Part shown: positions 1 to 54,922 of the stretch, piece by piece
Layout of the letters: every line of letters begins with the position of its first letter
Numbering within the stretch: position 1 is the stretch's first letter
DNA from: Synergistaceae bacterium
Lineage (GTDB): Bacteria; Synergistota; Synergistia; Synergistales; Synergistaceae
Length of the DNA stretch: 54,922 nt
Assembly (NCBI GenBank): GCA_030533085.1
Contig: JAUNJZ010000015.1
Span: forward strand, 1-54,922
Reading direction: 5' to 3'
The notes under the pieces: model-generated
Seen by the model: only the letters and a program-made list of their open reading frames with translations
Told to the model about the DNA's origin: nothing
Database searches by the model: none
Translations under genes and position numbers: made by a program

Positions 1-50
1 TGATTGCAACAGCTTACAGCGCGGATTCCTGGGCTTAACTGCAAAAGTCA

Positions 51-93
51 GGAGGCGCACTCCTGTCCCTCCGCGCCTCGCCTTTTCTTTTTT
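51..93. terminator. Bidirectional intrinsic terminator
   Basis: A perfect 7-bp stem (GAGGCGC at 52-58, GCGCCTC at 73-79) is followed on the plus strand by a T-rich run (83-93). It would end a plus-strand gene lying left of the window. The patatin gene converges on it from the right. Confidence 0.7.
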
Positions 94-114
94 ATCGAAG
101 GGGAAGGGCCGCCG

Positions 115-2307
115 TCAGGGGAGCGGGCCGTCCCAGAATCGCGGTATGCCTATCGAGTAACCCACCGTAAAGCCGCCCTCTTCGTCGTAGACGAATATCA
201 GCTTCGCGTTGGAATTGTTCGTCGGCACGGAAAAGGCCAGCCCGGCCTCCCAGCGGCTCTCGCTGTTTGACCAGTTGAGCAGCGTCTGCCCGTAATTGCC
301 GAACAGCTCGACATTCACCCCCCCCCACCACGAACGGGTGAAGACCTTCTGTATCCCCAGATGCAGCCAGTATGCCTGATCTCCCACCAACGGGGACTGT
401 CCGAGGCTGTACAGCTCGTCGTGTATACCGAGCATCGCGGCGTAGGCCAGCGAATCTGCGTCGCCGGTCTTCAGTCCGCCGCCGAATATCACCTTGTAGT
501 CCTTCATTATTGGGATGAAGCTTATCAAGCGCGTGTGCGAGACGATGTTATAGTCGTAAGGGAACCAGATGTCGCTTGTGGCCGCGATCCCCTTCGACGG
601 CAGAATCGGATCGTCGAGAGTGTTGAACGAAACCGTGAGATACGGCCCGTGCTGCGTATCCTTCACGTCGCTGTAGGATGTCACCTTCTCGCCTGCGTAG
701 CCTATTCCGACGCGGGTTCGATCGCCCAGCGCCGTGTACCAGGCCAGCTTCGCGGTGTAGCGTTCAAATTCCGTCTCTTCGAAATCATAGGGGGTATATT
801 TCTCGCGGCGCGCGCCGAGCACCAGCCCCCACTGCGAGTTATTCCGGTTCTGCGGCGTGAAGTAGCGCAGCATACCGCCCCATACTGTGCCGAGGCGCAG
901 CTCCAGACCGGCGGTGTCCCCCTCGACGAAGGTGTCGTGCGCCAGGGCGGAGGCGGAGATCCAGCGGTTGGAGTTGAGATTGCTCGCGTAGCCGTCCACG
1001 CCGAATTCATATTTTGCCGGTCGCTCTATCTGGAAGACGACGGCGACAGAGCCGCGCGACAGATTTTCCGTGCGTCCGTCCACGGATTTGATATCCTCGC
1101 GCTCGGAGAGCCGCGCCACTGTCTCCGCGACAAGCTTCATATCAAGCGGTTTGCCCACCCAGTCGTCATATCTTCTGTGCAGGCTCTCGGCCACTCCGCG
1201 CGGAACACCCTCAAAGCGCACCTCGGCTACGGTCGGCGCTCTCGGCCTGCTTCTGACCGCGCGGCTGTGATCCCAGGTATGACATTTTTCAGCGACGAGC
1301 GCGTGCAGCTCCGCAACCTTTTCATCGGCCGCGGCGACGCCGGCGTCTATGATCTCGTCGTAGCCCCCCGAAGCGAAGGTGCTGAAAGCGGCGACATTAG
1401 GCGATATCACGAGATCAGCCGCCTCCACGTTCTGCCGTATCTGCTCCACCATAAGGATATCGAGCGTCTGAGCGGCGACGTCGAACATAGTGCGGAAGCT
1501 GTTCTCTTTTTTTGTTATATCCTCAGGCGAAAGGTTGACCGCGACGATAGGATGTCCGGGGAATATTTTTTTTGCCTCCAGCACCGGCAGATTTGCTTTG
1601 AGGCCGCCGTCCACGAGCAGCATTCCGTTCATCGGCCACGGGTCGAATACGACCGGAATGGACATGGAGGCGCGCAGCGCGGAGGCAAGATTTCCGTTTC
1701 TCATTATGACGGTGTCGCCGTTGAGCAGATTGGTCGCCACAGCCGCGAATGGATATTTCAGATGATCGAAGTCCGTTACCGTCACGTCGGATGTCAGCTC
1801 GCTGAGGAAGGCGTAAAGATTCTTCGCGTTCAGCGCCCCCAGGCGTCCCTGAGTGTCTTTCCCCTCCGTTATCGTTACGGAGAAGAGCGAATCGTTTGTG
1901 CTCGCCGGCATGTTGCTGCGCGCCATACCGGTATCCAGACCGGTGCGTCCCGACATGATCTCCATCAGATCCACCCGCGAAAGGGTCTCCCTCATCATCT
2001 CCGGGCTGTAGCCGGCGCTGTAAAGCCCTCCCATAATGGAGCCCATGCTGGTGCCGATGATGGCCGCCACCGGTATATTTTCGCGTTCCAGCACCTCGAA
2101 GACGCCGATATGCGCCAGCCCCTTCATGCCGCCGCCGCAAAGCACAAGCACCACCCCCTCATCGTGCGGGAAGCCCCACTCACGGAAATGCCGGCGCGTC
2201 TCTTCGCTCCTGGGGCCGAATTCAGCCGCCCCCGCGCAGCCGGAAAGGATGAATATCAGCAGTGCGGCGAGTGCCGCTGTCTTGTTTTTAAAATTACCGT
2301 TCGACAT
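115..2307 (-). CDS. Patatin-like phospholipase with outer-membrane beta-barrel domain
   Basis: A predicted lipid acyl hydrolase anchored in or exported across the outer membrane. The N-terminus is a signal peptide whose core ends in a lipobox-like LSGC (Cys24), so it may be a lipoprotein, although AxA-type cleavage is also possible. The patatin domain shows the oxyanion loop GGGMKG (about 58-63), the nucleophile elbow GTSMG (Ser87) and the DGG motif (Asp233), so the Ser-Asp dyad is intact. Near residues 350-420 there is a POTRA-like segment, then a C-terminal barrel rich in alternating aromatic residues. This is the PlpD/RssA-plus-Omp85 arrangement, of usual length (730 aa). The gene is monocistronic on the minus strand. 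The start is supported by a GAGGTG ribosome site. A run of nine C at 318-326 lies inside the barrel coding region and is in frame. Family call sure; substrate unknown. Confidence 0.93.
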   Translation of the reverse strand: MSNGNFKNKTAALAALLIFILSGCAGAAEFGPRSEETRRHFREWGFPHDEGVVLVLCGGGMKGLAHIGVFEVLERENIPVAAIIGTSMGSIMGGLYSAGYSPEMMRETLSRVDLMEIMSGRTGLDTGMARSNMPASTNDSLFSVTITEGKDTQGRLGALNAKNLYAFLSELTSDVTVTDFDHLKYPFAAVATNLLNGDTVIMRNGNLASALRASMSIPVVFDPWPMNGMLLVDGGLKANLPVLEAKKIFPGHPIVAVNLSPEDITKKENSFRTMFDVAAQTLDILMVEQIRQNVEAADLVISPNVAAFSTFASGGYDEIIDAGVAAADEKVAELHALVAEKCHTWDHSRAVRSRPRAPTVAEVRFEGVPRGVAESLHRRYDDWVGKPLDMKLVAETVARLSEREDIKSVDGRTENLSRGSVAVVFQIERPAKYEFGVDGYASNLNSNRWISASALAHDTFVEGDTAGLELRLGTVWGGMLRYFTPQNRNNSQWGLVLGARREKYTPYDFEETEFERYTAKLAWYTALGDRTRVGIGYAGEKVTSYSDVKDTQHGPYLTVSFNTLDDPILPSKGIAATSDIWFPYDYNIVSHTRLISFIPIMKDYKVIFGGGLKTGDADSLAYAAMLGIHDELYSLGQSPLVGDQAYWLHLGIQKVFTRSWWGGVNVELFGNYGQTLLNWSNSESRWEAGLAFSVPTNNSNAKLIFVYDEEGGFTVGYSIGIPRFWDGPLP
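318..326. repeat. Homopolymer tract C(9) in patatin gene
   Basis: Nine consecutive C (nine G on the coding strand) encode W-G-G-V in the last third of the barrel. It is one of only three mononucleotide G/C runs of nine or more that I found in the window. The other two are in the frameshifted surface gene near 32.3 and 33.0 kb. The present length keeps the reading frame open. Confidence 0.9.
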
Positions 2308-2467
2308 GATTGCACCTCGACTTTATATTTCAATCTGCTTTTTGGCTATTATGCACAAACAAAATATCAGCTGGGCGGTCGCCTTTGTGCCCTCTGATAA
2401 TGACATATCCGATTTTATTATATAGGATAAAAGAGATTTAAGCTCATAAATTTGGAGGATATTCTCA

Positions 2468-4102
2468 ATGCGCGCTGATGGAATCTGTAAAAGAGGACTG
2501 ACCGCCGGTATAGACGTCGGCGGCACGAATACGGACGGCGTCCTTTACGAGCCGCGCGAGCGGCGCGTAGAAGGCTGGGTAAAAATCGCGACCGACCATT
2601 CCGACTACGGCGGCTGCGTGGAGAGAGCGCTTGAGGCTCTCGTCTCCGGCGGCGCTGCCGGGGATATCATCTCGCTTAACATCTCGACGACGCTCTCCAC
2701 CAACGCGCTGCTGGAGGGGGCGGGGGCGCCGGTCAATCTCGTCCTCATCGGCTTTGAGGATTTTCCGCATATAAAAAAAGAGATCCTGAACGCCGTCTCC
2801 CCCGCCGCGCTGCTTGAGGCGCGCGGAGGGCACAACGGAAGGGGAATAGCGCGCGCGCCGCTTGACGAAGAGGCGCTGCGCTCCTTTGCCGCGCGTCACG
2901 CAGGAGAATATTTCGCGCTGTCGTCGCTTTACTCTCCGCGCAATCCGGAACATGAGCTTCGCGCCGCCGAGCTGATAAGGGAAGCCGGCTGCGCCGGCCT
3001 TACATGCGGCCACGAGCTGGCCCGCTCGAAGCTGAACTCCGTCAGAAGAAGCGTTACGGCCTTTCTCAACTCCTCGCTGATGCCGCTGACGCGGCGGCTT
3101 ATCTCCGGCGTTGAGGCGAGCGCGGCGCGTATCGGCCTTGAGTGTCCGCTGATGTTCCTGCGCAGCGACAGCTCGCTCGTCTGCGCGGACTGGTGTCTGC
3201 GCTTCCCCATCGAGACGATATTCTCCGGCCCCGCCGCCAGTATGCGCGGGGCGATGATAATAGGCGGCATTCAGGGCGGAGATGCGCTTGTGGCGGATAT
3301 GGGCGGCACATCGACCGATATCGGCCTCATTCGGAACGGAGGGGCGCTATATTCGCGCGAGGGGGCGGAGATAGGCGGCTACAGGACGATGATCCCCTCT
3401 CTTGAGATATCTTCCATCGCGCTGGGGGGCGACAGCCGCGTGGACGCGGGAGAGGACGGCTCTCTCTCTGTGGGGCTGGAGCGCGTTCTGCCGCTCTGCC
3501 GCGGAGGGCTCTCGTACACCCCCAGCGACGCGCTCTGCGCGCTGGGGCTGCTGGCCGCGGAAGAGAGAGAAAAGAGCCTCGCCGCCTCCGACGCTTTTGG
3601 GCGGCGGCTGGGGCTGACAGCCGAAGGATTTGCAAAGCTTGTGCGCGCAAAGACGAGCGCGCGGCTTCTTGACGCGATAAGCGCGGCGGGGGGCGGCGGG
3701 CTGAAAAAAATATGCGTCGGCGCTCCGACCGCCGCCTTCGTCCCGGAGGGGGCGGAGGACTGGCTGATACCGGAGGCGGCGGCTATCGCGAGCGCAGTCG
3801 GGGCGGCGTCGGCCTCCCTCTCGCTCAGCTGCTCCGTTTCGATAGTCCATAACTTTTTTGACGAAAGCTTCAGCGCCTTTCTCCCGTCGCGCATGATAAA
3901 GGGAAAAGACTTTGAGGCAATCCGCGCCGAGGCCGCCGCCGCCCTTGACGAGCATCTGCGCCGCCAGTCGCGGATGATGGGCTTCGACGGGGCGGAGACG
4001 GAAACGGAGGAGGAATACGAATATTTCGGCGACGGCAAGGGGCTGTCCTCGCTCGCCGCGCTGACGCTCAACGGCCGAGCGGTTGTGCGAAACGCACAAT
4101 AG
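2468..4102 (+). CDS. Hydantoinase/oxoprolinase-family ATPase (HyuA-like)
   Basis: A member of the ASKHA-fold hydantoinase A/oxoprolinase family. The N-terminal phosphate-binding loop DVGGTNTDG lies near residues 16-24, STTLSTNALLE near 75-85, FSGPAAS near 255-261, and the second phosphate loop ADMGGTSTDIG near 275-285. At 544 aa it matches stand-alone HyuA proteins. Start chosen at the ATG with GGAGG 10 bases upstream. No HyuB-type partner follows. The next gene instead encodes a B12-binding mutase-like protein. Known members hydrolyse cyclic amides with ATP, but the fold is shared with the reactivating ATPases of B12 mutases (MutL/GlmL, diol dehydratase reactivase). Here a chaperone or reactivase role is therefore a reasonable alternative (inference). 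Confidence 0.85.
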   Translation: MRADGICKRGLTAGIDVGGTNTDGVLYEPRERRVEGWVKIATDHSDYGGCVERALEALVSGGAAGDIISLNISTTLSTNALLEGAGAPVNLVLIGFEDFPHIKKEILNAVSPAALLEARGGHNGRGIARAPLDEEALRSFAARHAGEYFALSSLYSPRNPEHELRAAELIREAGCAGLTCGHELARSKLNSVRRSVTAFLNSSLMPLTRRLISGVEASAARIGLECPLMFLRSDSSLVCADWCLRFPIETIFSGPAASMRGAMIIGGIQGGDALVADMGGTSTDIGLIRNGGALYSREGAEIGGYRTMIPSLEISSIALGGDSRVDAGEDGSLSVGLERVLPLCRGGLSYTPSDALCALGLLAAEEREKSLAASDAFGRRLGLTAEGFAKLVRAKTSARLLDAISAAGGGGLKKICVGAPTAAFVPEGAEDWLIPEAAAIASAVGAASASLSLSCSVSIVHNFFDESFSAFLPSRMIKGKDFEAIRAEAAAALDEHLRRQSRMMGFDGAETETEEEYEYFGDGKGLSSLAALTLNGRAVVRNAQ

Positions 4103-4277
4103 CGGCGCGCATATTTTGTATAAAAATACACTTTTGCGCGGCCTCTGTGCGTCTTGCACAAAAAACAAAATTCACTCTTTTGGTAATTCATTAAATTTTC
4201 ACAATGACCTTTCCGCCGCTCCGTATTAAAGTATCTGCCGTAAACTGCGGCGTTGAATTGTTTGGGGGTATTAAAGA

Positions 4278-6077
4278 ATGATAGCTTCACTAAGCGAACG
4301 GATATCGTCCATATTGAAGGGCTGCGAGCTCCCCTCGCTCTCCGCCGTGCTTGAAGAATCGCGGGAGATAGCTTCGGGGATAACGATAGGGCGCACCAGC
4401 TTCATGGAAAAGTTCGACGTATCTTCAGAATACGAATATAAGCTGCGCTGCATAAAAGAGAAAAAAATCATGTACCACGCGCACATCGGCATGAATACAT
4501 GGGAAGAGACTGTAACGGCTCTGGGCGGAATATACCGCTTCGCCGAAGAAAATAATTTCACGATAGACCGCGCCGGCATCTGCATCGACCGCCGGATGTC
4601 GCTGCCGCCGGCGCTGAGAAAATCCGCGCCGCAGGAGAGCGGCCCTTACCTCGAAAGCGAGGAGGATTGGCGGCAGGTCGGCCGCGCCGCGCCGATACAG
4701 CCCCACATGGGGGACTTTATCATCGGCTTCCCGGCCTCCACCGTGAACGCCGTGGCGGCGTTAAAGGCCGGCGTCACGACTGTGGGAAATCTCTCTCAGT
4801 TCTTCGCTCATGAAGCGCCGATGTGGAAGCGGCTGGATATAACGACAGTTGAGACCGTAAAGGCGATAGGCATAATGGGGGCGCTGCGCGACAGAGGAAC
4901 GCTGATGCATTCCTATCTGGACGACGGCTTCGGCGCCCTGTTCCTCGACTGCTCTACTGCCGCGGCATGGGCATACCTTGAAAAATACATCGTTGAAGAG
5001 CTGCTGGGGGCGCGTATCGCGCACTGCGTCGGCGGCCTCGTATCAGACCCGGTCAAACGCGCCGGCTGGATATTCGCCCTTGACGAGATACACAATCATG
5101 AATGCGTCGGCTCAATGTTCTTCGGAGACACAATATCCTCCGACCGCGACCCGAAAAAGAATGTCGCGCTGACGGCGGAATATCTGCTTTGGGACGTCAT
5201 GGCGCAGCTTGAATGCCCCACAGGCCACGGGCTGATGCCGGTGCCCTTTACGGAGGCCTCGCGCGCCCCCTCGCTTGAGGAGATATGCGAAGTTCAGCTG
5301 TGGGCGAGAGAGATGGAAAAAATAGCGCGCCGCATGTATCCCTACTTTGATTTCAGCGAGAGCCGGAAATTCGCCTCGTCGATATGCGCCAGGGGAAGGA
5401 AAATATTCGCCGACGCCCTTGCCTTCTTCGCGGATTGCGGCGTGGACACGAAAGACGCGGTGCAGCTGCTCTACGTGCTGAAAGCCATAGGGCCGCGCGC
5501 CTTTGAGGACCAGCTGAACCCGTCGGCCTCGGCGGGCGGCTCCGCGAAAAAGGAGCTTATACCGAACGACATATTCACAAGGACGCTCGATCAGGCGGAG
5601 CTGTGGCGGCCCCGTTACGAGAGCGAAGAGGCGAGGGCTGCCCTAGGCGGACTCCGCGTTCTCCTGGCCTCGACTGACGTTCACGAACACGGGCTGCTGC
5701 TGATAAACAAACTGCTTGAAGCCGCCGGCGCATCAGTCTGCAACATCGGCGCGGAGCGCAACCCGGACGAAGTCGTTTCAGAGGCCGCGGCGAAAGACTC
5801 CGAAATAATCTTCATCAGCACGCACAACGGCATGGCCCTTGAATACGCAAGAAACCTGATTGACGAAATGGAAGAGCAGGATTATAAAAGACCGCTCTGC
5901 ATGGGCGGCGTCCTCAACCAGAACACCGACGAGGGAACCACTCCGGTGGATGTAAGCGGCGACCTGGAAGCCATGGGCATAGCCGTAGTGACGGAGCTGG
6001 AGCTGCTTCCGTCGCGGGCCGCGGCGCTGATGAAGCGCGCGGCGGCGAAAGAGGGCGCGGAAGAAAAAGTTGATTAA
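4278..6077 (+). CDS. Fused B12-dependent mutase-like protein (TIM barrel + B12-binding domain)
   Basis: A single 599-aa chain. The long N-terminal part (about 1-440) reads as a TIM-barrel mutase domain, with ordered motifs such as QPHMGDFIIGFPAS and GVTTVGNLSQFFAHEAP. The C-terminal part (about 455-590) is a Rossmann-type cobalamin-binding domain with the base-off motif Asp467-x-His469-x-x-Gly472 and a later MGGVLN loop. Glutamate mutase uses two separate chains for this. 2-Methyleneglutarate mutase uses one chain of similar length, so the layout is closest to that enzyme. The aminomutases (lysine 5,6- and ornithine 4,5-) also carry DxHxxG domains, but I see no clear PLP lysine site. The true substrate cannot be read from sequence. 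The start has GGGGG about 9 bases upstream. Neighbours are an ASKHA ATPase upstream and a TRAP binding protein 39 bases downstream. Confidence 0.75.
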   Translation: MIASLSERISSILKGCELPSLSAVLEESREIASGITIGRTSFMEKFDVSSEYEYKLRCIKEKKIMYHAHIGMNTWEETVTALGGIYRFAEENNFTIDRAGICIDRRMSLPPALRKSAPQESGPYLESEEDWRQVGRAAPIQPHMGDFIIGFPASTVNAVAALKAGVTTVGNLSQFFAHEAPMWKRLDITTVETVKAIGIMGALRDRGTLMHSYLDDGFGALFLDCSTAAAWAYLEKYIVEELLGARIAHCVGGLVSDPVKRAGWIFALDEIHNHECVGSMFFGDTISSDRDPKKNVALTAEYLLWDVMAQLECPTGHGLMPVPFTEASRAPSLEEICEVQLWAREMEKIARRMYPYFDFSESRKFASSICARGRKIFADALAFFADCGVDTKDAVQLLYVLKAIGPRAFEDQLNPSASAGGSAKKELIPNDIFTRTLDQAELWRPRYESEEARAALGGLRVLLASTDVHEHGLLLINKLLEAAGASVCNIGAERNPDEVVSEAAAKDSEIIFISTHNGMALEYARNLIDEMEEQDYKRPLCMGGVLNQNTDEGTTPVDVSGDLEAMGIAVVTELELLPSRAAALMKRAAAKEGAEEKVD

Positions 6078-6116
6078 AGCTTTTGCAATATCATAAAACC
6101 AAAGGAGAGTGTCACA

Positions 6117-7148
6117 ATGAAACAGAAACGTACTTTTAAGTTTTTTGCTCTGACCCTGCTGCTGGCGGCAGCGTGCGCCCTGGGCGGCGCGAAAGCGGAG
6201 GCCGCGCCGCTTGTCCTCAAATTCGCGGGACAGAATCCGCCCGACCACGCGGCGACGACGGCGATGAATGAGATAGCGAAAGAAGTTGAGGCAAAGACAG
6301 AGGGGCGCATTCAGATAAAAGTCTACCCGGCGAACCAGCTCGGAGACTACTCGCTCGTCTACGAAGAGCTGATACGCGGCACGATAGAGATGGCCGCCAT
6401 CTCATTCCCCAGCCAGTTCGACAGCAGAATGGATCTCATCTACGTACAGGGCTACACCAGCAGCTATGAGCAGGTAGCGAAGGTCTACGACCCGAACGGC
6501 TGGTTCTTCAAAAAAATGGATGAATTCAACAAAGCGCTCGGCGTGAAGCTCCTCGGCATGTACCTTGACGGAATGGTCGGCATCGGCACGGTCAAGGAGA
6601 TGAGAGATCCCCTCAATCCGAAGGTAGATCACGGCGTGCTGCTGCGCATACCGAACATGGATGTCTTCAAGACGGCGCTTGAAGGGGCGAGATTCCGCAC
6701 GATCTCCATTCCCTTCGCCGACGTCTACCAGTCGATGCAGACAGGCGTATGCGACGGAGACACAGGATATGCCATCGTCGCGGCCTACACCGCGCTCGGC
6801 GACGTCATCAAGCACTGGTACAACTTCAACAAAAACACCGAATGTCTGGGCGTTATGATCAGCGCCAAACTTTGGGAAAAACTCCCCGACGCTGATAAAA
6901 AGGTTCTTCAGGAAGCGGTCAACAAACAGGCGGCCCTGTCGATAAAGAACGCTGAAGCTAACGACAACAAATATCTCGACCTTATGAGGAAAAAGGGCAT
7001 CGTCGTCCACACCTACACGACAGAAGAACTTCGTCCCCTGATGGAAGCCTTCGCGGCGACGTGGAGCCAGCTTGACAGCTCCAAAGGCAAAGAGCTGATG
7101 GACGAGTTCAAGAGAGAGATGAAGAAAATTTCCGACGCCACAAAATAA
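6117..7148 (+). CDS. TRAP transporter solute-binding protein (DctP family)
   Basis: A periplasmic substrate receptor of the DctP/TAXI-type TRAP superfamily. It has a clear Sec signal peptide (basic MKQKR, hydrophobic core, cleavage near AKAEAAP at about residue 30). The mature region carries the usual family course: LKFAGQNPPDH at the start, KVYPANQLGD near 65, and GVCDGDTGY near 220 in the ligand-binding region. Length 343 aa is typical. A GGAGAG ribosome site precedes the ATG. No DctQ or DctM membrane genes lie in the window, so it must work with subunits encoded elsewhere. Being directly downstream of the mutase-like gene suggests that it brings in the substrate of that pathway (inference). 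Confidence 0.93.
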   Translation: MKQKRTFKFFALTLLLAAACALGGAKAEAAPLVLKFAGQNPPDHAATTAMNEIAKEVEAKTEGRIQIKVYPANQLGDYSLVYEELIRGTIEMAAISFPSQFDSRMDLIYVQGYTSSYEQVAKVYDPNGWFFKKMDEFNKALGVKLLGMYLDGMVGIGTVKEMRDPLNPKVDHGVLLRIPNMDVFKTALEGARFRTISIPFADVYQSMQTGVCDGDTGYAIVAAYTALGDVIKHWYNFNKNTECLGVMISAKLWEKLPDADKKVLQEAVNKQAALSIKNAEANDNKYLDLMRKKGIVVHTYTTEELRPLMEAFAATWSQLDSSKGKELMDEFKREMKKISDATK

Positions 7149-7177
7149 CCCTTTCCAAATAAATCCTTTCCCAACAG

Positions 7178-7224
7178 GAAGAGGGGCAGCCCGCCGGCAA
7201 CGGCGGACGGCCCCTCGCTTCTTA
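7178..7224. terminator. Bidirectional terminator between convergent genes
   Basis: Long interrupted stem: GAGGGGC (7181-7187) pairs with GCCCCTC (7210-7216), and CCGCCG (7191-7196) with CGGCGG (7201-7206). A CTTCTT run follows. It separates the TRAP binding protein from the convergent regulator gene. Confidence 0.75.
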
Positions 7225-7249
7225 CAGCCGGTAAGCCCGCGCGGTAAAG

Positions 7250-8497
7250 CTATCTCCGCTCCGGGCCGCCCAGCTCTTTTATATGCAGCGCCATATAGCA
7301 GGCCATGAGCTGACGGAAATCAAGCATGGATATCCCAAGCCGCTCCTCGATCTTTCGCAGCCTGTACGATAAAGTGTTCCTGTGCAGATGCAGCCTTTCG
7401 GCGGCCAGATGCTTGCTGAAAAGCGACTCGCAGTAAACCTTGAAGGTCTCCGCAAGCTCGTTAGCGTCGTTATCGCCTCGGAGCGCCTCGAGCTTTTTAT
7501 CGAGAAAACGCAGAGGGAAGCAGGGCTTTACGGAAAGCAGCATCTCCTCCAGCAGCAGAGCTCTGAATGAGTAGACCCCCGGAGGGAGCGTCAGCCTGTC
7601 GGCTATCTTCACCACATCCCAGGCGTTTTTGTAGGACATCGGCAGCTCGTAAATGTCGCGCGCCGGCCTGCCGATGGCTATCAGCGTTTCTATAGAGGCC
7701 TCTTTAAGCTTCCTGTGGATATCATTCGCCCTCTCGGCCGCCGCCTCGGCCTCCTCCATGAGCCTTTCGTCGTCGGAATGCTCGTAGGGGCATATAATGG
7801 CGAATCTGTCGCGGGAAACGCTGGCGATCAGCGCCTGCGGATCCGGAAAGACCTCGCGCATCAGCTCTATCACGCGGCTGTGAGTCGAGGAATAATCTAT
7901 CTCCTCCGATATCGGGTCTGTGAAACTCTCGTAAGAAAGCTTCACCGGATTCTTCTCCAGCGCCAGCCCCCTGAAATTGGAGAAGAATATCGCTATCACC
8001 CCTCGCGGCCCTTCGAGGTTGACGCCGAGCCGCGCGGCCCGTTTCGTCAGCAGAGCAAGGTCGTCGCCGTCCGGGTCGAAGCGTCCGATATCGCGCGCCA
8101 GCTCATTTATCTTTTTCTGCGGCGAACCCATGCCCGGAGAAAGTATCTTCTCGCGCAGCATACTTTCGATCTGATTTTTAACCAGCATGGTAAATTGCAG
8201 CACGACCTCCGGCTCCCCGGCTATGGCCGCCGTGCCTATCACCCTGCCGTTGTAAAAGAGCGGCACGGTAGAGCCGGGATACCATACGCCGAGCTTCTTC
8301 GCCGCCTCCGCGTCGTCGAAGCTCATCTTCTTATACTTGACGCAGGGGACGGATGGCGGATGAAACTCCCCAAGCCTTTCCTTAGCCGGAGCGCCGATGA
8401 TGATGCCGTTCGTGTCCGTTATGATAATGCTGCGCCCCATCATGGAGCTGAGATATTCCGATATCTCCTGAGCGTACTTCTCAAGCATAAAAGACAC
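7250..8497 (-). CDS. CdaR/PucR-family transcriptional regulator
   Basis: A 415-aa regulator with an N-terminal sugar-diacid-recognition-type sensor domain (about 1-135, including ISEYLSSMMGRSIIITD and VPLFYNGRVIGTAAI), a GGDEF-like middle segment (about 150-290), and a C-terminal PucR-type helix-turn-helix (LHLHRNTLSYRLRKIEERL, about 370-388). CdaR-type activators respond to small carboxylic acids in the cytoplasm. It converges on the TRAP/mutase set and is the only regulator near it, so it is a candidate controller of uptake and breakdown of that substrate (inference). Family call sure, ligand unknown. Confidence 0.9.
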   Translation of the reverse strand: MSFMLEKYAQEISEYLSSMMGRSIIITDTNGIIIGAPAKERLGEFHPPSVPCVKYKKMSFDDAEAAKKLGVWYPGSTVPLFYNGRVIGTAAIAGEPEVVLQFTMLVKNQIESMLREKILSPGMGSPQKKINELARDIGRFDPDGDDLALLTKRAARLGVNLEGPRGVIAIFFSNFRGLALEKNPVKLSYESFTDPISEEIDYSSTHSRVIELMREVFPDPQALIASVSRDRFAIICPYEHSDDERLMEEAEAAAERANDIHRKLKEASIETLIAIGRPARDIYELPMSYKNAWDVVKIADRLTLPPGVYSFRALLLEEMLLSVKPCFPLRFLDKKLEALRGDNDANELAETFKVYCESLFSKHLAAERLHLHRNTLSYRLRKIEERLGISMLDFRQLMACYMALHIKELGGPERR

Positions 8498-8610
8498 CCC
8501 GCAATAAAAATTTATCGGACGCCGCCGCAGCCGCCCAAGCGGATTATAACATCAATAACGCCGCGATTCGCGAAAAACCCCCGCGGATAAAAATGCGGAA
8601 ATACCGCAAA

Positions 8611-8634
8611 GAAAAAAGCCGCCTCTCCGGCAGC
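8611..8634 (-). terminator. Terminator of the radical-SAM operon
   Basis: Read on the minus strand: GCTGCC, loop GGAGA, GGCGGC (one G-T pair), then six T. It lies about 80 bases after the MFS stop codon. The rest of 8498-8715 holds no gene that I can see. Confidence 0.65.
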
Positions 8635-8715
8635 GGAAAGACGGCCATGCCCTGCGTGTACAGTTTTAGTTTACCACTTCAGGAAGCCGCTCCATTTGCC
8701 GCGCCGTGCTTCGTT

Positions 8716-9972
8716 TTAGCCTTTCTTCAGCTTTTCAATTTTAGGGATTGAGATGTAGAGGTGCGCTGTGGCGGCGGCGTTCATCAGCAGTATGAGGCAG
8801 AGGGCGACCTTGTATCCGGCGGGGGAGAAGCGGCCGTCCACTATCGGATAGAAGTTCAGTATCACTCCCAGCAGCCACTGCACGGCGAAGGAGACGAGGA
8901 ATATGACGAAGTTCAGCAGCGCGAAGATGCGTCCCGTTTCGTTCGTTTCAAATAGGCGGCCGATGATGGGGAAGGATATCATAGTCATCGTGGAGAGGAA
9001 CATCACTCCGGCCCAGAGCGGCGCTGTGAGCGGGCCGCCGCAGAAGGTGAGGGCGGCGAACAGCAGCGTGAAGAGCAGTCCGGAGTATAGATATAATTTT
9101 TCCCAGGTGAGCCAGTTCAGCCGCGCGAAGAGGTCTGCGAGCACGCCGTTCAGGAGATAACCGGCGGCGATGCCGGTGGAGCTGAGCAGCAGCAGCAGGC
9201 CGACGGCGCGCTCGTCCAGCATGGCGACGTCGCGCAGCCACGGGCCGAGCCAGAGGTAGGAGAAGGAGAAAAGCACAGCCTCCGTCGCCGTTACCACCGG
9301 CGCGACGTAAATGAAGCGTTTGTCTCCGGCAAATTTCAGCATTTCCTTAAAGACCTTTGCGAGGGAATCCCCGCTCGCCTCTCCTGAGGGGCTGTCGTCC
9401 GGCACGACGAGCGCCAGCATGAGCACGGAAAGGAATACCGCGCCTGCGCAGAGCATTATCAGCGTGCGCCACGGCATATATTCCAGCGCGATGGAGACGG
9501 GACGCGTGGCGGCCATGAAGCCGATGCCTCCGAGAACGCTCTGAATGCTGTATACGAGAGCGAGCCTTTTTCGCGGAAGCCAGTGGGCGTAGGCTTTGAA
9601 GGAGGCCATGAGGGAGCCGGAGAAGCCGACTCCCATCAGCGCGCGGGAGGCGAGCAGCGAGAGATAGCCTCTCGCGGCCGCGAATAGAAGCACTCCGACG
9701 AAGGCTATGACGAGCATGACGGCGAGCGTCTTCTTTGCGCCGCGGCGGTCCAGGGAGACTCCCAGCGGTATCTGCGCCAGTCCGAAGGATATCAGGTTCA
9801 CGGAGGAGATGAAACCGAGATCTGCCGGCGAAAGTCCGAAGTCCGCGACGATCACCGGCGCGAGTATTGAATTTATGCTCCCCATGAACATTCCGATAAA
9901 AAAGGCGAAGCCAAAGGGTATCAGCAATCTGAAAAAGAGCGGCGAAGCCAGCCTCTCTTCACTCTGTATCAT
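8716..9972 (-). CDS. Major facilitator superfamily transporter
   Basis: A 12-helix membrane transporter of 418 aa. The first helix (FRLLIPFGFAFFIGMFMG) begins about 12 residues after the start. The MFS loop signature GVSLDRRGAKKTLA follows TM2, near residue 70. The start was placed at the ATG preceded by GGGGAGG. A longer open frame runs back to 10194 inside the ligase gene, but that stretch is basic, shadow-like and has no ribosome site. It is the last gene of a seven-gene operon, 23 bases after the ligase stop, and probably exports or imports the product or substrate of that cluster (inference). Substrate cannot be told from sequence. Confidence 0.88.
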   Translation of the reverse strand: MIQSEERLASPLFFRLLIPFGFAFFIGMFMGSINSILAPVIVADFGLSPADLGFISSVNLISFGLAQIPLGVSLDRRGAKKTLAVMLVIAFVGVLLFAAARGYLSLLASRALMGVGFSGSLMASFKAYAHWLPRKRLALVYSIQSVLGGIGFMAATRPVSIALEYMPWRTLIMLCAGAVFLSVLMLALVVPDDSPSGEASGDSLAKVFKEMLKFAGDKRFIYVAPVVTATEAVLFSFSYLWLGPWLRDVAMLDERAVGLLLLLSSTGIAAGYLLNGVLADLFARLNWLTWEKLYLYSGLLFTLLFAALTFCGGPLTAPLWAGVMFLSTMTMISFPIIGRLFETNETGRIFALLNFVIFLVSFAVQWLLGVILNFYPIVDGRFSPAGYKVALCLILLMNAAATAHLYISIPKIEKLKKG

Positions 9973-9995
9973 ATTCAAAGCCTCCCCCTGTTTTT

Positions 9996-11246
9996 TCATA
10001 CCGCGCTTATGCGCCTCTTTCTGAAGGGCTGCGTCAGCGACTCGCTCCTGCGCAGCTCCGTTTTGACTGCCGGAGGCAGGATAGCCGCGAGCCCGGCGCG
10101 CAGCTCCGTCAAATCCAGAGCGTCGCCGCCGCATACATTTATCAGCAGCTTTTTTTCTCCGTCTTCGTCGGACAGCTCCGCCTCGTAGCGCCACAGCTCG
10201 CCGTTGCTGTACAGCAGGTCGTCCAGCTGCTCGATGCAGAAGCGGCGGCCTCCGATATTTATTCTGTTTCTAAGCCGCCCCTTTACTGCTCCCAGCCTCG
10301 GCAGGCGGCTGCCGCAGCCGCACTTCCCCGCGGCGAGCGACGAGATATCCCCCGTCCTGTAGCGGAAGAGCGGCATTGCCTCGTTGGCGAAGACGGTAAC
10401 GACTATCTCCCCTTCTTCGCCGAAGCCAAGCTGCCTGCCGGAGAGGGGGTCTATTATCTCGATGAGCAGCGAGTCGTGGCGGATATGCTGCGCGCTCTCT
10501 TCCGCGCACTGCACGGCGCAGCCGAAGCAGCTTTCGGTCATTCCGTAGTGCGTGTAGACGCGGCAGCGCCACGTCTCCCTGATAGCCTCCGGCACGGGGG
10601 CGGGGACGTAGTCGGCGCTGAGCAGAAGGCTCTCTGGGCGCAGCCGCGGATATTTCCGGCAGAGGTGGATCATCTGGGAGGGTATTCCGACGATGGAATC
10701 TCCCTCGTTTATCGCGCGCGCCGCGTCGTCAACGTCCGATATATTACCATATATGACGGCTGGTACGCCGCTTTTTTCCACTCCCTCTTTGAGCAGGCTC
10801 GCTATGCTGCCGGGGGTGTCGTCGGACATCATGATGAGGCAGCGCCTGCCGCCGCCGATTATCGGCCTCATTCCCAGCTCAAAGAGGCGCGCGGTGCGCC
10901 GCAGATCCTTTTCCGTGAAGTATATCCTTTTCGGCGCTCCGCTGCTGCCGGAGGTGGGGATCGACGTTACGCGCGCTATATTTCGTCCGGCTTCGCAGAG
11001 GAAGTCCTCCGGCGCGGCCGTTAGCTCTTCCGGCAGTGTGAAGGGTATCCGCGCCAGCGCCTCGAAGGAATCCAGCGCGTCGATATCGACGGAGGCAAAG
11101 CGCGCGGCGGCGGCGCTGTTTTTCGCCATCGCGCGCCGCATCGTCTCCCTTACGCGCGCAAGCTGCCAGCGCAGCATTTCGCCTTCGTCTATCGGCGGGA
11201 GGAAGCCCGTCAGTTCGCCTGTCATTATTTCAAGAGCCGATATCAT
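9996..11246 (-). CDS. Adenylate-forming CoA-ligase-like enzyme (PaaK-related, DVU_1553-type)
   Basis: A 416-aa member of the ANL superfamily in the phenylacetate-CoA-ligase branch. The phosphate loop is TSGSSGAPKR (about 98-107), the A5 motif is YTHYGMTES, the A7 motif is FRYRTGD, and a C-terminal basic KRR near the end may supply the catalytic lysine. A CGCGSRLPRLG segment after A7 is usual in PaaK relatives. It starts 3 bases after the methyltransferase stop. I recall this family (named from Desulfovibrio DVU_1553) as a regular partner of the radical SAM, methyltransferase and redox genes seen here. The acid it activates is unknown. Confidence 0.85.
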   Translation of the reverse strand: MISALEIMTGELTGFLPPIDEGEMLRWQLARVRETMRRAMAKNSAAAARFASVDIDALDSFEALARIPFTLPEELTAAPEDFLCEAGRNIARVTSIPTSGSSGAPKRIYFTEKDLRRTARLFELGMRPIIGGGRRCLIMMSDDTPGSIASLLKEGVEKSGVPAVIYGNISDVDDAARAINEGDSIVGIPSQMIHLCRKYPRLRPESLLLSADYVPAPVPEAIRETWRCRVYTHYGMTESCFGCAVQCAEESAQHIRHDSLLIEIIDPLSGRQLGFGEEGEIVVTVFANEAMPLFRYRTGDISSLAAGKCGCGSRLPRLGAVKGRLRNRINIGGRRFCIEQLDDLLYSNGELWRYEAELSDEDGEKKLLINVCGGDALDLTELRAGLAAILPPAVKTELRRSESLTQPFRKRRISAV

Positions 11247-11249
11247 TGT

Positions 11250-11873
11250 TCAGCGCGCCTCCGCGATAAAAAGTCCGTAGCCGCAGCGGCAGGGGCGGCC
11301 GTCAAAGCCAAGCAGCGCCTCGAGCGCCTCTTTTCCGAAGTCAAATATCAGCTGTCCCCACAGCTCGCGCATCTCCCGCGTATGGTCTTCAAATAGCAGC
11401 GGCGCGAAGCCGCTTTTTTCAATGCGGGATATGATTTTTTCCTCGCGCTCGACGCGCCCCATAACGCCTGAAAAGAATCTTTCCTCCTCCGGCGCGTAGA
11501 AGTCGGCGACCGCCAGCTGCCCGCCGGCCTTCAGCGCGCGGCGGCATTCGGCCAGCGCGGCCTCCGGCTCTTCCACCTTTGAAAGGCTGCATCCAAGAAA
11601 TATCCCGTCAAAATGCCCGCCGCCGAAGGGAAGCGCCAGAATGTCGGCGCAGCAGAGCGCGCCGCCGGCGCGAAGCGGCTCTTCAAGGACGGCGGGGTCG
11701 TTGTCTATGCCGACCATCGAAAAGGCGCTGTTGGCGTTCACCCACGCGACAAACTCCCCCGCGCCGCAGCCCGCGTCGAGCAGCCGCGCTCCGGGGGGGA
11801 AGGCGCAGAGGGAGAGCGCCCGTTTCATAAGCTCGAGGCCGCCGGGGCTGGGAATGCGCGCTCTGTCCTTCAT
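11250..11873 (-). CDS. Class I SAM-dependent methyltransferase (DVU_1556-type)
   Basis: A 207-aa Rossmann methyltransferase with the SAM-binding motif I LLDAGCGAGEF near residue 35, an acidic motif II (VGIDND), and a post-motif with FDGIFLGCSLSKVEEP. The start was placed at 11873: that ATG overlaps the TGA of the upstream radical SAM gene by four bases and has GGAAGGAG in front. The open frame continues back to 11951, but only inside the neighbour. A cysteine-containing C-terminus (GRPCRCGYG) is noteworthy. Tight coupling with a radical SAM enzyme and a ligase suggests a shared biosynthetic route. Methyl acceptor unknown. Confidence 0.87.
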   Translation of the reverse strand: MKDRARIPSPGGLELMKRALSLCAFPPGARLLDAGCGAGEFVAWVNANSAFSMVGIDNDPAVLEEPLRAGGALCCADILALPFGGGHFDGIFLGCSLSKVEEPEAALAECRRALKAGGQLAVADFYAPEEERFFSGVMGRVEREEKIISRIEKSGFAPLLFEDHTREMRELWGQLIFDFGKEALEALLGFDGRPCRCGYGLFIAEAR

Positions 11874-13183
11874 GCAGGCTCCTTCCAGAGGGTGAGATAG
11901 TTTACGCAGAAGGGGACGAGCCGCCCATTTTTCGCGACGTGCAGGCTGCACATGCGCAGCCGCTCCACGTCTAGATTGCCGGCGTCCTGAAAGGCCATTG
12001 AGGTGACGGTGAAGCCGTGAGAGGAGAGGCGGGAGAGAAAATAGTCCATGTCCTGCATATCCTCCGTCGCGGCGGGGGCGCAGCAGTCGCCCTCCGGCCT
12101 CTGCCAGCGCCGTCCGACGAACTCGCGGTTTTTATCGGCGGGATTCTCCGCGCCGCAGCAGCAGCAGGCCGCGTCGTCCCGCTTCCGCGTGAGCGGGTAT
12201 AGCGTTCCGTCCTGTTTTACGATGAAGTCTCCGTGAAAGCCGCAGAGCGGATGGTCGCATTTTGAGGGCTGGAGATTTCCGTCTCCGACAAGGCCGTCAG
12301 TCTGCCTTTCAATCTCAAGCATCAGCTCGTCCAGCGTAAAGCGCGATTCGTCGCGCGGCAGATGAGGGATACGTCCAAGATGGGCCACCGGCTGAAAGTG
12401 GACGCCGCGCACGGCGGGGGACATCTTTACGCCGTAACGCAGTATGTCTCCGACGGCGGCGCTGTTGACGCCGGGGACGACGGTCGGGACGAGCGTCACG
12501 CCAAGATTGTATTTCGCGCAGTTGGCTATCGCCTTTTCTTTTACGGCGAAGAGCGCTTTGCCGCGCAGTATTTTATATATTTCGTCGTCAGTGCCGTCGA
12601 ACTGCATGAATACGAATGAAAGGCCGGCCTCCGCGAGCTTTTTTACGTAACTTTCGTCTTCCGCGAGCCTTATTCCGTTGCTGTTGAGCTGCACATATTT
12701 GCAGCCAAGCTCTTTTGCGGCGGCGACGAGCTCCGGCAGGTCGTCTCTCATCGTCGGCTCGCCGCCGCTGAGCTGGACGAGCGTCTTTCCTGGCACGATG
12801 AAGCCGGCCATCTCGCGGCGCAGCTCTTCAAAGGGAATATCCGGGCCGTTCTTCTTATCGGCGAAGCAGTAGCGGCAATGCAGATTGCAGCGCTCCGTCA
12901 CCTCCAGCACGACGCAGCATGTGTCGTTCTTGTGTTCGGGGCACAGCCCCCCTTCGGCGCAGGCCGAGGGGCAGCGTTCGCTCTCCCCCTCTTTCAGCTC
13001 CTCCGCCTCTCCGTACCAGCTAAAGATGCTTTTTTTATTCTTCCATATCAATACGGAAAAATCCCCGTCCTCGGGGCAGCTCTTTTCCAGCCATGTCGCG
13101 CCGTTTTTCACCACGATGCGCGCGTCGAGCCGCCGGCCGCAGACGGGGCAGACGCTGTATGTCCTGCGTATGACCTTTTCCAT
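11870..13183 (-). CDS. Radical SAM enzyme (TrsS-type, class D-like)
   Basis: A 437-aa radical SAM protein. The cluster-binding motif is Cys99-x3-Cys103-x2-Cys106 (CNLHCRYC). It is preceded by a zinc-ribbon-like N-terminus (CPVC at 12-15, CPEDGD near 36) like those of Tes/MJ0619-type pterin- or lipid-modifying radical SAM enzymes. The GGEPTMRDDL motif and many extra cysteines follow, including a CCCC run near 325 and CC near 360. Related proteins are annotated as radical SAM (seleno)proteins, with Cys or Sec at such a site. All positions here read as Cys. It starts 8 bases after the small CxxC gene and overlaps the methyltransferase by 4. The reaction is unknown. Confidence 0.88.
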   Translation of the reverse strand: MEKVIRRTYSVCPVCGRRLDARIVVKNGATWLEKSCPEDGDFSVLIWKNKKSIFSWYGEAEELKEGESERCPSACAEGGLCPEHKNDTCCVVLEVTERCNLHCRYCFADKKNGPDIPFEELRREMAGFIVPGKTLVQLSGGEPTMRDDLPELVAAAKELGCKYVQLNSNGIRLAEDESYVKKLAEAGLSFVFMQFDGTDDEIYKILRGKALFAVKEKAIANCAKYNLGVTLVPTVVPGVNSAAVGDILRYGVKMSPAVRGVHFQPVAHLGRIPHLPRDESRFTLDELMLEIERQTDGLVGDGNLQPSKCDHPLCGFHGDFIVKQDGTLYPLTRKRDDAACCCCGAENPADKNREFVGRRWQRPEGDCCAPAATEDMQDMDYFLSRLSSHGFTVTSMAFQDAGNLDVERLRMCSLHVAKNGRLVPFCVNYLTLWKEPA

Positions 13184-13191
13184 TTTATCCC

Positions 13192-13386
13192 CTACTTATC
13201 CTCTATGGAGACTTCTACCTGCGTCATCTTTCCCTTCGCGAGGCTCTCCGGTATAAATACCTGACCGCAGGAGGGGCAGCGCTGAACCTCCGTGTTGAAG
13301 GAATGATCGAGATAGCTGAAATATGCCTTGTGCATTTCCAGCTCCACGCCGCATCTGTTACACATCAGCTTTTTGTTTTCTTCCAT
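13192..13386 (-). CDS. Small two-CxxC redox/zinc protein (DVU_1557-type)
   Basis: A 64-aa protein with two CxxC pairs (CNRC at 9-12, CPSC near 38-41), typical of a zinc ribbon or rubredoxin-like metal site. GGAGGAGG six bases before the ATG makes the start firm. Its first 29 bases overlap the end of the dicluster flavoprotein gene, so the two are translationally coupled. I recall the family as a fixed member of this gene cluster. Its role may be electron transfer or protein binding; nothing further can be read. Confidence 0.82.
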   Translation of the reverse strand: MEENKKLMCNRCGVELEMHKAYFSYLDHSFNTEVQRCPSCGQVFIPESLAKGKMTQVEVSIEDK

Positions 13387-15619
13387 GCCAGACCTCCTCC
13401 AATTCTATCTTCATCCGGTGGGAATAGGCGTTGTGGACGCGGTAGCCCTCGCCCTCAGGCGAGTATTCGACCCAGCAGGTCATATTCCCCGTTTCGCAGT
13501 AGCCGGTGTAATGCCCGCTCTCCGGGTCGAGAAGCTTGCGTCCGGTCTTTTCGCAGAAGGCTATCACGGCGGCCAGGTCGTCTTCGAGGATCTTTTCCCG
13601 GTGCAGCTTCGCCTCTGTCTCCTCGGACATTGTCAGCGCGGCTAATTTTTCTCTGGGCATATCTTCGTTAAGCAGCTCTTTCATCAGACTCTCCTTCACC
13701 AGCTCGCGGTTGCGCCGCCGTTTGCTGTAGGTCGGCGGGCGATCCTCCCAGCCGCCTATGTCGAAGACCAGGTCGAAGAGGTGGCGCACAGGCTTTCCGG
13801 CCTCGGCAAATATATCGCGGCAGTTCGTACAGTAGACCAGATAGGGAAGCGGCTTTTCAGATATCCTTTTATCTACGAGCCACTTCGCGTAGGGCGGGTT
13901 CGCAATAGACATCTGTCCCCCCCACGAACAGCATTTCGCCAGCTCTTTCCCATATTCCAGCTCTCTTACGGAGTATCCGCTTTCCGTCAGCATATCCCTG
14001 ACATTTTGCAGCGTCTCGGGGAAATTGCGGGCGGCGCACGGGTCAAAGAGAGCTATCTCCCCGCCCCCTGAGAGCTTCACGCCAAGCTCGCGGAAGATGT
14101 CGCCGGCCATCCGCCCCTTTATCTGCGGAAGCGCCTCGCGCATCATCTCGCGGCAGGTCGGGCAGCCGAAGATAAATTCCGGCTCTCCCAGCTTCCGCCA
14201 CAGTTCGGCCGTCTCTTCGCAGATCTTTTCGTAAATTTTAACGTCGCCGGACCAGAGCGCCGGAGCGCCGCAGCAGTCAAGGCGTATCGCCGTCCCCGGA
14301 AGCCGCTCGCGCAGAAGCCGGTAGGAGCGAAGCACATATTCGGGGTTGGAGCCTCCCATCTGACAGCCGGGGAAGAATAGATAGCGCGTCGGTTCGGATG
14401 GGGGAGCGTAAAAAAAGGCGGCCCTGTCGGAGCGGGCAAACTCCATATCCCGCAGCCAGAATTCGTGGAAGGCCCAGGGCATGGCGTTCTTCTCGCGCAT
14501 CGCGCGATGGCTGTCGCGCATAAATTTACCGACGTCTATCTCCTCGGGGCAGACCTTGCCGCAGAGGCCGCACTGATTGCAGGTGGAGATGAGGCGCGTC
14601 GCGACTGTGCCGTTTCCGTCGAGCGTGCCGGGATTTATCGTAATGTGAACCTCTTCTTCGATAAGCTTTGGAAATTTCTGGAAGTAGGCCATCATGTCGC
14701 AGGCGCGGATGCAGGAGTCGCAGCGGCATTTGAGGCAGCGCGCGGCCTCCGCCATGGCCTCTTCCTTCGTGTAAGCGCCGTCCGGCTGCGGCGGCACGCT
14801 TTCGCGCGCCTCTACGCCGTTCAGATTGAGCTTGATCTTCGTCGGCGTGTGCGGCTCCGCGCTCTTCATATTGCCGGTCTTGATGTAGCCCTCTATCAGC
14901 GCGGAGGCTCTGAGGCCGTGTGCTATCGCCTCGACCGCCGCGGCTCCTAGGAGCGAGCCGCCGATAAATATGCCCTCGCCGGCGGCCGCAACGTCCTCCG
15001 CCCCCTCGCATCCGAGGCCGAAGCGCTCTCCGCCCTTTCCCGTCGCGACGTAGACGGCGTCGTATTCCTTCTTTATCTCTTCAAGCTCCGTTACCTCACA
15101 GTCGGTCAGAAGCCTGTATTTTTCTCTGGAAAATTGTTCTTCTATGTCCTTCATGAATATATCCGGGGATAGTATATCCCACAGATGGCCGCCGATCCGG
15201 CTCTCCTTTTCATAAAGGGTCACGTCGTACTTTTTGTTCGCCAGCCGCAGCGCGCAGGCCAGCCCGCTCACGCCGCCCCCTATCACGGCTATCCTTCCGT
15301 CCTTCGCCGGCATATTATAGCTGTTGGGGGCTGTCCTCGTCGCGTAGGCGACCGCCGCCTGCTCCAGCCGTTTCAGCTCTACAGCGCCGCCGCTTTCTCC
15401 GCGCGGACATTTTTCGCGGCAGCGTTCATCGCACAGCGCCGCGACGATTCGCGGAAAGGCGACGGCGTTTGTGTAGAATCTGTAGGCAAGGTTAAAGGCC
15501 CCGCGCTCGACGCGCGGAATAAACTCGCGTATGTCGAAGTGGAAAGGACAGGCCGAAACACAGGGGGCCGCCTCTTTTTCAAGGCAGTCGCAGCGTATTC
15601 TTCTCTTCATATCATCCAT
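13358..15619 (-). CDS. Pyridine-nucleotide-disulfide oxidoreductase / dicluster Fe-S protein
   Basis: A 753-aa multidomain redox protein. The N-terminus has cysteines resembling the GltD-type Fe-S entry (CDCLEKEAAPCVSACP, about 10-25). An FAD/NAD Rossmann motif follows (IAVIGGGVSGLACA, about 107-120), then two cysteine groups (CLKCRCDSCIRAC and CNQCGLCGKVCP, about 295-355). Next come two CCG-type cysteine regions like heterodisulfide reductase HdrB (FFPGCQMGG, DCCGAPALWSG; later DPCAARN and KCCSWGGQ). The C-terminus repeats a short redox-linked domain. It probably passes electrons between NAD(P)H, Fe-S clusters and a disulfide or the small redox protein next to it. It begins 4 bases after the C-GCAxxG-C-C gene. 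Confidence 0.87.
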   Translation of the reverse strand: MDDMKRRIRCDCLEKEAAPCVSACPFHFDIREFIPRVERGAFNLAYRFYTNAVAFPRIVAALCDERCREKCPRGESGGAVELKRLEQAAVAYATRTAPNSYNMPAKDGRIAVIGGGVSGLACALRLANKKYDVTLYEKESRIGGHLWDILSPDIFMKDIEEQFSREKYRLLTDCEVTELEEIKKEYDAVYVATGKGGERFGLGCEGAEDVAAAGEGIFIGGSLLGAAAVEAIAHGLRASALIEGYIKTGNMKSAEPHTPTKIKLNLNGVEARESVPPQPDGAYTKEEAMAEAARCLKCRCDSCIRACDMMAYFQKFPKLIEEEVHITINPGTLDGNGTVATRLISTCNQCGLCGKVCPEEIDVGKFMRDSHRAMREKNAMPWAFHEFWLRDMEFARSDRAAFFYAPPSEPTRYLFFPGCQMGGSNPEYVLRSYRLLRERLPGTAIRLDCCGAPALWSGDVKIYEKICEETAELWRKLGEPEFIFGCPTCREMMREALPQIKGRMAGDIFRELGVKLSGGGEIALFDPCAARNFPETLQNVRDMLTESGYSVRELEYGKELAKCCSWGGQMSIANPPYAKWLVDKRISEKPLPYLVYCTNCRDIFAEAGKPVRHLFDLVFDIGGWEDRPPTYSKRRRNRELVKESLMKELLNEDMPREKLAALTMSEETEAKLHREKILEDDLAAVIAFCEKTGRKLLDPESGHYTGYCETGNMTCWVEYSPEGEGYRVHNAYSHRMKIELEEVWHGRKQKADV

Positions 15620-15623
15620 CGGA

Positions 15624-16031
15624 TCACTCCTCCGGTTCCAGATAGCCGAACTCCTCCAGCAGCTCCCTTGCGCGCCCGTAGGTGGCCTTCATCAGCTCCG
15701 GACATTTGACCGCCTTTTCATAAGGGTCGCAGTGCGTGATATCCTCGCAGTTGACGGAACCATATTTTTCGCAGAGCTCATAGCGGAACCACTCGACCAT
15801 CTCTTTTGTCATCTCGACATTCTTATCGTCAAAGAGCGCCAGCATACAGACCGCGCCGGTGAGCGCGCCGCAGGCCAGGCCGCTGTGCATTCCGTTGCAG
15901 AGGGCGCGGGCCGCCTTCACGAACTGCTCGTTGCTTTCGCCGCGCAGCCTCAGCCCCATTTCGATAATTATACTCGAACAGCAGAGGCCGTCTATCTTCA
16001 GCTGGTACATCTGTTTCATCGCGTCTTCCAT
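15624..16031 (-). CDS. C-GCAxxG-C-C family protein (DVU_1555-type)
   Basis: A 135-aa protein of the C_GCAxxG_C_C family. The central motif ACGALTGAV-C lies near residues 55-66. It is preceded by a CCSS pair near 17-20 and followed by C near 88, 96, 101 and 110. Such proteins are thought to bind metal or Fe-S, and occur with redox partners. It is the first gene of the operon. ATG at 16031 is used, with a possible alternative at 16019 that has GGAAG before it. The promoter at 16061-16066 would give a short leader to either. Confidence 0.83.
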   Translation of the reverse strand: MEDAMKQMYQLKIDGLCCSSIIIEMGLRLRGESNEQFVKAARALCNGMHSGLACGALTGAVCMLALFDDKNVEMTKEMVEWFRYELCEKYGSVNCEDITHCDPYEKAVKCPELMKATYGRARELLEEFGYLEPEE

Positions 16032-16060
16032 CGCCTATCGCCACCCGTCGTCCACAAATG

Positions 16061-16094
16061 ATTATACTGGGCCGTATAAATAATTACACGGCCC
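16061..16094 (-). promoter_or_regulatory. Promoter -10 with overlapping palindrome upstream of the cluster
   Basis: TATAAT on the minus strand (16066-16061) is preceded by a perfect 7-bp inverted repeat, GGGCCGT (16069-16075) and ACGGCCC (16088-16094), 12 bases apart, covering the -35 region. There is no good -35 box and no T run after the repeat. I read it as an operator rather than a terminator. Confidence 0.5.
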
Positions 16095-16132
16095 GGGGAT
16101 TACCTTTTCAGATTGTTTTGCTTACGCCGCGA

Positions 16133-19054
16133 CTAGAAGAATTTCTCCGTTACGCCGCCAAGGGAGCGGAAGAAGTCCGGCTCTCCCTCGTACTTGACCG
16201 GGTTGGCCTTGATATCCTCAAGCTCTTCGTAGAGATCGGAGCCGAGGAAGTACTTCGCGGGAGCCTCCGGCTCTTTGCCGGCCGCTATCGCGTCAAGTCC
16301 GGCCTTCACCTTCGCCGGTGTCGCCGGTATCTCGTGGATACGCACGCCGCAGGCGTTCTTGATGGCGTTCAGCACCGCCACGTGACCGGAGGACTGGAAG
16401 GCCTCGGAAGCGCCGGAGGAGCCGAAGGGGCCGACCTCGTCGGGACGCTCGTAGTGGATCACGTTGATGGCGTCGGGGATATCCTTGATGTAAGGCACGC
16501 CGCAGGAGGCGATATTGCCGTGTCTCTTGACATCCTCGTATATTTCGCTCAGCGCGAAGCCGATGCTGTGCGAAATGCCGCCGTAAGCCTGTCCGTTGAC
16601 CGCCGCGAGGTTGCCGACCTTGCCCACGTCGTCCACGCAGGTGAAGCGCAGCACCGTCGTTTTGCCGGTGGCCGTGTCGACCTCGACCTCAGCCATGTTG
16701 AGGCAGTAGGTGTAGGAGGGGCTTGGGTCGCCGATACCGGTGTTCGGGTCAAGGCGGCAAAGTCCCTCGACGCTGGTGCAGGACCAGCTGCCGGTGTACT
16801 TCGTGGGTATGCCTTCGGCCTTCATCTCATCATATGTGCGGAAGGTGCCGTCCGGCTTTTTCATCGCGTTTATCAGCTGCTCGGCGGCCGCCATCGTCGC
16901 CTTGCCGCTCATATAGTGGGTACGGCTCGCGCCGGACATGCCGCTGTCGGGGCAGAGCTTGGTGTCGTTCTGCACCAGCTTGATCATATCGGGGGTCACG
17001 CCGAGCGGCTTCAGAGCTTCGAGCGTCAGCATCAGCGAACCGATGTCGCCGCCCTGTCCAAGCTCCTGATAGGTGTCGTACTTTGTGAAGGTGCCGTCGG
17101 GATTCAGCTCGATAGCGGCAGAAGCCTTGTCCGTCTGTCCCTCTGTGACGTTGAAGCCGCCCCACGCGAGGCCGACGCCGCGGCGCTTCTCAGGCGTGTC
17201 GTTGGCCTTCGCCTCGGCAACGGCTCTGTCGTAGTAAGGCTTCAATATCTTCATCATCTCTTCCATCGGGTACTGACGGAAGGGATAGCTGTTGATGTTG
17301 GTATCTCCGGGACGGCCGATATTGCGCCAGCGGAACTCAAAGGGGTCGATCCCGGCCTTTTCGGCGAGCATATCCATCAGCGCTTCGCTGAGCGTGTAAG
17401 CCTGCGGCGAACCGTAGCTGCGGTAGGCTGTGCCGAAGTTGTGGTTTGTATTGGCTACGCGGCAGAGACCGGCGACATTCGGTATCGTGTAGGGGAAGAA
17501 TGCGAAACGCGCCTGCTTTGTGAAGCAGTCGTCGCCGCCCCATGAGTACGCGCCGTGGTCGAGGCCGAAGTCAAACTCTGCGGCGATGATTTTGCCGTTC
17601 TCGTCGCAGGCGAGACGCCCGTTAGAGTGGCAGGGGCAGCGCTTGCCTGAGAAATGCTGATGCTCCTCGTAGCTCATCGAAAGGGCTATCGGAGCCTGCA
17701 TGACGACGGCGGCCGCTCCGGCCAGGCAGAGGTCGCCTGCGTTCGTCGACCAGCCGAAGCTCGCGCCGGTGGGGTTCATCATGACGCGCAGCTTTGAGGT
17801 CGGTACGCCGAGGCAGTTGCCTATACGGCTGATGGAGGAGTAGACGCCCTGCGACTTGCACTGGAATGTAAGGAAGCCGTCCTCGTCAAAGTACGCCTGC
17901 ACGGAATCGCCTTCTATCGAAAGATGCGGCTCGCGCGACGAATAGAAGCTGCCCTCTACGCTGAACGGCGCTTCGTCGATGATCTCCGCCACCTTTGACG
18001 GCTCTTCCAGCCCCGCGCCTTTAAGAACCGGCTGTTTGCAGAAGATATTCTTCGTGTCCTCGTGAATATTCATAGCGTCGGGCATGGCGGCGTCGAGGAA
18101 GCTGAGATATTCCGGAAGCTTCTCTATCTCTACCTTTACCTTAGCGGCCGCGGCGCGCGCATGTTCCTTCGTGTCGGCAACGGCGAGGGCGACGACGTCG
18201 CCGTAACGGTAGATCTTGTCCTCCGCGAGAACCTTGCGGCTCGGTATCCTGACTGTGCTGCGCTCGTGGAAGTTGGCCTCCGCCATGACGTTGGTGCCTC
18301 CGGCGGCCTTCAGATCCTCGGCGGTGATGATCTTCGCCACGCCGGGCATCTTCTCCGCCTCTTCCTTGTCTATCTTCAATATATTCGCGTGATGCGCCAG
18401 CTTGGGCTGTACCATAGCCACATGCCAGACGCCCTCCGGCATCTTCAGCGTCTGGTCGTCGCCGTAATCGGCAAGTCCGCAGACCTTGGCGAGAGACGTG
18501 GGACGGACGAGCGGCTTGCCGTAGTATTCCTTATCTTCGGGAAGCTTCACCTTGATATCGTCGATAGTCGCCTCGCCGCGCACGACTCTCGCGGCGTCCA
18601 TAACGGCGTCCACTATCTGCTTGTAGCCGGTGCAGCGGCAGACGTTCTTATTCTTGTGGAACCAGTCGCGAACCTCTTCGCGCGTCGGATTGTTGTTCTT
18701 CAGCAGCAGCGCGTAAGCCGACACGACAAAGCCCGGCGTGCAGAAGCCGCACTGTATCGCGCCGTTGTTCATGAAAGCGACCTGTACCGGATGCAGGTTG
18801 GTAGGAGTACCGATGCCCTCTACGGTAACGACCTCGCTGTATTCCTCGATACGAGCCATCTTGCGCGTACAGGAGCGCACCAGCTCCCCATTCAGAAGTA
18901 CGGTGCACGACCCGCATACTCCGATGCCGCAGCCGACCTTGACGCTTGTGAGCCCAAGACGTCTCAGCACGTCGGCCAGCGACTCCTTGACCGGATCGCA
19001 GGCGAACATACGATTTGCCCCATTGATGTTCAGCCACATTTTTTTCAGTGCCAT
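16133..19054 (-). CDS. Molybdopterin aldehyde oxidoreductase (MOP/xanthine oxidase family)
   Basis: A 973-aa single-chain molybdenum hydroxylase. The N-terminal [2Fe-2S] domain has Cys42, Cys47, Cys50 and Cys62. The second [2Fe-2S] domain has Cys102, Cys105, Cys139 and Cys141 (QCGFC and CRC). The large Mo-cofactor domains follow directly without an FAD domain, as in Desulfovibrio aldehyde oxidoreductase. A GASEAF motif near the C-terminus is at the place of the catalytic glutamate. It oxidises aldehydes or hydroxylates N-heterocycles in the cytoplasm. GAGGA/GAAGG precedes the ATG. It sits upstream of, and in the same direction as, the radical SAM operon, which may mature or supply it (inference). 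Confidence 0.92.
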   Translation of the reverse strand: MALKKMWLNINGANRMFACDPVKESLADVLRRLGLTSVKVGCGIGVCGSCTVLLNGELVRSCTRKMARIEEYSEVVTVEGIGTPTNLHPVQVAFMNNGAIQCGFCTPGFVVSAYALLLKNNNPTREEVRDWFHKNKNVCRCTGYKQIVDAVMDAARVVRGEATIDDIKVKLPEDKEYYGKPLVRPTSLAKVCGLADYGDDQTLKMPEGVWHVAMVQPKLAHHANILKIDKEEAEKMPGVAKIITAEDLKAAGGTNVMAEANFHERSTVRIPSRKVLAEDKIYRYGDVVALAVADTKEHARAAAAKVKVEIEKLPEYLSFLDAAMPDAMNIHEDTKNIFCKQPVLKGAGLEEPSKVAEIIDEAPFSVEGSFYSSREPHLSIEGDSVQAYFDEDGFLTFQCKSQGVYSSISRIGNCLGVPTSKLRVMMNPTGASFGWSTNAGDLCLAGAAAVVMQAPIALSMSYEEHQHFSGKRCPCHSNGRLACDENGKIIAAEFDFGLDHGAYSWGGDDCFTKQARFAFFPYTIPNVAGLCRVANTNHNFGTAYRSYGSPQAYTLSEALMDMLAEKAGIDPFEFRWRNIGRPGDTNINSYPFRQYPMEEMMKILKPYYDRAVAEAKANDTPEKRRGVGLAWGGFNVTEGQTDKASAAIELNPDGTFTKYDTYQELGQGGDIGSLMLTLEALKPLGVTPDMIKLVQNDTKLCPDSGMSGASRTHYMSGKATMAAAEQLINAMKKPDGTFRTYDEMKAEGIPTKYTGSWSCTSVEGLCRLDPNTGIGDPSPSYTYCLNMAEVEVDTATGKTTVLRFTCVDDVGKVGNLAAVNGQAYGGISHSIGFALSEIYEDVKRHGNIASCGVPYIKDIPDAINVIHYERPDEVGPFGSSGASEAFQSSGHVAVLNAIKNACGVRIHEIPATPAKVKAGLDAIAAGKEPEAPAKYFLGSDLYEELEDIKANPVKYEGEPDFFRSLGGVTEKFF

Positions 19055-19087
19055 AAAAATCCCTTCCTCTCCTCGTGATTGGATATA

Positions 19088-19110
19088 ATAAAGCGGCCCT
19101 AACCGCTTGA
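19088..19110 (-). terminator. Terminator of amtB
   Basis: Minus-strand reading: AAGCGG, loop TTAGGG, CCGCTT, then TTATTATAT. It lies just after the amtB stop codon and before the aldehyde oxidoreductase leader. Confidence 0.6.
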
Positions 19111-19117
19111 TTATCGA

Positions 19118-20323
19118 CTAATCGCGGACCTGAAGCCTCTCTCCGTGTACGGAAAGGTCAAGCCCAAGCTCTTCCTCCGCGGCGGAGACCCTGAGCGGCG
19201 CGGCAAGAGATATGATCTTCAAAATGACGAAGGTAGCGGCGGCGGCGTATAAAAGGACGGCAGCCACGGCGATTCCCTGCCTTACGAGCTGAAAAGCGCC
19301 GCCGTACAGCGCTCCCGCGTATGGGGCGCGAAGCGGGTCAGCCAGAAGACCGGCCGCCAGCAGCCCGAAAGCGCCGCCGACGCCGTGGAGCGCCCAGACG
19401 TCAAGCGCGTCGTCAAGCCCCATCGCCCGCCTGAAACGTGCCGCCGCCGCGCAGACGGCAGCGCCGAAAAAGCCGACCGGCATAGCCCACGCCGGAGAAA
19501 TATAACCCGCCAGCGGCGTAATAGCCACGAGCCCCGCAATACCTCCAGTCATCGTATCCAACAATGTTACCTTTTTCACCTGTTCCAAACGTATTATAAT
19601 CCATCCGGGGATAGCCGCGCAACTGGCAAGCAGAGTATTTGCCACAGCAAGTGACGCGATATTGTTCGCGGAAAGTGCGGAAGCGCCGTTGAAGGCGAAC
19701 CAGCCGGCCCAGACGATGCCCGCGCCTATTGTCACATAAGCCATATTGCAGGGGGTGTCGTCGATTTCATTTCTCGGCCCCAGCACATAGGCCGCGACAA
19801 AGGCTGAGACCCCCGCCGCGAGATGTATCGTCAGCCCTCCGGCGAAGTCGAGCACGCCGAAAGAGGCCAGCCAGCCGCCGCCCCATATCCAGTTGCCGAC
19901 GGGGCAATAGACGATAAGCAGCCAGAGCGCGATAAAGCAGACATAGGCCTTGAAAGCCATTCTGCCGGCGACGGCTCCGGCGATGAGCGCGGGAGTGATT
20001 ATCGCGTAAACGAGCTGCAAGGTGAAAAAGAGAATGAAAGGCAGCTCCGGCGCCATCAGCGGACTTGGAGCCATATCCACATTGCGCATCATTAAATATG
20101 AGAGATCGCCGACAAGGCCGCCCAGACTTTCGCCGAAGGTAAGGCTGAAACCGGCTGCGGCCCATAGAATGCCGACCACGGCTATTGAAATAAAAACTTC
20201 TTCCATAATGCCGACCGCGTTCTTGCCTCTGACAAGGCCGCCGTAAAAAACAGCCAGCCCCGGCGTCATGAAGAATATAAATATACAGCAGACTATTATA
20301 AAAGCTATCCCGCCCTGATCCAT
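19118..20323 (-). CDS. amtB: Ammonium transporter
   Basis: An inner-membrane ammonium channel of 401 aa with eleven predicted helices. The pore histidine pair is present (His167 in GGLTIHLAAG, His313 in WALHGVGGAFG), as are the family landmarks FYGGLVRGKN and NWIWGGGW. It starts with MDQGG close to the first helix, without a long signal peptide, preceded by GAGGTG. No glnB/glnK gene lies beside it, which is less common. It follows an ornithine-cyclodeaminase-family gene and an amino-acid dehydrogenase operon, both of which can release ammonia. Confidence 0.95.
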   Translation of the reverse strand: MDQGGIAFIIVCCIFIFFMTPGLAVFYGGLVRGKNAVGIMEEVFISIAVVGILWAAAGFSLTFGESLGGLVGDLSYLMMRNVDMAPSPLMAPELPFILFFTLQLVYAIITPALIAGAVAGRMAFKAYVCFIALWLLIVYCPVGNWIWGGGWLASFGVLDFAGGLTIHLAAGVSAFVAAYVLGPRNEIDDTPCNMAYVTIGAGIVWAGWFAFNGASALSANNIASLAVANTLLASCAAIPGWIIIRLEQVKKVTLLDTMTGGIAGLVAITPLAGYISPAWAMPVGFFGAAVCAAAARFRRAMGLDDALDVWALHGVGGAFGLLAAGLLADPLRAPYAGALYGGAFQLVRQGIAVAAVLLYAAAATFVILKIISLAAPLRVSAAEEELGLDLSVHGERLQVRD

Positions 20324-20352
20324 TTCGTCGCACCTCGTATCTGATTTGAGAC

Positions 20353-20394
20353 AACTTCCGCTCCACGGGCGACGCCTGCGGAGCGGAAATTGTT
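20353..20394 (-). terminator. Terminator after the OCD-family gene
   Basis: A 9-bp perfect stem (TTCCGCTCC at 20356-20364, GGAGCGGAA at 20380-20388) extended by partial pairing outside. The T run is weak, so some read-through into amtB is possible. Confidence 0.55.
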
Positions 20395-20417
20395 TGTATG
20401 GCCGTACTTTATTTCAT

Positions 20418-20432
20418 AGCGTTTATAACGCT
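20418..20432. promoter_or_regulatory. Palindrome upstream of amtB
   Basis: AGCGTT-TAT-AACGCT, a perfect 6-bp inverted repeat around three bases. It touches the stop codon of the OCD-family gene and lies about 100 bases before amtB. It could be an operator; no matching promoter is clear. Confidence 0.3.
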
Positions 20433-21556
20433 TATCTCCAATACGCCTCGCTGAAGAAGCAGAACTCTACGCCGAGTCCCTTTTCGACTGCGCGGTCATA
20501 GAGCGTCTTGCCCCAAGCGATATCATGCAGCGGCATACCGCCGGTCACGAACATGATTATCTCTTCGTCGCTGCTGCGTCCCTTGTCGAGTCCGTTCACG
20601 ACGTCGCCGAGGTTGCGGATATTCTTCTCGTCGAACTTGCCGGCTTCGATGGCAAGGAGAAGGTGATAGGAAGGAGCGACCACGGAAACAGCCTCAAGTC
20701 CCTTGGGATGCTCTTTGCCGTCGGCGATGAAGGCCTGGTGCATCTTCCAGTTGTCGGCGAATACTGTGTTCTCCGAGTAGGCTTCGGGGTCAAAGTCCGC
20801 GTCGCCTGTGAAGATGACGAGCGTCCCCTTCTTGAGCCATTCCTTCTCGATGCGCGGGAAGACGTTGCCGCCTGTCGCTATCGAGACGATATCCGCGGGG
20901 CGGACGGCCTCTTCGATGTTTGTGGTTACGCTTACCTTGATGTTGAGAGCTTCGCTCTCTTCTTTAGCCCACTGCTTGCCCTTTTCGAGGTTGATATCAT
21001 AAAGGATAGCCTCTTCGATTGAGGGAACGGCCGTCTTGATAGCGAGGAGCGCGCCGCGGTTGATAACGCCGCCGCCGATTACGCCGACGGTCTTCGCGCC
21101 CTTGCGGGCAAGATGACGTGAAACGACTCCGGGGACCGCGCCGGTGCGCATGGCGGAAATCTGGTTGCCGCTCATGATCGCGAAGGGAGCGCCGGTGTCC
21201 GCGTCGTTAAGAATCGTCGTCAGGATCGAGCGGGGATATCCGCGCGCCGGGTTAGCCGGATTCGAGCCGTACCACTTCTCGCCGCAGATCTTATACTTGC
21301 CGCCGAGATAGCCTATCATCGACATGAAGCGGCGGTCCGGTCCTGTTACCGGCATTCCGGGGAAGCGCTCTTCATCGGGGAAATAGATCATCTGCCCGTG
21401 CTCATTCTGCAACGGGCCGCCCATGAGATAGTCGCCCTTACCGATGAGGCTGAAAACCCCTTCGATTACGTCGATGCAATCCGCCATATTGGTGACGCCG
21501 ACCTGAAGAAGATCGTCCTGTGAAAGAAGCAATGTCTTTACTGCCTGCCCTGCCAT
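20432..21556 (-). CDS. Ornithine cyclodeaminase / mu-crystallin family protein
   Basis: A 374-aa NAD(P)-dependent enzyme. The dinucleotide loop is VGVIGGGVINRGALL (about 170), preceded by the substrate-side motif SGNQISAMRTGAVPG (about 140-155). Family members make proline from ornithine with loss of ammonia, reduce pyrroline-2-carboxylate, or act on alanine-type imines. The start was moved to the ATG at 21556 because GGGAGG stands ahead of it; the open frame extends 30 codons further without support. The gene stands alone behind its own promoter. Next to a proline-dehydrogenase-like complex, an ornithine/proline or imino-acid role is the simplest reading (inference). Confidence 0.85.
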   Translation of the reverse strand: MAGQAVKTLLLSQDDLLQVGVTNMADCIDVIEGVFSLIGKGDYLMGGPLQNEHGQMIYFPDEERFPGMPVTGPDRRFMSMIGYLGGKYKICGEKWYGSNPANPARGYPRSILTTILNDADTGAPFAIMSGNQISAMRTGAVPGVVSRHLARKGAKTVGVIGGGVINRGALLAIKTAVPSIEEAILYDINLEKGKQWAKEESEALNIKVSVTTNIEEAVRPADIVSIATGGNVFPRIEKEWLKKGTLVIFTGDADFDPEAYSENTVFADNWKMHQAFIADGKEHPKGLEAVSVVAPSYHLLLAIEAGKFDEKNIRNLGDVVNGLDKGRSSDEEIIMFVTGGMPLHDIAWGKTLYDRAVEKGLGVEFCFFSEAYWR

Positions 21557-21688
21557 ATTGATTACCTCCCAATTTTTCCCACGAATCTCCCGAACCGTGG
21601 CTTGAAATACATATTCACAGACAGGGAAACAATTCACCGTTATCAATAATTTCAGAATTTATTTCTTCTGTCTCTGAATCTGCATATC

Positions 21689-21716
21689 ATTATAGGCGTT
21701 TTATTTCATTTGTAAA
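21689..21716 (-). promoter_or_regulatory. Promoter of the OCD-family gene
   Basis: On the minus strand TTTACA (21716-21711), spacer 16, TATAAT (21694-21689). The leader is about 125 bases. Confidence 0.6.
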
Positions 21717-21737
21717 ATAAATGCTTTTGATGGTATA

Positions 21738-21754
21738 GATTAATTTTTTTAATC
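21738..21754. promoter_or_regulatory. Candidate operator upstream of the OCD-family promoter
   Basis: GATTAA-TTTTT-TTAATC, a perfect inverted repeat centred about 30 bases upstream of the -35 box, a position usual for an activator. The rest of 21557-21857 shows only a weak GTCTC/GAGAC stem near 21770. Confidence 0.35.
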
Positions 21755-21857
21755 AATAGCACTGTCTCTACTCCTGAGACAAAACGCCCGCCTTTGCTGA
21801 ACTTACCTCTTAAACGCTTTGCTTTGTGTTCTTTTACGCGCTGTTGCCCTTTTCAGC

Positions 21858-23024
21858 TTACGCGATGGCCGTATCGAGCAGATACTCGCCTCTCGCGTAG
21901 CGGCTCCAATGGAACTTCTCTATCGGCAGCTCTGTCTTGCCGAAAAGTATCTGCTCCGCCACCATCTCTCCGGCGACCGGGCCGAACATGAAGCCGCGCG
22001 AACCGGAGACGTTCATCCAGAAGCCCTTCATCTCCTCCGCCTCGCCGATGACCGGCTGCATGTCGGGGGTGATATCGTACATACCTGACCACTGCCTGAC
22101 GACCCTGATGCCCTTCGTGCGCGGCAGGACGTGATTCATGATTCCCGTCATATGCTCAAGGAAGTCCCAGCTGTCGCCCATCTCGTAATCGTTGAATGGG
22201 GCGGCCTCCGCGCGGTAGCGGTGCGGGCCGCAGCCGGCGATGATCGAGCCGTGCGGACGCTGCTGCATATAGAAGTCCGGGTCGTAGCTCATAAGGAAGG
22301 TCGGGCAGACGTTGAAATCTACCGGCTCCGTCGCGAATATCTCGTGACGCTCGCCGTGCACCGGAATGCTGAGACCTGCCAGCGCGGCGACCTTGCCGGC
22401 CCACGCGCCGGCGGCGTTGATGACAAGATTCGTATCTATATAGCCCTTATTCGTGCAGACGCCCTTTATCTCGTCCTTGCCCATCTTAAAGCCCGTTACC
22501 TCGGTGAATTTCTCGATGACTACGCCCTCGCGCTTCGCCGCTTCCCAATGGGCGAAGTTCGTCAGCATCGGGTCAGCGTGTCCGTCGCGCTTGTGCCAGT
22601 AGAAGCCCTTCACGTCGTCTACGTTGATTCCGGGGCAAAGCTCGCGCGCGTCGTCGTGAGTCAGCATCCGGGAGGGGACGCCGAGCGAGTTCTGCAGCGC
22701 GATGCATTTCTTGAAATTCTCAAGCTGCGCGTCTGAATAGGCCATGAAAAGATATCCGTTCTGATAGAGCCCTATATCCATGCCCAGCTCTTCTTCAAGA
22801 TGCTCGTACTTTTCTATGCAGGCCTTGCCGAGAATGATATTAAGCTCTCCGCCCCAGGTGGCCCTGAAAGCCGCCGCGCATCTTCCCGTCGCGCCGGAGG
22901 CGACAGTGTTTTTATCCAGCAGCACGACATCCTTCATCCCCAGCTTCTTGAGATAATAGGCGGTCGCCATTCCCATCATTCCGCCGCCGATGACTACCGC
23001 GTCGGCCGTTCTCTTCCAGGTCAT
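21858..23024 (-). CDS. FAD-dependent amino-acid dehydrogenase, DadA/DAO-type catalytic subunit
   Basis: A 388-aa flavoprotein of the D-amino-acid-oxidase/glycine-oxidase fold. The FAD loop is AVVIGGGMMGMATAYYL (about 9-25), followed by the family signature VASGATGRCAAAFRATW (about 43-60) and the C-terminal nucleotide site GFWMNVSGSRGFMFGP (about 335-350). The start was placed at 23024, where ATG overlaps the TGA of the upstream [2Fe-2S] gene by four bases. The open frame continues another 73 codons inside the neighbour. It is the last gene of a five-gene operon whose other members are Fe-S and NAD-type subunits. This resembles archaeal dye-linked L-proline dehydrogenase and bacterial D-hydroxyproline or HcnABC-type complexes. 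Which amino acid it oxidises is not shown. Confidence 0.88.
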   Translation of the reverse strand: MTWKRTADAVVIGGGMMGMATAYYLKKLGMKDVVLLDKNTVASGATGRCAAAFRATWGGELNIILGKACIEKYEHLEEELGMDIGLYQNGYLFMAYSDAQLENFKKCIALQNSLGVPSRMLTHDDARELCPGINVDDVKGFYWHKRDGHADPMLTNFAHWEAAKREGVVIEKFTEVTGFKMGKDEIKGVCTNKGYIDTNLVINAAGAWAGKVAALAGLSIPVHGERHEIFATEPVDFNVCPTFLMSYDPDFYMQQRPHGSIIAGCGPHRYRAEAAPFNDYEMGDSWDFLEHMTGIMNHVLPRTKGIRVVRQWSGMYDITPDMQPVIGEAEEMKGFWMNVSGSRGFMFGPVAGEMVAEQILFGKTELPIEKFHWSRYARGEYLLDTAIA

Positions 23025-23350
23025 TCGAAGTCCCCTCCTTTTATCTGAGCGGTAAGCGAGCTTTTTATCGGCTTCACGGGCGGGCGGATAGTTCCCGCCG
23101 GAATCTCCGTCACCGGCACTCCCGTCATGCGGGATATCTCGCGGAGAATGATATCCCTGCATCCGCGCCCCTGGCAGGGACCCATCCCTACGCGGAGAAG
23201 GCGCTTCAGCTCGTCGAAGGTATCGTAACCGCGCGGGATCCACTCGCGCAGCTCTTTCAGCGTGATCTCCTCACAGCGGCAGATTACGATATCTTCCTCC
23301 ATCTTCTCAAAATCAACATTCGTGTGATCGTGCCCACAGCAGCAAGACAT
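23021..23350 (-). CDS. BFD-like [2Fe-2S]-binding subunit
   Basis: A 109-aa protein. The core has cysteines in VICRCEEIT (Cys24, Cys26) and MGPCQGRGC (near 58-63), the four-cysteine bacterioferritin-associated-ferredoxin fold. This fold is found at the C-terminus of sarcosine-oxidase alpha-type subunits. The N-terminus adds a CCCGHDH run that could bind metal. In fused relatives this domain joins the NAD/FAD chain; here it is a separate gene. It directly follows the 4Fe-4S gene without a gap. Confidence 0.85.
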   Translation of the reverse strand: MSCCCGHDHTNVDFEKMEEDIVICRCEEITLKELREWIPRGYDTFDELKRLLRVGMGPCQGRGCRDIILREISRMTGVPVTEIPAGTIRPPVKPIKSSLTAQIKGGDFE

Positions 23351-23854
23351 CTACTTCACCACCCTGACCGCACGCACCTGATTGACAAATTCCCTGTCAA
23401 ACGATACATGCAAAACTTTTGTTGAGTCTTTCAAAGGTTCGACTACATTTTCCACTGTACCTTCGGTCACCGTCTCGCCGACCCTGTTCAGACAGGCGAC
23501 CTTGTCGCCCTTCGCTGGAACCGGCAGCATTTCGTGCGGCAGCTTTATCAGAGCCTTTCCCGGCGCGAAGGTGAGGTCTATTACGAAACAGGCGAGGCCG
23601 GGGCACTTCGCGACGCAGAGGCCGCAGCCTGTGCATTTGCTGTAATCTATCTCGGGATTATCGTTGATATCGGCAAAGGGCTTCACCGCGCCCGTGGGGC
23701 AGCTCGTCCCGCAGGGGTTGCACGGTATGCGCTGGGGACACTCGATGACGACGAGGCCGCCCTTTTTGTTCTCCCACAGCTCCTTCGGAGGAAGCACCGC
23801 TCCCTTGCACTCGCAGGTAAGAACGCCGCTGTTGAAAAGTTTCTCGTTCTCCAT
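23351..23854 (-). CDS. 4Fe-4S dicluster ferredoxin-like subunit
   Basis: A 167-aa electron-transfer subunit. It has CNPCGTSCPTGA (about 41-52) and a canonical CTGCGLCVAKCPG (about 72-84), enough for two clusters. The C-terminal half (about 100-167) is an Fe-free beta-rich segment with VPAKGDKVACLNRVGE. The stop codon abuts the next gene, and the start overlaps the end of the NAD/FAD subunit by one base. It corresponds to the gamma-like subunit of archaeal proline dehydrogenase complexes. Confidence 0.83.
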   Translation of the reverse strand: MENEKLFNSGVLTCECKGAVLPPKELWENKKGGLVVIECPQRIPCNPCGTSCPTGAVKPFADINDNPEIDYSKCTGCGLCVAKCPGLACFVIDLTFAPGKALIKLPHEMLPVPAKGDKVACLNRVGETVTEGTVENVVEPLKDSTKVLHVSFDREFVNQVRAVRVVK

Positions 23855-24942
23855 TACTCATCACCCCAGTCTGCAACTTGAGCCAGCGCAAGGCCGCTGC
23901 GAATCTTCTCGCCGGCTTCGCCCCTGCGCAGGGAATTGAGACGCTCCTGATACTCGCCGAACTTCTCCTGCTCGACCGCGAAGCCGAGAGCCTCGGCGGC
24001 GGCAAGTCCGGCTATGCGTCCCTCGACCATCGCCGCGCTAGCCTCTTCGATACCGGCCGCGTCGCCCGCGATCCAGATATCGGGATGGCTGGTGCGCAGC
24101 TTGGGATTGCGCATCGGAACATGGCCGCAAAGCTGCGGGATAAACTTCATGTCGCAGCCCGCCTGCCAGAGCATTTCATTCGTCGGCGTCAGTCCGACGG
24201 CGAGGCAGATAACGTCGCAGTCGACATGCGTAAGCTCGCCGCTGTCGATATTCTGGATGATGGCTCCGTCGACTATTTCAGTGCCGAGAGCCGCCTTAAT
24301 GGTGTGGCGCAGAAGAATGGGAACTCCGAGCCTGCGTATCTTCGCCGCGTGCACCCAATAGCCGCCGATCTTTGGCAGAGCCTCAAGCACAGCCGCTATC
24401 TCGACGCCGGCCTGCATCAGCTGATAGCTGACGATAAGGCCGATATTTCCAGCGCCGATCATCAGAACCCGCTTGCCGGGGACGACGCCGTAAACATTCA
24501 TCAGCGTCTGCACCGCGCCGGCGCCGTAAACGCCGGGAATATCGTTGTTCGGGAAGGGAATGATACGCTCCTGCGCGCCGGTCGCCATGACGATTTTCTT
24601 CGGCTGGAGCTTGAAATATTCCTCTTCGCCTCTCATCACGGTGACGATTCCGTCATTTTTGTAATAGCCGACCGCCGCCGTGTTCGTGTAAGTTTCAACC
24701 TTATCGCCGCATTCCTTTATCTCGTTGAGGATAATGTCGGCGATTTTATAGCCGCGCGTTCCGGCATGCTCGTCCTTGCTGCCGAAAAATTTGTGAGTCT
24801 GCTTTACAAGCTGCCCGCCGAGATGAAGGTCGCTTTCAAGAACCGTGACCTTCGCTCCGTGAGAAGCTGCCTCCGCCGCCGCGCTGAGTCCGGCCGCGCC
24901 TCCGCCGACTACCAGAATATCCGTGGTTTTGATATCAGCCAT
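23854..24942 (-). CDS. NAD(P)/FAD-dependent oxidoreductase subunit
   Basis: A 362-aa flavoprotein with an N-terminal FAD loop (ILVVGGGAAGLSAAAEA, about 9-25), a second nucleotide loop (VLMIGAGNIGLIVSYQL, about 157-173), and the late FAD motif WIAGDAAGIEEA (about 290-301). This is the HcnB/sarcosine-oxidase-alpha central domain, without its usual fused ferredoxin domains, which are encoded by separate neighbours. It passes electrons from the DadA-type subunit to Fe-S clusters or NAD. It overlaps both flanking genes by one base. Confidence 0.88.
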   Translation of the reverse strand: MADIKTTDILVVGGGAAGLSAAAEAASHGAKVTVLESDLHLGGQLVKQTHKFFGSKDEHAGTRGYKIADIILNEIKECGDKVETYTNTAAVGYYKNDGIVTVMRGEEEYFKLQPKKIVMATGAQERIIPFPNNDIPGVYGAGAVQTLMNVYGVVPGKRVLMIGAGNIGLIVSYQLMQAGVEIAAVLEALPKIGGYWVHAAKIRRLGVPILLRHTIKAALGTEIVDGAIIQNIDSGELTHVDCDVICLAVGLTPTNEMLWQAGCDMKFIPQLCGHVPMRNPKLRTSHPDIWIAGDAAGIEEASAAMVEGRIAGLAAAEALGFAVEQEKFGEYQERLNSLRRGEAGEKIRSGLALAQVADWGDE

Positions 24943-25268
24943 TAATCAGTCTCCCCTTCCATCGGGATCGCGCCCTTGCCGCGCTGCGTCTCGACCTTCA
25001 TTCCCTCTTTGAGAGGGGTGACGCAGGTTCTGACATTTGGAACGCCGTCAACCACCATAAAACAGGAGCTGCACTTGCCGATCGCGCAGAAAAAGCCGCG
25101 CGGCCGTTCCATCTCGGGAGTTACCCTGTAGATGTGGACTCCGTTCGCGTGCAGAGCCATAGCGATAGGTTCTCCCTCAAATCCTTCCAGCTTTTTGCCG
25201 TCAAAGCTGAACTCGACCTTCTTCCCGTGCTGGTACTGCAATACGGGATGTTCGCTTATCAGTTGCAC
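24942..25268 (-). CDS. [2Fe-2S] ferredoxin-like subunit (HcnA/SoxA N-terminal type)
   Basis: A 108-aa protein of the Fer2_4 family. The cluster cysteines lie in FCAIGKCSSC (about 59-68) and VRTC (about 80). Family motifs EGEPIAMALHANGV and RPRGFFCAIG match the N-terminal domain of sarcosine-oxidase alpha. It is the first gene of the five-gene dehydrogenase operon, behind the promoter at 25382-25410. Confidence 0.88.
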   Translation of the reverse strand: MQLISEHPVLQYQHGKKVEFSFDGKKLEGFEGEPIAMALHANGVHIYRVTPEMERPRGFFCAIGKCSSCFMVVDGVPNVRTCVTPLKEGMKVETQRGKGAIPMEGETD

Positions 25269-25381
25269 TTACCTCACACTCCCTTGCTGTAGATAAATTG
25301 CTTACCCCACTAAAACCAGAACAAAATTGCGAAACTTCATTGCAAAAACAAACTTTATTATTTTTTCAACTCGATAGTGAA

Positions 25382-25410
25382 AGGATAGCGCATAAACTGA
25401 ATATTGTCAA
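25382..25410 (-). promoter_or_regulatory. Promoter of the dehydrogenase operon
   Basis: On the minus strand TTGACA (25410-25405), 17-base spacer, TATCCT (25387-25382). A conserved operator is centred 25.5 bases upstream of the -35 box. Confidence 0.7.
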
Positions 25411-25425
25411 TCATTATTTATAAAA

Positions 25426-25443
25426 AAAGAAGAATATTCTCCT
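25426..25443. promoter_or_regulatory. RpiR-type operator, copy 1
   Basis: AAAGAAGAATATTCTCCT, a near-palindrome centred at 25435.5. The same sequence type (AAGAAGAATTTTCTTCTT) lies in the other rpiR intergenic region at the same distance from both divergent promoters. It also shares the flanking TTGTCAATCATWAT stretch. Confidence 0.6.
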
Positions 25444-25500
25444 GCTGATATAAAATTTCCAGATATAGTCAGGATTTTTCAAAAAGGCGAAAAATAACAC

Positions 25501-25529
25501 TTGACACATTGCCGTTAAAATCATTAAAT
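25501..25529 (+). promoter_or_regulatory. Promoter of the first rpiR gene
   Basis: TTGACA (25501-25506), 17-base spacer, TTAAAT (25524-25529). Confidence 0.6.
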
Positions 25530-25563
25530 ATAGCTAATGAAATCCTTTAAGGAGGCGGGAAGG

Positions 25564-26466
25564 ATGGCCGAAAAAAAGAACGGGACTCTGATGGGGCGCA
25601 TCGCGGCGGCAAGCGATACCTTCACCCCGAAGCGCTCCTCGCTGGCAAAATATATCGTGGACAACTATCGGAGGCTCGCCTACTGCACGCTCACCGAGAT
25701 GGCGCACGACAGCGGCGTCAGCGAGACCACGATTCTGAGATTTGTCGCCTCCATCGGCTACAGCGGCTTTCCGGACTTCATGGTCGCCCTCAGAAAAGAG
25801 ATTGAAAAAAACGCCCCCGCCGCCCCCTCCATGGATCTGTTCGACCTGAAACAGAAAAACTACCGCTTCCCGGAAGACGCCTGCCGCGCGATATTCACTC
25901 TTGAAATCGAAGTCATAAAAGACATGCTCAACAAAATAGACATGAGCAGACATGAGCAGGCGGTGGATCTGCTCTACCGCGCGGAAAGCGTCGCAATCAT
26001 CGGCTGCGGGGCGAACAGCTGCTGCACCCACGCGCTGGCCTACGCGCTCCAGATAATGCGCCCGAATGTAAAGGTGATAGAAAAGGCGGACATAACGGAC
26101 GGCAACGCTATCCAGGACCTTCCGAAGAATTCCGTCTGCGTGGCCTTCTCCACGCCGCGCTATCCCAAAAACACACAATTTCTGCTGGAAAAAATCAAAG
26201 AGCAGGGCAATTCAAAGATAATCGGCTTTTCAGACTCAATACTCTCGCCGATAGCGCCCCTCTGCGACATCTTCTTTGAAATACCCGTCAAATACATTAC
26301 CTTCATCGACTCCAACGCCGCCTTCATGGTAATGATACACTCCATACTCTTCGCACTCTATCTGAAAGACAAAAAGAAGATAAACCGGAGAATAAGAGCC
26401 TACGACGACTATTCAAAGGAATGCCGCTACTACGTCAGCGACTCGCTGAATCTGATAGAATTTTAG
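25564..26466 (+). CDS. RpiR/MurR-family transcriptional regulator (copy 1)
   Basis: A 300-aa regulator. The N-terminal HTH_6 domain (about 1-80) contains the recognition region AHDSGVSETTILRFV. A C-terminal SIS domain spans about 115-250. The start was placed at the ATG 8 bases after AAGGAGG; it aligns with the start of the paralogue at 29887. Usual RpiR proteins sense sugar phosphates, but the SIS pocket here reads GCGANSCC, with three cysteines, also seen as GCGANVCC in the paralogue. It is divergent from the amino-acid dehydrogenase operon, with a shared operator between them, so it is the likely regulator of that operon. Confidence 0.9.
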   Translation: MAEKKNGTLMGRIAAASDTFTPKRSSLAKYIVDNYRRLAYCTLTEMAHDSGVSETTILRFVASIGYSGFPDFMVALRKEIEKNAPAAPSMDLFDLKQKNYRFPEDACRAIFTLEIEVIKDMLNKIDMSRHEQAVDLLYRAESVAIIGCGANSCCTHALAYALQIMRPNVKVIEKADITDGNAIQDLPKNSVCVAFSTPRYPKNTQFLLEKIKEQGNSKIIGFSDSILSPIAPLCDIFFEIPVKYITFIDSNAAFMVMIHSILFALYLKDKKKINRRIRAYDDYSKECRYYVSDSLNLIEF

Positions 26467-26489
26467 AAAAAGGCGGCGAAGCGCGTCAA

Positions 26490-26520
26490 AAGGCGGCGCC
26501 CGACAAGCCGCGCCGCCGCT
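26490..26520 (+). terminator. Possible terminator after first rpiR gene
   Basis: A perfect 7-bp stem (GGCGGCG at 26492-26498, CGCCGCC at 26511-26517) between convergent genes. The T run is poor, so this is tentative. Confidence 0.4.
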
Positions 26521-26569
26521 TGCTCGTTGCCCCTTTTGGGAGCGAGCCTTTCATATCAAAGCCATCCGC

Positions 26570-27931
26570 TCACAGATTCAGCCCCGATAAATCCACCTCA
26601 TAGGTCAGCCCTTTCGGAGGCTGGGCGGGGCGGAGGAACATGGAAAGATACCACGGCAGATAGGTAACTTCCCCCTCCGCGGCAAGATTATCACGGCAGA
26701 GCACATAGGCGTTAGCAAAGCGCCATCCGCCCACGGAAAGGATATTATCCAACGCCTTATGCTTTTTATAGTCGCCGCCGGACTTCACCTCGACCAGGTC
26801 GACGCGCGTGCCGTTCTGCACGGCGAAATCGACCTCGCCGTGCCTGGCGGAGTCGTAGTAATACAGATTGAAGGAGTTGGCCTTGAGCTGCTGCGCGATA
26901 ACATTCTCAAGAATGCCGCCCATGTTGATTTCAAGCTGTCCGTTCAGAATATCCAGCTGGATATTGTCCATACACGCGGCGCAGAGCAGGCCGGTATCGT
27001 TCATGAAGAGCTTGAACAGGCTGCGTTTTTCGTTGAGCTGTAACGGCGGCTGCGGTTCGCTCACGTTATAGCACGGCAGCGCCGCGCCCGCGTCGTCCAG
27101 CCATTTGAAGCTGTTGTCATAGCGGGTCAAGCGCGCGTTTTTGTCGATAGAGTTGATATAAAAACGCCGGTTCTTCGCGCTCAGCTGGGCCGGAATACCG
27201 TCAAAAATCGCCTTGATCTTTATCTTGTCGTTTCCCTCTGCGTACTGCGCGATATCCAGCCGGTACTGCGCCAGAATATCCCGCTGATTTAGGATGACCT
27301 TGCCGATATCGTGCGTATCCACGTAGCCCTGTACCACCTGCGGCATACCGCCCACTACGATATAGCTGTAAAAGAGCTTGTTCATAGTATTGTGGACAGA
27401 GGGCGACAACGGAGATTTCTGCTCGAAACAACTTTGCAGATACTCGACGGTGGAGGGCTGCACGCCGTTCGCCCAAAGATATTCCTCAAAATCCATGGGG
27501 TACATCCGGTAGATTTCCTCGAAGCCCACAGGGTAAGATTTAACCTCCCGGTAATTTACGCCCAGCATGGAGCCGGACTCGATATAATCAAAACGCCCGT
27601 CCTCCACCAGAAATTTTATGGCGGTACGCACATTGGGGCAGCGCTGCACCTCGTCGAAGAGCACCAGCGTCTTTCCCGGCTCCATAGGGCGGCGGACGTA
27701 AGCGGTCAGGTTCGTGATGATGCTGTCGGCATCCAGACTGCCTGCAAAAATATCGGCCGCCCCTTCGTCAGTCACAAAATTGACCTCGACAAAATTCTCA
27801 TAATGCCGCCGCCCGAACTCGCGAATCAGCGTCGTCTTGCCGATTTGCCGCGCTCCGATGATACAAAGCGCCTTCTTTTTATCCTCGCTCTTCCACTCCA
27901 GAAGCCTGCTGTACGCTTTTCTTTCCAGCAT
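26570..27931 (-). CDS. AAA_14/DUF4143 family ATPase
   Basis: A 453-aa member of the large bacterial family with an N-terminal AAA_14 ATPase and a C-terminal DUF4143 nuclease-like domain. Walker A is IIGARQIGKTT (about 24-34), and Walker B is TLVLFDEVQRCPNV (about 90-103). The DUF4143 part has the VDFAVQNGTRVDLVEVKSG stretch (about 380-400), which resembles the D-ExK core of restriction-type nucleases. ATG at 27931 is preferred over an earlier GTG because GAGGTG fits it. Genes of this family are usually solitary and mobile, and their role is unknown. It separates the two rpiR divergons. Confidence 0.88.
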   Translation of the reverse strand: MLERKAYSRLLEWKSEDKKKALCIIGARQIGKTTLIREFGRRHYENFVEVNFVTDEGAADIFAGSLDADSIITNLTAYVRRPMEPGKTLVLFDEVQRCPNVRTAIKFLVEDGRFDYIESGSMLGVNYREVKSYPVGFEEIYRMYPMDFEEYLWANGVQPSTVEYLQSCFEQKSPLSPSVHNTMNKLFYSYIVVGGMPQVVQGYVDTHDIGKVILNQRDILAQYRLDIAQYAEGNDKIKIKAIFDGIPAQLSAKNRRFYINSIDKNARLTRYDNSFKWLDDAGAALPCYNVSEPQPPLQLNEKRSLFKLFMNDTGLLCAACMDNIQLDILNGQLEINMGGILENVIAQQLKANSFNLYYYDSARHGEVDFAVQNGTRVDLVEVKSGGDYKKHKALDNILSVGGWRFANAYVLCRDNLAAEGEVTYLPWYLSMFLRPAQPPKGLTYEVDLSGLNL

Positions 27932-28062
27932 AAGGAACACCTCGCCCGCAAATCTTCGCGTCTGTAGCGTAACATTTTTTGGGCTTTTTTACAACGGATT
28001 GTCACATAATTTCAGGATTTTTCCGCCGTTTTGTCACATTTTTTTCAGCCTGAGATGAAATA

Positions 28063-28101
28063 ACGAGCCGGCCGCGCTCTTTGCGGGCGCGGTCGGCTTC
28101 G
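28063..28101 (-). terminator. Terminator of the symporter gene
   Basis: On the minus strand a GC-rich stem (GCCGACCGCGC against GCGCGGCCGGC, one mismatch) with an 8-base loop, then TCGTTATTT. The remaining part of 27932-28137 is AT-rich leader DNA of the ATPase gene. Confidence 0.65.
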
Positions 28102-28137
28102 CTTATCTTTGCTTCCGAGAAAGAGAGGCCCTCCTGA

Positions 28138-29610
28138 CTAGGCCTTGACCTCGTCCCGTCCGTAGGTCATCTTTGTGACGATATAGCCCGCCAGAATCGC
28201 CGGGAATACGCCTATCAGACGCGCGTCCAGAGTCGCGTTCATCGGCGATATCTGCCAGAGGACAGTTCCCAGGAAGCCGCAGATCATCGTCCAGACAGCC
28301 GCCGTACCGGTATATTTATCCCAGAGCAGCGTCATGCAGGTAACGACGGCGAAGGGATTTCCCATTCCGGCCCAGGCGAAGGAAACTATCGTATAGACCA
28401 TATTCGCTGGAAGCAGGAAGGCGAGCGCCAGCGCGGCGAAGCCGACGACGACCGTCACGCAGCGGGAGATAAACAGCTCCTTCTTCGGGTCAAGCTTTTT
28501 CCCCTTCATTATGACCGGCTTCAGAATATTCTCGGAAAATTCCGAAGAGGTAACGATGAGCATGGAGTCCGCCGTCGAAAGCATCGCCGCGATAGCCCCG
28601 GTAACGCAGATGGCGGCAAGCGCGGGGTGGAATATCTTCAGCACGACCAAAGGCATTATCATCTCCGCGTCCTTGATATTCTCCGGGCCGAATATAGCCA
28701 GACCGACAAGCCCTATCAGAATAGCGCCGGTATAGCCCAGCACCGTCCAGACACAGGCGATGTTGCGCCCCGTTCTCCACGCCGCGTCATCCTTCATCGC
28801 CATGAAACGGACGGTAAGATGCGGCAGACCGCCCAGATAGGCGATGATCCACGCGAAGTTGCTCGCTATCATGAATCCGGCGAAAATTCCCTTCGCCCCC
28901 GAAGTCCAGTCAATAAAGTTAGGGCCTGCCATCCGCAGCGCCTCCGTGATCGACGAGGCGTAGAGGCCGGGGGTCACGGAAATATAGTAAAGGCCGTAAA
29001 GCGGGGCCACAATCAGAGTGAAGATCATCAATATACTCTGAACGCAGTCCGTATAGACGACGCTCTGGAAGCCGCCCCACACAGTGTAGGGAACGATTAT
29101 CGCGATAGTCAGAATGATGCCTGTCGCGACCGGAAGGTTAAAGAGCGTATGAAGCGTCTTGCCTCCGCCGATAAGCTGAGCCTCCACATAGAAGGCGAAA
29201 AGGAATATTACGATAAAACTGCCGACGAGCCTGATTGCGGTAACGGCCTTGCTCTTTGAATGCCGCTTGACCATCCAGTCCACATAAGTCTGCGCGTCAT
29301 ACTTCTCCGCCTCTTTCCTCATCCTGTTGGCGAGGAGCGTCCAGGCGAAAATATTGCCCAGAGCGAGACCGAGAGCCACCCAGACGGAGACAAGCCCGCT
29401 GCCGTAGGCAAAGCCCGGGAAGCCGACGAGACACCAGGCCGATTCGGCCGTCGCCCTTTCCGAAAGGGCGCAGGCCCATCCCGGAACAGAGCGTCCCCCT
29501 ATATTGAGGTCTGTCGTATTTTTGACCTTCATCCCCTGATAAATGCCAAATCCCATAAGCCCGCCCATGTAGCAAATAAGGATCACCAGATTCAACGTTG
29601 CGTTTTCCAC
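28138..29610 (-). CDS. Sodium:solute symporter (SSS/PutP-PanF family)
   Basis: A 490-aa inner-membrane Na+-coupled symporter with about 13 helices. Family landmarks are LNIGGRSVPGW (about 35-45), the second helix with SERATAESAWCLVGFPG (about 51-67) and the later ATADSMLIVTSSEF-like TM8 region (SAxDS Na+ site, about 345-360). The start is a GTG with GGGGGAG 7 bases upstream. It belongs to the proline/pantothenate branch by overall pattern, but substrate calls in this family are unreliable. Its promoter carries the same operator as the dehydrogenase operon, so a substrate linked to that enzyme, such as proline or a related amino acid, is the best guess (inference). Confidence 0.9.
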   Translation of the reverse strand: MENATLNLVILICYMGGLMGFGIYQGMKVKNTTDLNIGGRSVPGWACALSERATAESAWCLVGFPGFAYGSGLVSVWVALGLALGNIFAWTLLANRMRKEAEKYDAQTYVDWMVKRHSKSKAVTAIRLVGSFIVIFLFAFYVEAQLIGGGKTLHTLFNLPVATGIILTIAIIVPYTVWGGFQSVVYTDCVQSILMIFTLIVAPLYGLYYISVTPGLYASSITEALRMAGPNFIDWTSGAKGIFAGFMIASNFAWIIAYLGGLPHLTVRFMAMKDDAAWRTGRNIACVWTVLGYTGAILIGLVGLAIFGPENIKDAEMIMPLVVLKIFHPALAAICVTGAIAAMLSTADSMLIVTSSEFSENILKPVIMKGKKLDPKKELFISRCVTVVVGFAALALAFLLPANMVYTIVSFAWAGMGNPFAVVTCMTLLWDKYTGTAAVWTMICGFLGTVLWQISPMNATLDARLIGVFPAILAGYIVTKMTYGRDEVKA

Positions 29611-29704
29611 AGAAACTCTCCCCCTGACTTATTTTTTTCACAATTACGACGCCACAGTTAAACGAACATTGATGTATCTAGACACATTTGGAACACCGGT
29701 TGAT

Positions 29705-29735
29705 ATTATAATAGCATTAAAAGAAATTTTGTCAA
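29705..29735 (-). promoter_or_regulatory. Promoter of the symporter gene
   Basis: TTGACA on the minus strand (29735-29730), with TATTAT (29713-29708, spacer 16) or overlapping TATAAT (29710-29705, spacer 19). Confidence 0.65.
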
Positions 29736-29751
29736 TCATAATATTATAATA

Positions 29752-29769
29752 AAGAAGAATTTTCTTCTT
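29752..29769. promoter_or_regulatory. RpiR-type operator, copy 2
   Basis: AAGAAGAA-TT-TTCTTCTT, a perfect 8-bp inverted repeat centred at 29760.5. Its centre is 25.5 bases upstream of the symporter -35 box and 65.5 bases upstream of the rpiR -35 box. These distances equal those in the first divergon. Confidence 0.65.
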
Positions 29770-29825
29770 AATGCCTCCGTTTTTAATTTTTTATTTGTTT
29801 TATTTGCGGAATTGACCGTTTTTCC

Positions 29826-29855
29826 TTGACAATCAGCGCCAAAAGGATATTAAAT
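29826..29855 (+). promoter_or_regulatory. Promoter of the second rpiR gene
   Basis: TTGACA (29826-29831), 18-base spacer, TTAAAT (29850-29855). Confidence 0.6.
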
Positions 29856-29886
29856 AATACACCAATATATAACTGGGGAGAATGGC

Positions 29887-30816
29887 ATGGCTAAAGAGAA
29901 TACGACAAAAATGCTACAGCGCATCGCGGCGAACAATGGGGATTTGTCCCCCAAGCAGTTGAAGCTGGCTCAATATATAGAAAAGAATTACAGCTCGCTC
30001 GCCTACGTTACCATGACAAAGCTTGCCTCGCAGGCGGGGGTCAGCGAAACGACGGTGGTGCGCTTCGTCTCGCAGCTCGGATACAAAGGCTTCCCGGAGT
30101 TCATGGCGGCGCTCCGCGCGGAGCTGAACACACAGCAGAAGAGCGCGGCCCAGATGATGGCCTTCGATATCAAGGAGGGGCAATACAGCTTCCCGCAGGA
30201 TATCTGCAAAGCGATCTTCGCGATGGAGATGCAGGCGATGACGGACACCCTCGCCGGCATAAACAGCGACGACATCCAGCGCGCCGTCGAGATGATATAC
30301 AACGCCCCCAAGGTGCTTATCGTCGGCTGCGGCGCGAACGTCTGCTGCGTGAGGGCGATGCTCTTCGCGCTGCAAGTGATAAAATCCGACATATACTCGG
30401 CTGAAAGGCTGGGGCTGCCGGAGGAATCGCTTATCCGCTCGCTGAAAGGCGACGCCGTCTGCGTGGCCTTCTCGACCCCGCGCTATCCGACAGAAACGCA
30501 GAAGATCCTCAAAGCCGTATCCGACAACAACATACCGGTAATCGGCCTGTCAAATTCGCTGCTCTCGCCGATAGTCCCCTTCTGCAAGCTGTTTTTGCAG
30601 GTACCGGATAAATATCTTGCCTATATAGACTGCAACGCCCCCTACATGGCGCTGATACACGCGCTGAGTTTCGGCGTCTGCCTGAAAAACAAGAAGCTGG
30701 CCAGAAAAAACACCGAAAAATACAACGCCTTCGTTCGCGAAACGGATTTCTACGTGAACAAAGACGAAGAGCTGATAGAGGTAGAGGAAAAGATACTCAG
30801 CCCGCGCGGGGCGTAA
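29887..30816 (+). CDS. RpiR/MurR-family transcriptional regulator (copy 2)
   Basis: A 309-aa paralogue of the regulator at 25564. The HTH_6 domain (about 1-80) has the recognition region ASQAGVSETTVVRFV, and the SIS domain (about 115-255) has VGCGANVCC where the first has IGCGANSCC. Long stretches match between the two (for example VCVAFSTPRYP, and SNSLLSPIVPFC against SDSILSPIAPLC). GGGGAG precedes the ATG. It is divergent from the Na+ symporter, which it probably controls. Cross-regulation with the first copy is likely because the operators are alike. Confidence 0.9.
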   Translation: MAKENTTKMLQRIAANNGDLSPKQLKLAQYIEKNYSSLAYVTMTKLASQAGVSETTVVRFVSQLGYKGFPEFMAALRAELNTQQKSAAQMMAFDIKEGQYSFPQDICKAIFAMEMQAMTDTLAGINSDDIQRAVEMIYNAPKVLIVGCGANVCCVRAMLFALQVIKSDIYSAERLGLPEESLIRSLKGDAVCVAFSTPRYPTETQKILKAVSDNNIPVIGLSNSLLSPIVPFCKLFLQVPDKYLAYIDCNAPYMALIHALSFGVCLKNKKLARKNTEKYNAFVRETDFYVNKDEELIEVEEKILSPRGA

Positions 30817-30833
30817 AAGGCGGCGGCCTCGCG

Positions 30834-30878
30834 AAAAAACCCGCCCGGAGCCTGCAAAGCTTCGGGCGGGTTTTTTTA
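30834..30878. terminator. Bidirectional terminator
   Basis: AAACCCGCCCG paired with CGGGCGGGTTT around a short loop, with seven T on the plus side and six A before it. It serves the second rpiR gene and the convergent surface-protein gene. Confidence 0.85.
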
Positions 30879-30901
30879 TCGCTCTTTGCTATCTCTTTTC
30901 G

Positions 30902-32338
30902 TTACCTCTTGCGCCTCCTCAGCGCCAGCGGCAGCAGCGCGAGCAGAGCCATTGCGCCGATGCCGGCCGCGCAGCCGCCGGAGGAGCCGCCCGACGGCGT
31001 CGGGGCAGGCGTCGGCGTTCCGTTTACCGTTACGGTGCAGCTTGCCGTTTTGCCGCCGTCGACGGTCGTAACCGTTATCGTCGCCGTACCGGCGGCCACA
31101 GCCGTTACAAGGCCGCTCTCGTTCACCGCGGCGACGCTCTCGTTGCTGCTTGACCAGCTTACCGCCTGGTTCGTCGCGTTATCCGGCTGTACTGTCGCGG
31201 TGAGCAGACGCGTGCCGCCCGCGTCCAGGGTAAGGCTGCTCTCGGAGAGAGCTACCGACGTTACGTACACATCAACCGGCGTCGGAGTTCCGTTTACTGT
31301 GACTTCGCAGCTTGCCGTGTAGCCGCCGTCATCGGTCGTAACCGTTATCGTTGCCGTGCCGATGGACAGCGCCGTTACGAGGCCGTTCTCCACCGCTGCG
31401 ACGCTCTCGTTGCTGCTTGACCAGCTTACCGCCTGGTTTGTCGCGTCAGCGGGCAGCACCGTCGCGTTGAGCCGATGCGTGTCGAGTCTGTTCAGGGTAA
31501 TGCTTCTCTCGGAGATATCTACCGACGTTACGTCCACAACAACCAGTATCGGCTCGGTGACTGTGACGGCGCAGCTCAGGTCGGCTGAGAGCGGCGTTGT
31601 TATGGGGGCGAGGTTGTTGAGGTCGGCGAAGCTTGTCGCCTTTATCGCGGTGCTGGCTGTCAGCGTCGCTCTGCCTTCGGCGACTCCTTCCAGCGTACCT
31701 GGCCACGCGTTGTAGCTGAAAGTGGCGCGGAGGGGGAGGGTCGGGGAAATGTCGGATGAGGTTACGGAGAAGTAAGCGCTCATATCCGCCGCCGCGCCCG
31801 GGTGGGAGGCGAAGGCATCCGCTCTGCCGTTCAGGCTGACCGTGATGTTGCGCTCTTTCGGGAGGACTGTCGTTACGACCCGATCCATCTGCGCCGCGTT
31901 GAGCGATACTACGTAGCTGCTGCTGCTGTCGCTGTCACTGCCGACAGCATTAAGACCCGCGTTGATATCACCGGAGACGAGCCAGCCGCAGTTATTTATA
32001 TCGCTTACTTCATTATGTCCCACGACGCCGCCGGAATAGTTTCTGCTGCCGGTGGTGCCGCGGGTAACCCTGCCGCTGTTCGCGCAGTGCTCTATCTTGT
32101 TGCGGGCGCCGGGGTCGTAAGACACGATCGCCCCGGCGACGCCGCCGGAATAGTTGTTGTTGCCGCCGTTGGCTGTAACCGAGCCGCTGTTCGCGCAGTT
32201 CGTTATATTGTTGCTATCTCCATTAATCCGCCCCGCGATACCGCCGGACATGTTGTATCTGTCGCCGCCGTCGGCTGAGACCAGGCCGGCGTTCACACAG
32301 TTCGATATATTACCGCTGCCATCGACCCCCCCCCGCAA
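30902..32338 (-). CDS. Readable C-terminal part of the surface protein (GLUG, Big_2, Synergist-CTERM)
   Basis: A 478-aa open frame whose only start is a TTG inside the repeat region, without a ribosome site or signal peptide. It holds the last GLUG repeats, an alanine/serine-rich middle domain, two Big_2 domains (both with NQAVSWSSSNESVAAV) and the C-terminal anchor (helix plus RRRKR). It is unlikely to be made as such; it is the downstream part of the gene described for 30902-33027. Confidence 0.8.
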   Translation of the reverse strand: MRGGVDGSGNISNCVNAGLVSADGGDRYNMSGGIAGRINGDSNNITNCANSGSVTANGGNNNYSGGVAGAIVSYDPGARNKIEHCANSGRVTRGTTGSRNYSGGVVGHNEVSDINNCGWLVSGDINAGLNAVGSDSDSSSSYVVSLNAAQMDRVVTTVLPKERNITVSLNGRADAFASHPGAAADMSAYFSVTSSDISPTLPLRATFSYNAWPGTLEGVAEGRATLTASTAIKATSFADLNNLAPITTPLSADLSCAVTVTEPILVVVDVTSVDISERSITLNRLDTHRLNATVLPADATNQAVSWSSSNESVAAVENGLVTALSIGTATITVTTDDGGYTASCEVTVNGTPTPVDVYVTSVALSESSLTLDAGGTRLLTATVQPDNATNQAVSWSSSNESVAAVNESGLVTAVAAGTATITVTTVDGGKTASCTVTVNGTPTPAPTPSGGSSGGCAAGIGAMALLALLPLALRRRKR

Positions 32339-32879
32339 TGCCGCCGGAATAGTTGCCGCGGTTGGCGGCGGCTGAGACCGGGCCGCTGTTCGCGCAGCTC
32401 GTTATACTGCCGCTGTTCCCCCCCGCTACGCCGCCGGCATAGTTGTAGTTGCCGGCGGTGCTGCCGGTAACCCTGCCGCTGTTCGCGCAGTTCGTTATAC
32501 TGCCGCCGTTCCTCCCCGCAACGCCGCCGGCATAGACGTCGCGGGTCGCGGTCACATTTATATCTATATTGCCGCTGACTGTGAGGTTGCTCACTGTACC
32601 GCCGCTGTCTATCTGGCCGAAGAAGCCGGCGTAGTAGCTGTTTGGAGTGAGGTCATTTGAGGTTATTATATAGTTGCTGACTGTGTAGCCGCCGCCGTCA
32701 AATTTGCCGGCGTACTGAATGGTACCGTCGGCTATTGGCTTCCAGTTCGCGCCGCCGAGGTCTATATCGGCGGTGAGCTTCGCGTTGATGTCGCTGCTGC
32801 CCGCGTTGACGGCCTCGCGGAAATCAATGAGGTCTTGGCTTGTGGCAAGATCGTAAACGCCATCCGCGTTCGGTCTCAA
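32310..32879 (-). CDS. Readable N-terminal part of the surface protein (GLUG repeats)
   Basis: A 189-aa open frame opening at a TTG just after the signal-peptide region and ending in GGGRWQR after the nine-G tract. It includes the TADIDLGGANWKPIA and FDGGGYTVSNY motifs that usually precede GLUG repeats, and two to three repeats. In its own frame it has no translation start of quality. The natural start lies at 33027, across the ten-C tract. Confidence 0.75.
   Translation of the reverse strand: MRPNADGVYDLATSQDLIDFREAVNAGSSDINAKLTADIDLGGANWKPIADGTIQYAGKFDGGGYTVSNYIITSNDLTPNSYYAGFFGQIDSGGTVSNLTVSGNIDINVTATRDVYAGGVAGRNGGSITNCANSGRVTGSTAGNYNYAGGVAGGNSGSITSCANSGPVSAAANRGNYSGGIAGGGRWQR
32326..32334. 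repeat. Homopolymer tract 2, G(9) on coding strand
   Basis: Nine C on the plus strand inside the GLUG region. Eight or eleven would keep the frame, so nine gives a premature stop seven codons later. Confidence 0.9.
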
Positions 32880-32966
32880 CGCCGCCCGCGCCGGCGCGGC
32901 GAAGGCAAATAGCGAAATTAGCAGTAAGAGCGATAATAAGGCGAAATAAACCTTATTACAGCTTAT

Positions 32967-32976
32967 GGGGGGGGGG
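32967..32976. repeat. Homopolymer tract 1, C(10) on coding strand
   Basis: Ten G on the plus strand, 17 codons after the ATG and just before the signal peptide core. Nine or twelve would keep the frame; ten leads to TAA straight after. Confidence 0.9.
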
Positions 32977-33123
32977 CGTACCTTTGTTCAGCAAATTGTC
33001 ATAGCTCTCCGTTTTCTCTTCCAACATTTTTATCCGACTCCTTAAAGCTTTGAATTTGAGCGGCCTCGCGGCGCGGCGGACAGAAAAAAGACCCTCCGAG
33101 CGTATAGAGCCGCCCATGAATGT

Positions 33124-33152
33124 ACGATATAAGCTTTTCGCGGTACTGTCAA
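33124..33152 (-). promoter_or_regulatory. Promoter of the surface-protein gene
   Basis: On the minus strand a perfect TTGACA (33152-33147), 17-base spacer, TATCGT (33129-33124). The leader is about 90 bases. Confidence 0.6.
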
Positions 33153-33204
33153 GCGGCGGATTTTATTTTTTCAGAGAGGCGGCAATGGCCGGAGGGGCGG
33201 CTTT

Positions 33205-33876
33205 TTAGCCGAAGAGGGAGGCCCAGTAGGCGAAGTAGTCTGTCGCTATCGCCGCGCCGGCTATGACGAGTATCGCGCCGGATATCTGCTTTATTATCTT
33301 TCCGTTTCGCCGCAGCCACTGGAATATCCCCTTTATTCTCGTAAAGAAGAGCGCCGCCAGCAGGTAGGGTATTCCCAGCCCCATGGAGAAGACGAAGAGG
33401 TAGAATATCCCCTCTCCCACTGTCCGGCGGTTGCCCGCCAGCATCAGCGCGGAGCCGAGGAAGGGGCCGAGGCAGGGGGTCCAGCCGAGCGAGAAGGCTC
33501 CGCCGAAGAGCATCGCCCCGACGAAGCCGCGCTGTCTTACATTTACGTCAAGCTTTTTCTCGACGTCGAGGAAGCCCAGTCTGAAGAGGCCGAGGAAGTG
33601 CAGGCCGAATATTACTATGACGAGGCCGCTCACGCGCTGGAGCAGCAGCCGGTGTTCGTTGAGCAGCGCGCCGATGGAGGTGGCTGTCGCCCCGAGGGCC
33701 ATAAATAGGAGGGTGAAGCCGGCTACGAAGCCGGCGGTGTTTACGACGCTCGCGCGTTTCCCCTGCTCTGTCTCCGCCGCGAGGTACATCAGGTAGACGG
33801 GGAGCATCGGCAGCATACAGGGGGAGATGAAGGCCAGGAAGCCTTCGAGGAAGAGAAGGGGAAGCTCCGCGGCCAT
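33205..33876 (-). CDS. ccdA: Cytochrome c biogenesis / thiol reductant transporter CcdA
   Basis: A 223-aa inner-membrane protein with six helices. The paired redox cysteines lie in FISPCMLPMLPVY (Cys20) and GWTPCLGPFLG (Cys135), as in CcdA/DsbD core domains. It moves reducing power from cytoplasmic thioredoxin to the periplasm. It is encoded right behind a membrane-anchored TlpA-type thioredoxin with a one-base gap, so the pair forms one reducing pathway. Confidence 0.93.
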   Translation of the reverse strand: MAAELPLLFLEGFLAFISPCMLPMLPVYLMYLAAETEQGKRASVVNTAGFVAGFTLLFMALGATATSIGALLNEHRLLLQRVSGLVIVIFGLHFLGLFRLGFLDVEKKLDVNVRQRGFVGAMLFGGAFSLGWTPCLGPFLGSALMLAGNRRTVGEGIFYLFVFSMGLGIPYLLAALFFTRIKGIFQWLRRNGKIIKQISGAILVIAGAAIATDYFAYWASLFG

Positions 33877-33877
33877 G

Positions 33878-34384
33878 CTATTTTTTCGCCTCTCGCACCA
33901 GCTTCATTACGGCGGCTTTGGTCGTGCCTCCCTGTATCTGTCCGGCAAGCCGCCCCGCGCCGTCTATTATGAAGGTGGTCGGGATGTAGCGGACGCCGAA
34001 GTATTTCGCAAGCTGCTGATCGCCGTCGAGCAGGACGGTCATCGAGTAGCCGTTCTCTTTGATGAAGCTTTCTACCTTCGCTTTGGTTTCGCGGCGGCCG
34101 TCGGTCATGTTGACGGCGAGCAGCACGGCCTCTCCAGCTTTTTCAAATTCGCGCGCCATTTCGTTGAATTCCGGCATTTCGGCGCGGCAGGGGGGACACC
34201 AGGTCGCCCAGAAGTTCAGCACGACTGTTTTGCCGCGGAACTGTTCCAGCGATACGCTTTTGCCGTTCAGGTCGTTTAAGGTGAAGTTTTTTATCTCCGT
34301 TCCGTCGCTGAGGGCGAGGGCTGAAGAGGCCAAGAGCGAGGTCAGAAGCAGCGCGGCGGCAAGAAGGAATATTTTTTTGTACAT
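33878..34384 (-). CDS. TlpA/ResA-like thiol-disulfide oxidoreductase
   Basis: A 168-aa exported thioredoxin-fold protein. The N-terminus has a signal or anchor segment (IFLLAAALLLTSLLASS, about 5-21). The active site is WCPPC (Cys63, Cys66) in NFWATWCPPCRAEMPEF, and the cis-proline region is VRYIPTTFIID near 130. It reduces disulfides in periplasmic proteins or apocytochromes, receiving electrons from CcdA encoded next. First gene of a two-gene operon. Confidence 0.93.
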   Translation of the reverse strand: MYKKIFLLAAALLLTSLLASSALALSDGTEIKNFTLNDLNGKSVSLEQFRGKTVVLNFWATWCPPCRAEMPEFNEMAREFEKAGEAVLLAVNMTDGRRETKAKVESFIKENGYSMTVLLDGDQQLAKYFGVRYIPTTFIIDGAGRLAGQIQGGTTKAAVMKLVREAKK

Positions 34385-34512
34385 TCGTGATCATCTCCAT
34401 CTTATTATTTTTTTGCTGCGGCTATTATACATGATTTGCCTATATATGTAATTACCAAAAATACAGATATTTTCCGGCGCTTTCTCCGCTGTTTTTTCTT
34501 TTTTATCTCCGC

Positions 34513-34542
34513 TTGACAGGGCGCTCTTTTCGATGTTACATT
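34513..34542 (+). promoter_or_regulatory. Promoter of the racemase-family gene
   Basis: TTGACA (34513-34518), 18-base spacer, TACATT (34537-34542). The stretch 34385-34512 is AT-rich, with a minus-strand TATAAT serving the TlpA/CcdA pair. Confidence 0.5.
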
Positions 34543-34589
34543 TAACGCGGGATGTCTGAAATAATTTTTCCACACGAGGAGGAATTGTC

Positions 34590-35339
34590 TTGCCATTTTA
34601 TAAGATCAAGTCTAAAAGCCGTTCGTGGGACGGCGAGGCTGTTGGGATTCTGATTCTGGACGCGGCTTATCCCTGCGTTCCGGGCAATGTCGGCAATGCC
34701 ACGACTTTTCCGTTTCCCGTCCGTTATCACGAGGTGCGCGGGGCTTCTATCGGCCGTCTGCTGAATCAGCGCGACCCGTCGCTGCTGGCCCCTTTCATCG
34801 AGGGGGCGAGGAAGCTCGAGGCGGAGGGGGTGCGCGCGATTACCGGCGCTTGCGGCTTTATGGCGCTTTTTCAGCAGGAGATAGCGGACGCGGTGGATGT
34901 GCCCGTTTTCATGTCCAGTATGTTGCAGGTTCCTTTCATTGTGCGGACGCTCAAGCGCGGCAGGAAGGTCGGCATTATTTCGGCTAACGCTTCGGTGATG
35001 ACGGAGCGGCATCTGCGCAATGTCGGCATTACCGCGGATATGCCGGTGGTGCTTTACGGTATGGAGGGGAAGGAGGAGTTCCGCTCTTCGGTGCTGGAGG
35101 AGAAGGGGACTATGGACACGGACATTATTGAGAGGGAGATTCTTGAGGTCTGCGACAGAATGCTCGCCGAGAATCCCGAGGTGGCGGCGATCCAGCTTGA
35201 GTGCAGCGATTTGCCGCCTTTCGCCGCCGCCGTTCATCGTCATACGGGGCTGCCTGTCTTTGATTTCATTACTATGATTCGCCATTTCGAGAGCGCGCTT
35301 AATCCGACGGTGTACAGCGGGGGGCGTTACGGCATGTAG
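34590..35339 (+). CDS. Aspartate/glutamate racemase-family protein
   Basis: A 249-aa protein of the Asp/Glu/hydantoin racemase superfamily. The two expected cysteines are Cys88 in ITGACGFMALF and Cys205 in IQLECSDLPPF, the acid-base pair of cofactor-free racemases. The start is TTG, 7 bases after GAGGAGG. Relatives act on aspartate, glutamate, hydantoins or maleate, and the substrate cannot be fixed. It is a single gene on the plus strand ended by the hairpin at 35359-35408. Confidence 0.85.
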   Translation: MPFYKIKSKSRSWDGEAVGILILDAAYPCVPGNVGNATTFPFPVRYHEVRGASIGRLLNQRDPSLLAPFIEGARKLEAEGVRAITGACGFMALFQQEIADAVDVPVFMSSMLQVPFIVRTLKRGRKVGIISANASVMTERHLRNVGITADMPVVLYGMEGKEEFRSSVLEEKGTMDTDIIEREILEVCDRMLAENPEVAAIQLECSDLPPFAAAVHRHTGLPVFDFITMIRHFESALNPTVYSGGRYGM

Positions 35340-35358
35340 GCTTTCGCGCCGCCGCGTC

Positions 35359-35408
35359 AGGGCGACAGACAAGCCCTCCGGCGCTGCCGCCGGGAGGCTT
35401 TGTCTGTC
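35359..35408 (+). terminator. Long-stem terminator after racemase-family gene
   Basis: CGACAGACAAGCC and TCCGGCG pair with CGCCGG and AGGCTTTGTCTGTCG around a four-base loop, with one or two mismatches. It also lies after the convergent HdeD-like gene. Confidence 0.65.
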
Positions 35409-35445
35409 GTGTGGCGCGCGCTTTCCGTAGGTTGGGAGGCGCGGA

Positions 35446-36015
35446 TTATTTTTCTTTCGCGGCCATTTCGGCGCAGCCGCGGCCAAGCAGTATCATGCTT
35501 ACGCCGCCGAAGATGAAGTCTACGCCGAGGACGACTCCGACCATAGCAAGCCCTGTGACCATGTTGCTCCACATCATCCACGCGAGGACGACACTCAGTA
35601 TTCCCGATACGAGCGTCCATATCGCGCCGTCGATGTGTCTGATGCTCCAGTATTGGACGATTTTCGTTACGCCGTCTACGAGGAAGTAGGCGGAGAGCAT
35701 TATTGAAAGGGTGAATACTCCGGCGAGCGGCCTTGTGATGAACAGGAATCCGGCGATGAAGGAGACTACGGAGCTGAATACTTCCCACCAGCCGCCTGTC
35801 TTGTCTTTGAAGGCCTTGTAGGCGCCGTAGGCCTGCGAGCCTCCGGCTATCACGAGCAGCCAGCCGACGACCATTTCAATGGCGAAGGAGGCCACCATCG
35901 GCATCCACAGCGCGATGAAGCCGGTTATCAGCATTAACGCGCCCGTCCAGTAAAGGCGGGTCTTGTTCTTTGTCAGTTCTTCTTTTGAGAGTTTGACGTT
36001 TTCAAAAATTTCCAT
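35446..36015 (-). CDS. HdeD-like membrane protein (DUF308)
   Basis: A 189-aa inner-membrane protein of six helices, formed of three repeated two-helix DUF308 units (about 22-75, 80-130, 135-180). E. coli HdeD belongs here and is linked to acid resistance; the biochemical role is not known. GGAGG precedes the ATG. It stands alone. Confidence 0.87.
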   Translation of the reverse strand: MEIFENVKLSKEELTKNKTRLYWTGALMLITGFIALWMPMVASFAIEMVVGWLLVIAGGSQAYGAYKAFKDKTGGWWEVFSSVVSFIAGFLFITRPLAGVFTLSIMLSAYFLVDGVTKIVQYWSIRHIDGAIWTLVSGILSVVLAWMMWSNMVTGLAMVGVVLGVDFIFGGVSMILLGRGCAEMAAKEK

Positions 36016-36246
36016 CTTGTTTCCTCCATTCGGATTATAGGTTTTGCGCGCCGCTTTCTTTTTCGCCGCGGCGGGGGCGCTTGCGGGACGGCGAAGCGCG
36101 TTGTTTTCAGATGGGAATCCGCTCTCTTTCGCGCTTTCTCCGGCTCCCTCCGCAGAATGAATATTAAATGAGGGGGATAAAAAGCAGCACAGCAGTATTA
36201 CCGCATTAAAGGTAGGTAGTTTCAGTTAAGGGGAGAATGTTATAGA

Positions 36247-36282
36247 AAAACGTCTTTTTATTTTATTAAAAAAGGACGTTTT
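36247..36282. terminator. AT-rich hairpin between HdeD-like gene and buk
   Basis: AAAACGTC (36247-36254) pairs with GACGTTTT (36275-36282), and the inner T run pairs with A. This gives a 13-bp stem with one G-T pair and a ten-base loop. It may end the ptb-buk transcript (minus). The rest of 36016-36328 shows no gene. Confidence 0.5.
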
Positions 36283-36328
36283 GGATTTCAGACGCTGTTT
36301 TGTAATTATTCGCAAAGATAAGGCAGGG

Positions 36329-37402
36329 TCAGATGTAACCTCCGTCCGGGTAGCGTCGCGCGCGCTCTTCTTTTCTGAGGACGCGCGCCGCGCCGTCGGC
36401 CAGCGCCTCCAGCTCGTTTTCCCCGGGGAGGATTATCACCCTCCCCAGGAATTTTATTTTTTTCAGCAGGCGGGCCGTAAATTCTTCGGAGCGGGCCATG
36501 CCGCCGGTGAGGATTACCGCGTCGATGTCGCCGTCGAGGGCGGCCGCCAGCTCTCCTACGCCTTTCGCTGTCTGGTAGACGCAGGCTTCGAGCAGCAGCG
36601 CCGCGCGCGGCTCTTTCTCCGCCCTTTTCAGAATTTCCCGCAGGTCGCGCGTTCCGAGGTATGAGAGGAAGCCCCAGCCGGAAAGGAGCTTTTCGCGCAG
36701 CTGCGCCTCCGTGTAGCGTCCGCTGAAGCAGAGCCTTATCAGCCCGTCCGCCGGCAGTCCTCCGGCTCTTTCCGCGGAGAAGGGGCCGTCCGCCTGCGCG
36801 CCGACGACGTCTGTTATGCGTCCGTTGTCGTGCGCCCCTATTGTGACGCCTGTTCCCAGATGCGCTATCACGAAGCGGCATTCTTCATATTTTTTGCCCA
36901 GAATAGAGGCGGCTTTTCGTCCCATCGCCTTTTGATTGAGGGCGTGTACGAGGCTTCCGCGCGATATTTCCGGCGCGCCTGATATCCGCGCTACCTCTGA
37001 AAGTTCGTCCACGGAGACGGGGTCTACAATGTAGGCGGGGGCGGCGGAGAGGCGCGCGAAGTGTTCCGCTATGAAGGGGCCGAGGTTCGAGGCATGTTCG
37101 CCGCGCGGAGCGGCGCGAAGGTAGTCTTTCATTTCTTCGTTTACGGCGTAGCTTCCTGAGGGGAGGGGGGCCAGCAGTCCTCCGCGCCCGACTACCGCGT
37201 CAAAGCTGTCGGCTCTTATTCCGGCTTCCGCGAGGGCGGCGGATATCGCCGCGCATCTCGCGCCGAGCTGCTCCAGAAGTGTGGAAAAGGCGGCGCGCTC
37301 TTCGTCGGAGATGGGGATGTTCTTCTCGAAGAGCGCGCGCCCATCTTCAAAGAGCGCGCATTTTGTGGATGTGGAGCCGGGATCGACCGCCAGTATTCTC
37401 AT
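36329..37402 (-). CDS. buk: Butyrate kinase
   Basis: A 357-aa acyl-phosphate kinase of the ASKHA fold: acyl phosphate plus ADP gives acid plus ATP. The N-terminal phosphate loop is ILAVDPGSTSTKCALF (about 3-18), the middle motif is VIAHLGTGVTIGAHDNGRI (about 188-206), and AVILTGGMARS lies near 303. Length and motifs match Buk of clostridia. It starts 3 bases after the ptb stop codon, so the two form an operon. In this setting it may take branched-chain or aryl acyl phosphates as well as butyryl phosphate (inference). Confidence 0.93.
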   Translation of the reverse strand: MRILAVDPGSTSTKCALFEDGRALFEKNIPISDEERAAFSTLLEQLGARCAAISAALAEAGIRADSFDAVVGRGGLLAPLPSGSYAVNEEMKDYLRAAPRGEHASNLGPFIAEHFARLSAAPAYIVDPVSVDELSEVARISGAPEISRGSLVHALNQKAMGRKAASILGKKYEECRFVIAHLGTGVTIGAHDNGRITDVVGAQADGPFSAERAGGLPADGLIRLCFSGRYTEAQLREKLLSGWGFLSYLGTRDLREILKRAEKEPRAALLLEACVYQTAKGVGELAAALDGDIDAVILTGGMARSEEFTARLLKKIKFLGRVIILPGENELEALADGAARVLRKEERARRYPDGGYI

Positions 37403-37405
37403 CTG

Positions 37406-38317
37406 TTACATGCCTCCCGCTATGAGGCAGGAGAGGGCTATGCCGTGGAATTTCGTTTCCGGGTCGTCTGTGCGCGAGACGAGGATGATCGGTCTTTTCG
37501 CTCCCAGCACGACGCCGGCGAATTTCGCCTTGCAGTAATGTACCAGCGTCTTGCAGTGTACGTTGCCGCATTCTATGTCCGGCACGATTGTAAGGTCGAC
37601 CTTTCCGGCAATGACGCTTCTGATGCCCTTGTGCTCCGCCGCCTCCTTCGAGGCTACGACGTCTACGGCCATCGGCCCCTCTACGGTGCAGGTGCAGGGC
37701 AGGTTGTCAAACTCGCCCTTTCTCCACGCCTCGACGAGGGCGGCGGCGTCGACGGAGGCGGGGACGTGCGAATCTACGCGCTCGTTGGCCGCGAGGCAGG
37801 CGACGTTCACATGTTCATAGCCAAGCGCGTGTATCGCCCTCAGCGCGTTGCGCAGTATATGCTTCTTTTCCTCAAGCGTCGGAGCGACGATGAAGCCGCT
37901 GTCCGCGCAGAAGGATAGATGCCGCTCTCCCGGTATTTCCATTACCGCCAGATGGCTGAGGATATGTCCTGTCCGCAGGCCGTTTTCCTTGTCGAGCACG
38001 GCGCGCAGGAAGTCTACAGTGTTGACCAGCCCTTTCATCAGCGCGTCGCCTGTTCCCTCGCGCACCAGGGCGACCGCCTTTTTCGCGGCCTCTTCCGCCC
38101 CTTCGGCGTGGACGATTTCGACTTTGCCGGAGATTCCCAGCTCTTCGACAATCGGCCTTATCGCCTTTTCGTCGCCGACCAGCACGGCATGTCCCAGCCC
38201 GTGGTCGAGGGCCAGCTTTATCGCCATGACAGTCTCCCTGTCGGCGGCGGCCGCGACGACGCTGCTTCCGCCGAGGCAGCCGCAGCCCTTTATCATTTCG
38301 TCAAATGTCTTGTACAT
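37406..38317 (-). CDS. ptb: Phosphate butyryltransferase
   Basis: A 303-aa acyltransferase of the Pta/Ptb fold: acyl-CoA plus phosphate gives acyl phosphate plus CoA. The length and the motifs VVAAAADRETVMAI (about 20-33), LMKGLVNTVDFLRAVL (about 98-113) and EGPMAVDVV (about 213-221) suit Ptb rather than the longer Pta. GGGAGG stands before the ATG. It is cotranscribed with buk and gives substrate-level ATP from acyl-CoA made by 2-oxoacid oxidoreductases. Confidence 0.93.
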   Translation of the reverse strand: MYKTFDEMIKGCGCLGGSSVVAAAADRETVMAIKLALDHGLGHAVLVGDEKAIRPIVEELGISGKVEIVHAEGAEEAAKKAVALVREGTGDALMKGLVNTVDFLRAVLDKENGLRTGHILSHLAVMEIPGERHLSFCADSGFIVAPTLEEKKHILRNALRAIHALGYEHVNVACLAANERVDSHVPASVDAAALVEAWRKGEFDNLPCTCTVEGPMAVDVVASKEAAEHKGIRSVIAGKVDLTIVPDIECGNVHCKTLVHYCKAKFAGVVLGAKRPIILVSRTDDPETKFHGIALSCLIAGGM

Positions 38318-38361
38318 CAGAAAAACCTCCCATCGTGATTCTGAGAATCCCTTTAAGAGAT

Positions 38362-38389
38362 ATTATAGAATTATGGAATCAATGATTCC
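38362..38389 (-). promoter_or_regulatory. ptb-buk promoter region with palindromic operator
   Basis: TATAAT on the minus strand (38367-38362) with no good -35 box. In its place is GGAATCA-A-TGATTCC (38375-38389), a perfect 7-bp inverted repeat. A related GATTC-TGA-GAATC lies at 38337-38349, downstream of the -10. Confidence 0.45.
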
Positions 38390-38537
38390 GCCGAATATTC
38401 AAGCACATTAAGACAGGTAAATTATACTATAATGAGGGGAGTAATTATATTGCGCGGGGGATTATTCAGGGTGAAGAAGGAAAAATATAAAAAAAGGCCG
38501 CCTTTTTACGCGAAGGGCGGAGGGAAATGACGCGGCG

Positions 38538-39935
38538 ATGAATATCTTCAAAAGGGCCGCAAGCGCGATAATGGGCGGGCGTCTGACGGTGGATCTCGGC
38601 GAGGGGCCGGTGCTTTCCTCGCTGCTGCGGCTTTCGATACCCTCCATTGCGATGGTGCTTTTTCATACGCTCTTCAACCTTGTGGACACGATTTTCATAT
38701 CGTGGCTGGGCGAGAGCTATATGGTGGCGATATCTTACACCTTTCCGGTGCAGATAGGCGTATGGGCCATCGTGGAGGGGGTCGGCAACGGCGTTACCGC
38801 GCTTGTCGGGCGCAGGCTGGGAGAGGGAGAAAAGGAGCTTGCGCAGCGAACGGCGACGGCGGGGCTTGCCTTTTCCTACCTGCTGTGCCTGCTCTGGATT
38901 CCCTTCCTTTTCCCCGGCCCCTCGAACGCCTTCTTCCGTATGCTCGGCGCGACCGACCCTGTCACGCTGCGTCAGGCGTGGCTGTACAATATGTGGATAC
39001 CTCCGATGATGGTTTTTATCAGCTTTTCCTATGTCGTGAACTCGATATTCCGCTGTCAGGGGAATACTGTCGTTCCGCTCTGCTTCTTCACCATAGCGAA
39101 CGGGCTGAATCTCCTGCTCGACCCTATATTCATCTTCGTATTCGGCTGGGGGATGAGCGGCGCGGCGGCCGCGACCTTTGTCGGGCGCTTCGTCGGGACA
39201 TTCTATCTGATAAAAAAGATGCGGGAGTCCAGCGAGATAAAGCTTTCTTTCTTCACAGCGCCGCGCCGCGCCATGATAAAAATATGGCGGTCGATAACGG
39301 CCGTCGGGCTGCCGGTAACGCTGACGACCGGGAGCGTGGCTCTCGGCATGGGAAGCGTGAACAAGATACTCGCGTCGACCTACGGCAATGTCGCCGTGGC
39401 CGGCTGGATGGTAGGCATACGTATAGAGGATCTGGCCTTCAATACGCTGATGGGGATAAACGACGCGCTTGTCCCATTCCTCGCCTTCAATTACGGCAGG
39501 CGCAGCCTTGAGCGCATGAGGAGCGGTATTCGCGCCGCGCTGATTATCAGCGGAGCGATCACCGTAACGGCCGGCCTGCTGGTCGCCTGCTTCCCGCGGC
39601 CTATAATCAGCCTTTTCCGCCCATCGGAGGATATCGCCGCCGTCGCGATTCAGTCAATACGGCTGACGATAGCGGGCTATCCGATGGTGATATACAGCGT
39701 GATTTACAACGCCCTTTTCATCGCCACGGGCAATTCCTCTTACGGCCTCGTGATACAGGTCTGCCGCAGTATGCTGCTGCGCATACCGGCCGTCTGGCTG
39801 CTCGCCGGCTTTGTCTCCGTGAACTGGGTATGGCTTTTTCAGCCGGCCTCCTTCACCGGCGCGGCGGCGCTGACCTGGCTCTTCTCCCTGATTCTCTTCC
39901 GCAAGCTGAAAAAGGAGATGGCGACAGCGGACTAA
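38538..39935 (+). CDS. MATE-family efflux transporter
   Basis: A 465-aa inner-membrane exporter with twelve helices in two similar halves. The NorM/DinF-type features are SIAMVLFHTLFNLVDTIFI in TM1 (about 36-54) and the GNGVTALVGRRLGEG loop (about 92-106). In the second half, VGIRIEDLAFNTLMGI lies near 295. Such pumps export cationic drugs or metabolites using Na+ or H+. The ribosome site is poor: GGAGGG is 13 bases from the ATG, with a four-codon ATG frame in between, so translation may be reduced or coupled. A -10 box TATAAT lies at 38428-38433. Confidence 0.92.
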   Translation: MNIFKRAASAIMGGRLTVDLGEGPVLSSLLRLSIPSIAMVLFHTLFNLVDTIFISWLGESYMVAISYTFPVQIGVWAIVEGVGNGVTALVGRRLGEGEKELAQRTATAGLAFSYLLCLLWIPFLFPGPSNAFFRMLGATDPVTLRQAWLYNMWIPPMMVFISFSYVVNSIFRCQGNTVVPLCFFTIANGLNLLLDPIFIFVFGWGMSGAAAATFVGRFVGTFYLIKKMRESSEIKLSFFTAPRRAMIKIWRSITAVGLPVTLTTGSVALGMGSVNKILASTYGNVAVAGWMVGIRIEDLAFNTLMGINDALVPFLAFNYGRRSLERMRSGIRAALIISGAITVTAGLLVACFPRPIISLFRPSEDIAAVAIQSIRLTIAGYPMVIYSVIYNALFIATGNSSYGLVIQVCRSMLLRIPAVWLLAGFVSVNWVWLFQPASFTGAAALTWLFSLILFRKLKKEMATAD

Positions 39936-39964
39936 GGCCGCCCGTAACCGCCGTTTCGCGGAAC

Positions 39965-39993
39965 TTGACATTTTACCGCGCAGGGGCTATAAA
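39965..39993 (+). promoter_or_regulatory. Promoter of the iorAB operon
   Basis: TTGACA (39965-39970), 17-base spacer, TATAAA (39988-39993). The leader to iorA is about 173 bases and contains a terminator. Confidence 0.75.
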
Positions 39994-40032
39994 TATCATA
40001 GAAGGAGAGGGGGAGCCCTCTTCGGTTTTGAG

Positions 40033-40137
40033 ATGAGCGAAGTTATAGGGGAAACGCAGATTAGCGAAGACAGGTTTATTGACTGTATCTGTACATTCAA
40101 GGCTTTGTCGTTTGCGCGGCGAAGTCTTTTTTATTGA
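40033..40137 (+). CDS. Possible 34-aa leader peptide ahead of iorA
   Basis: An ATG-started frame of 34 codons inside the iorA leader, running through the internal terminator; its TGA is just after the T run. Four Phe and a final Tyr lie in its second half. No real ribosome site precedes it, so it may be chance. Confidence 0.25.
   Translation: MSEVIGETQISEDRFIDCICTFKALSFARRSLFY
40100..40132 (+). terminator. Intrinsic terminator inside the iorA leader (attenuator)
   Basis: AGGCTTTGTCG (40100-40110) pairs over 11 bp, three of them G-T, with CGGCGAAGTCT (40117-40127) and is followed by a run of six T (40127-40132). It sits between a strong promoter and iorA, 40 bases before the start codon. Confidence 0.65.
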
Positions 40138-40172
40138 CCGGCGTTTTTAATAAAGAGTATGGGGGAAGTGCA

Positions 40173-41978
40173 ATGGCGAAAAGGGTCTGTATGGGAAACG
40201 AAGCGATAGCGCTCGGCGCGCTGGCCGCGGGAATAAAGGTGGCGGCGGGATATCCGGGTACGCCTTCGACGGAGATTATTGAGACGCTTGTCGCGGTTCG
40301 TCAGCCTGACGTAAAGGTGCAGTGGTCAACAAATGAGAAGGTCGCCCTTGAGGTGGCGGCCGGCGCGGCTTATGCCGGCGCGCGTTCGCTCTGCACGATG
40401 AAGCAGGTGGGGCTGAATGTCGCTTCCGACCCGCTGATGAGCCTTTCTTATATCGGAGTCAAGGGCGGCATGGTGATAGCGGTGGCGGACGACCCCGGCC
40501 CCTGGTCGTCGCAGACTGAGCAGGATACGCGCGGCTTCGCGAAGCACGCTAATCTGCCTGTTTTCGACCCTTCGTCGCCTGAGGAGGCTTACGAGATGAT
40601 TCAGGCGGCCTACGAGCTGTCAGAGGCTTTCGCGCTGCCCGTCTTTCTGCGTCCGACGACGCGGGTGTGCCACGCGAGCGCGGAGGTTGAGCTGCGCGAG
40701 CCGCGTCCGGCGCGCGAGGCGGAGGGCTTTGAAAAACGCCCCGAGTGGTGCATCTTTCCCGCGCTCTCATACCGCCGTCACGGCGAGCTTGAGGTAAAGC
40801 AGAGGGAGCTGGCGCGCCGTTTCGACGCAATGCCTTTCAACCGCATTGAAGGCGGCGAAGGGTGTAAAAAAGGGGTAGCTGTCTCAGGCGTTTCATATCT
40901 CTACGCTAAGGAGCTTATCGGCGAGCTGGGGCTGGATGTGAGGCTTTATAAAATAGGCACTCCCTATCCGCTGCCGGAAGGATTGACGCGGGAATTTCTT
41001 GATTCTGTCGATTCCGTGCTTGTGATCGAAGAGCTTGATCCTGTCGTGGAGGAGCAGCTTCTTATCGCCGCGGAGGGCAAAAGGCCGGTGCTTGGCAAAC
41101 GCAGCGGAGATATGCCATGGAACGGAGAATATTCATACGAACTTATAAAGCAAGCGCTGCTGAAATATCTCGCCCTGCCCTGCGAAGAGGCGGAGGCCGA
41201 GGCCGAGGAGCTGCCGCCGCTGCCGCTTCGCCCGCCCGTACTCTGCGCCGGCTGCCCTCACCGCGCCTCTTTCTACGAGGCGAAGATTGCGACGAAGGAT
41301 TGCGCAAAGGCCATTTATTGCGGCGATATCGGCTGTTACACGCTCGGCAACGCCGCGCCGCTGAATATGGTGGACACCTGCCTCTGTATGGGAGCGGGCA
41401 TCACCATCGCGCAGGGGCTGGCGCTCGCGGAGCCGGGGACTAAGTGTCTGGCCTTTGTCGGCGATTCCACCTTTTTCCACACCGGTATTCCGGGGATAAT
41501 CAACGCCGTTTATCAGGGGACGGACATTACTGTTATCGTGCTGGACAACCGCACGACGGCGATGACAGGGCACCAGCCGCACCCCGGCACGGGCAGGCGC
41601 GCGCTCGGCGACGAGGCTCCGGCGCTTGACATTGAAACGATTCTGCGCGGCTGCGGCGTGCGTCACATCGCGAAGGTCAACCCCTTTGACTACGAAAAGG
41701 CCGTCGCGGCGATGAAGGAGGCCGTCGCCTTTCCAGGCCCCTCCGCCGTTATAGCCGAAGCTCCATGTATCGCGCATATAAAGAAGCCCTCTACCGCGCA
41801 TTTCGTGGATGATAACTGTATCAAATGCGGCCGCTGTATCCGTGAGATCGGCTGCCCCGCCATCACGCCGGACGAAACGGGGCGCGCCGTGATAAACGGC
41901 TCGCTCTGTACGGACTGCGCCCTTTGCGCGAATCTCTGTCCCGTCAGCGCGATAAAAAGAGGTGAGATAAATGGTTAA
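40173..41978 (+). CDS. iorA: Indolepyruvate ferredoxin oxidoreductase, alpha subunit
   Basis: A 601-aa thiamine-diphosphate enzyme that converts aryl pyruvates (from Trp, Phe, Tyr) and CoA to arylacetyl-CoA, CO2 and reduced ferredoxin. The N-terminal pyrimidine-binding domain starts with MGNEAIALGALAAG and AAGYPGTPSTEI. The TPP-binding domain has GDIGCYTLG and FVGDSTFFHTGIPG (about 400-450). The C-terminus carries two 4Fe-4S motifs, CIKCGRCIREIGCP and CTDCALCANLCP. The start was moved to 40173, where GGGGGAAG fits. It overlaps iorB by eight bases. Confidence 0.95.
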   Translation: MAKRVCMGNEAIALGALAAGIKVAAGYPGTPSTEIIETLVAVRQPDVKVQWSTNEKVALEVAAGAAYAGARSLCTMKQVGLNVASDPLMSLSYIGVKGGMVIAVADDPGPWSSQTEQDTRGFAKHANLPVFDPSSPEEAYEMIQAAYELSEAFALPVFLRPTTRVCHASAEVELREPRPAREAEGFEKRPEWCIFPALSYRRHGELEVKQRELARRFDAMPFNRIEGGEGCKKGVAVSGVSYLYAKELIGELGLDVRLYKIGTPYPLPEGLTREFLDSVDSVLVIEELDPVVEEQLLIAAEGKRPVLGKRSGDMPWNGEYSYELIKQALLKYLALPCEEAEAEAEELPPLPLRPPVLCAGCPHRASFYEAKIATKDCAKAIYCGDIGCYTLGNAAPLNMVDTCLCMGAGITIAQGLALAEPGTKCLAFVGDSTFFHTGIPGIINAVYQGTDITVIVLDNRTTAMTGHQPHPGTGRRALGDEAPALDIETILRGCGVRHIAKVNPFDYEKAVAAMKEAVAFPGPSAVIAEAPCIAHIKKPSTAHFVDDNCIKCGRCIREIGCPAITPDETGRAVINGSLCTDCALCANLCPVSAIKRGEING

Positions 41979-42585
41979 GAGCATCATAATAGCCGGCGTC
42001 GGCGGTCAGGGGACTCTGCTGGCCTCAAAGATACTCGCCGCGGCTGCCGGAGCCGGAGGGCTTTTCGTCCGCGGTTCGGAGACTATCGGCATGGCTCAGC
42101 GCGGCGGTTCCGTTTCAAGTCATCTGCGCATGGAGGCGAAGGAGGTCTCGCCGATAGTTCCCGGCGGCCACGGGGATATCCTGCTCGGCTTTGAGCTTGC
42201 GGAGGCGGCGCGCATGATACCAAAGCTGCGGCCTGGGGCGAAGTGCGTCGTCAATACGGACCGCATCATCCCGACCAATGTCGCGCTCGGCAAGGGAGTT
42301 TACCGCGGGGAGGAATATCTCGCGCTGCTGAAAAAGAAGTATCCCGACGCGCTCTTTATCGAGGGGGCGCCGCTGGCGCTCGCGGCCGGGGATATCCGCA
42401 CGCTGAATATCGTCATACTGGGCGCGGCTGCCGGAGCGGAGCTGCTTCCTTTCACGGAAGCCGAGATTCGGACGGCGATAAGGGGCTGCGTGAAGCCGAA
42501 GCTGCTGGCTATGAATGAAAAGGCCTTCGCCCTTGGCCTTGAAGCGGCGGAAAAGCGATGGCGGGAGCGGAAACAGATAGATTAA
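41971..42585 (+). CDS. iorB: Indolepyruvate ferredoxin oxidoreductase, beta subunit
   Basis: A 204-aa subunit with the gamma-type 2-oxoacid oxidoreductase domain. The motif IIIAGVGGQGTLLASKILA is at the N-terminus (about 5-23), followed by GSETIGMAQRGGSVSSHLR. It forms the heterodimer with IorA. The ribosome site AGAGGTGAG lies inside the end of iorA. Confidence 0.95.
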   Translation: MVKSIIIAGVGGQGTLLASKILAAAAGAGGLFVRGSETIGMAQRGGSVSSHLRMEAKEVSPIVPGGHGDILLGFELAEAARMIPKLRPGAKCVVNTDRIIPTNVALGKGVYRGEEYLALLKKKYPDALFIEGAPLALAAGDIRTLNIVILGAAAGAELLPFTEAEIRTAIRGCVKPKLLAMNEKAFALGLEAAEKRWRERKQID

Positions 42586-42658
42586 AAGCGCGTTTTTATG
42601 ACAGGTAAGCCGTAGAAGAGTTTTTTCAGAAAAGACAAGACAGGAGAGAATAAATTTT

Positions 42659-43888
42659 ATGAACGAACTTACGATAATGAGCCAGTGCTTCGCCCAGGTG
42701 CGCCGCGTTGCGAAGGCAAGCCCGATGTACCGCGAAAAATTCGCCGGTCTGGATGTGGAAACTATGATGACGAAGGAGCAGTTTGAAAAGCTGCCCTTCA
42801 CGACGAAACAGGATCTGCGCGACGCCTACCCGATGGGTATGCAGTGCGTGCCGAATGAAGAAATAGTCCGCGTGCATTCTTCCTCCGGCACGACGGGAAC
42901 TCCGGTCATAATGCCCTACAGCGCGCAGGATATAGAGGACTGGGCTGTGATGATGGAGCGCTGCTACCAGTTTGCCGGCGTCAGCACCGCGGACCGCATT
43001 CAGATAACGCCCGGCTTCGGCCTGTGGACGGCGGGGCTGGGCTTTCAGGCGGGGGCGGAGCGGCTCGGCGCGATGGTGATCCCCACGGGGGCGGGCAACA
43101 CAGACCGCCAGCTTCAGCTTATGCGCGACCTCCAGAGCAGCGTCCTTATAGGAACCTCGTCATATGCCCTCGTCATTGCGGAAGAGGTCGACAAACGCGA
43201 AATGCGCGGCGACATCCACCTCAAGCGCGGCATTTTCGGCTCAGAGCGCTGGGGCGACAGGATACGCGAGAGGATATATGAGACGCTGGGGATAGAATTT
43301 TTCGACATTTACGGACTTACGGAGATATACGGCCCCGGTATCGCCATCGACTGCCGCGAACACAGCGGAATGCATTATTTCAACGATTATATCTACTGCG
43401 AGATAATAGACCCGCAGACGGGACTGGTGCTGCCCGACGGAGAGCAGGGCGAAATCGTCATCACGACCTTCCGCAAGGAGGCCGCGCCGCTGATACGCTA
43501 CCGCACGCGCGACATATCGCGCATTATCCCCGGAGAATGTCCATGCGGCTCCCCCTTCCCACGCCTGGATCGCATCGTAGGGCGCAGCGACGACATGATA
43601 AAGGTCAAGGGTACGAACATCTACCCCTCGCAGGTGGAGGAGATACTGAAAAAGATTGACGGCTTCTCCAGCGAGTACAGGATCGTTCTCGAAAATGAGG
43701 AGCTGCGCGACAGAATGATAGTTCAGGCGGAGATGAAAAACGGAGCCGACCCGGACGCCCTCGCGGAGGCGCTTGTCAGGGAGTGCAAATCCGGCATCGG
43801 CATCCGCGTCGTTCCCCAGGTAATGAAGCTTGGCGAGCTGCCGCGAAGCGAGAAAAAAACGCAGCGCGTGATCGACAACAGGTATTAG
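42659..43888 (+). CDS. paaK: Phenylacetate-CoA ligase
   Basis: A 409-aa adenylate-forming enzyme joining aryl acetates with CoA, or running the reverse way to give ATP from arylacetyl-CoA. The phosphate loop is HSSSGTTGTPVI (about 73-84), the A5 motif is YGLTEIYGPG (about 218-227), and the A7 motif is RYRTRDISRI (about 280). CGSPFPRLDRIVGRSDDMIK follows, and the C-terminal catalytic lysine lies in RSEKKTQRV. It is 73 bases after iorB in the same direction; IorAB-PaaK pairs are common in aromatic-amino-acid fermenters. Confidence 0.93.
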   Translation: MNELTIMSQCFAQVRRVAKASPMYREKFAGLDVETMMTKEQFEKLPFTTKQDLRDAYPMGMQCVPNEEIVRVHSSSGTTGTPVIMPYSAQDIEDWAVMMERCYQFAGVSTADRIQITPGFGLWTAGLGFQAGAERLGAMVIPTGAGNTDRQLQLMRDLQSSVLIGTSSYALVIAEEVDKREMRGDIHLKRGIFGSERWGDRIRERIYETLGIEFFDIYGLTEIYGPGIAIDCREHSGMHYFNDYIYCEIIDPQTGLVLPDGEQGEIVITTFRKEAAPLIRYRTRDISRIIPGECPCGSPFPRLDRIVGRSDDMIKVKGTNIYPSQVEEILKKIDGFSSEYRIVLENEELRDRMIVQAEMKNGADPDALAEALVRECKSGIGIRVVPQVMKLGELPRSEKKTQRVIDNRY

Positions 43889-43903
43889 CTTTTCGAGACA
43901 GGC

Positions 43904-43940
43904 AGAGCCTCGCGGCGGAATCAGCCGCGGGGCTTTTTTC
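43904..43940 (+). terminator. Terminator of the iorAB-paaK operon
   Basis: GAGCCTCGCGGC pairs with GCCGCGGGGC with one mismatch around a short loop, then six T. Confidence 0.85.
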
Positions 43941-43958
43941 GGCTCCGGCCTGCCGCCC

Positions 43959-43989
43959 TTGACTTAGAGACGGCTCTAACCTTTATCCT
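43959..43989 (+). promoter_or_regulatory. MerR-type promoter/operator ahead of the RND operon
   Basis: TTGACT (43959-43964), an unusually long 19-base spacer, TATCCT (43984-43989). Within the spacer region lies TTAGAG-ACGG-CTCTAA (43964-43979). A long spacer with a dyad between the boxes is the mark of MerR-family control. No MerR gene is in the window. Confidence 0.6.
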
Positions 43990-44022
43990 TTTAACTGTGG
44001 ATTTTTGCGCGGGTTCATAAAA

Positions 44023-44045
44023 ATCTCACATTTGAGATGTATAAT
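44023..44045 (+). promoter_or_regulatory. Second promoter -10 with palindrome ahead of the RND operon
   Basis: ATCTCA-CATT-TGAGAT (44023-44038) lies just before a perfect TATAAT (44040-44045). A repressor bound there would block this second promoter. Confidence 0.5.
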
Positions 44046-44102
44046 ATGTTATTGTAGTAAATGTCTTTATGATATTCGACATGTTAGGGATGATGTGATT
44101 TT

Positions 44103-47100
44103 ATGAAAATTACCGAAATTTCTCTGCGCCGCCCCGTTACTGTCCTTATACTGACCATCGCCACAGTTATTTTCGGCTCTTACTCATATATGAATATGGG
44201 CGTGGAACGTATGCCCAATGTTGAATTTCCAATCGTCGTGGTGCGCACCACGATGGACGGGGCAAGCCCCGCCATTATCGACAACGACGTTACGGACGTG
44301 CTGGAGGCGCGCATCAACACCATTGAGGGAATAAAAAATATGAGCTCCAGCAGCTACGAGGGACGCTCCGTGATTGTCGTGGAGTTCGAGCTGGATCGCA
44401 ACATAGACTTCGCCGCCGCCGACGTGCGCGGCAAGGTGAGCATGGCGACGGGGCAGCTGCCTGACGACTGTGAAGATCCGCAGGTCGATAAGTATGACCC
44501 CTCCGACAGGCCGATAATGAACATCGCCGTCAGGAACGACGGCCGCAGCGATATGAAAACCATTTCGCGCTACGTGGACAAGATCGTCACCGAACGGCTA
44601 CAAACCGTTAAGGGGGTCGGCGGCGTGCAGATGGCGGGCTTTCAGGAGAGGGAAATGCGTATATGGCTGCGTCCAGAAGCTCTTGAAAGCTACCGCATCA
44701 CGACGAAGGAGATAAAGAACGCCATTTACGACAAGCATGTGGAGCTTCCCGCAGGCCGCGTCGAGACAGGAACAAAAGAATACGGCATACGCATCGAGGG
44801 GGAATATTCCTCCTCCGCGGAGCTTGAATATCTGCCTGTGGCCGTGCGTAACGGCGCGGTTATCCGCCTGCGCGACGTGGCGCGCGTTGAGGACGGCTTC
44901 GAGGACGCGCGCAGCGGCGCTCTTTACGATGGCGAGCCTACGATAATGGTGATGGTGCGCAAGCAGAAGGGGGCCAACGAGGTGCTGCTGTCGCGTTTCG
45001 TAAGGGAGCGCGTCGAGGAGCTGAACAGAAGCGCCCCCGCCGGCGTCAGCCTCGTCGTGGTATCGGACAACGCGAATTTCATACTCCGCTCGATGAACGG
45101 GGTTTTCTGGGACATTATCGCGTCGATATGCCTCACGTCTATCATAATGTTCATTTTCCTGCGCACTCTGCGCGCTACCTTTATCGCCGTCATAACGATT
45201 CCGGTCTGCCTTCTCGGCAGCCTCTCCGTCCTTTACTGGATGGGCATTACGATAAACAATATGTCGATGATGGGGCTTTCGCTCGCCGTCGGCATGGTCG
45301 TCGACGCGACGACGGTCGTCATGGAAAATATCGCGCGTCATAAGGAATCTGGCAAAAGCGCCTTCCGCGCCTCGGAGGACGGCACCGGCGAGGTTGCATT
45401 CGCCGTGCTTGCAGGAGCCGCGACGACGCTGGCAGTCTTCGTCCCCGTCGCCTTCATGGGCGGAATGATGGGGCGTTTTTTCAACGCTTTCGGCGTTACC
45501 GTCGCGATGACGATATCCATTTCGCTGATAATATCCATCACGCTGACCCCATTCCTCTGCTCGCGGCTGCTCGGGCGCACGCAGAAGACGACTCCGCTCC
45601 AGCGCAGGCTGGAAGCGCCCTTCATCTGGCTTGAGGGGAAGTACGCCACCGCCCTTGACTTTGCGGTACACCACCGCCGCACGATACTCGCCGGCGCGCT
45701 CGGCCTTTTCGCCCTCGGCCTCTTCTTCGCCTCGCTGCTCGGCACGGAATTTTTCCCCAGCGAGGACCAGGGGCGCCTGCGCGTGCAGGTGGAGCTGCCG
45801 GCCGACACGGCGCTGGAGGTGACGCGCTCCGTGACGCGGGAAATGGTTGAGATGATACGGCAGGATAAATCTGTCGCCTATACTTACGGCTGGGTCGGCA
45901 GCGGCGCTGGCGAAGAGGTATACAAATCTACGATAAATATAGAGCTTATCGACCGCAGCCAGCGTCCGCGCGCCGCCGCCGTCATGAGGGAGCTGCGGGA
46001 AAAGCTCGTGCGCTTCCGCGACGCGGACATCAAGATGGGAACCTGGGGCGGCTCCGATATCACGCTCGTAATTCAGGGGCCGACAAGCGAATCTCTCGCT
46101 GATATCGGCGATATGATAAAACGCGACCTGGCGGAGAACGCGCGCGGGCTGGTTGATATCACGACCGACCTGCAAATGAACAAGCCGCGCATAAATCTGT
46201 CGCTGAACCGCGCTCTCGCGGACGACCTCAATGTGAGCATCCGCGACCTGTCGGACGAGATGCTGACATGGTTCGGCGGAGACCAGAGCGGTTCCTTCAA
46301 CGACGGCGGCTACCGCTACGACATCACCCTCCGTTCGGAAAAGGAGGGGCGCGACGACCCGGAAAAGGTGCTGAAAACGCTCATAACGACGGCGAGCGGA
46401 GCGACGATACCTGCCGAAGGGCTGGTAAGAAGCTCCATCGGCATGGCCCCGAATGTCATCAAACGCTATAACCGCCAGCGTTCGCTGCAAATAGGAGCCA
46501 ACGTCGAGGGGATATCCCCCGGCGAGGGCATCGTAATAATGCAGGAGGTATTCAGAAAATACGCGCCGCAGGACGGAACTTACAGCATGGTTCCCACCGG
46601 CGACTCTGAAAATATGAAGGAGAGCTTCGGCTACATGGCGGTGGCGCTGGTATTCGCGATAATCCTCGTCTATATGGTGATGGCGATACAGTTTGAATCC
46701 TTTATCCACCCGCTGACGGTCATGTTCTCGCTGCCGCTGATGACGGCCGGCTCCTTCGGACTGCTCGCGCTGGCGGGGCTGCGCCTCTCTGTGATGAGCT
46801 TCATGGGGATAATCCTGCTTGTCGGAGTCGTCGTCAACAACGCGATACTTCTGGTCGATTTTATAAATCAGCTTCGCGCCTCCGGCTGCGACAAGGTAAC
46901 CGCCGTGCTCAGAGCCGGGCCGCTCCGCCTGCGCGCGATACTGATGACTACATTCTCCACGATGATAGGCTCTCTGCCCGTGGCGCTCGCGCTCTCCGAG
47001 GGGGGCGAGATACGCCAGCCCATGTCCACAGCCGTAATCGGCGGGCTTTTCACATCGACGATGCTGACGCTGCTCGTCATTCCCGTCGTCTACCTGATGC

Positions 47101-47183
47101 TCGACGACCTGATGGACAGGGCTAGGGCAGTTATACGCAGATATAACGCATACAGACGTCTGAAACAGGGAGGGCGCGCATAA
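44103..47183 (+). CDS. RND efflux transporter, inner-membrane pump (HAE1-like)
   Basis: A 1026-aa proton-driven pump with twelve helices and two large periplasmic domains. The start is MKITEISLRRPVTVLILTIA. In TM4 the sequence is GMVVDATTVVMENI: the usual Asp-Asp pair is Asp-Ala. In TM10 it is VVVNNAILLVDF, with Asn where AcrB has the relay Lys. Both changes are known in a side branch of HAE1 pumps. It is the first gene of a pump-TolC-adaptor operon and shares its final A with the ATG of the TolC gene (TAATG). Substrate unknown. Confidence 0.94.
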   Translation: MKITEISLRRPVTVLILTIATVIFGSYSYMNMGVERMPNVEFPIVVVRTTMDGASPAIIDNDVTDVLEARINTIEGIKNMSSSSYEGRSVIVVEFELDRNIDFAAADVRGKVSMATGQLPDDCEDPQVDKYDPSDRPIMNIAVRNDGRSDMKTISRYVDKIVTERLQTVKGVGGVQMAGFQEREMRIWLRPEALESYRITTKEIKNAIYDKHVELPAGRVETGTKEYGIRIEGEYSSSAELEYLPVAVRNGAVIRLRDVARVEDGFEDARSGALYDGEPTIMVMVRKQKGANEVLLSRFVRERVEELNRSAPAGVSLVVVSDNANFILRSMNGVFWDIIASICLTSIIMFIFLRTLRATFIAVITIPVCLLGSLSVLYWMGITINNMSMMGLSLAVGMVVDATTVVMENIARHKESGKSAFRASEDGTGEVAFAVLAGAATTLAVFVPVAFMGGMMGRFFNAFGVTVAMTISISLIISITLTPFLCSRLLGRTQKTTPLQRRLEAPFIWLEGKYATALDFAVHHRRTILAGALGLFALGLFFASLLGTEFFPSEDQGRLRVQVELPADTALEVTRSVTREMVEMIRQDKSVAYTYGWVGSGAGEEVYKSTINIELIDRSQRPRAAAVMRELREKLVRFRDADIKMGTWGGSDITLVIQGPTSESLADIGDMIKRDLAENARGLVDITTDLQMNKPRINLSLNRALADDLNVSIRDLSDEMLTWFGGDQSGSFNDGGYRYDITLRSEKEGRDDPEKVLKTLITTASGATIPAEGLVRSSIGMAPNVIKRYNRQRSLQIGANVEGISPGEGIVIMQEVFRKYAPQDGTYSMVPTGDSENMKESFGYMAVALVFAIILVYMVMAIQFESFIHPLTVMFSLPLMTAGSFGLLALAGLRLSVMSFMGIILLVGVVVNNAILLVDFINQLRASGCDKVTAVLRAGPLRLRAILMTTFSTMIGSLPVALALSEGGEIRQPMSTAVIGGLFTSTMLTLLVIPVVYLMLDDLMDRARAVIRRYNAYRRLKQGGRA

Positions 47184-48472
47184 TGAATATCACGAAAGCA
47201 TTTATTACGGCGGCGCTGATAGCCGCTTCGGCCTCCGCCGCGGCTGCCGCCTCGCTCGACATAAAGGAGGCCGTCGGCATCACGCTGAAAGAAAACGCCT
47301 CGCTGCGCTCACTGAGACAGGAGCTGATAAAGGCCGACGCCTTCAAATTGCAGGCGGACGGAACACTGCTGCCGTCGATATCCGCCTCCGGCACGCTGGA
47401 CAGACAGCGCGAGCCGCAGACGACGGACGGCTCAGACCGCAGCGGCGGCAGCTCCGTCAGCGCGTCGCTGGAACAGGTGATATACTCAGGCGGCCGGAAC
47501 AGCGCTATGCGCGCGCAGGCTCCGCAGGTCAGGACGATAGCGGAAATGGCGCTGGCCGACGGAGAAAACAGCGCGGTCGGAGAGCTTTACGTGAGATTCT
47601 ACAATGTGCTGCTGCAAAAGGCGCGCATCGAAGCGGAAAGAGACGCCGTAGCTACCTCAGAGCTTCACCTGAGCGAAGTCAGAAAGATGAGCGAAGTGGG
47701 GCTTGCGAACAGACTTGAGGTCATTCGCGCCGGACAGCAGCTAGCGACAAACACGGCGGCGCTGGCAACCGCCAGAGGGCTATATGAGGCGGCGAGCATC
47801 GCGCTGATGAGCTACATGGGCATAGAGCCGAAAGACCGTCTTGAAGTGGAGGGACGTCTTTACGAACCGGCTATAACAGGCAGCCGCGCAAAATCGCTCG
47901 CCCTCGCGGAGCAGTTCCGCGCCGACAGAAAACAGCTCGAAGAGCAGCTGCGCTATCAGGAAAACCAGATAAAAATAGAGCGGAGCGGCATGATGCCGAC
48001 AGTCACCGCGGGAATATCCTCGGGCTGGTCCGACCCGTACCGGAATCAGGACAGAGGCGACGACACATGGCGCGCGGAAGTGACGCTCGCCGTCCCCATC
48101 TTTGACCGCAACGTGACAAGAAGGGCGGTAATGACGGCCAGGGCGGAGCGCGAACAGGAGCGCATAGCGCTGGAACAGAAAAACATCGACATCAAAGCCG
48201 ATGTGGAAACGGCCTGGAACGACATAGAGACGAATCGTGAAAACCTGCGCGCCTCGGAAAAGGCGCTCGAGCTGGCGCGTGAATCGCTGCGCCTCTCGGA
48301 GGTCGGTTTCCGCGAGGGAGTGACGCCGCAGCTGGATCTGCTCACGGCACAGTCTGAGCTGACGACGGCGCTGCTCGAATACAACCGCGCACGCTACAAC
48401 TGCATCGTGGCGGCGGTAGCGCTGAAAATGACAGAGGGAACAATAACCGGTTGGAATGGGGAGAGTTTATAA
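47183..48472 (+). CDS. TolC-family outer-membrane efflux protein
   Basis: A 429-aa outer-membrane channel. The signal peptide is MNITKAFITAALIAASASAA, with cleavage near AAAAAS. Two outer-membrane-efflux repeats follow: heptad-rich helical stretches at about 25-205 and 220-420, with VGLANRLEVIRAGQQLA and, in the matching place of the second half, GFREGVTPQLDLLTAQSEL. It forms the exit duct for the RND pump encoded upstream and is translationally coupled to it. Confidence 0.93.
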   Translation: MNITKAFITAALIAASASAAAAASLDIKEAVGITLKENASLRSLRQELIKADAFKLQADGTLLPSISASGTLDRQREPQTTDGSDRSGGSSVSASLEQVIYSGGRNSAMRAQAPQVRTIAEMALADGENSAVGELYVRFYNVLLQKARIEAERDAVATSELHLSEVRKMSEVGLANRLEVIRAGQQLATNTAALATARGLYEAASIALMSYMGIEPKDRLEVEGRLYEPAITGSRAKSLALAEQFRADRKQLEEQLRYQENQIKIERSGMMPTVTAGISSGWSDPYRNQDRGDDTWRAEVTLAVPIFDRNVTRRAVMTARAEREQERIALEQKNIDIKADVETAWNDIETNRENLRASEKALELARESLRLSEVGFREGVTPQLDLLTAQSELTTALLEYNRARYNCIVAAVALKMTEGTITGWNGESL

Positions 48473-48473
48473 A

Positions 48474-49649
48474 ATGCAAAAGCAAAAGACAAAACTTCCG
48501 CAGAAAAGCACAGTGATCGTCATTCTGGCGCTCGTCGCGCTCCTTGCGGCTATAGGCCTCTACAGCAGAAGAGAGACGCTCTTCGCCGCGGACAAAACGG
48601 AGAGCGCCCCATCAAGCCCGATAGTCAGAACTGAGGTCGTGCAGCCCGGTCGGTCCATATCGGAAAAAATCACACAGAACATGCAGGTGGAAGCGGTAAA
48701 GCGCGTAGAAGTGACGCCGCGCGTAACCGGCAGACTGCTGTCGCTCTCCGTAAAACGCGGAGACTACGTTAAAGCGGGAGAACAGATAGCGGTGCTCGAA
48801 CACGACCAGCAGGACGCGCTGATACTCTCGACAGCGGCCCAGGCAGCCTCCGCCCGCGCGGAGACGGAGAGCGCAAGGGCGCAGATGCTCAACGCTAAGA
48901 CAAACCTCGACCGCTACAGCCGCCTTGTAAAAGAGGGCTTCAGCACACAGCAGCAATACGACGCGATAGAGACAGAATACACAAGCGCGGAAGCCGCGTG
49001 GCGCGCCGCGCAGGCCAAAGAGCGCCAGTACGCGGCGGAAGAGGCGCGCGTCAAATCGACGAAAGACGATTATATCATCCGCTCGCCGATGGACGGCACT
49101 GTGCTCAACGACTACTCCCTCACCCCCGGGGCGATGATATCCCCCTCTTCTCCTGTACTAGACATCGCCGACCTGCGCCGCCTCAAAGCCACGCTGAAAA
49201 TACCGGAGCTTAAAATATACACTGTCGCTGTTGGAATGCCGGTGCTGATGCGCTTCGACGCGCTCCCTGGCGAAAGCTTCAGCGGCAGCGTGACGCGCAT
49301 AGACCAGTATGTAGACCCCGCCACGCGCACCAGCAGCGTCGAGATAGAGCTTGACAACGAAAAGCAGGCCGGCGGCAGACTGCGCCCCGGAATGTTCGGA
49401 CAGGCCTCTATCGTTGAGAAAGAATACCAAAACGCCGTCACAGTGCCGGAAGGAGCTCTTCACAGCAGCGACAGCGGCTTCTACCTCTTTGTCGTAAAGG
49501 ACGGCGCCGCGGAACAGCGCAGCGTCGAAACTGGAATACGCGAAGGCGGAAGAGTGCGGATAACAAAAGGGCTGGCATTCGGCGAAGAGGTGATAACCTT
49601 CGGCGGCAACAACCTCAACAGCGGAGAAGCCGTCACCGTACAGAACTGA
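48474..49649 (+). CDS. RND periplasmic adaptor (membrane fusion protein)
   Basis: A 391-aa adaptor joining pump and TolC. It has one N-terminal membrane helix (VIVILALVALLAAIGLYS, about 13-30). The lipoyl half-motif VTPRVTGRLLSLSVKRGDYV (about 78-97) is followed by a coiled-coil hairpin (about 110-190), the second lipoyl half with IRSPMDGTVLNDYSLTPGAM, and a beta-barrel domain. The ATG at 48474 lies one base after the TolC stop; an in-frame upstream ATG inside tolC (48456) is less likely. The adaptor comes last in the operon, whereas most RND operons begin with it. Confidence 0.92.
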   Translation: MQKQKTKLPQKSTVIVILALVALLAAIGLYSRRETLFAADKTESAPSSPIVRTEVVQPGRSISEKITQNMQVEAVKRVEVTPRVTGRLLSLSVKRGDYVKAGEQIAVLEHDQQDALILSTAAQAASARAETESARAQMLNAKTNLDRYSRLVKEGFSTQQQYDAIETEYTSAEAAWRAAQAKERQYAAEEARVKSTKDDYIIRSPMDGTVLNDYSLTPGAMISPSSPVLDIADLRRLKATLKIPELKIYTVAVGMPVLMRFDALPGESFSGSVTRIDQYVDPATRTSSVEIELDNEKQAGGRLRPGMFGQASIVEKEYQNAVTVPEGALHSSDSGFYLFVVKDGAAEQRSVETGIREGGRVRITKGLAFGEEVITFGGNNLNSGEAVTVQN

Positions 49650-49669
49650 CGCGCTGTAAATTTTCAAAC

Positions 49670-49698
49670 TTGACAACAGCCCCTCTCTGGCCGACAAT
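49670..49698 (+). promoter_or_regulatory. Promoter of gpmA
   Basis: TTGACA (49670-49675), 17-base spacer, GACAAT (49693-49698). Confidence 0.6.
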
Positions 49699-49752
49699 CC
49701 TTTCAGCGGGAGCTGTATCTGCGTTCCCTTAAAAAAATACGGAGGCGTAGAG

Positions 49753-50502
49753 ATGTATAAATTAGTTTTGATACGACATGGAGAAAGCGCGTGGAATAAA
49801 GAAAATCGTTTCACCGGATGGCACGACGTGCCGCTTTCCGAGAAGGGGCTTTCAGAGGCGAAAGCAGCGGGGGAGCTGCTGAACAAAGAGGGCTACTGCT
49901 TTGACAAAGCCTACACCTCCGTGCTGCGCCGCGCGATAAAGACGCTCTGGTGCGTGCTCGAGGAAATGGAGCTGATGTGGATACCGGTCGAAAAGTCATG
50001 GCAGCTCAACGAACGCCACTATGGCGCTCTTCAGGGGCTGAACAAGGCTGAAACCGCCGCGGAATACGGCGACGAACAGGTAAAAATCTGGCGTCGCAGC
50101 TACGCGACACGCCCGCCGCTGCTGACAAAAGATGACGAACGCTGGCCGGGACACGACAGCCGCTACGCCTCGCTCGCCGCTGACGAACTGCCGCTCGGCG
50201 AATGCCTCGCGGACACAGTCGCGCGCGTCGTGCCATACTGGGAAAATGTGATAGCCCCGGAGGTAAAAAGCGGCAAAAGACTTATTATAGCGGCGCACGG
50301 CAACAGCCTGCGCGCGCTGGTAAAATATCTTGACGGAATATCAGAAAAAGATATCCTGGAGCTGAACATCCCCACCGGCGTGCCGCTCGTCTACGAGCTG
50401 GACGGAGAACTCAAGCCGCTGAAACACTACTACCTTGGCGACGCGGAAGCAATAGCTGCTGCACAGGCCGCCGTAGCGAAACAGGGCGCGGCAAAGAAAT
50501 AA
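49753..50502 (+). CDS. gpmA: 2,3-bisphosphoglycerate-dependent phosphoglycerate mutase
   Basis: A 249-aa glycolytic enzyme exchanging 3- and 2-phosphoglycerate through a phosphohistidine. The phosphorylated His is in [10 protein letters not shown] (about 7-16), followed by the substrate-binding [15 protein letters not shown]. The partner His lies in [16 protein letters not shown] (about 181). Length and motifs match GpmA closely. It is a single gene with its own promoter and a hairpin downstream. Confidence 0.96.
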
Positions 50503-50529
50503 AAGAACTCAAAGAGTAATACATTCCAC

Positions 50530-50590
50530 CCCCACCAAAGCCCCGGCTCCGTCCTCCTGCTTCCACTAAGAGCTTTTGGGCTTTGGCGGT
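50530..50590 (+). terminator. Probable terminator of gpmA
   Basis: ACCAAAGCCC near 50534-50543 pairs with GGGCTTTGGCGGT near 50578-50590, and a T-rich stretch follows. The loop is long. Confidence 0.5.
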
Positions 50591-50666
50591 TTCGTTTTCC
50601 TCCCGAGCCCCGTCAGGCGGCGTTTGGAGGTATGGGCATTACGATGGCACAGGCTTTTTGCCGCGC

Positions 50667-50763
50667 TTGACAAAGAAGCAGGCTTAATCTAGAATTTAAG
50701 TGCAGTCGGGAGGGCCGGTGATCTGGCCTGCGAGAGCAAGGTCTCTCCTCGCCTGCCTTTTTT
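50667..50763 (+). ncRNA. Candidate short transcript (about 60 nt) between gpmA and the DUF3800 gene
   Basis: A strong promoter (TTGACA at 50667-50672, 17-base spacer, TAGAAT at 50690-50695) is followed only about 60 bases later by a hairpin (GCGAGAG against CTCTCCTCGC with a two-base bulge) and six T (50758-50763). A smaller GGCCG/TGGCC stem comes first. It could be a small RNA or a leader/attenuator of the gene that begins at 50782. Confidence 0.4.
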
Positions 50764-50781
50764 GTATCATATCGCAAAGCT

Positions 50782-51516
50782 GTGATTTGCCTGTATTTGC
50801 TTTACGTTGACGAATCTGGAAATGTCCATGATGCAAAACAAAAATGTTTTGTATTGGCGGGGCTTTGTACGTATGAAAGACAGAGCTACTGGATCTCGCA
50901 TGAGTTGGACAAAATTGCCGCAAGATTTTACAGATACATGCCTGTTAATGGCACTGTTACAGATGTAGAGCTGCACGGCAATCCGATGTATGGCGGGAAA
51001 AGCTTCTGGCACGGTGTGCCAAAAAGCGACCGAATAGAGGCAATCTGCGATGCATTGAAGGTTGTGCGCGACTCTCATGTCAGCAACAGAATATTTGCCA
51101 GCGTCGTGATTAAAGGAACTCAATCAAAGCCTATCGAAGCTGACGATATTGTTGAGCACGCATTTGAGCAGCTTTCAACCAGGTTCGATTATTTTTTAAG
51201 AAGACTCCACAAACATAACGACACACAGCGCGGAATTATGATTTTCGACAAATCATCATACGAACATCCATTGCAGCTGTTGATGAGAGATTTTCGAGAC
51301 GTTGGATGTAAATGGGGCGTCATCAATAATCTGGCCGAAGTGCCTCTATTTCTTGATTCAAAGGCATCTCGCCTGATTCAGATCGCTGACATTATCGCAT
51401 ATTCGATTTTTCAGAAATATAACAATTCAAATGACATGTTCTTCGATATTATAAAAGACAGATTTGATCGGGATTCGAAGATACAACACGGCTTATATGT
51501 CCACAAATATCAGTGA
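50782..51516 (+). CDS. DUF3800 domain-containing protein
   Basis: A 244-aa protein of the DUF3800 family, which has an RNase H-like fold with conserved acids. Here they are in LYVDESGN (about 7-14), IMIFDKSSYE (about 154-163) and LIQIADIIAYSIF (about 210-222). Function is unproven, but the family is often found in phage, plasmid and defence islands. The start is uncertain: GTG at 50782 has no ribosome site and lies 19 bases after a terminator T run, and TTG at 50797 is possible. Base composition is AT-richer than in the genes to the left, as for the following genes, suggesting transfer. Confidence 0.8.
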   Translation: MICLYLLYVDESGNVHDAKQKCFVLAGLCTYERQSYWISHELDKIAARFYRYMPVNGTVTDVELHGNPMYGGKSFWHGVPKSDRIEAICDALKVVRDSHVSNRIFASVVIKGTQSKPIEADDIVEHAFEQLSTRFDYFLRRLHKHNDTQRGIMIFDKSSYEHPLQLLMRDFRDVGCKWGVINNLAEVPLFLDSKASRLIQIADIIAYSIFQKYNNSNDMFFDIIKDRFDRDSKIQHGLYVHKYQ

Positions 51517-51650
51517 AACTTTCAGTATTTCGAATATCAGTATCGTTTTGTAAATTCAGAAAAGGCCGTGAAGCGAAGACTCTCATATAACGACAACTTC
51601 GCTGCGGAAAAACATAACTGCACAGCTGTAAGACTGGAGATGGCTAGAAT

Positions 51651-51680
51651 TTGGCATTTTCATATTGTGCAACTTATGAT
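51651..51680 (+). promoter_or_regulatory. Promoter of the AAA/TOPRIM pair
   Basis: TTGGCA (51651-51656), 18-base spacer, TATGAT (51675-51680), 47 bases before the ATG. The remainder of 51517-51727 holds nothing I recognise. Confidence 0.5.
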
Positions 51681-51727
51681 AATCTATGTAAATACTGTTT
51701 AGTCAGATAGATTAGGGGTGGGGCTGG

Positions 51728-52945
51728 ATGGGCAAGGTCTTAGGCATAGCGATACAAAATTACGGCTCTTTACAAAATATAAAAATGGGACAGCTTTACA
51801 GCGACAGACAGGGTAAACCCCTTGGAAATATGGTCGCGATTATTGGCCCCAGCGGCAACGGCAAGAGTACTCTTGCGGACGCTTTTGGATTTATTTCAGA
51901 CTGCCTTTCAACAGATGTTGAAAGTGCCTGCGATGCAAGGAATCGCGGCGGCTATGAGCAAATCCTATCTCAGCGGATGAAAGGGCCAATCCGTTTTGAA
52001 ATATACTATCGCGAAACTAGCAATGCACGCCCGATAACATATGAATTAACAATCGCAAAAGATAAGAATGGCCGCCCTTATGTTCAGGAAGAACGGCTAA
52101 GACAACGGGTTCAAAAAACCGGGCGTCCGATGTCATTCCTTTACCTGATAGAGGGAAAAGGTTATGCCTTTGAAGGGGCTACCGGCGGACAGGATGACGA
52201 TGGAGTAATTACCGGAAACAAATCCGATGTTGAATTGAGCGACACCAGAAAGCTGGGAATTGTAACACTTGGAAGTATGAAACAATACACCAGAATAGAG
52301 CAGTTCCTTGAATTTCTGCGCAGCTGGTATTTATGCTATTTTTCTCCGGACACTGCACGTCAGATTCAAACAGCAGCGCCGACGCCATACCTCAACAGGG
52401 AGGGAAGCAATTTAAATAACGTTGCCCAATATATGTATCGTGAGAACCCGAAAGATTTTGAAAAAATTTTAGCGTATATTCAAACAAAAATTCCCAATAT
52501 AACGAAGATACAGCCTGTCAAACTGCAGAATGGTCAAATGTATTTGGAATTCTGGCAGGATGGCTTTGCCGAGCCCTTCTTTTCTCAGAGAATGTCAGAT
52601 GGAACGCTGAAACTCTTTGCATATTATCTGTTGCTCCACGAAAAAAACCCTAGAAAACTGGTCTTCATTGAGGAACCGGAAAATGGATTATATCATCGGT
52701 ATCTGCCTGACTTGGCGGCGGAAATGGCAAAAAATGTTGGAACTGGTTACAGCAAGCAGTTATTCGTAACTACTCACAGCCCATTTTTTGTAAATGCTCT
52801 CTCTCCCAAAGATGTATGGGTACTTGAAAAAGGGGCGGACGGGTTTTCAAACGCAAGAAGAGCTTCAGATTACGAGTTCGTCGAAGAACTCGTCTCTGAG
52901 GGGGCATTTATGGGAGATTTATGGTACAGCAGATACTTCGGCTGA
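51728..52945 (+). CDS. AAA/ABC-type ATPase (AAA_21, OLD/RecF-like)
   Basis: A 405-aa ATPase of the SMC/ABC type. Walker A is IIGPSGNGKST (38-48), an inserted middle region spans about 60-270, the signature-like FSQRMSDGTLKLFAYYLLL lies near 283-301, Walker B is KLVFIEEPENGLY (about 310-322), and the switch His is in LFVTTHSPFFVNAL (about 345-358). These features match AAA_21 proteins found in OLD-, Gabija- or PARIS-type defence ATPases. The partner gene begins 14 bases downstream. It has no nuclease domain of its own, so the second protein is probably the effector (inference). Confidence 0.87.
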   Translation: MGKVLGIAIQNYGSLQNIKMGQLYSDRQGKPLGNMVAIIGPSGNGKSTLADAFGFISDCLSTDVESACDARNRGGYEQILSQRMKGPIRFEIYYRETSNARPITYELTIAKDKNGRPYVQEERLRQRVQKTGRPMSFLYLIEGKGYAFEGATGGQDDDGVITGNKSDVELSDTRKLGIVTLGSMKQYTRIEQFLEFLRSWYLCYFSPDTARQIQTAAPTPYLNREGSNLNNVAQYMYRENPKDFEKILAYIQTKIPNITKIQPVKLQNGQMYLEFWQDGFAEPFFSQRMSDGTLKLFAYYLLLHEKNPRKLVFIEEPENGLYHRYLPDLAAEMAKNVGTGYSKQLFVTTHSPFFVNALSPKDVWVLEKGADGFSNARRASDYEFVEELVSEGAFMGDLWYSRYFG

Positions 52946-52959
52946 TAAAGGAGATATAA

Positions 52960-53619
52960 ATGCATTTTCAATTTCTTATCGAAGATCAGTCGAGCGAAGC
53001 GCTAATTCATGAGCTGATGCGGAAAATATTAATAAATTCTTCACAAATAACGTATAACTGTAAATCTTTTAGGGGGATCGGCGGCTTTACAAAAAAGAAC
53101 ACAGTAAAAGAAACGCGCACCGGAAAGTTGCTGAATGACTTAGCGACTTATTTACGAGGCTTTGACAGAAGTTTGCGTCACACTCAGGCGGCTATTTTTG
53201 TGATCCTGGACAATGACGATAATAATACTGAGGAATTCAAAGCGCGCCTTCAGCAAGTAGCCTCTGACAATAAAATTTCAATCGACCATGTATTTTGCAT
53301 TGCCGTGGAAGAAGTTGAAGCTTGGTTATTGGGTGATGAACCGGCCATCATGGCCGCGTATCCAACTGTGCGGCGTAAAGCGCTCGGTGGATATGTTCAG
53401 GACTCCATTTGCGGCACATGGGAAGTCCTCGCAAATGCGGTATATCCAGGCGGTTTGGTCAAGATGCGGAAAGAATGTCCGTCTTATAGGGAAATAGGTA
53501 TGAAAAAGGCAGAATGGGCAAAACGAATGGGTATGCATATGGATTTAAATGCCAATAGCTCTCCAAGTTTTAACTATTTTATTCAGGAGTTGTTCCGTAG
53601 AATTCAACCTGCGGCATGA
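52960..53619 (+). CDS. TOPRIM-like DUF4276-type protein
   Basis: A 219-aa protein paired with the ATPase. An acidic cluster in LIEDQSSEALI (Glu8, Asp9, Glu13) and a following strand AIFVILDNDDNN (Asp84, Asp86, Asp87) fit the Glu and DxD elements of TOPRIM nucleases. The VEEVEAWLLGD segment (about 118-128) is usual in DUF4276. AAGGAG lies just before the ATG. ATPase plus small TOPRIM-like protein is a known plan for anti-phage pairs. This exact pair I cannot assign to a named system. Confidence 0.75.
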   Translation: MHFQFLIEDQSSEALIHELMRKILINSSQITYNCKSFRGIGGFTKKNTVKETRTGKLLNDLATYLRGFDRSLRHTQAAIFVILDNDDNNTEEFKARLQQVASDNKISIDHVFCIAVEEVEAWLLGDEPAIMAAYPTVRRKALGGYVQDSICGTWEVLANAVYPGGLVKMRKECPSYREIGMKKAEWAKRMGMHMDLNANSSPSFNYFIQELFRRIQPAA

Positions 53620-53634
53620 TTTATTGCTATGATT

Positions 53635-53895
53635 ATAGTCGTCGCTGAAAAGTACCTTTTACCATGCACAAGACGACGCTTCTTCCATCCAAAAGTCCGC
53701 TAAAGGCTCTCTTTTTGGCGGACTTTTCATGAACAGCAAAAAATAAACAACTCTCCAGCAGTTCCTCTGTGTTATTAGGTTTAATATTGCCGAAAATCCT
53801 CCTTGTATTTTGCGATTTTCGGCAATATATTTTACTTTATTAGTGTCTATTAAGGGGCTGTCACTGGTTCTTTCTTGTTTTTCAGCGACGACTAT
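53635..53895. mobile_element. MITE-like element with 17-bp terminal inverted repeats
   Basis: A perfect 17-bp inverted repeat bounds a 261-base gene-free piece: ATAGTCGTCGCTGAAAA (53635-53651) and TTTTCAGCGACGACTAT (53879-53895). Inside are two more hairpins. One is AAAAGTCCGC/GCGGACTTTT near 53690-53727, followed by TCATG and able to end the TOPRIM gene. The other has 15-bp perfect arms at 53784-53798 and 53814-53828. No clear target-site duplication adjoins the ends. Confidence 0.5.
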
Positions 53896-53961
53896 TTTAA
53901 ATTTGTTATTGCCTCATAGTTCCTACAGAACACAACGTATCTAACATAGCCTCATTGTACT

Positions 53962-54720
53962 CTATGGTTGTTTTTTATTTATCTCAAATTCCTTTAAGTA
54001 GCAGTCATATTTTTTATAGATATCGCCTGTTGTTACGTTTATGTTTCCGCCGACTTTGATGGCATTTTCTAGAGCCAAAGCGTCCCCAGCAAGAGTCGCG
54101 ATAAAAACATCAACGTCCGGATCTGAAATATTCTGCTCGTCGCGCAAATAATAAAGAAAAGATCTGAAGTTTTTATCTCCGTCTGTCAGCATTTTTTCGA
54201 CAGTTTCATAAAGCGCCTTCGTTATTTCATCGGTTGATTTGCTGCCGGAGAGTGAGATCAACAGATTGCTATAATTCTCCTTAAGTTTATTTATAGTTAC
54301 GATACCGTCTTTGGCGATAAAGTCATGTAAATCTTTTTCAGATATAGCCGCAAACGCGGCAAGATCAGATCTATCTTCTGAATTCAGGATTATGAGCAAA
54401 CGCTGTAAAAGAAGCGAGTCCTTTTTTGAGATGCAAAAGCTGTTTTCCATTGCCGTCCATGTGTTGCTCTGTAAAAAGCGCTGCACGGCATTTTTCTCTT
54501 CTTTAAAGTCCAGGTTCTTACAAAAATTTCCTATCGACGCTTTTGCAACAATAAGCCTCAACGACGCGAGAACCTCCAGCAAATCCTGTTTTGTTTTTTC
54601 CTTTGACCCATGTTCAAATTTCTGGAATGATTTCTGTAATTCTATATTATAGAGCGCAATCAGTGTGCTGAGAACCAAGGCCGCGAAAGAAATAATCATC
54701 GATATCTGTTCAATACGTAT
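53962..54720 (-). CDS. Membrane-anchored hypothetical protein
   Basis: A protein of about 245-252 aa that I do not recognise. The N-terminus is one hydrophobic helix (MIISFAALVLSTLIALYNI), then a charged, largely helical region without Cys/His motifs or a nucleotide loop. ATG at 54699 has no ribosome site, but GAGGAGG (54735-54729) is exactly 8 bases before an in-frame ATA at 54720. Translation may start there, at ATA or at the ATT two codons later, giving seven extra residues. The gene is AT-rich, in the acquired-looking tail, and convergent with the inverted-repeat element. Confidence 0.6.
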   Translation of the reverse strand: MRIEQISMIISFAALVLSTLIALYNIELQKSFQKFEHGSKEKTKQDLLEVLASLRLIVAKASIGNFCKNLDFKEEKNAVQRFLQSNTWTAMENSFCISKKDSLLLQRLLIILNSEDRSDLAAFAAISEKDLHDFIAKDGIVTINKLKENYSNLLISLSGSKSTDEITKALYETVEKMLTDGDKNFRSFLYYLRDEQNISDPDVDVFIATLAGDALALENAIKVGGNINVTTGDIYKKYDCYLKEFEINKKQP

Positions 54721-54922
54721 TGTCGTATCCTCCTCATTATAATTTTATTTTTTTGAATATTACATCTTGTATTTATTATATCAAATCTTAGTTAGTTTGC
54801 AAGCATAAAAGTTTCAAATCAGATATTTTATCCTGCGCAAACTCCCGCTATAACAGAGGCACACTTGCTTCATTTCCGTCCTGATAATCTACGCGCCAAT
54901 GGCATTAATCCCATCCTATTCA
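54721..54922. other. Right edge of window, no complete gene
   Basis: AT-rich leader of the membrane-anchored gene, then about 100 bases in which one minus-strand frame is open from the window edge and ends in RLSGRK-stop near 54875. This may be the C-terminus of a gene beyond the window, but it is too short to name. Confidence 0.3.

Follow-up and report, generated by a model that had tools for sequence, protein, structure and literature searches.

A putative TRAP-controlled transcription attenuator ahead of the iorAB-paaK operon in Synergistaceae

Introduction

Upstream of the indolepyruvate ferredoxin oxidoreductase genes iorAB of a Synergistaceae bacterium, a terminator-like hairpin lies between a promoter and the first start codon. 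What decides whether transcription passes this point, and which metabolism does that decision serve? The initial annotation of this DNA proposed conditional termination by an RNA switch, a protein or the translation of a leader peptide, and placed it in the control of aryl-pyruvate oxidation. We analysed the window (the whole stretch of 54,922 nt) and sought relatives of iorA in 53 genomes of the family Synergistaceae. The leader is probably a transcription attenuator controlled by TRAP, the product of mtrB, and would most likely serve to regulate the salvage of tryptophan (aromatic amino acids) by feedback. This reading relies on the architecture of the leader, the covariation of both its hairpins, the periodicity of its NAG triplets, the presence of mtrB in the genome, the further arrays at paaK and trpB, and the fact that trpA and trpC were not found. 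TRAP, a ring-shaped RNA-binding protein that senses tryptophan, is well known from textbooks, mostly through work on Bacillus.

Results

A promoter-hairpin-terminator unit conserved upstream of iorA

The features of the locus are collected in Table 1. Direct reading bore out the promoter and the iorA ribosome-binding site that had been annotated before, as well as the end of the upstream MATE gene (at 39935) ahead of the promoter. The terminator stem is also present, with 13 pairs instead of the 11 bp previously given, whereas the 5' hairpin and the NAG array had not been described.

Table 1 Features of the iorAB-paaK locus (window coordinates)
Feature	Position	Strand	Basis and details
Sigma-70 type promoter, TTGACA-17-TATAAA	39965..39993	+	Direct reading: -35 TTGACA 39965-39970, spacer 17 nt, -10 TATAAA 39988-39993; shared by most homologous leaders
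5' stem-loop, 8 pairs, AG-containing tetraloop	40004..40023	+	Covarying in 22 aligned leaders
TRAP-type array, eight NAG triplets	40030..40073	+	Shuffles and lag-5 AG periodicity; triplets at 40030, 40035, 40040, 40046, 40057, 40062, 40067 and 40071
34-codon frame of the initial annotation, judged non-gene	40033..40137	+	Confined to the source genome; ribosome site not evident
Candidate antiterminator 5' strand, GCGAAGACAGGUU and following	40064..40081	+	Overlaps NAG repeats 7 and 8; predicted to pair with terminator 5' arm
Intrinsic terminator, 13-pair stem and T run	40099..40132	+	Strong covariation, both-side changes at most pairs; stem 40099-40128 (alone -15.6 kcal/mol), loop TTGC, T run ending at 40132
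iorA ribosome-binding site, GGGGGAAG	40161..40168	+	Direct reading; ATG at 40173
iorA, indolepyruvate ferredoxin oxidoreductase alpha subunit	40173..41978	+	TIGR03336, E 2.5e-224, above cut-off
iorB, beta subunit	41971..42585	+	NF005322, E 1.1e-57, under curated cut-off; PF01558, E 3.6e-32
Second NAG array, across paaK ribosome site	42602..42648	+	Chain score 7
paaK-like AMP-forming arylacetate-CoA ligase, third gene of the operon	42659..43888	+	TIGR02155, E 2.1e-118, under curated cut-off; Pfam AMP-binding_C_2

Taken as a single sequence, the leader does not stand out: a scan for terminator-like structures found 8 where 10.2 were expected in shuffles, and the fold energy was not unusual (z -1.2). 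Since neither the scan nor the fold beats shuffles, the case for the leader depends on comparison. Promoter, 5' hairpin, a purine-rich stretch, terminator and iorA follow each other in the same order in 24 genomes of the family, and RNAalifold applied to 22 aligned leaders predicted exactly two hairpins, the 5' hairpin and the terminator. In these two hairpins, 15 of 20 pairs showed changes on both sides. We take the terminator as real because of this unit and the covariation of its stem, and the conserved leader strongly supports conditional termination. That the terminator acts on iorAB transcripts alone, as had been deduced from the position of the MATE gene, is not implied by the sequence, as read-through from MATE could arrive there; the conservation of the leader as a whole unit does support it.

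A periodic array of NAG triplets

TRAP binding sites consist of NAG repeats separated by 2-3 nt spacers (PMC3913778, PMC4347634), the triplet being given as NAG in the review PMC4347634. Each of the 24 leaders carries 7-14 NAG triplets; the source genome has eight, mostly 2-3 nt apart. AG dinucleotides recurred at a distance of 5 nt 151 times, against 43 in dinucleotide shuffles, and at 10 nt 84 times, against 40, with a further peak at 15. The NAG chain score summed over the 24 leaders was 170, compared with a mean of 69 and a maximum of 88 in 200 shuffles. The array of the source genome is among the more degenerate ones, with eight repeats and one 8-nt gap, and its leader alone scores 6 (p 0.010 against shuffles). 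Both the sequence and the length of the NAG region differ among leaders, but the 5-nt spacing is retained. The first base of the triplets was A in 69, G in 54, U in 48 and C in 42 cases (background A.39, G.26, U.21, C.14), and the G/U preference of the B. subtilis type is absent from the family leaders.

The regions upstream of iorA and paaK in six relatives lacking mtrB had no NAG signal, and in other bacterial groups none of 79 regions ahead of iorA exceeded a chain score of 5, the one that reached it resembling coding sequence. A gene-blind scan of both strands of the window yielded five positions with chains of at least 6. The highest score was that of the paaK ribosome site; the others were the iorA leader and three antisense positions inside open reading frames. 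A phylum-wide search for seven exact repeats retrieved mostly 5-bp microsatellites, and a control pattern was about equally frequent. Many such AGNNN microsatellites occur in G127, G131, G132, G136 and other genomes, where no mtrB was detected. The source genome also contains a second iorA paralogue (G000:C32:1556-3322, 44% identical), upstream of which no NAG array was visible by eye.

A candidate antiterminator

In the predicted minimum-energy fold of the leader without the terminator 3' arm, the terminator 5' arm is base-paired to GCGAAGACAGGUU in the last repeats. This arm pairs with the repeat region in all 24 predicted folds, with 73% of it paired versus 56% in shuffles. Pairing between cognate partners was compared with non-cognate pairing by genus permutation, which gave p 0.027 for the restricted element and p 0.12 when the whole region was used; of the several statistics applied to the antiterminator, none has been left out. 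Most leader energies were no different from those of shuffles. As cognate pairing is just marginally above non-cognate pairing, an antiterminator that overlaps the NAG repeats and excludes the terminator is plausible, and the evidence is only suggestive. In B. subtilis, TRAP can bring about termination when the attenuator hairpin is missing (PMC3913778).

MtrB and its co-occurrence with the leader

The source genome encodes a single protein matching the TRAP family PF02081 (G000:C29:12443-12640, E 1.7e-31). Its gene has 82 codons and lies between dnaE-like and pyruvate-kinase-like frames, named by reading their translations. The protein scores 110.1 bits with PF02081 (cut-off 21.3) and 111 bits with NF009724, under the cut-off of 117, and aligns without gaps to B. 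subtilis TRAP (1wap, 3.7e-23). Among the residues that bind RNA in TRAP, namely F32, E36, K37, D39, K56 and R58 (PMC3184956), five of the six are identical (F32, E36, K37, K56 and R58) and D39 is replaced by E. In G018 and G019 (L137 and L138), MtrB carries F32I, K37N and D39K, yet the iorA leaders retain their NAG arrays. In 23 of 28 homologues, including that of the source genome, N takes the place of the B. subtilis residue T30. Nothing above cut-off was found for anti-TRAP, weak matches sitting in long frames of at least 370 codons.

PF02081 detected mtrB in 28 of the 53 family genomes and, among controls, in B. subtilis alone; over the phylum Synergistota it was present in 57 of 188 genomes. 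It occurs in 21 of the 24 genomes having the leader versus none of nine with a diverged, leaderless iorA (Fisher 5.7e-6, phylogeny ignored), a class in which six upstream regions were examined and three, those of G023, G029 and G040, were assumed leaderless with their upstream DNA unread. The remaining three genomes with the leader are incomplete MAGs (66-89% complete).

Further NAG arrays and the tryptophan genes

NAG arrays also extend across two further ribosome sites, that of paaK (lag-5 count 85 vs 35) and that of a trpB standing alone (60 vs 21); the trpB array of the source genome was recovered independently by a pattern search. In several genera the paaK array is weak or has no clear signal. 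No tryptophan-synthesis operon was found in the source genome, and trpC and trpA were found neither there nor in most mtrB-bearing relatives; their absence is uncertain, since the source genome is 95% complete. Fragments matching trpA occur at G009:C12:137119-137386, suggestive of a trp operon in decay.

The trp operons of four relatives (L219, L220, L221 and L225) showed no NAG array above threshold. Before trpE in L219 (positions 11337-11578, G014) there is a T-box match with E 1e-15, below the gathering score, and a similar sequence can be seen by eye upstream of trpE in L225 (G004). In another family, L259 (G054) has seven NAG triplets around position 1500, at the start of a frame that is trpE-like by its translation only. 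We also considered the tryptophan transporter as a general TRAP target and rejected it: only in G046 (L224:1737-1789, minus strand) did a possible tryptophan transporter, a sodium-dependent one of the NSS type, carry an array over its start.

Discussion

Alternative explanations of the leader

Of the candidate controllers named in the initial annotation, the TRAP-type site together with mtrB favours a protein, and the leader peptide fares worst. In favour of ribosome-mediated attenuation by a Phe/Tyr-rich peptide, the 34-codon frame, which has four Phe and one Tyr, does exist in the source genome and crosses the stem, but it is private to that genome: nearly all homologous leaders miss it, having no ATG frame or short, different ones. 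In addition, it lacks a clear ribosome site and its aromatic codons lie largely within the terminator sequence, so that we give this explanation hardly any credence. It is highly improbable, too, that a constitutive terminator, for instance one that handles read-through from MATE, passes a fixed fraction of transcription to iorAB. MATE is indeed directly upstream in the source genome, but the terminator is preceded by its own conserved promoter and by the NAG array. A metabolite riboswitch or another RNA element, with the NAG periodicity as an incidental or structural trait, would also fit a conserved 5' hairpin and a covarying terminator, and the coverage of Rfam is limited. Against it, the NAG region drifts in sequence and length but holds its 5-nt spacing, no aptamer core is conserved between the two hairpins, the identical spacing recurs over the paaK and trpB ribosome sites, and the leader co-occurs with mtrB. 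Rfam gave no significant match to a riboswitch or T-box at iorAB, none reaching gathering scores, in agreement with the T-box absence noted earlier. We regard an RNA element of this kind as very unlikely.

More closely related to TRAP-controlled attenuation is its reverse, in which tryptophan-bound TRAP promotes read-through and induces an oxidative catabolism of aryl-pyruvates. Such a role would make sense in Synergistota, members of which are described as amino acid fermenters in PMC12366334, and IOR has been described in peptide fermentation (Mai and Adams, as cited in PMC13285125). However, the terminator follows the repeats and the candidate antiterminator overlaps them, repression is what arrays across the ribosome sites of paaK and trpB should bring about, and the co-regulation of trpB points to biosynthesis; we therefore think this inverted control unlikely. 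The TRAP of this clade might also have a different ligand, such as another aromatic intermediate in place of tryptophan, its fold having been re-tuned as it moved from the trp operon to arylacetate salvage. The frequent replacement of T30 by N is what raises this idea, which we consider rather unlikely.

A model for TRAP control of aromatic salvage

In the TRAP-controlled attenuation that we propose from sequence comparison, transcription would start just past the promoter, the 5' hairpin would form and the eight NAG triplets would emerge. When tryptophan is scarce, MtrB would remain unbound, the last repeats would pair with the terminator 5' arm and the polymerase would read through into iorAB-paaK. 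When it is plentiful, the TRAP ring would wrap the repeats and block the putative antiterminator, leaving the terminator free to fold and to end transcription near 40132. At the second array TRAP may block translation of paaK; the stand-alone trpB, located elsewhere in the genome, may be repressed in the same way at a third. TRAP binding, tryptophan as the ligand, termination as the outcome of binding and the antiterminator are all inferred from sequence.

On the metabolic side, PaaK would activate arylacetates, IorAB would reductively carboxylate the products to aryl-pyruvates for transamination, and TrpB would make tryptophan from indole. We lean towards this anabolic direction, in which iorAB-paaK makes aryl-pyruvates from arylacetates rather than oxidising them, because an AMP-forming ligase adjoins IOR, NAG arrays are shared with trpB, and trpA and trpC were not found. 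The same three observations make the control of aryl-pyruvate oxidation, as originally annotated, doubtful. In Bacteroides, IOR beside an AMP-forming arylacetate-CoA ligase may be biosynthetic (PMC13285125).

Comparison with known systems

The closest parallel is the trpEDCFBA leader of B. subtilis, where NAG repeats mostly 2-3 nt apart precede a terminator (PMC3913778, PMC3184956) and overlap an antiterminator, as the repeats here overlap a candidate one; the MtrB homologue keeps most RNA contacts. The Bacillus trp leader also has a 5' stem-loop. In contrast, the source leader belongs to the phylum Synergistota and would control iorAB-paaK instead of trp genes, the first base of the family triplets is unrestricted, the terminator looks like a strong intrinsic one, and the source genome has no anti-TRAP above cut-off and no detected trpA or trpC. 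The arrays at paaK and the stand-alone trpB resemble the sites through which TRAP represses the translation of trpG and trpP in B. subtilis, with NAG repeats across the ribosome site (PMC4347634), although the target genes differ and the paaK array lies within an operon that would already be attenuated at its head. The T-box leader before trpE in L219, from the same family, would share with the iorAB leader a terminator-based control of tryptophan genes, but T-boxes, none of which was found at iorAB, sense tRNA and not free tryptophan.

In the open-access literature, we found no TRAP targets described in Synergistota or at iorA. Attenuation by TRAP is already known, while the phylum, the targets and the salvage logic appear to be new. 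If correct, a TRAP-type regulon for the salvage of indole and arylacetates, kept in Synergistota genomes that yielded neither trpA nor trpC, would widen the role of TRAP. It would also provide a testable argument that the IOR-PaaK operons of some anaerobes make aryl-pyruvates instead of oxidising them.
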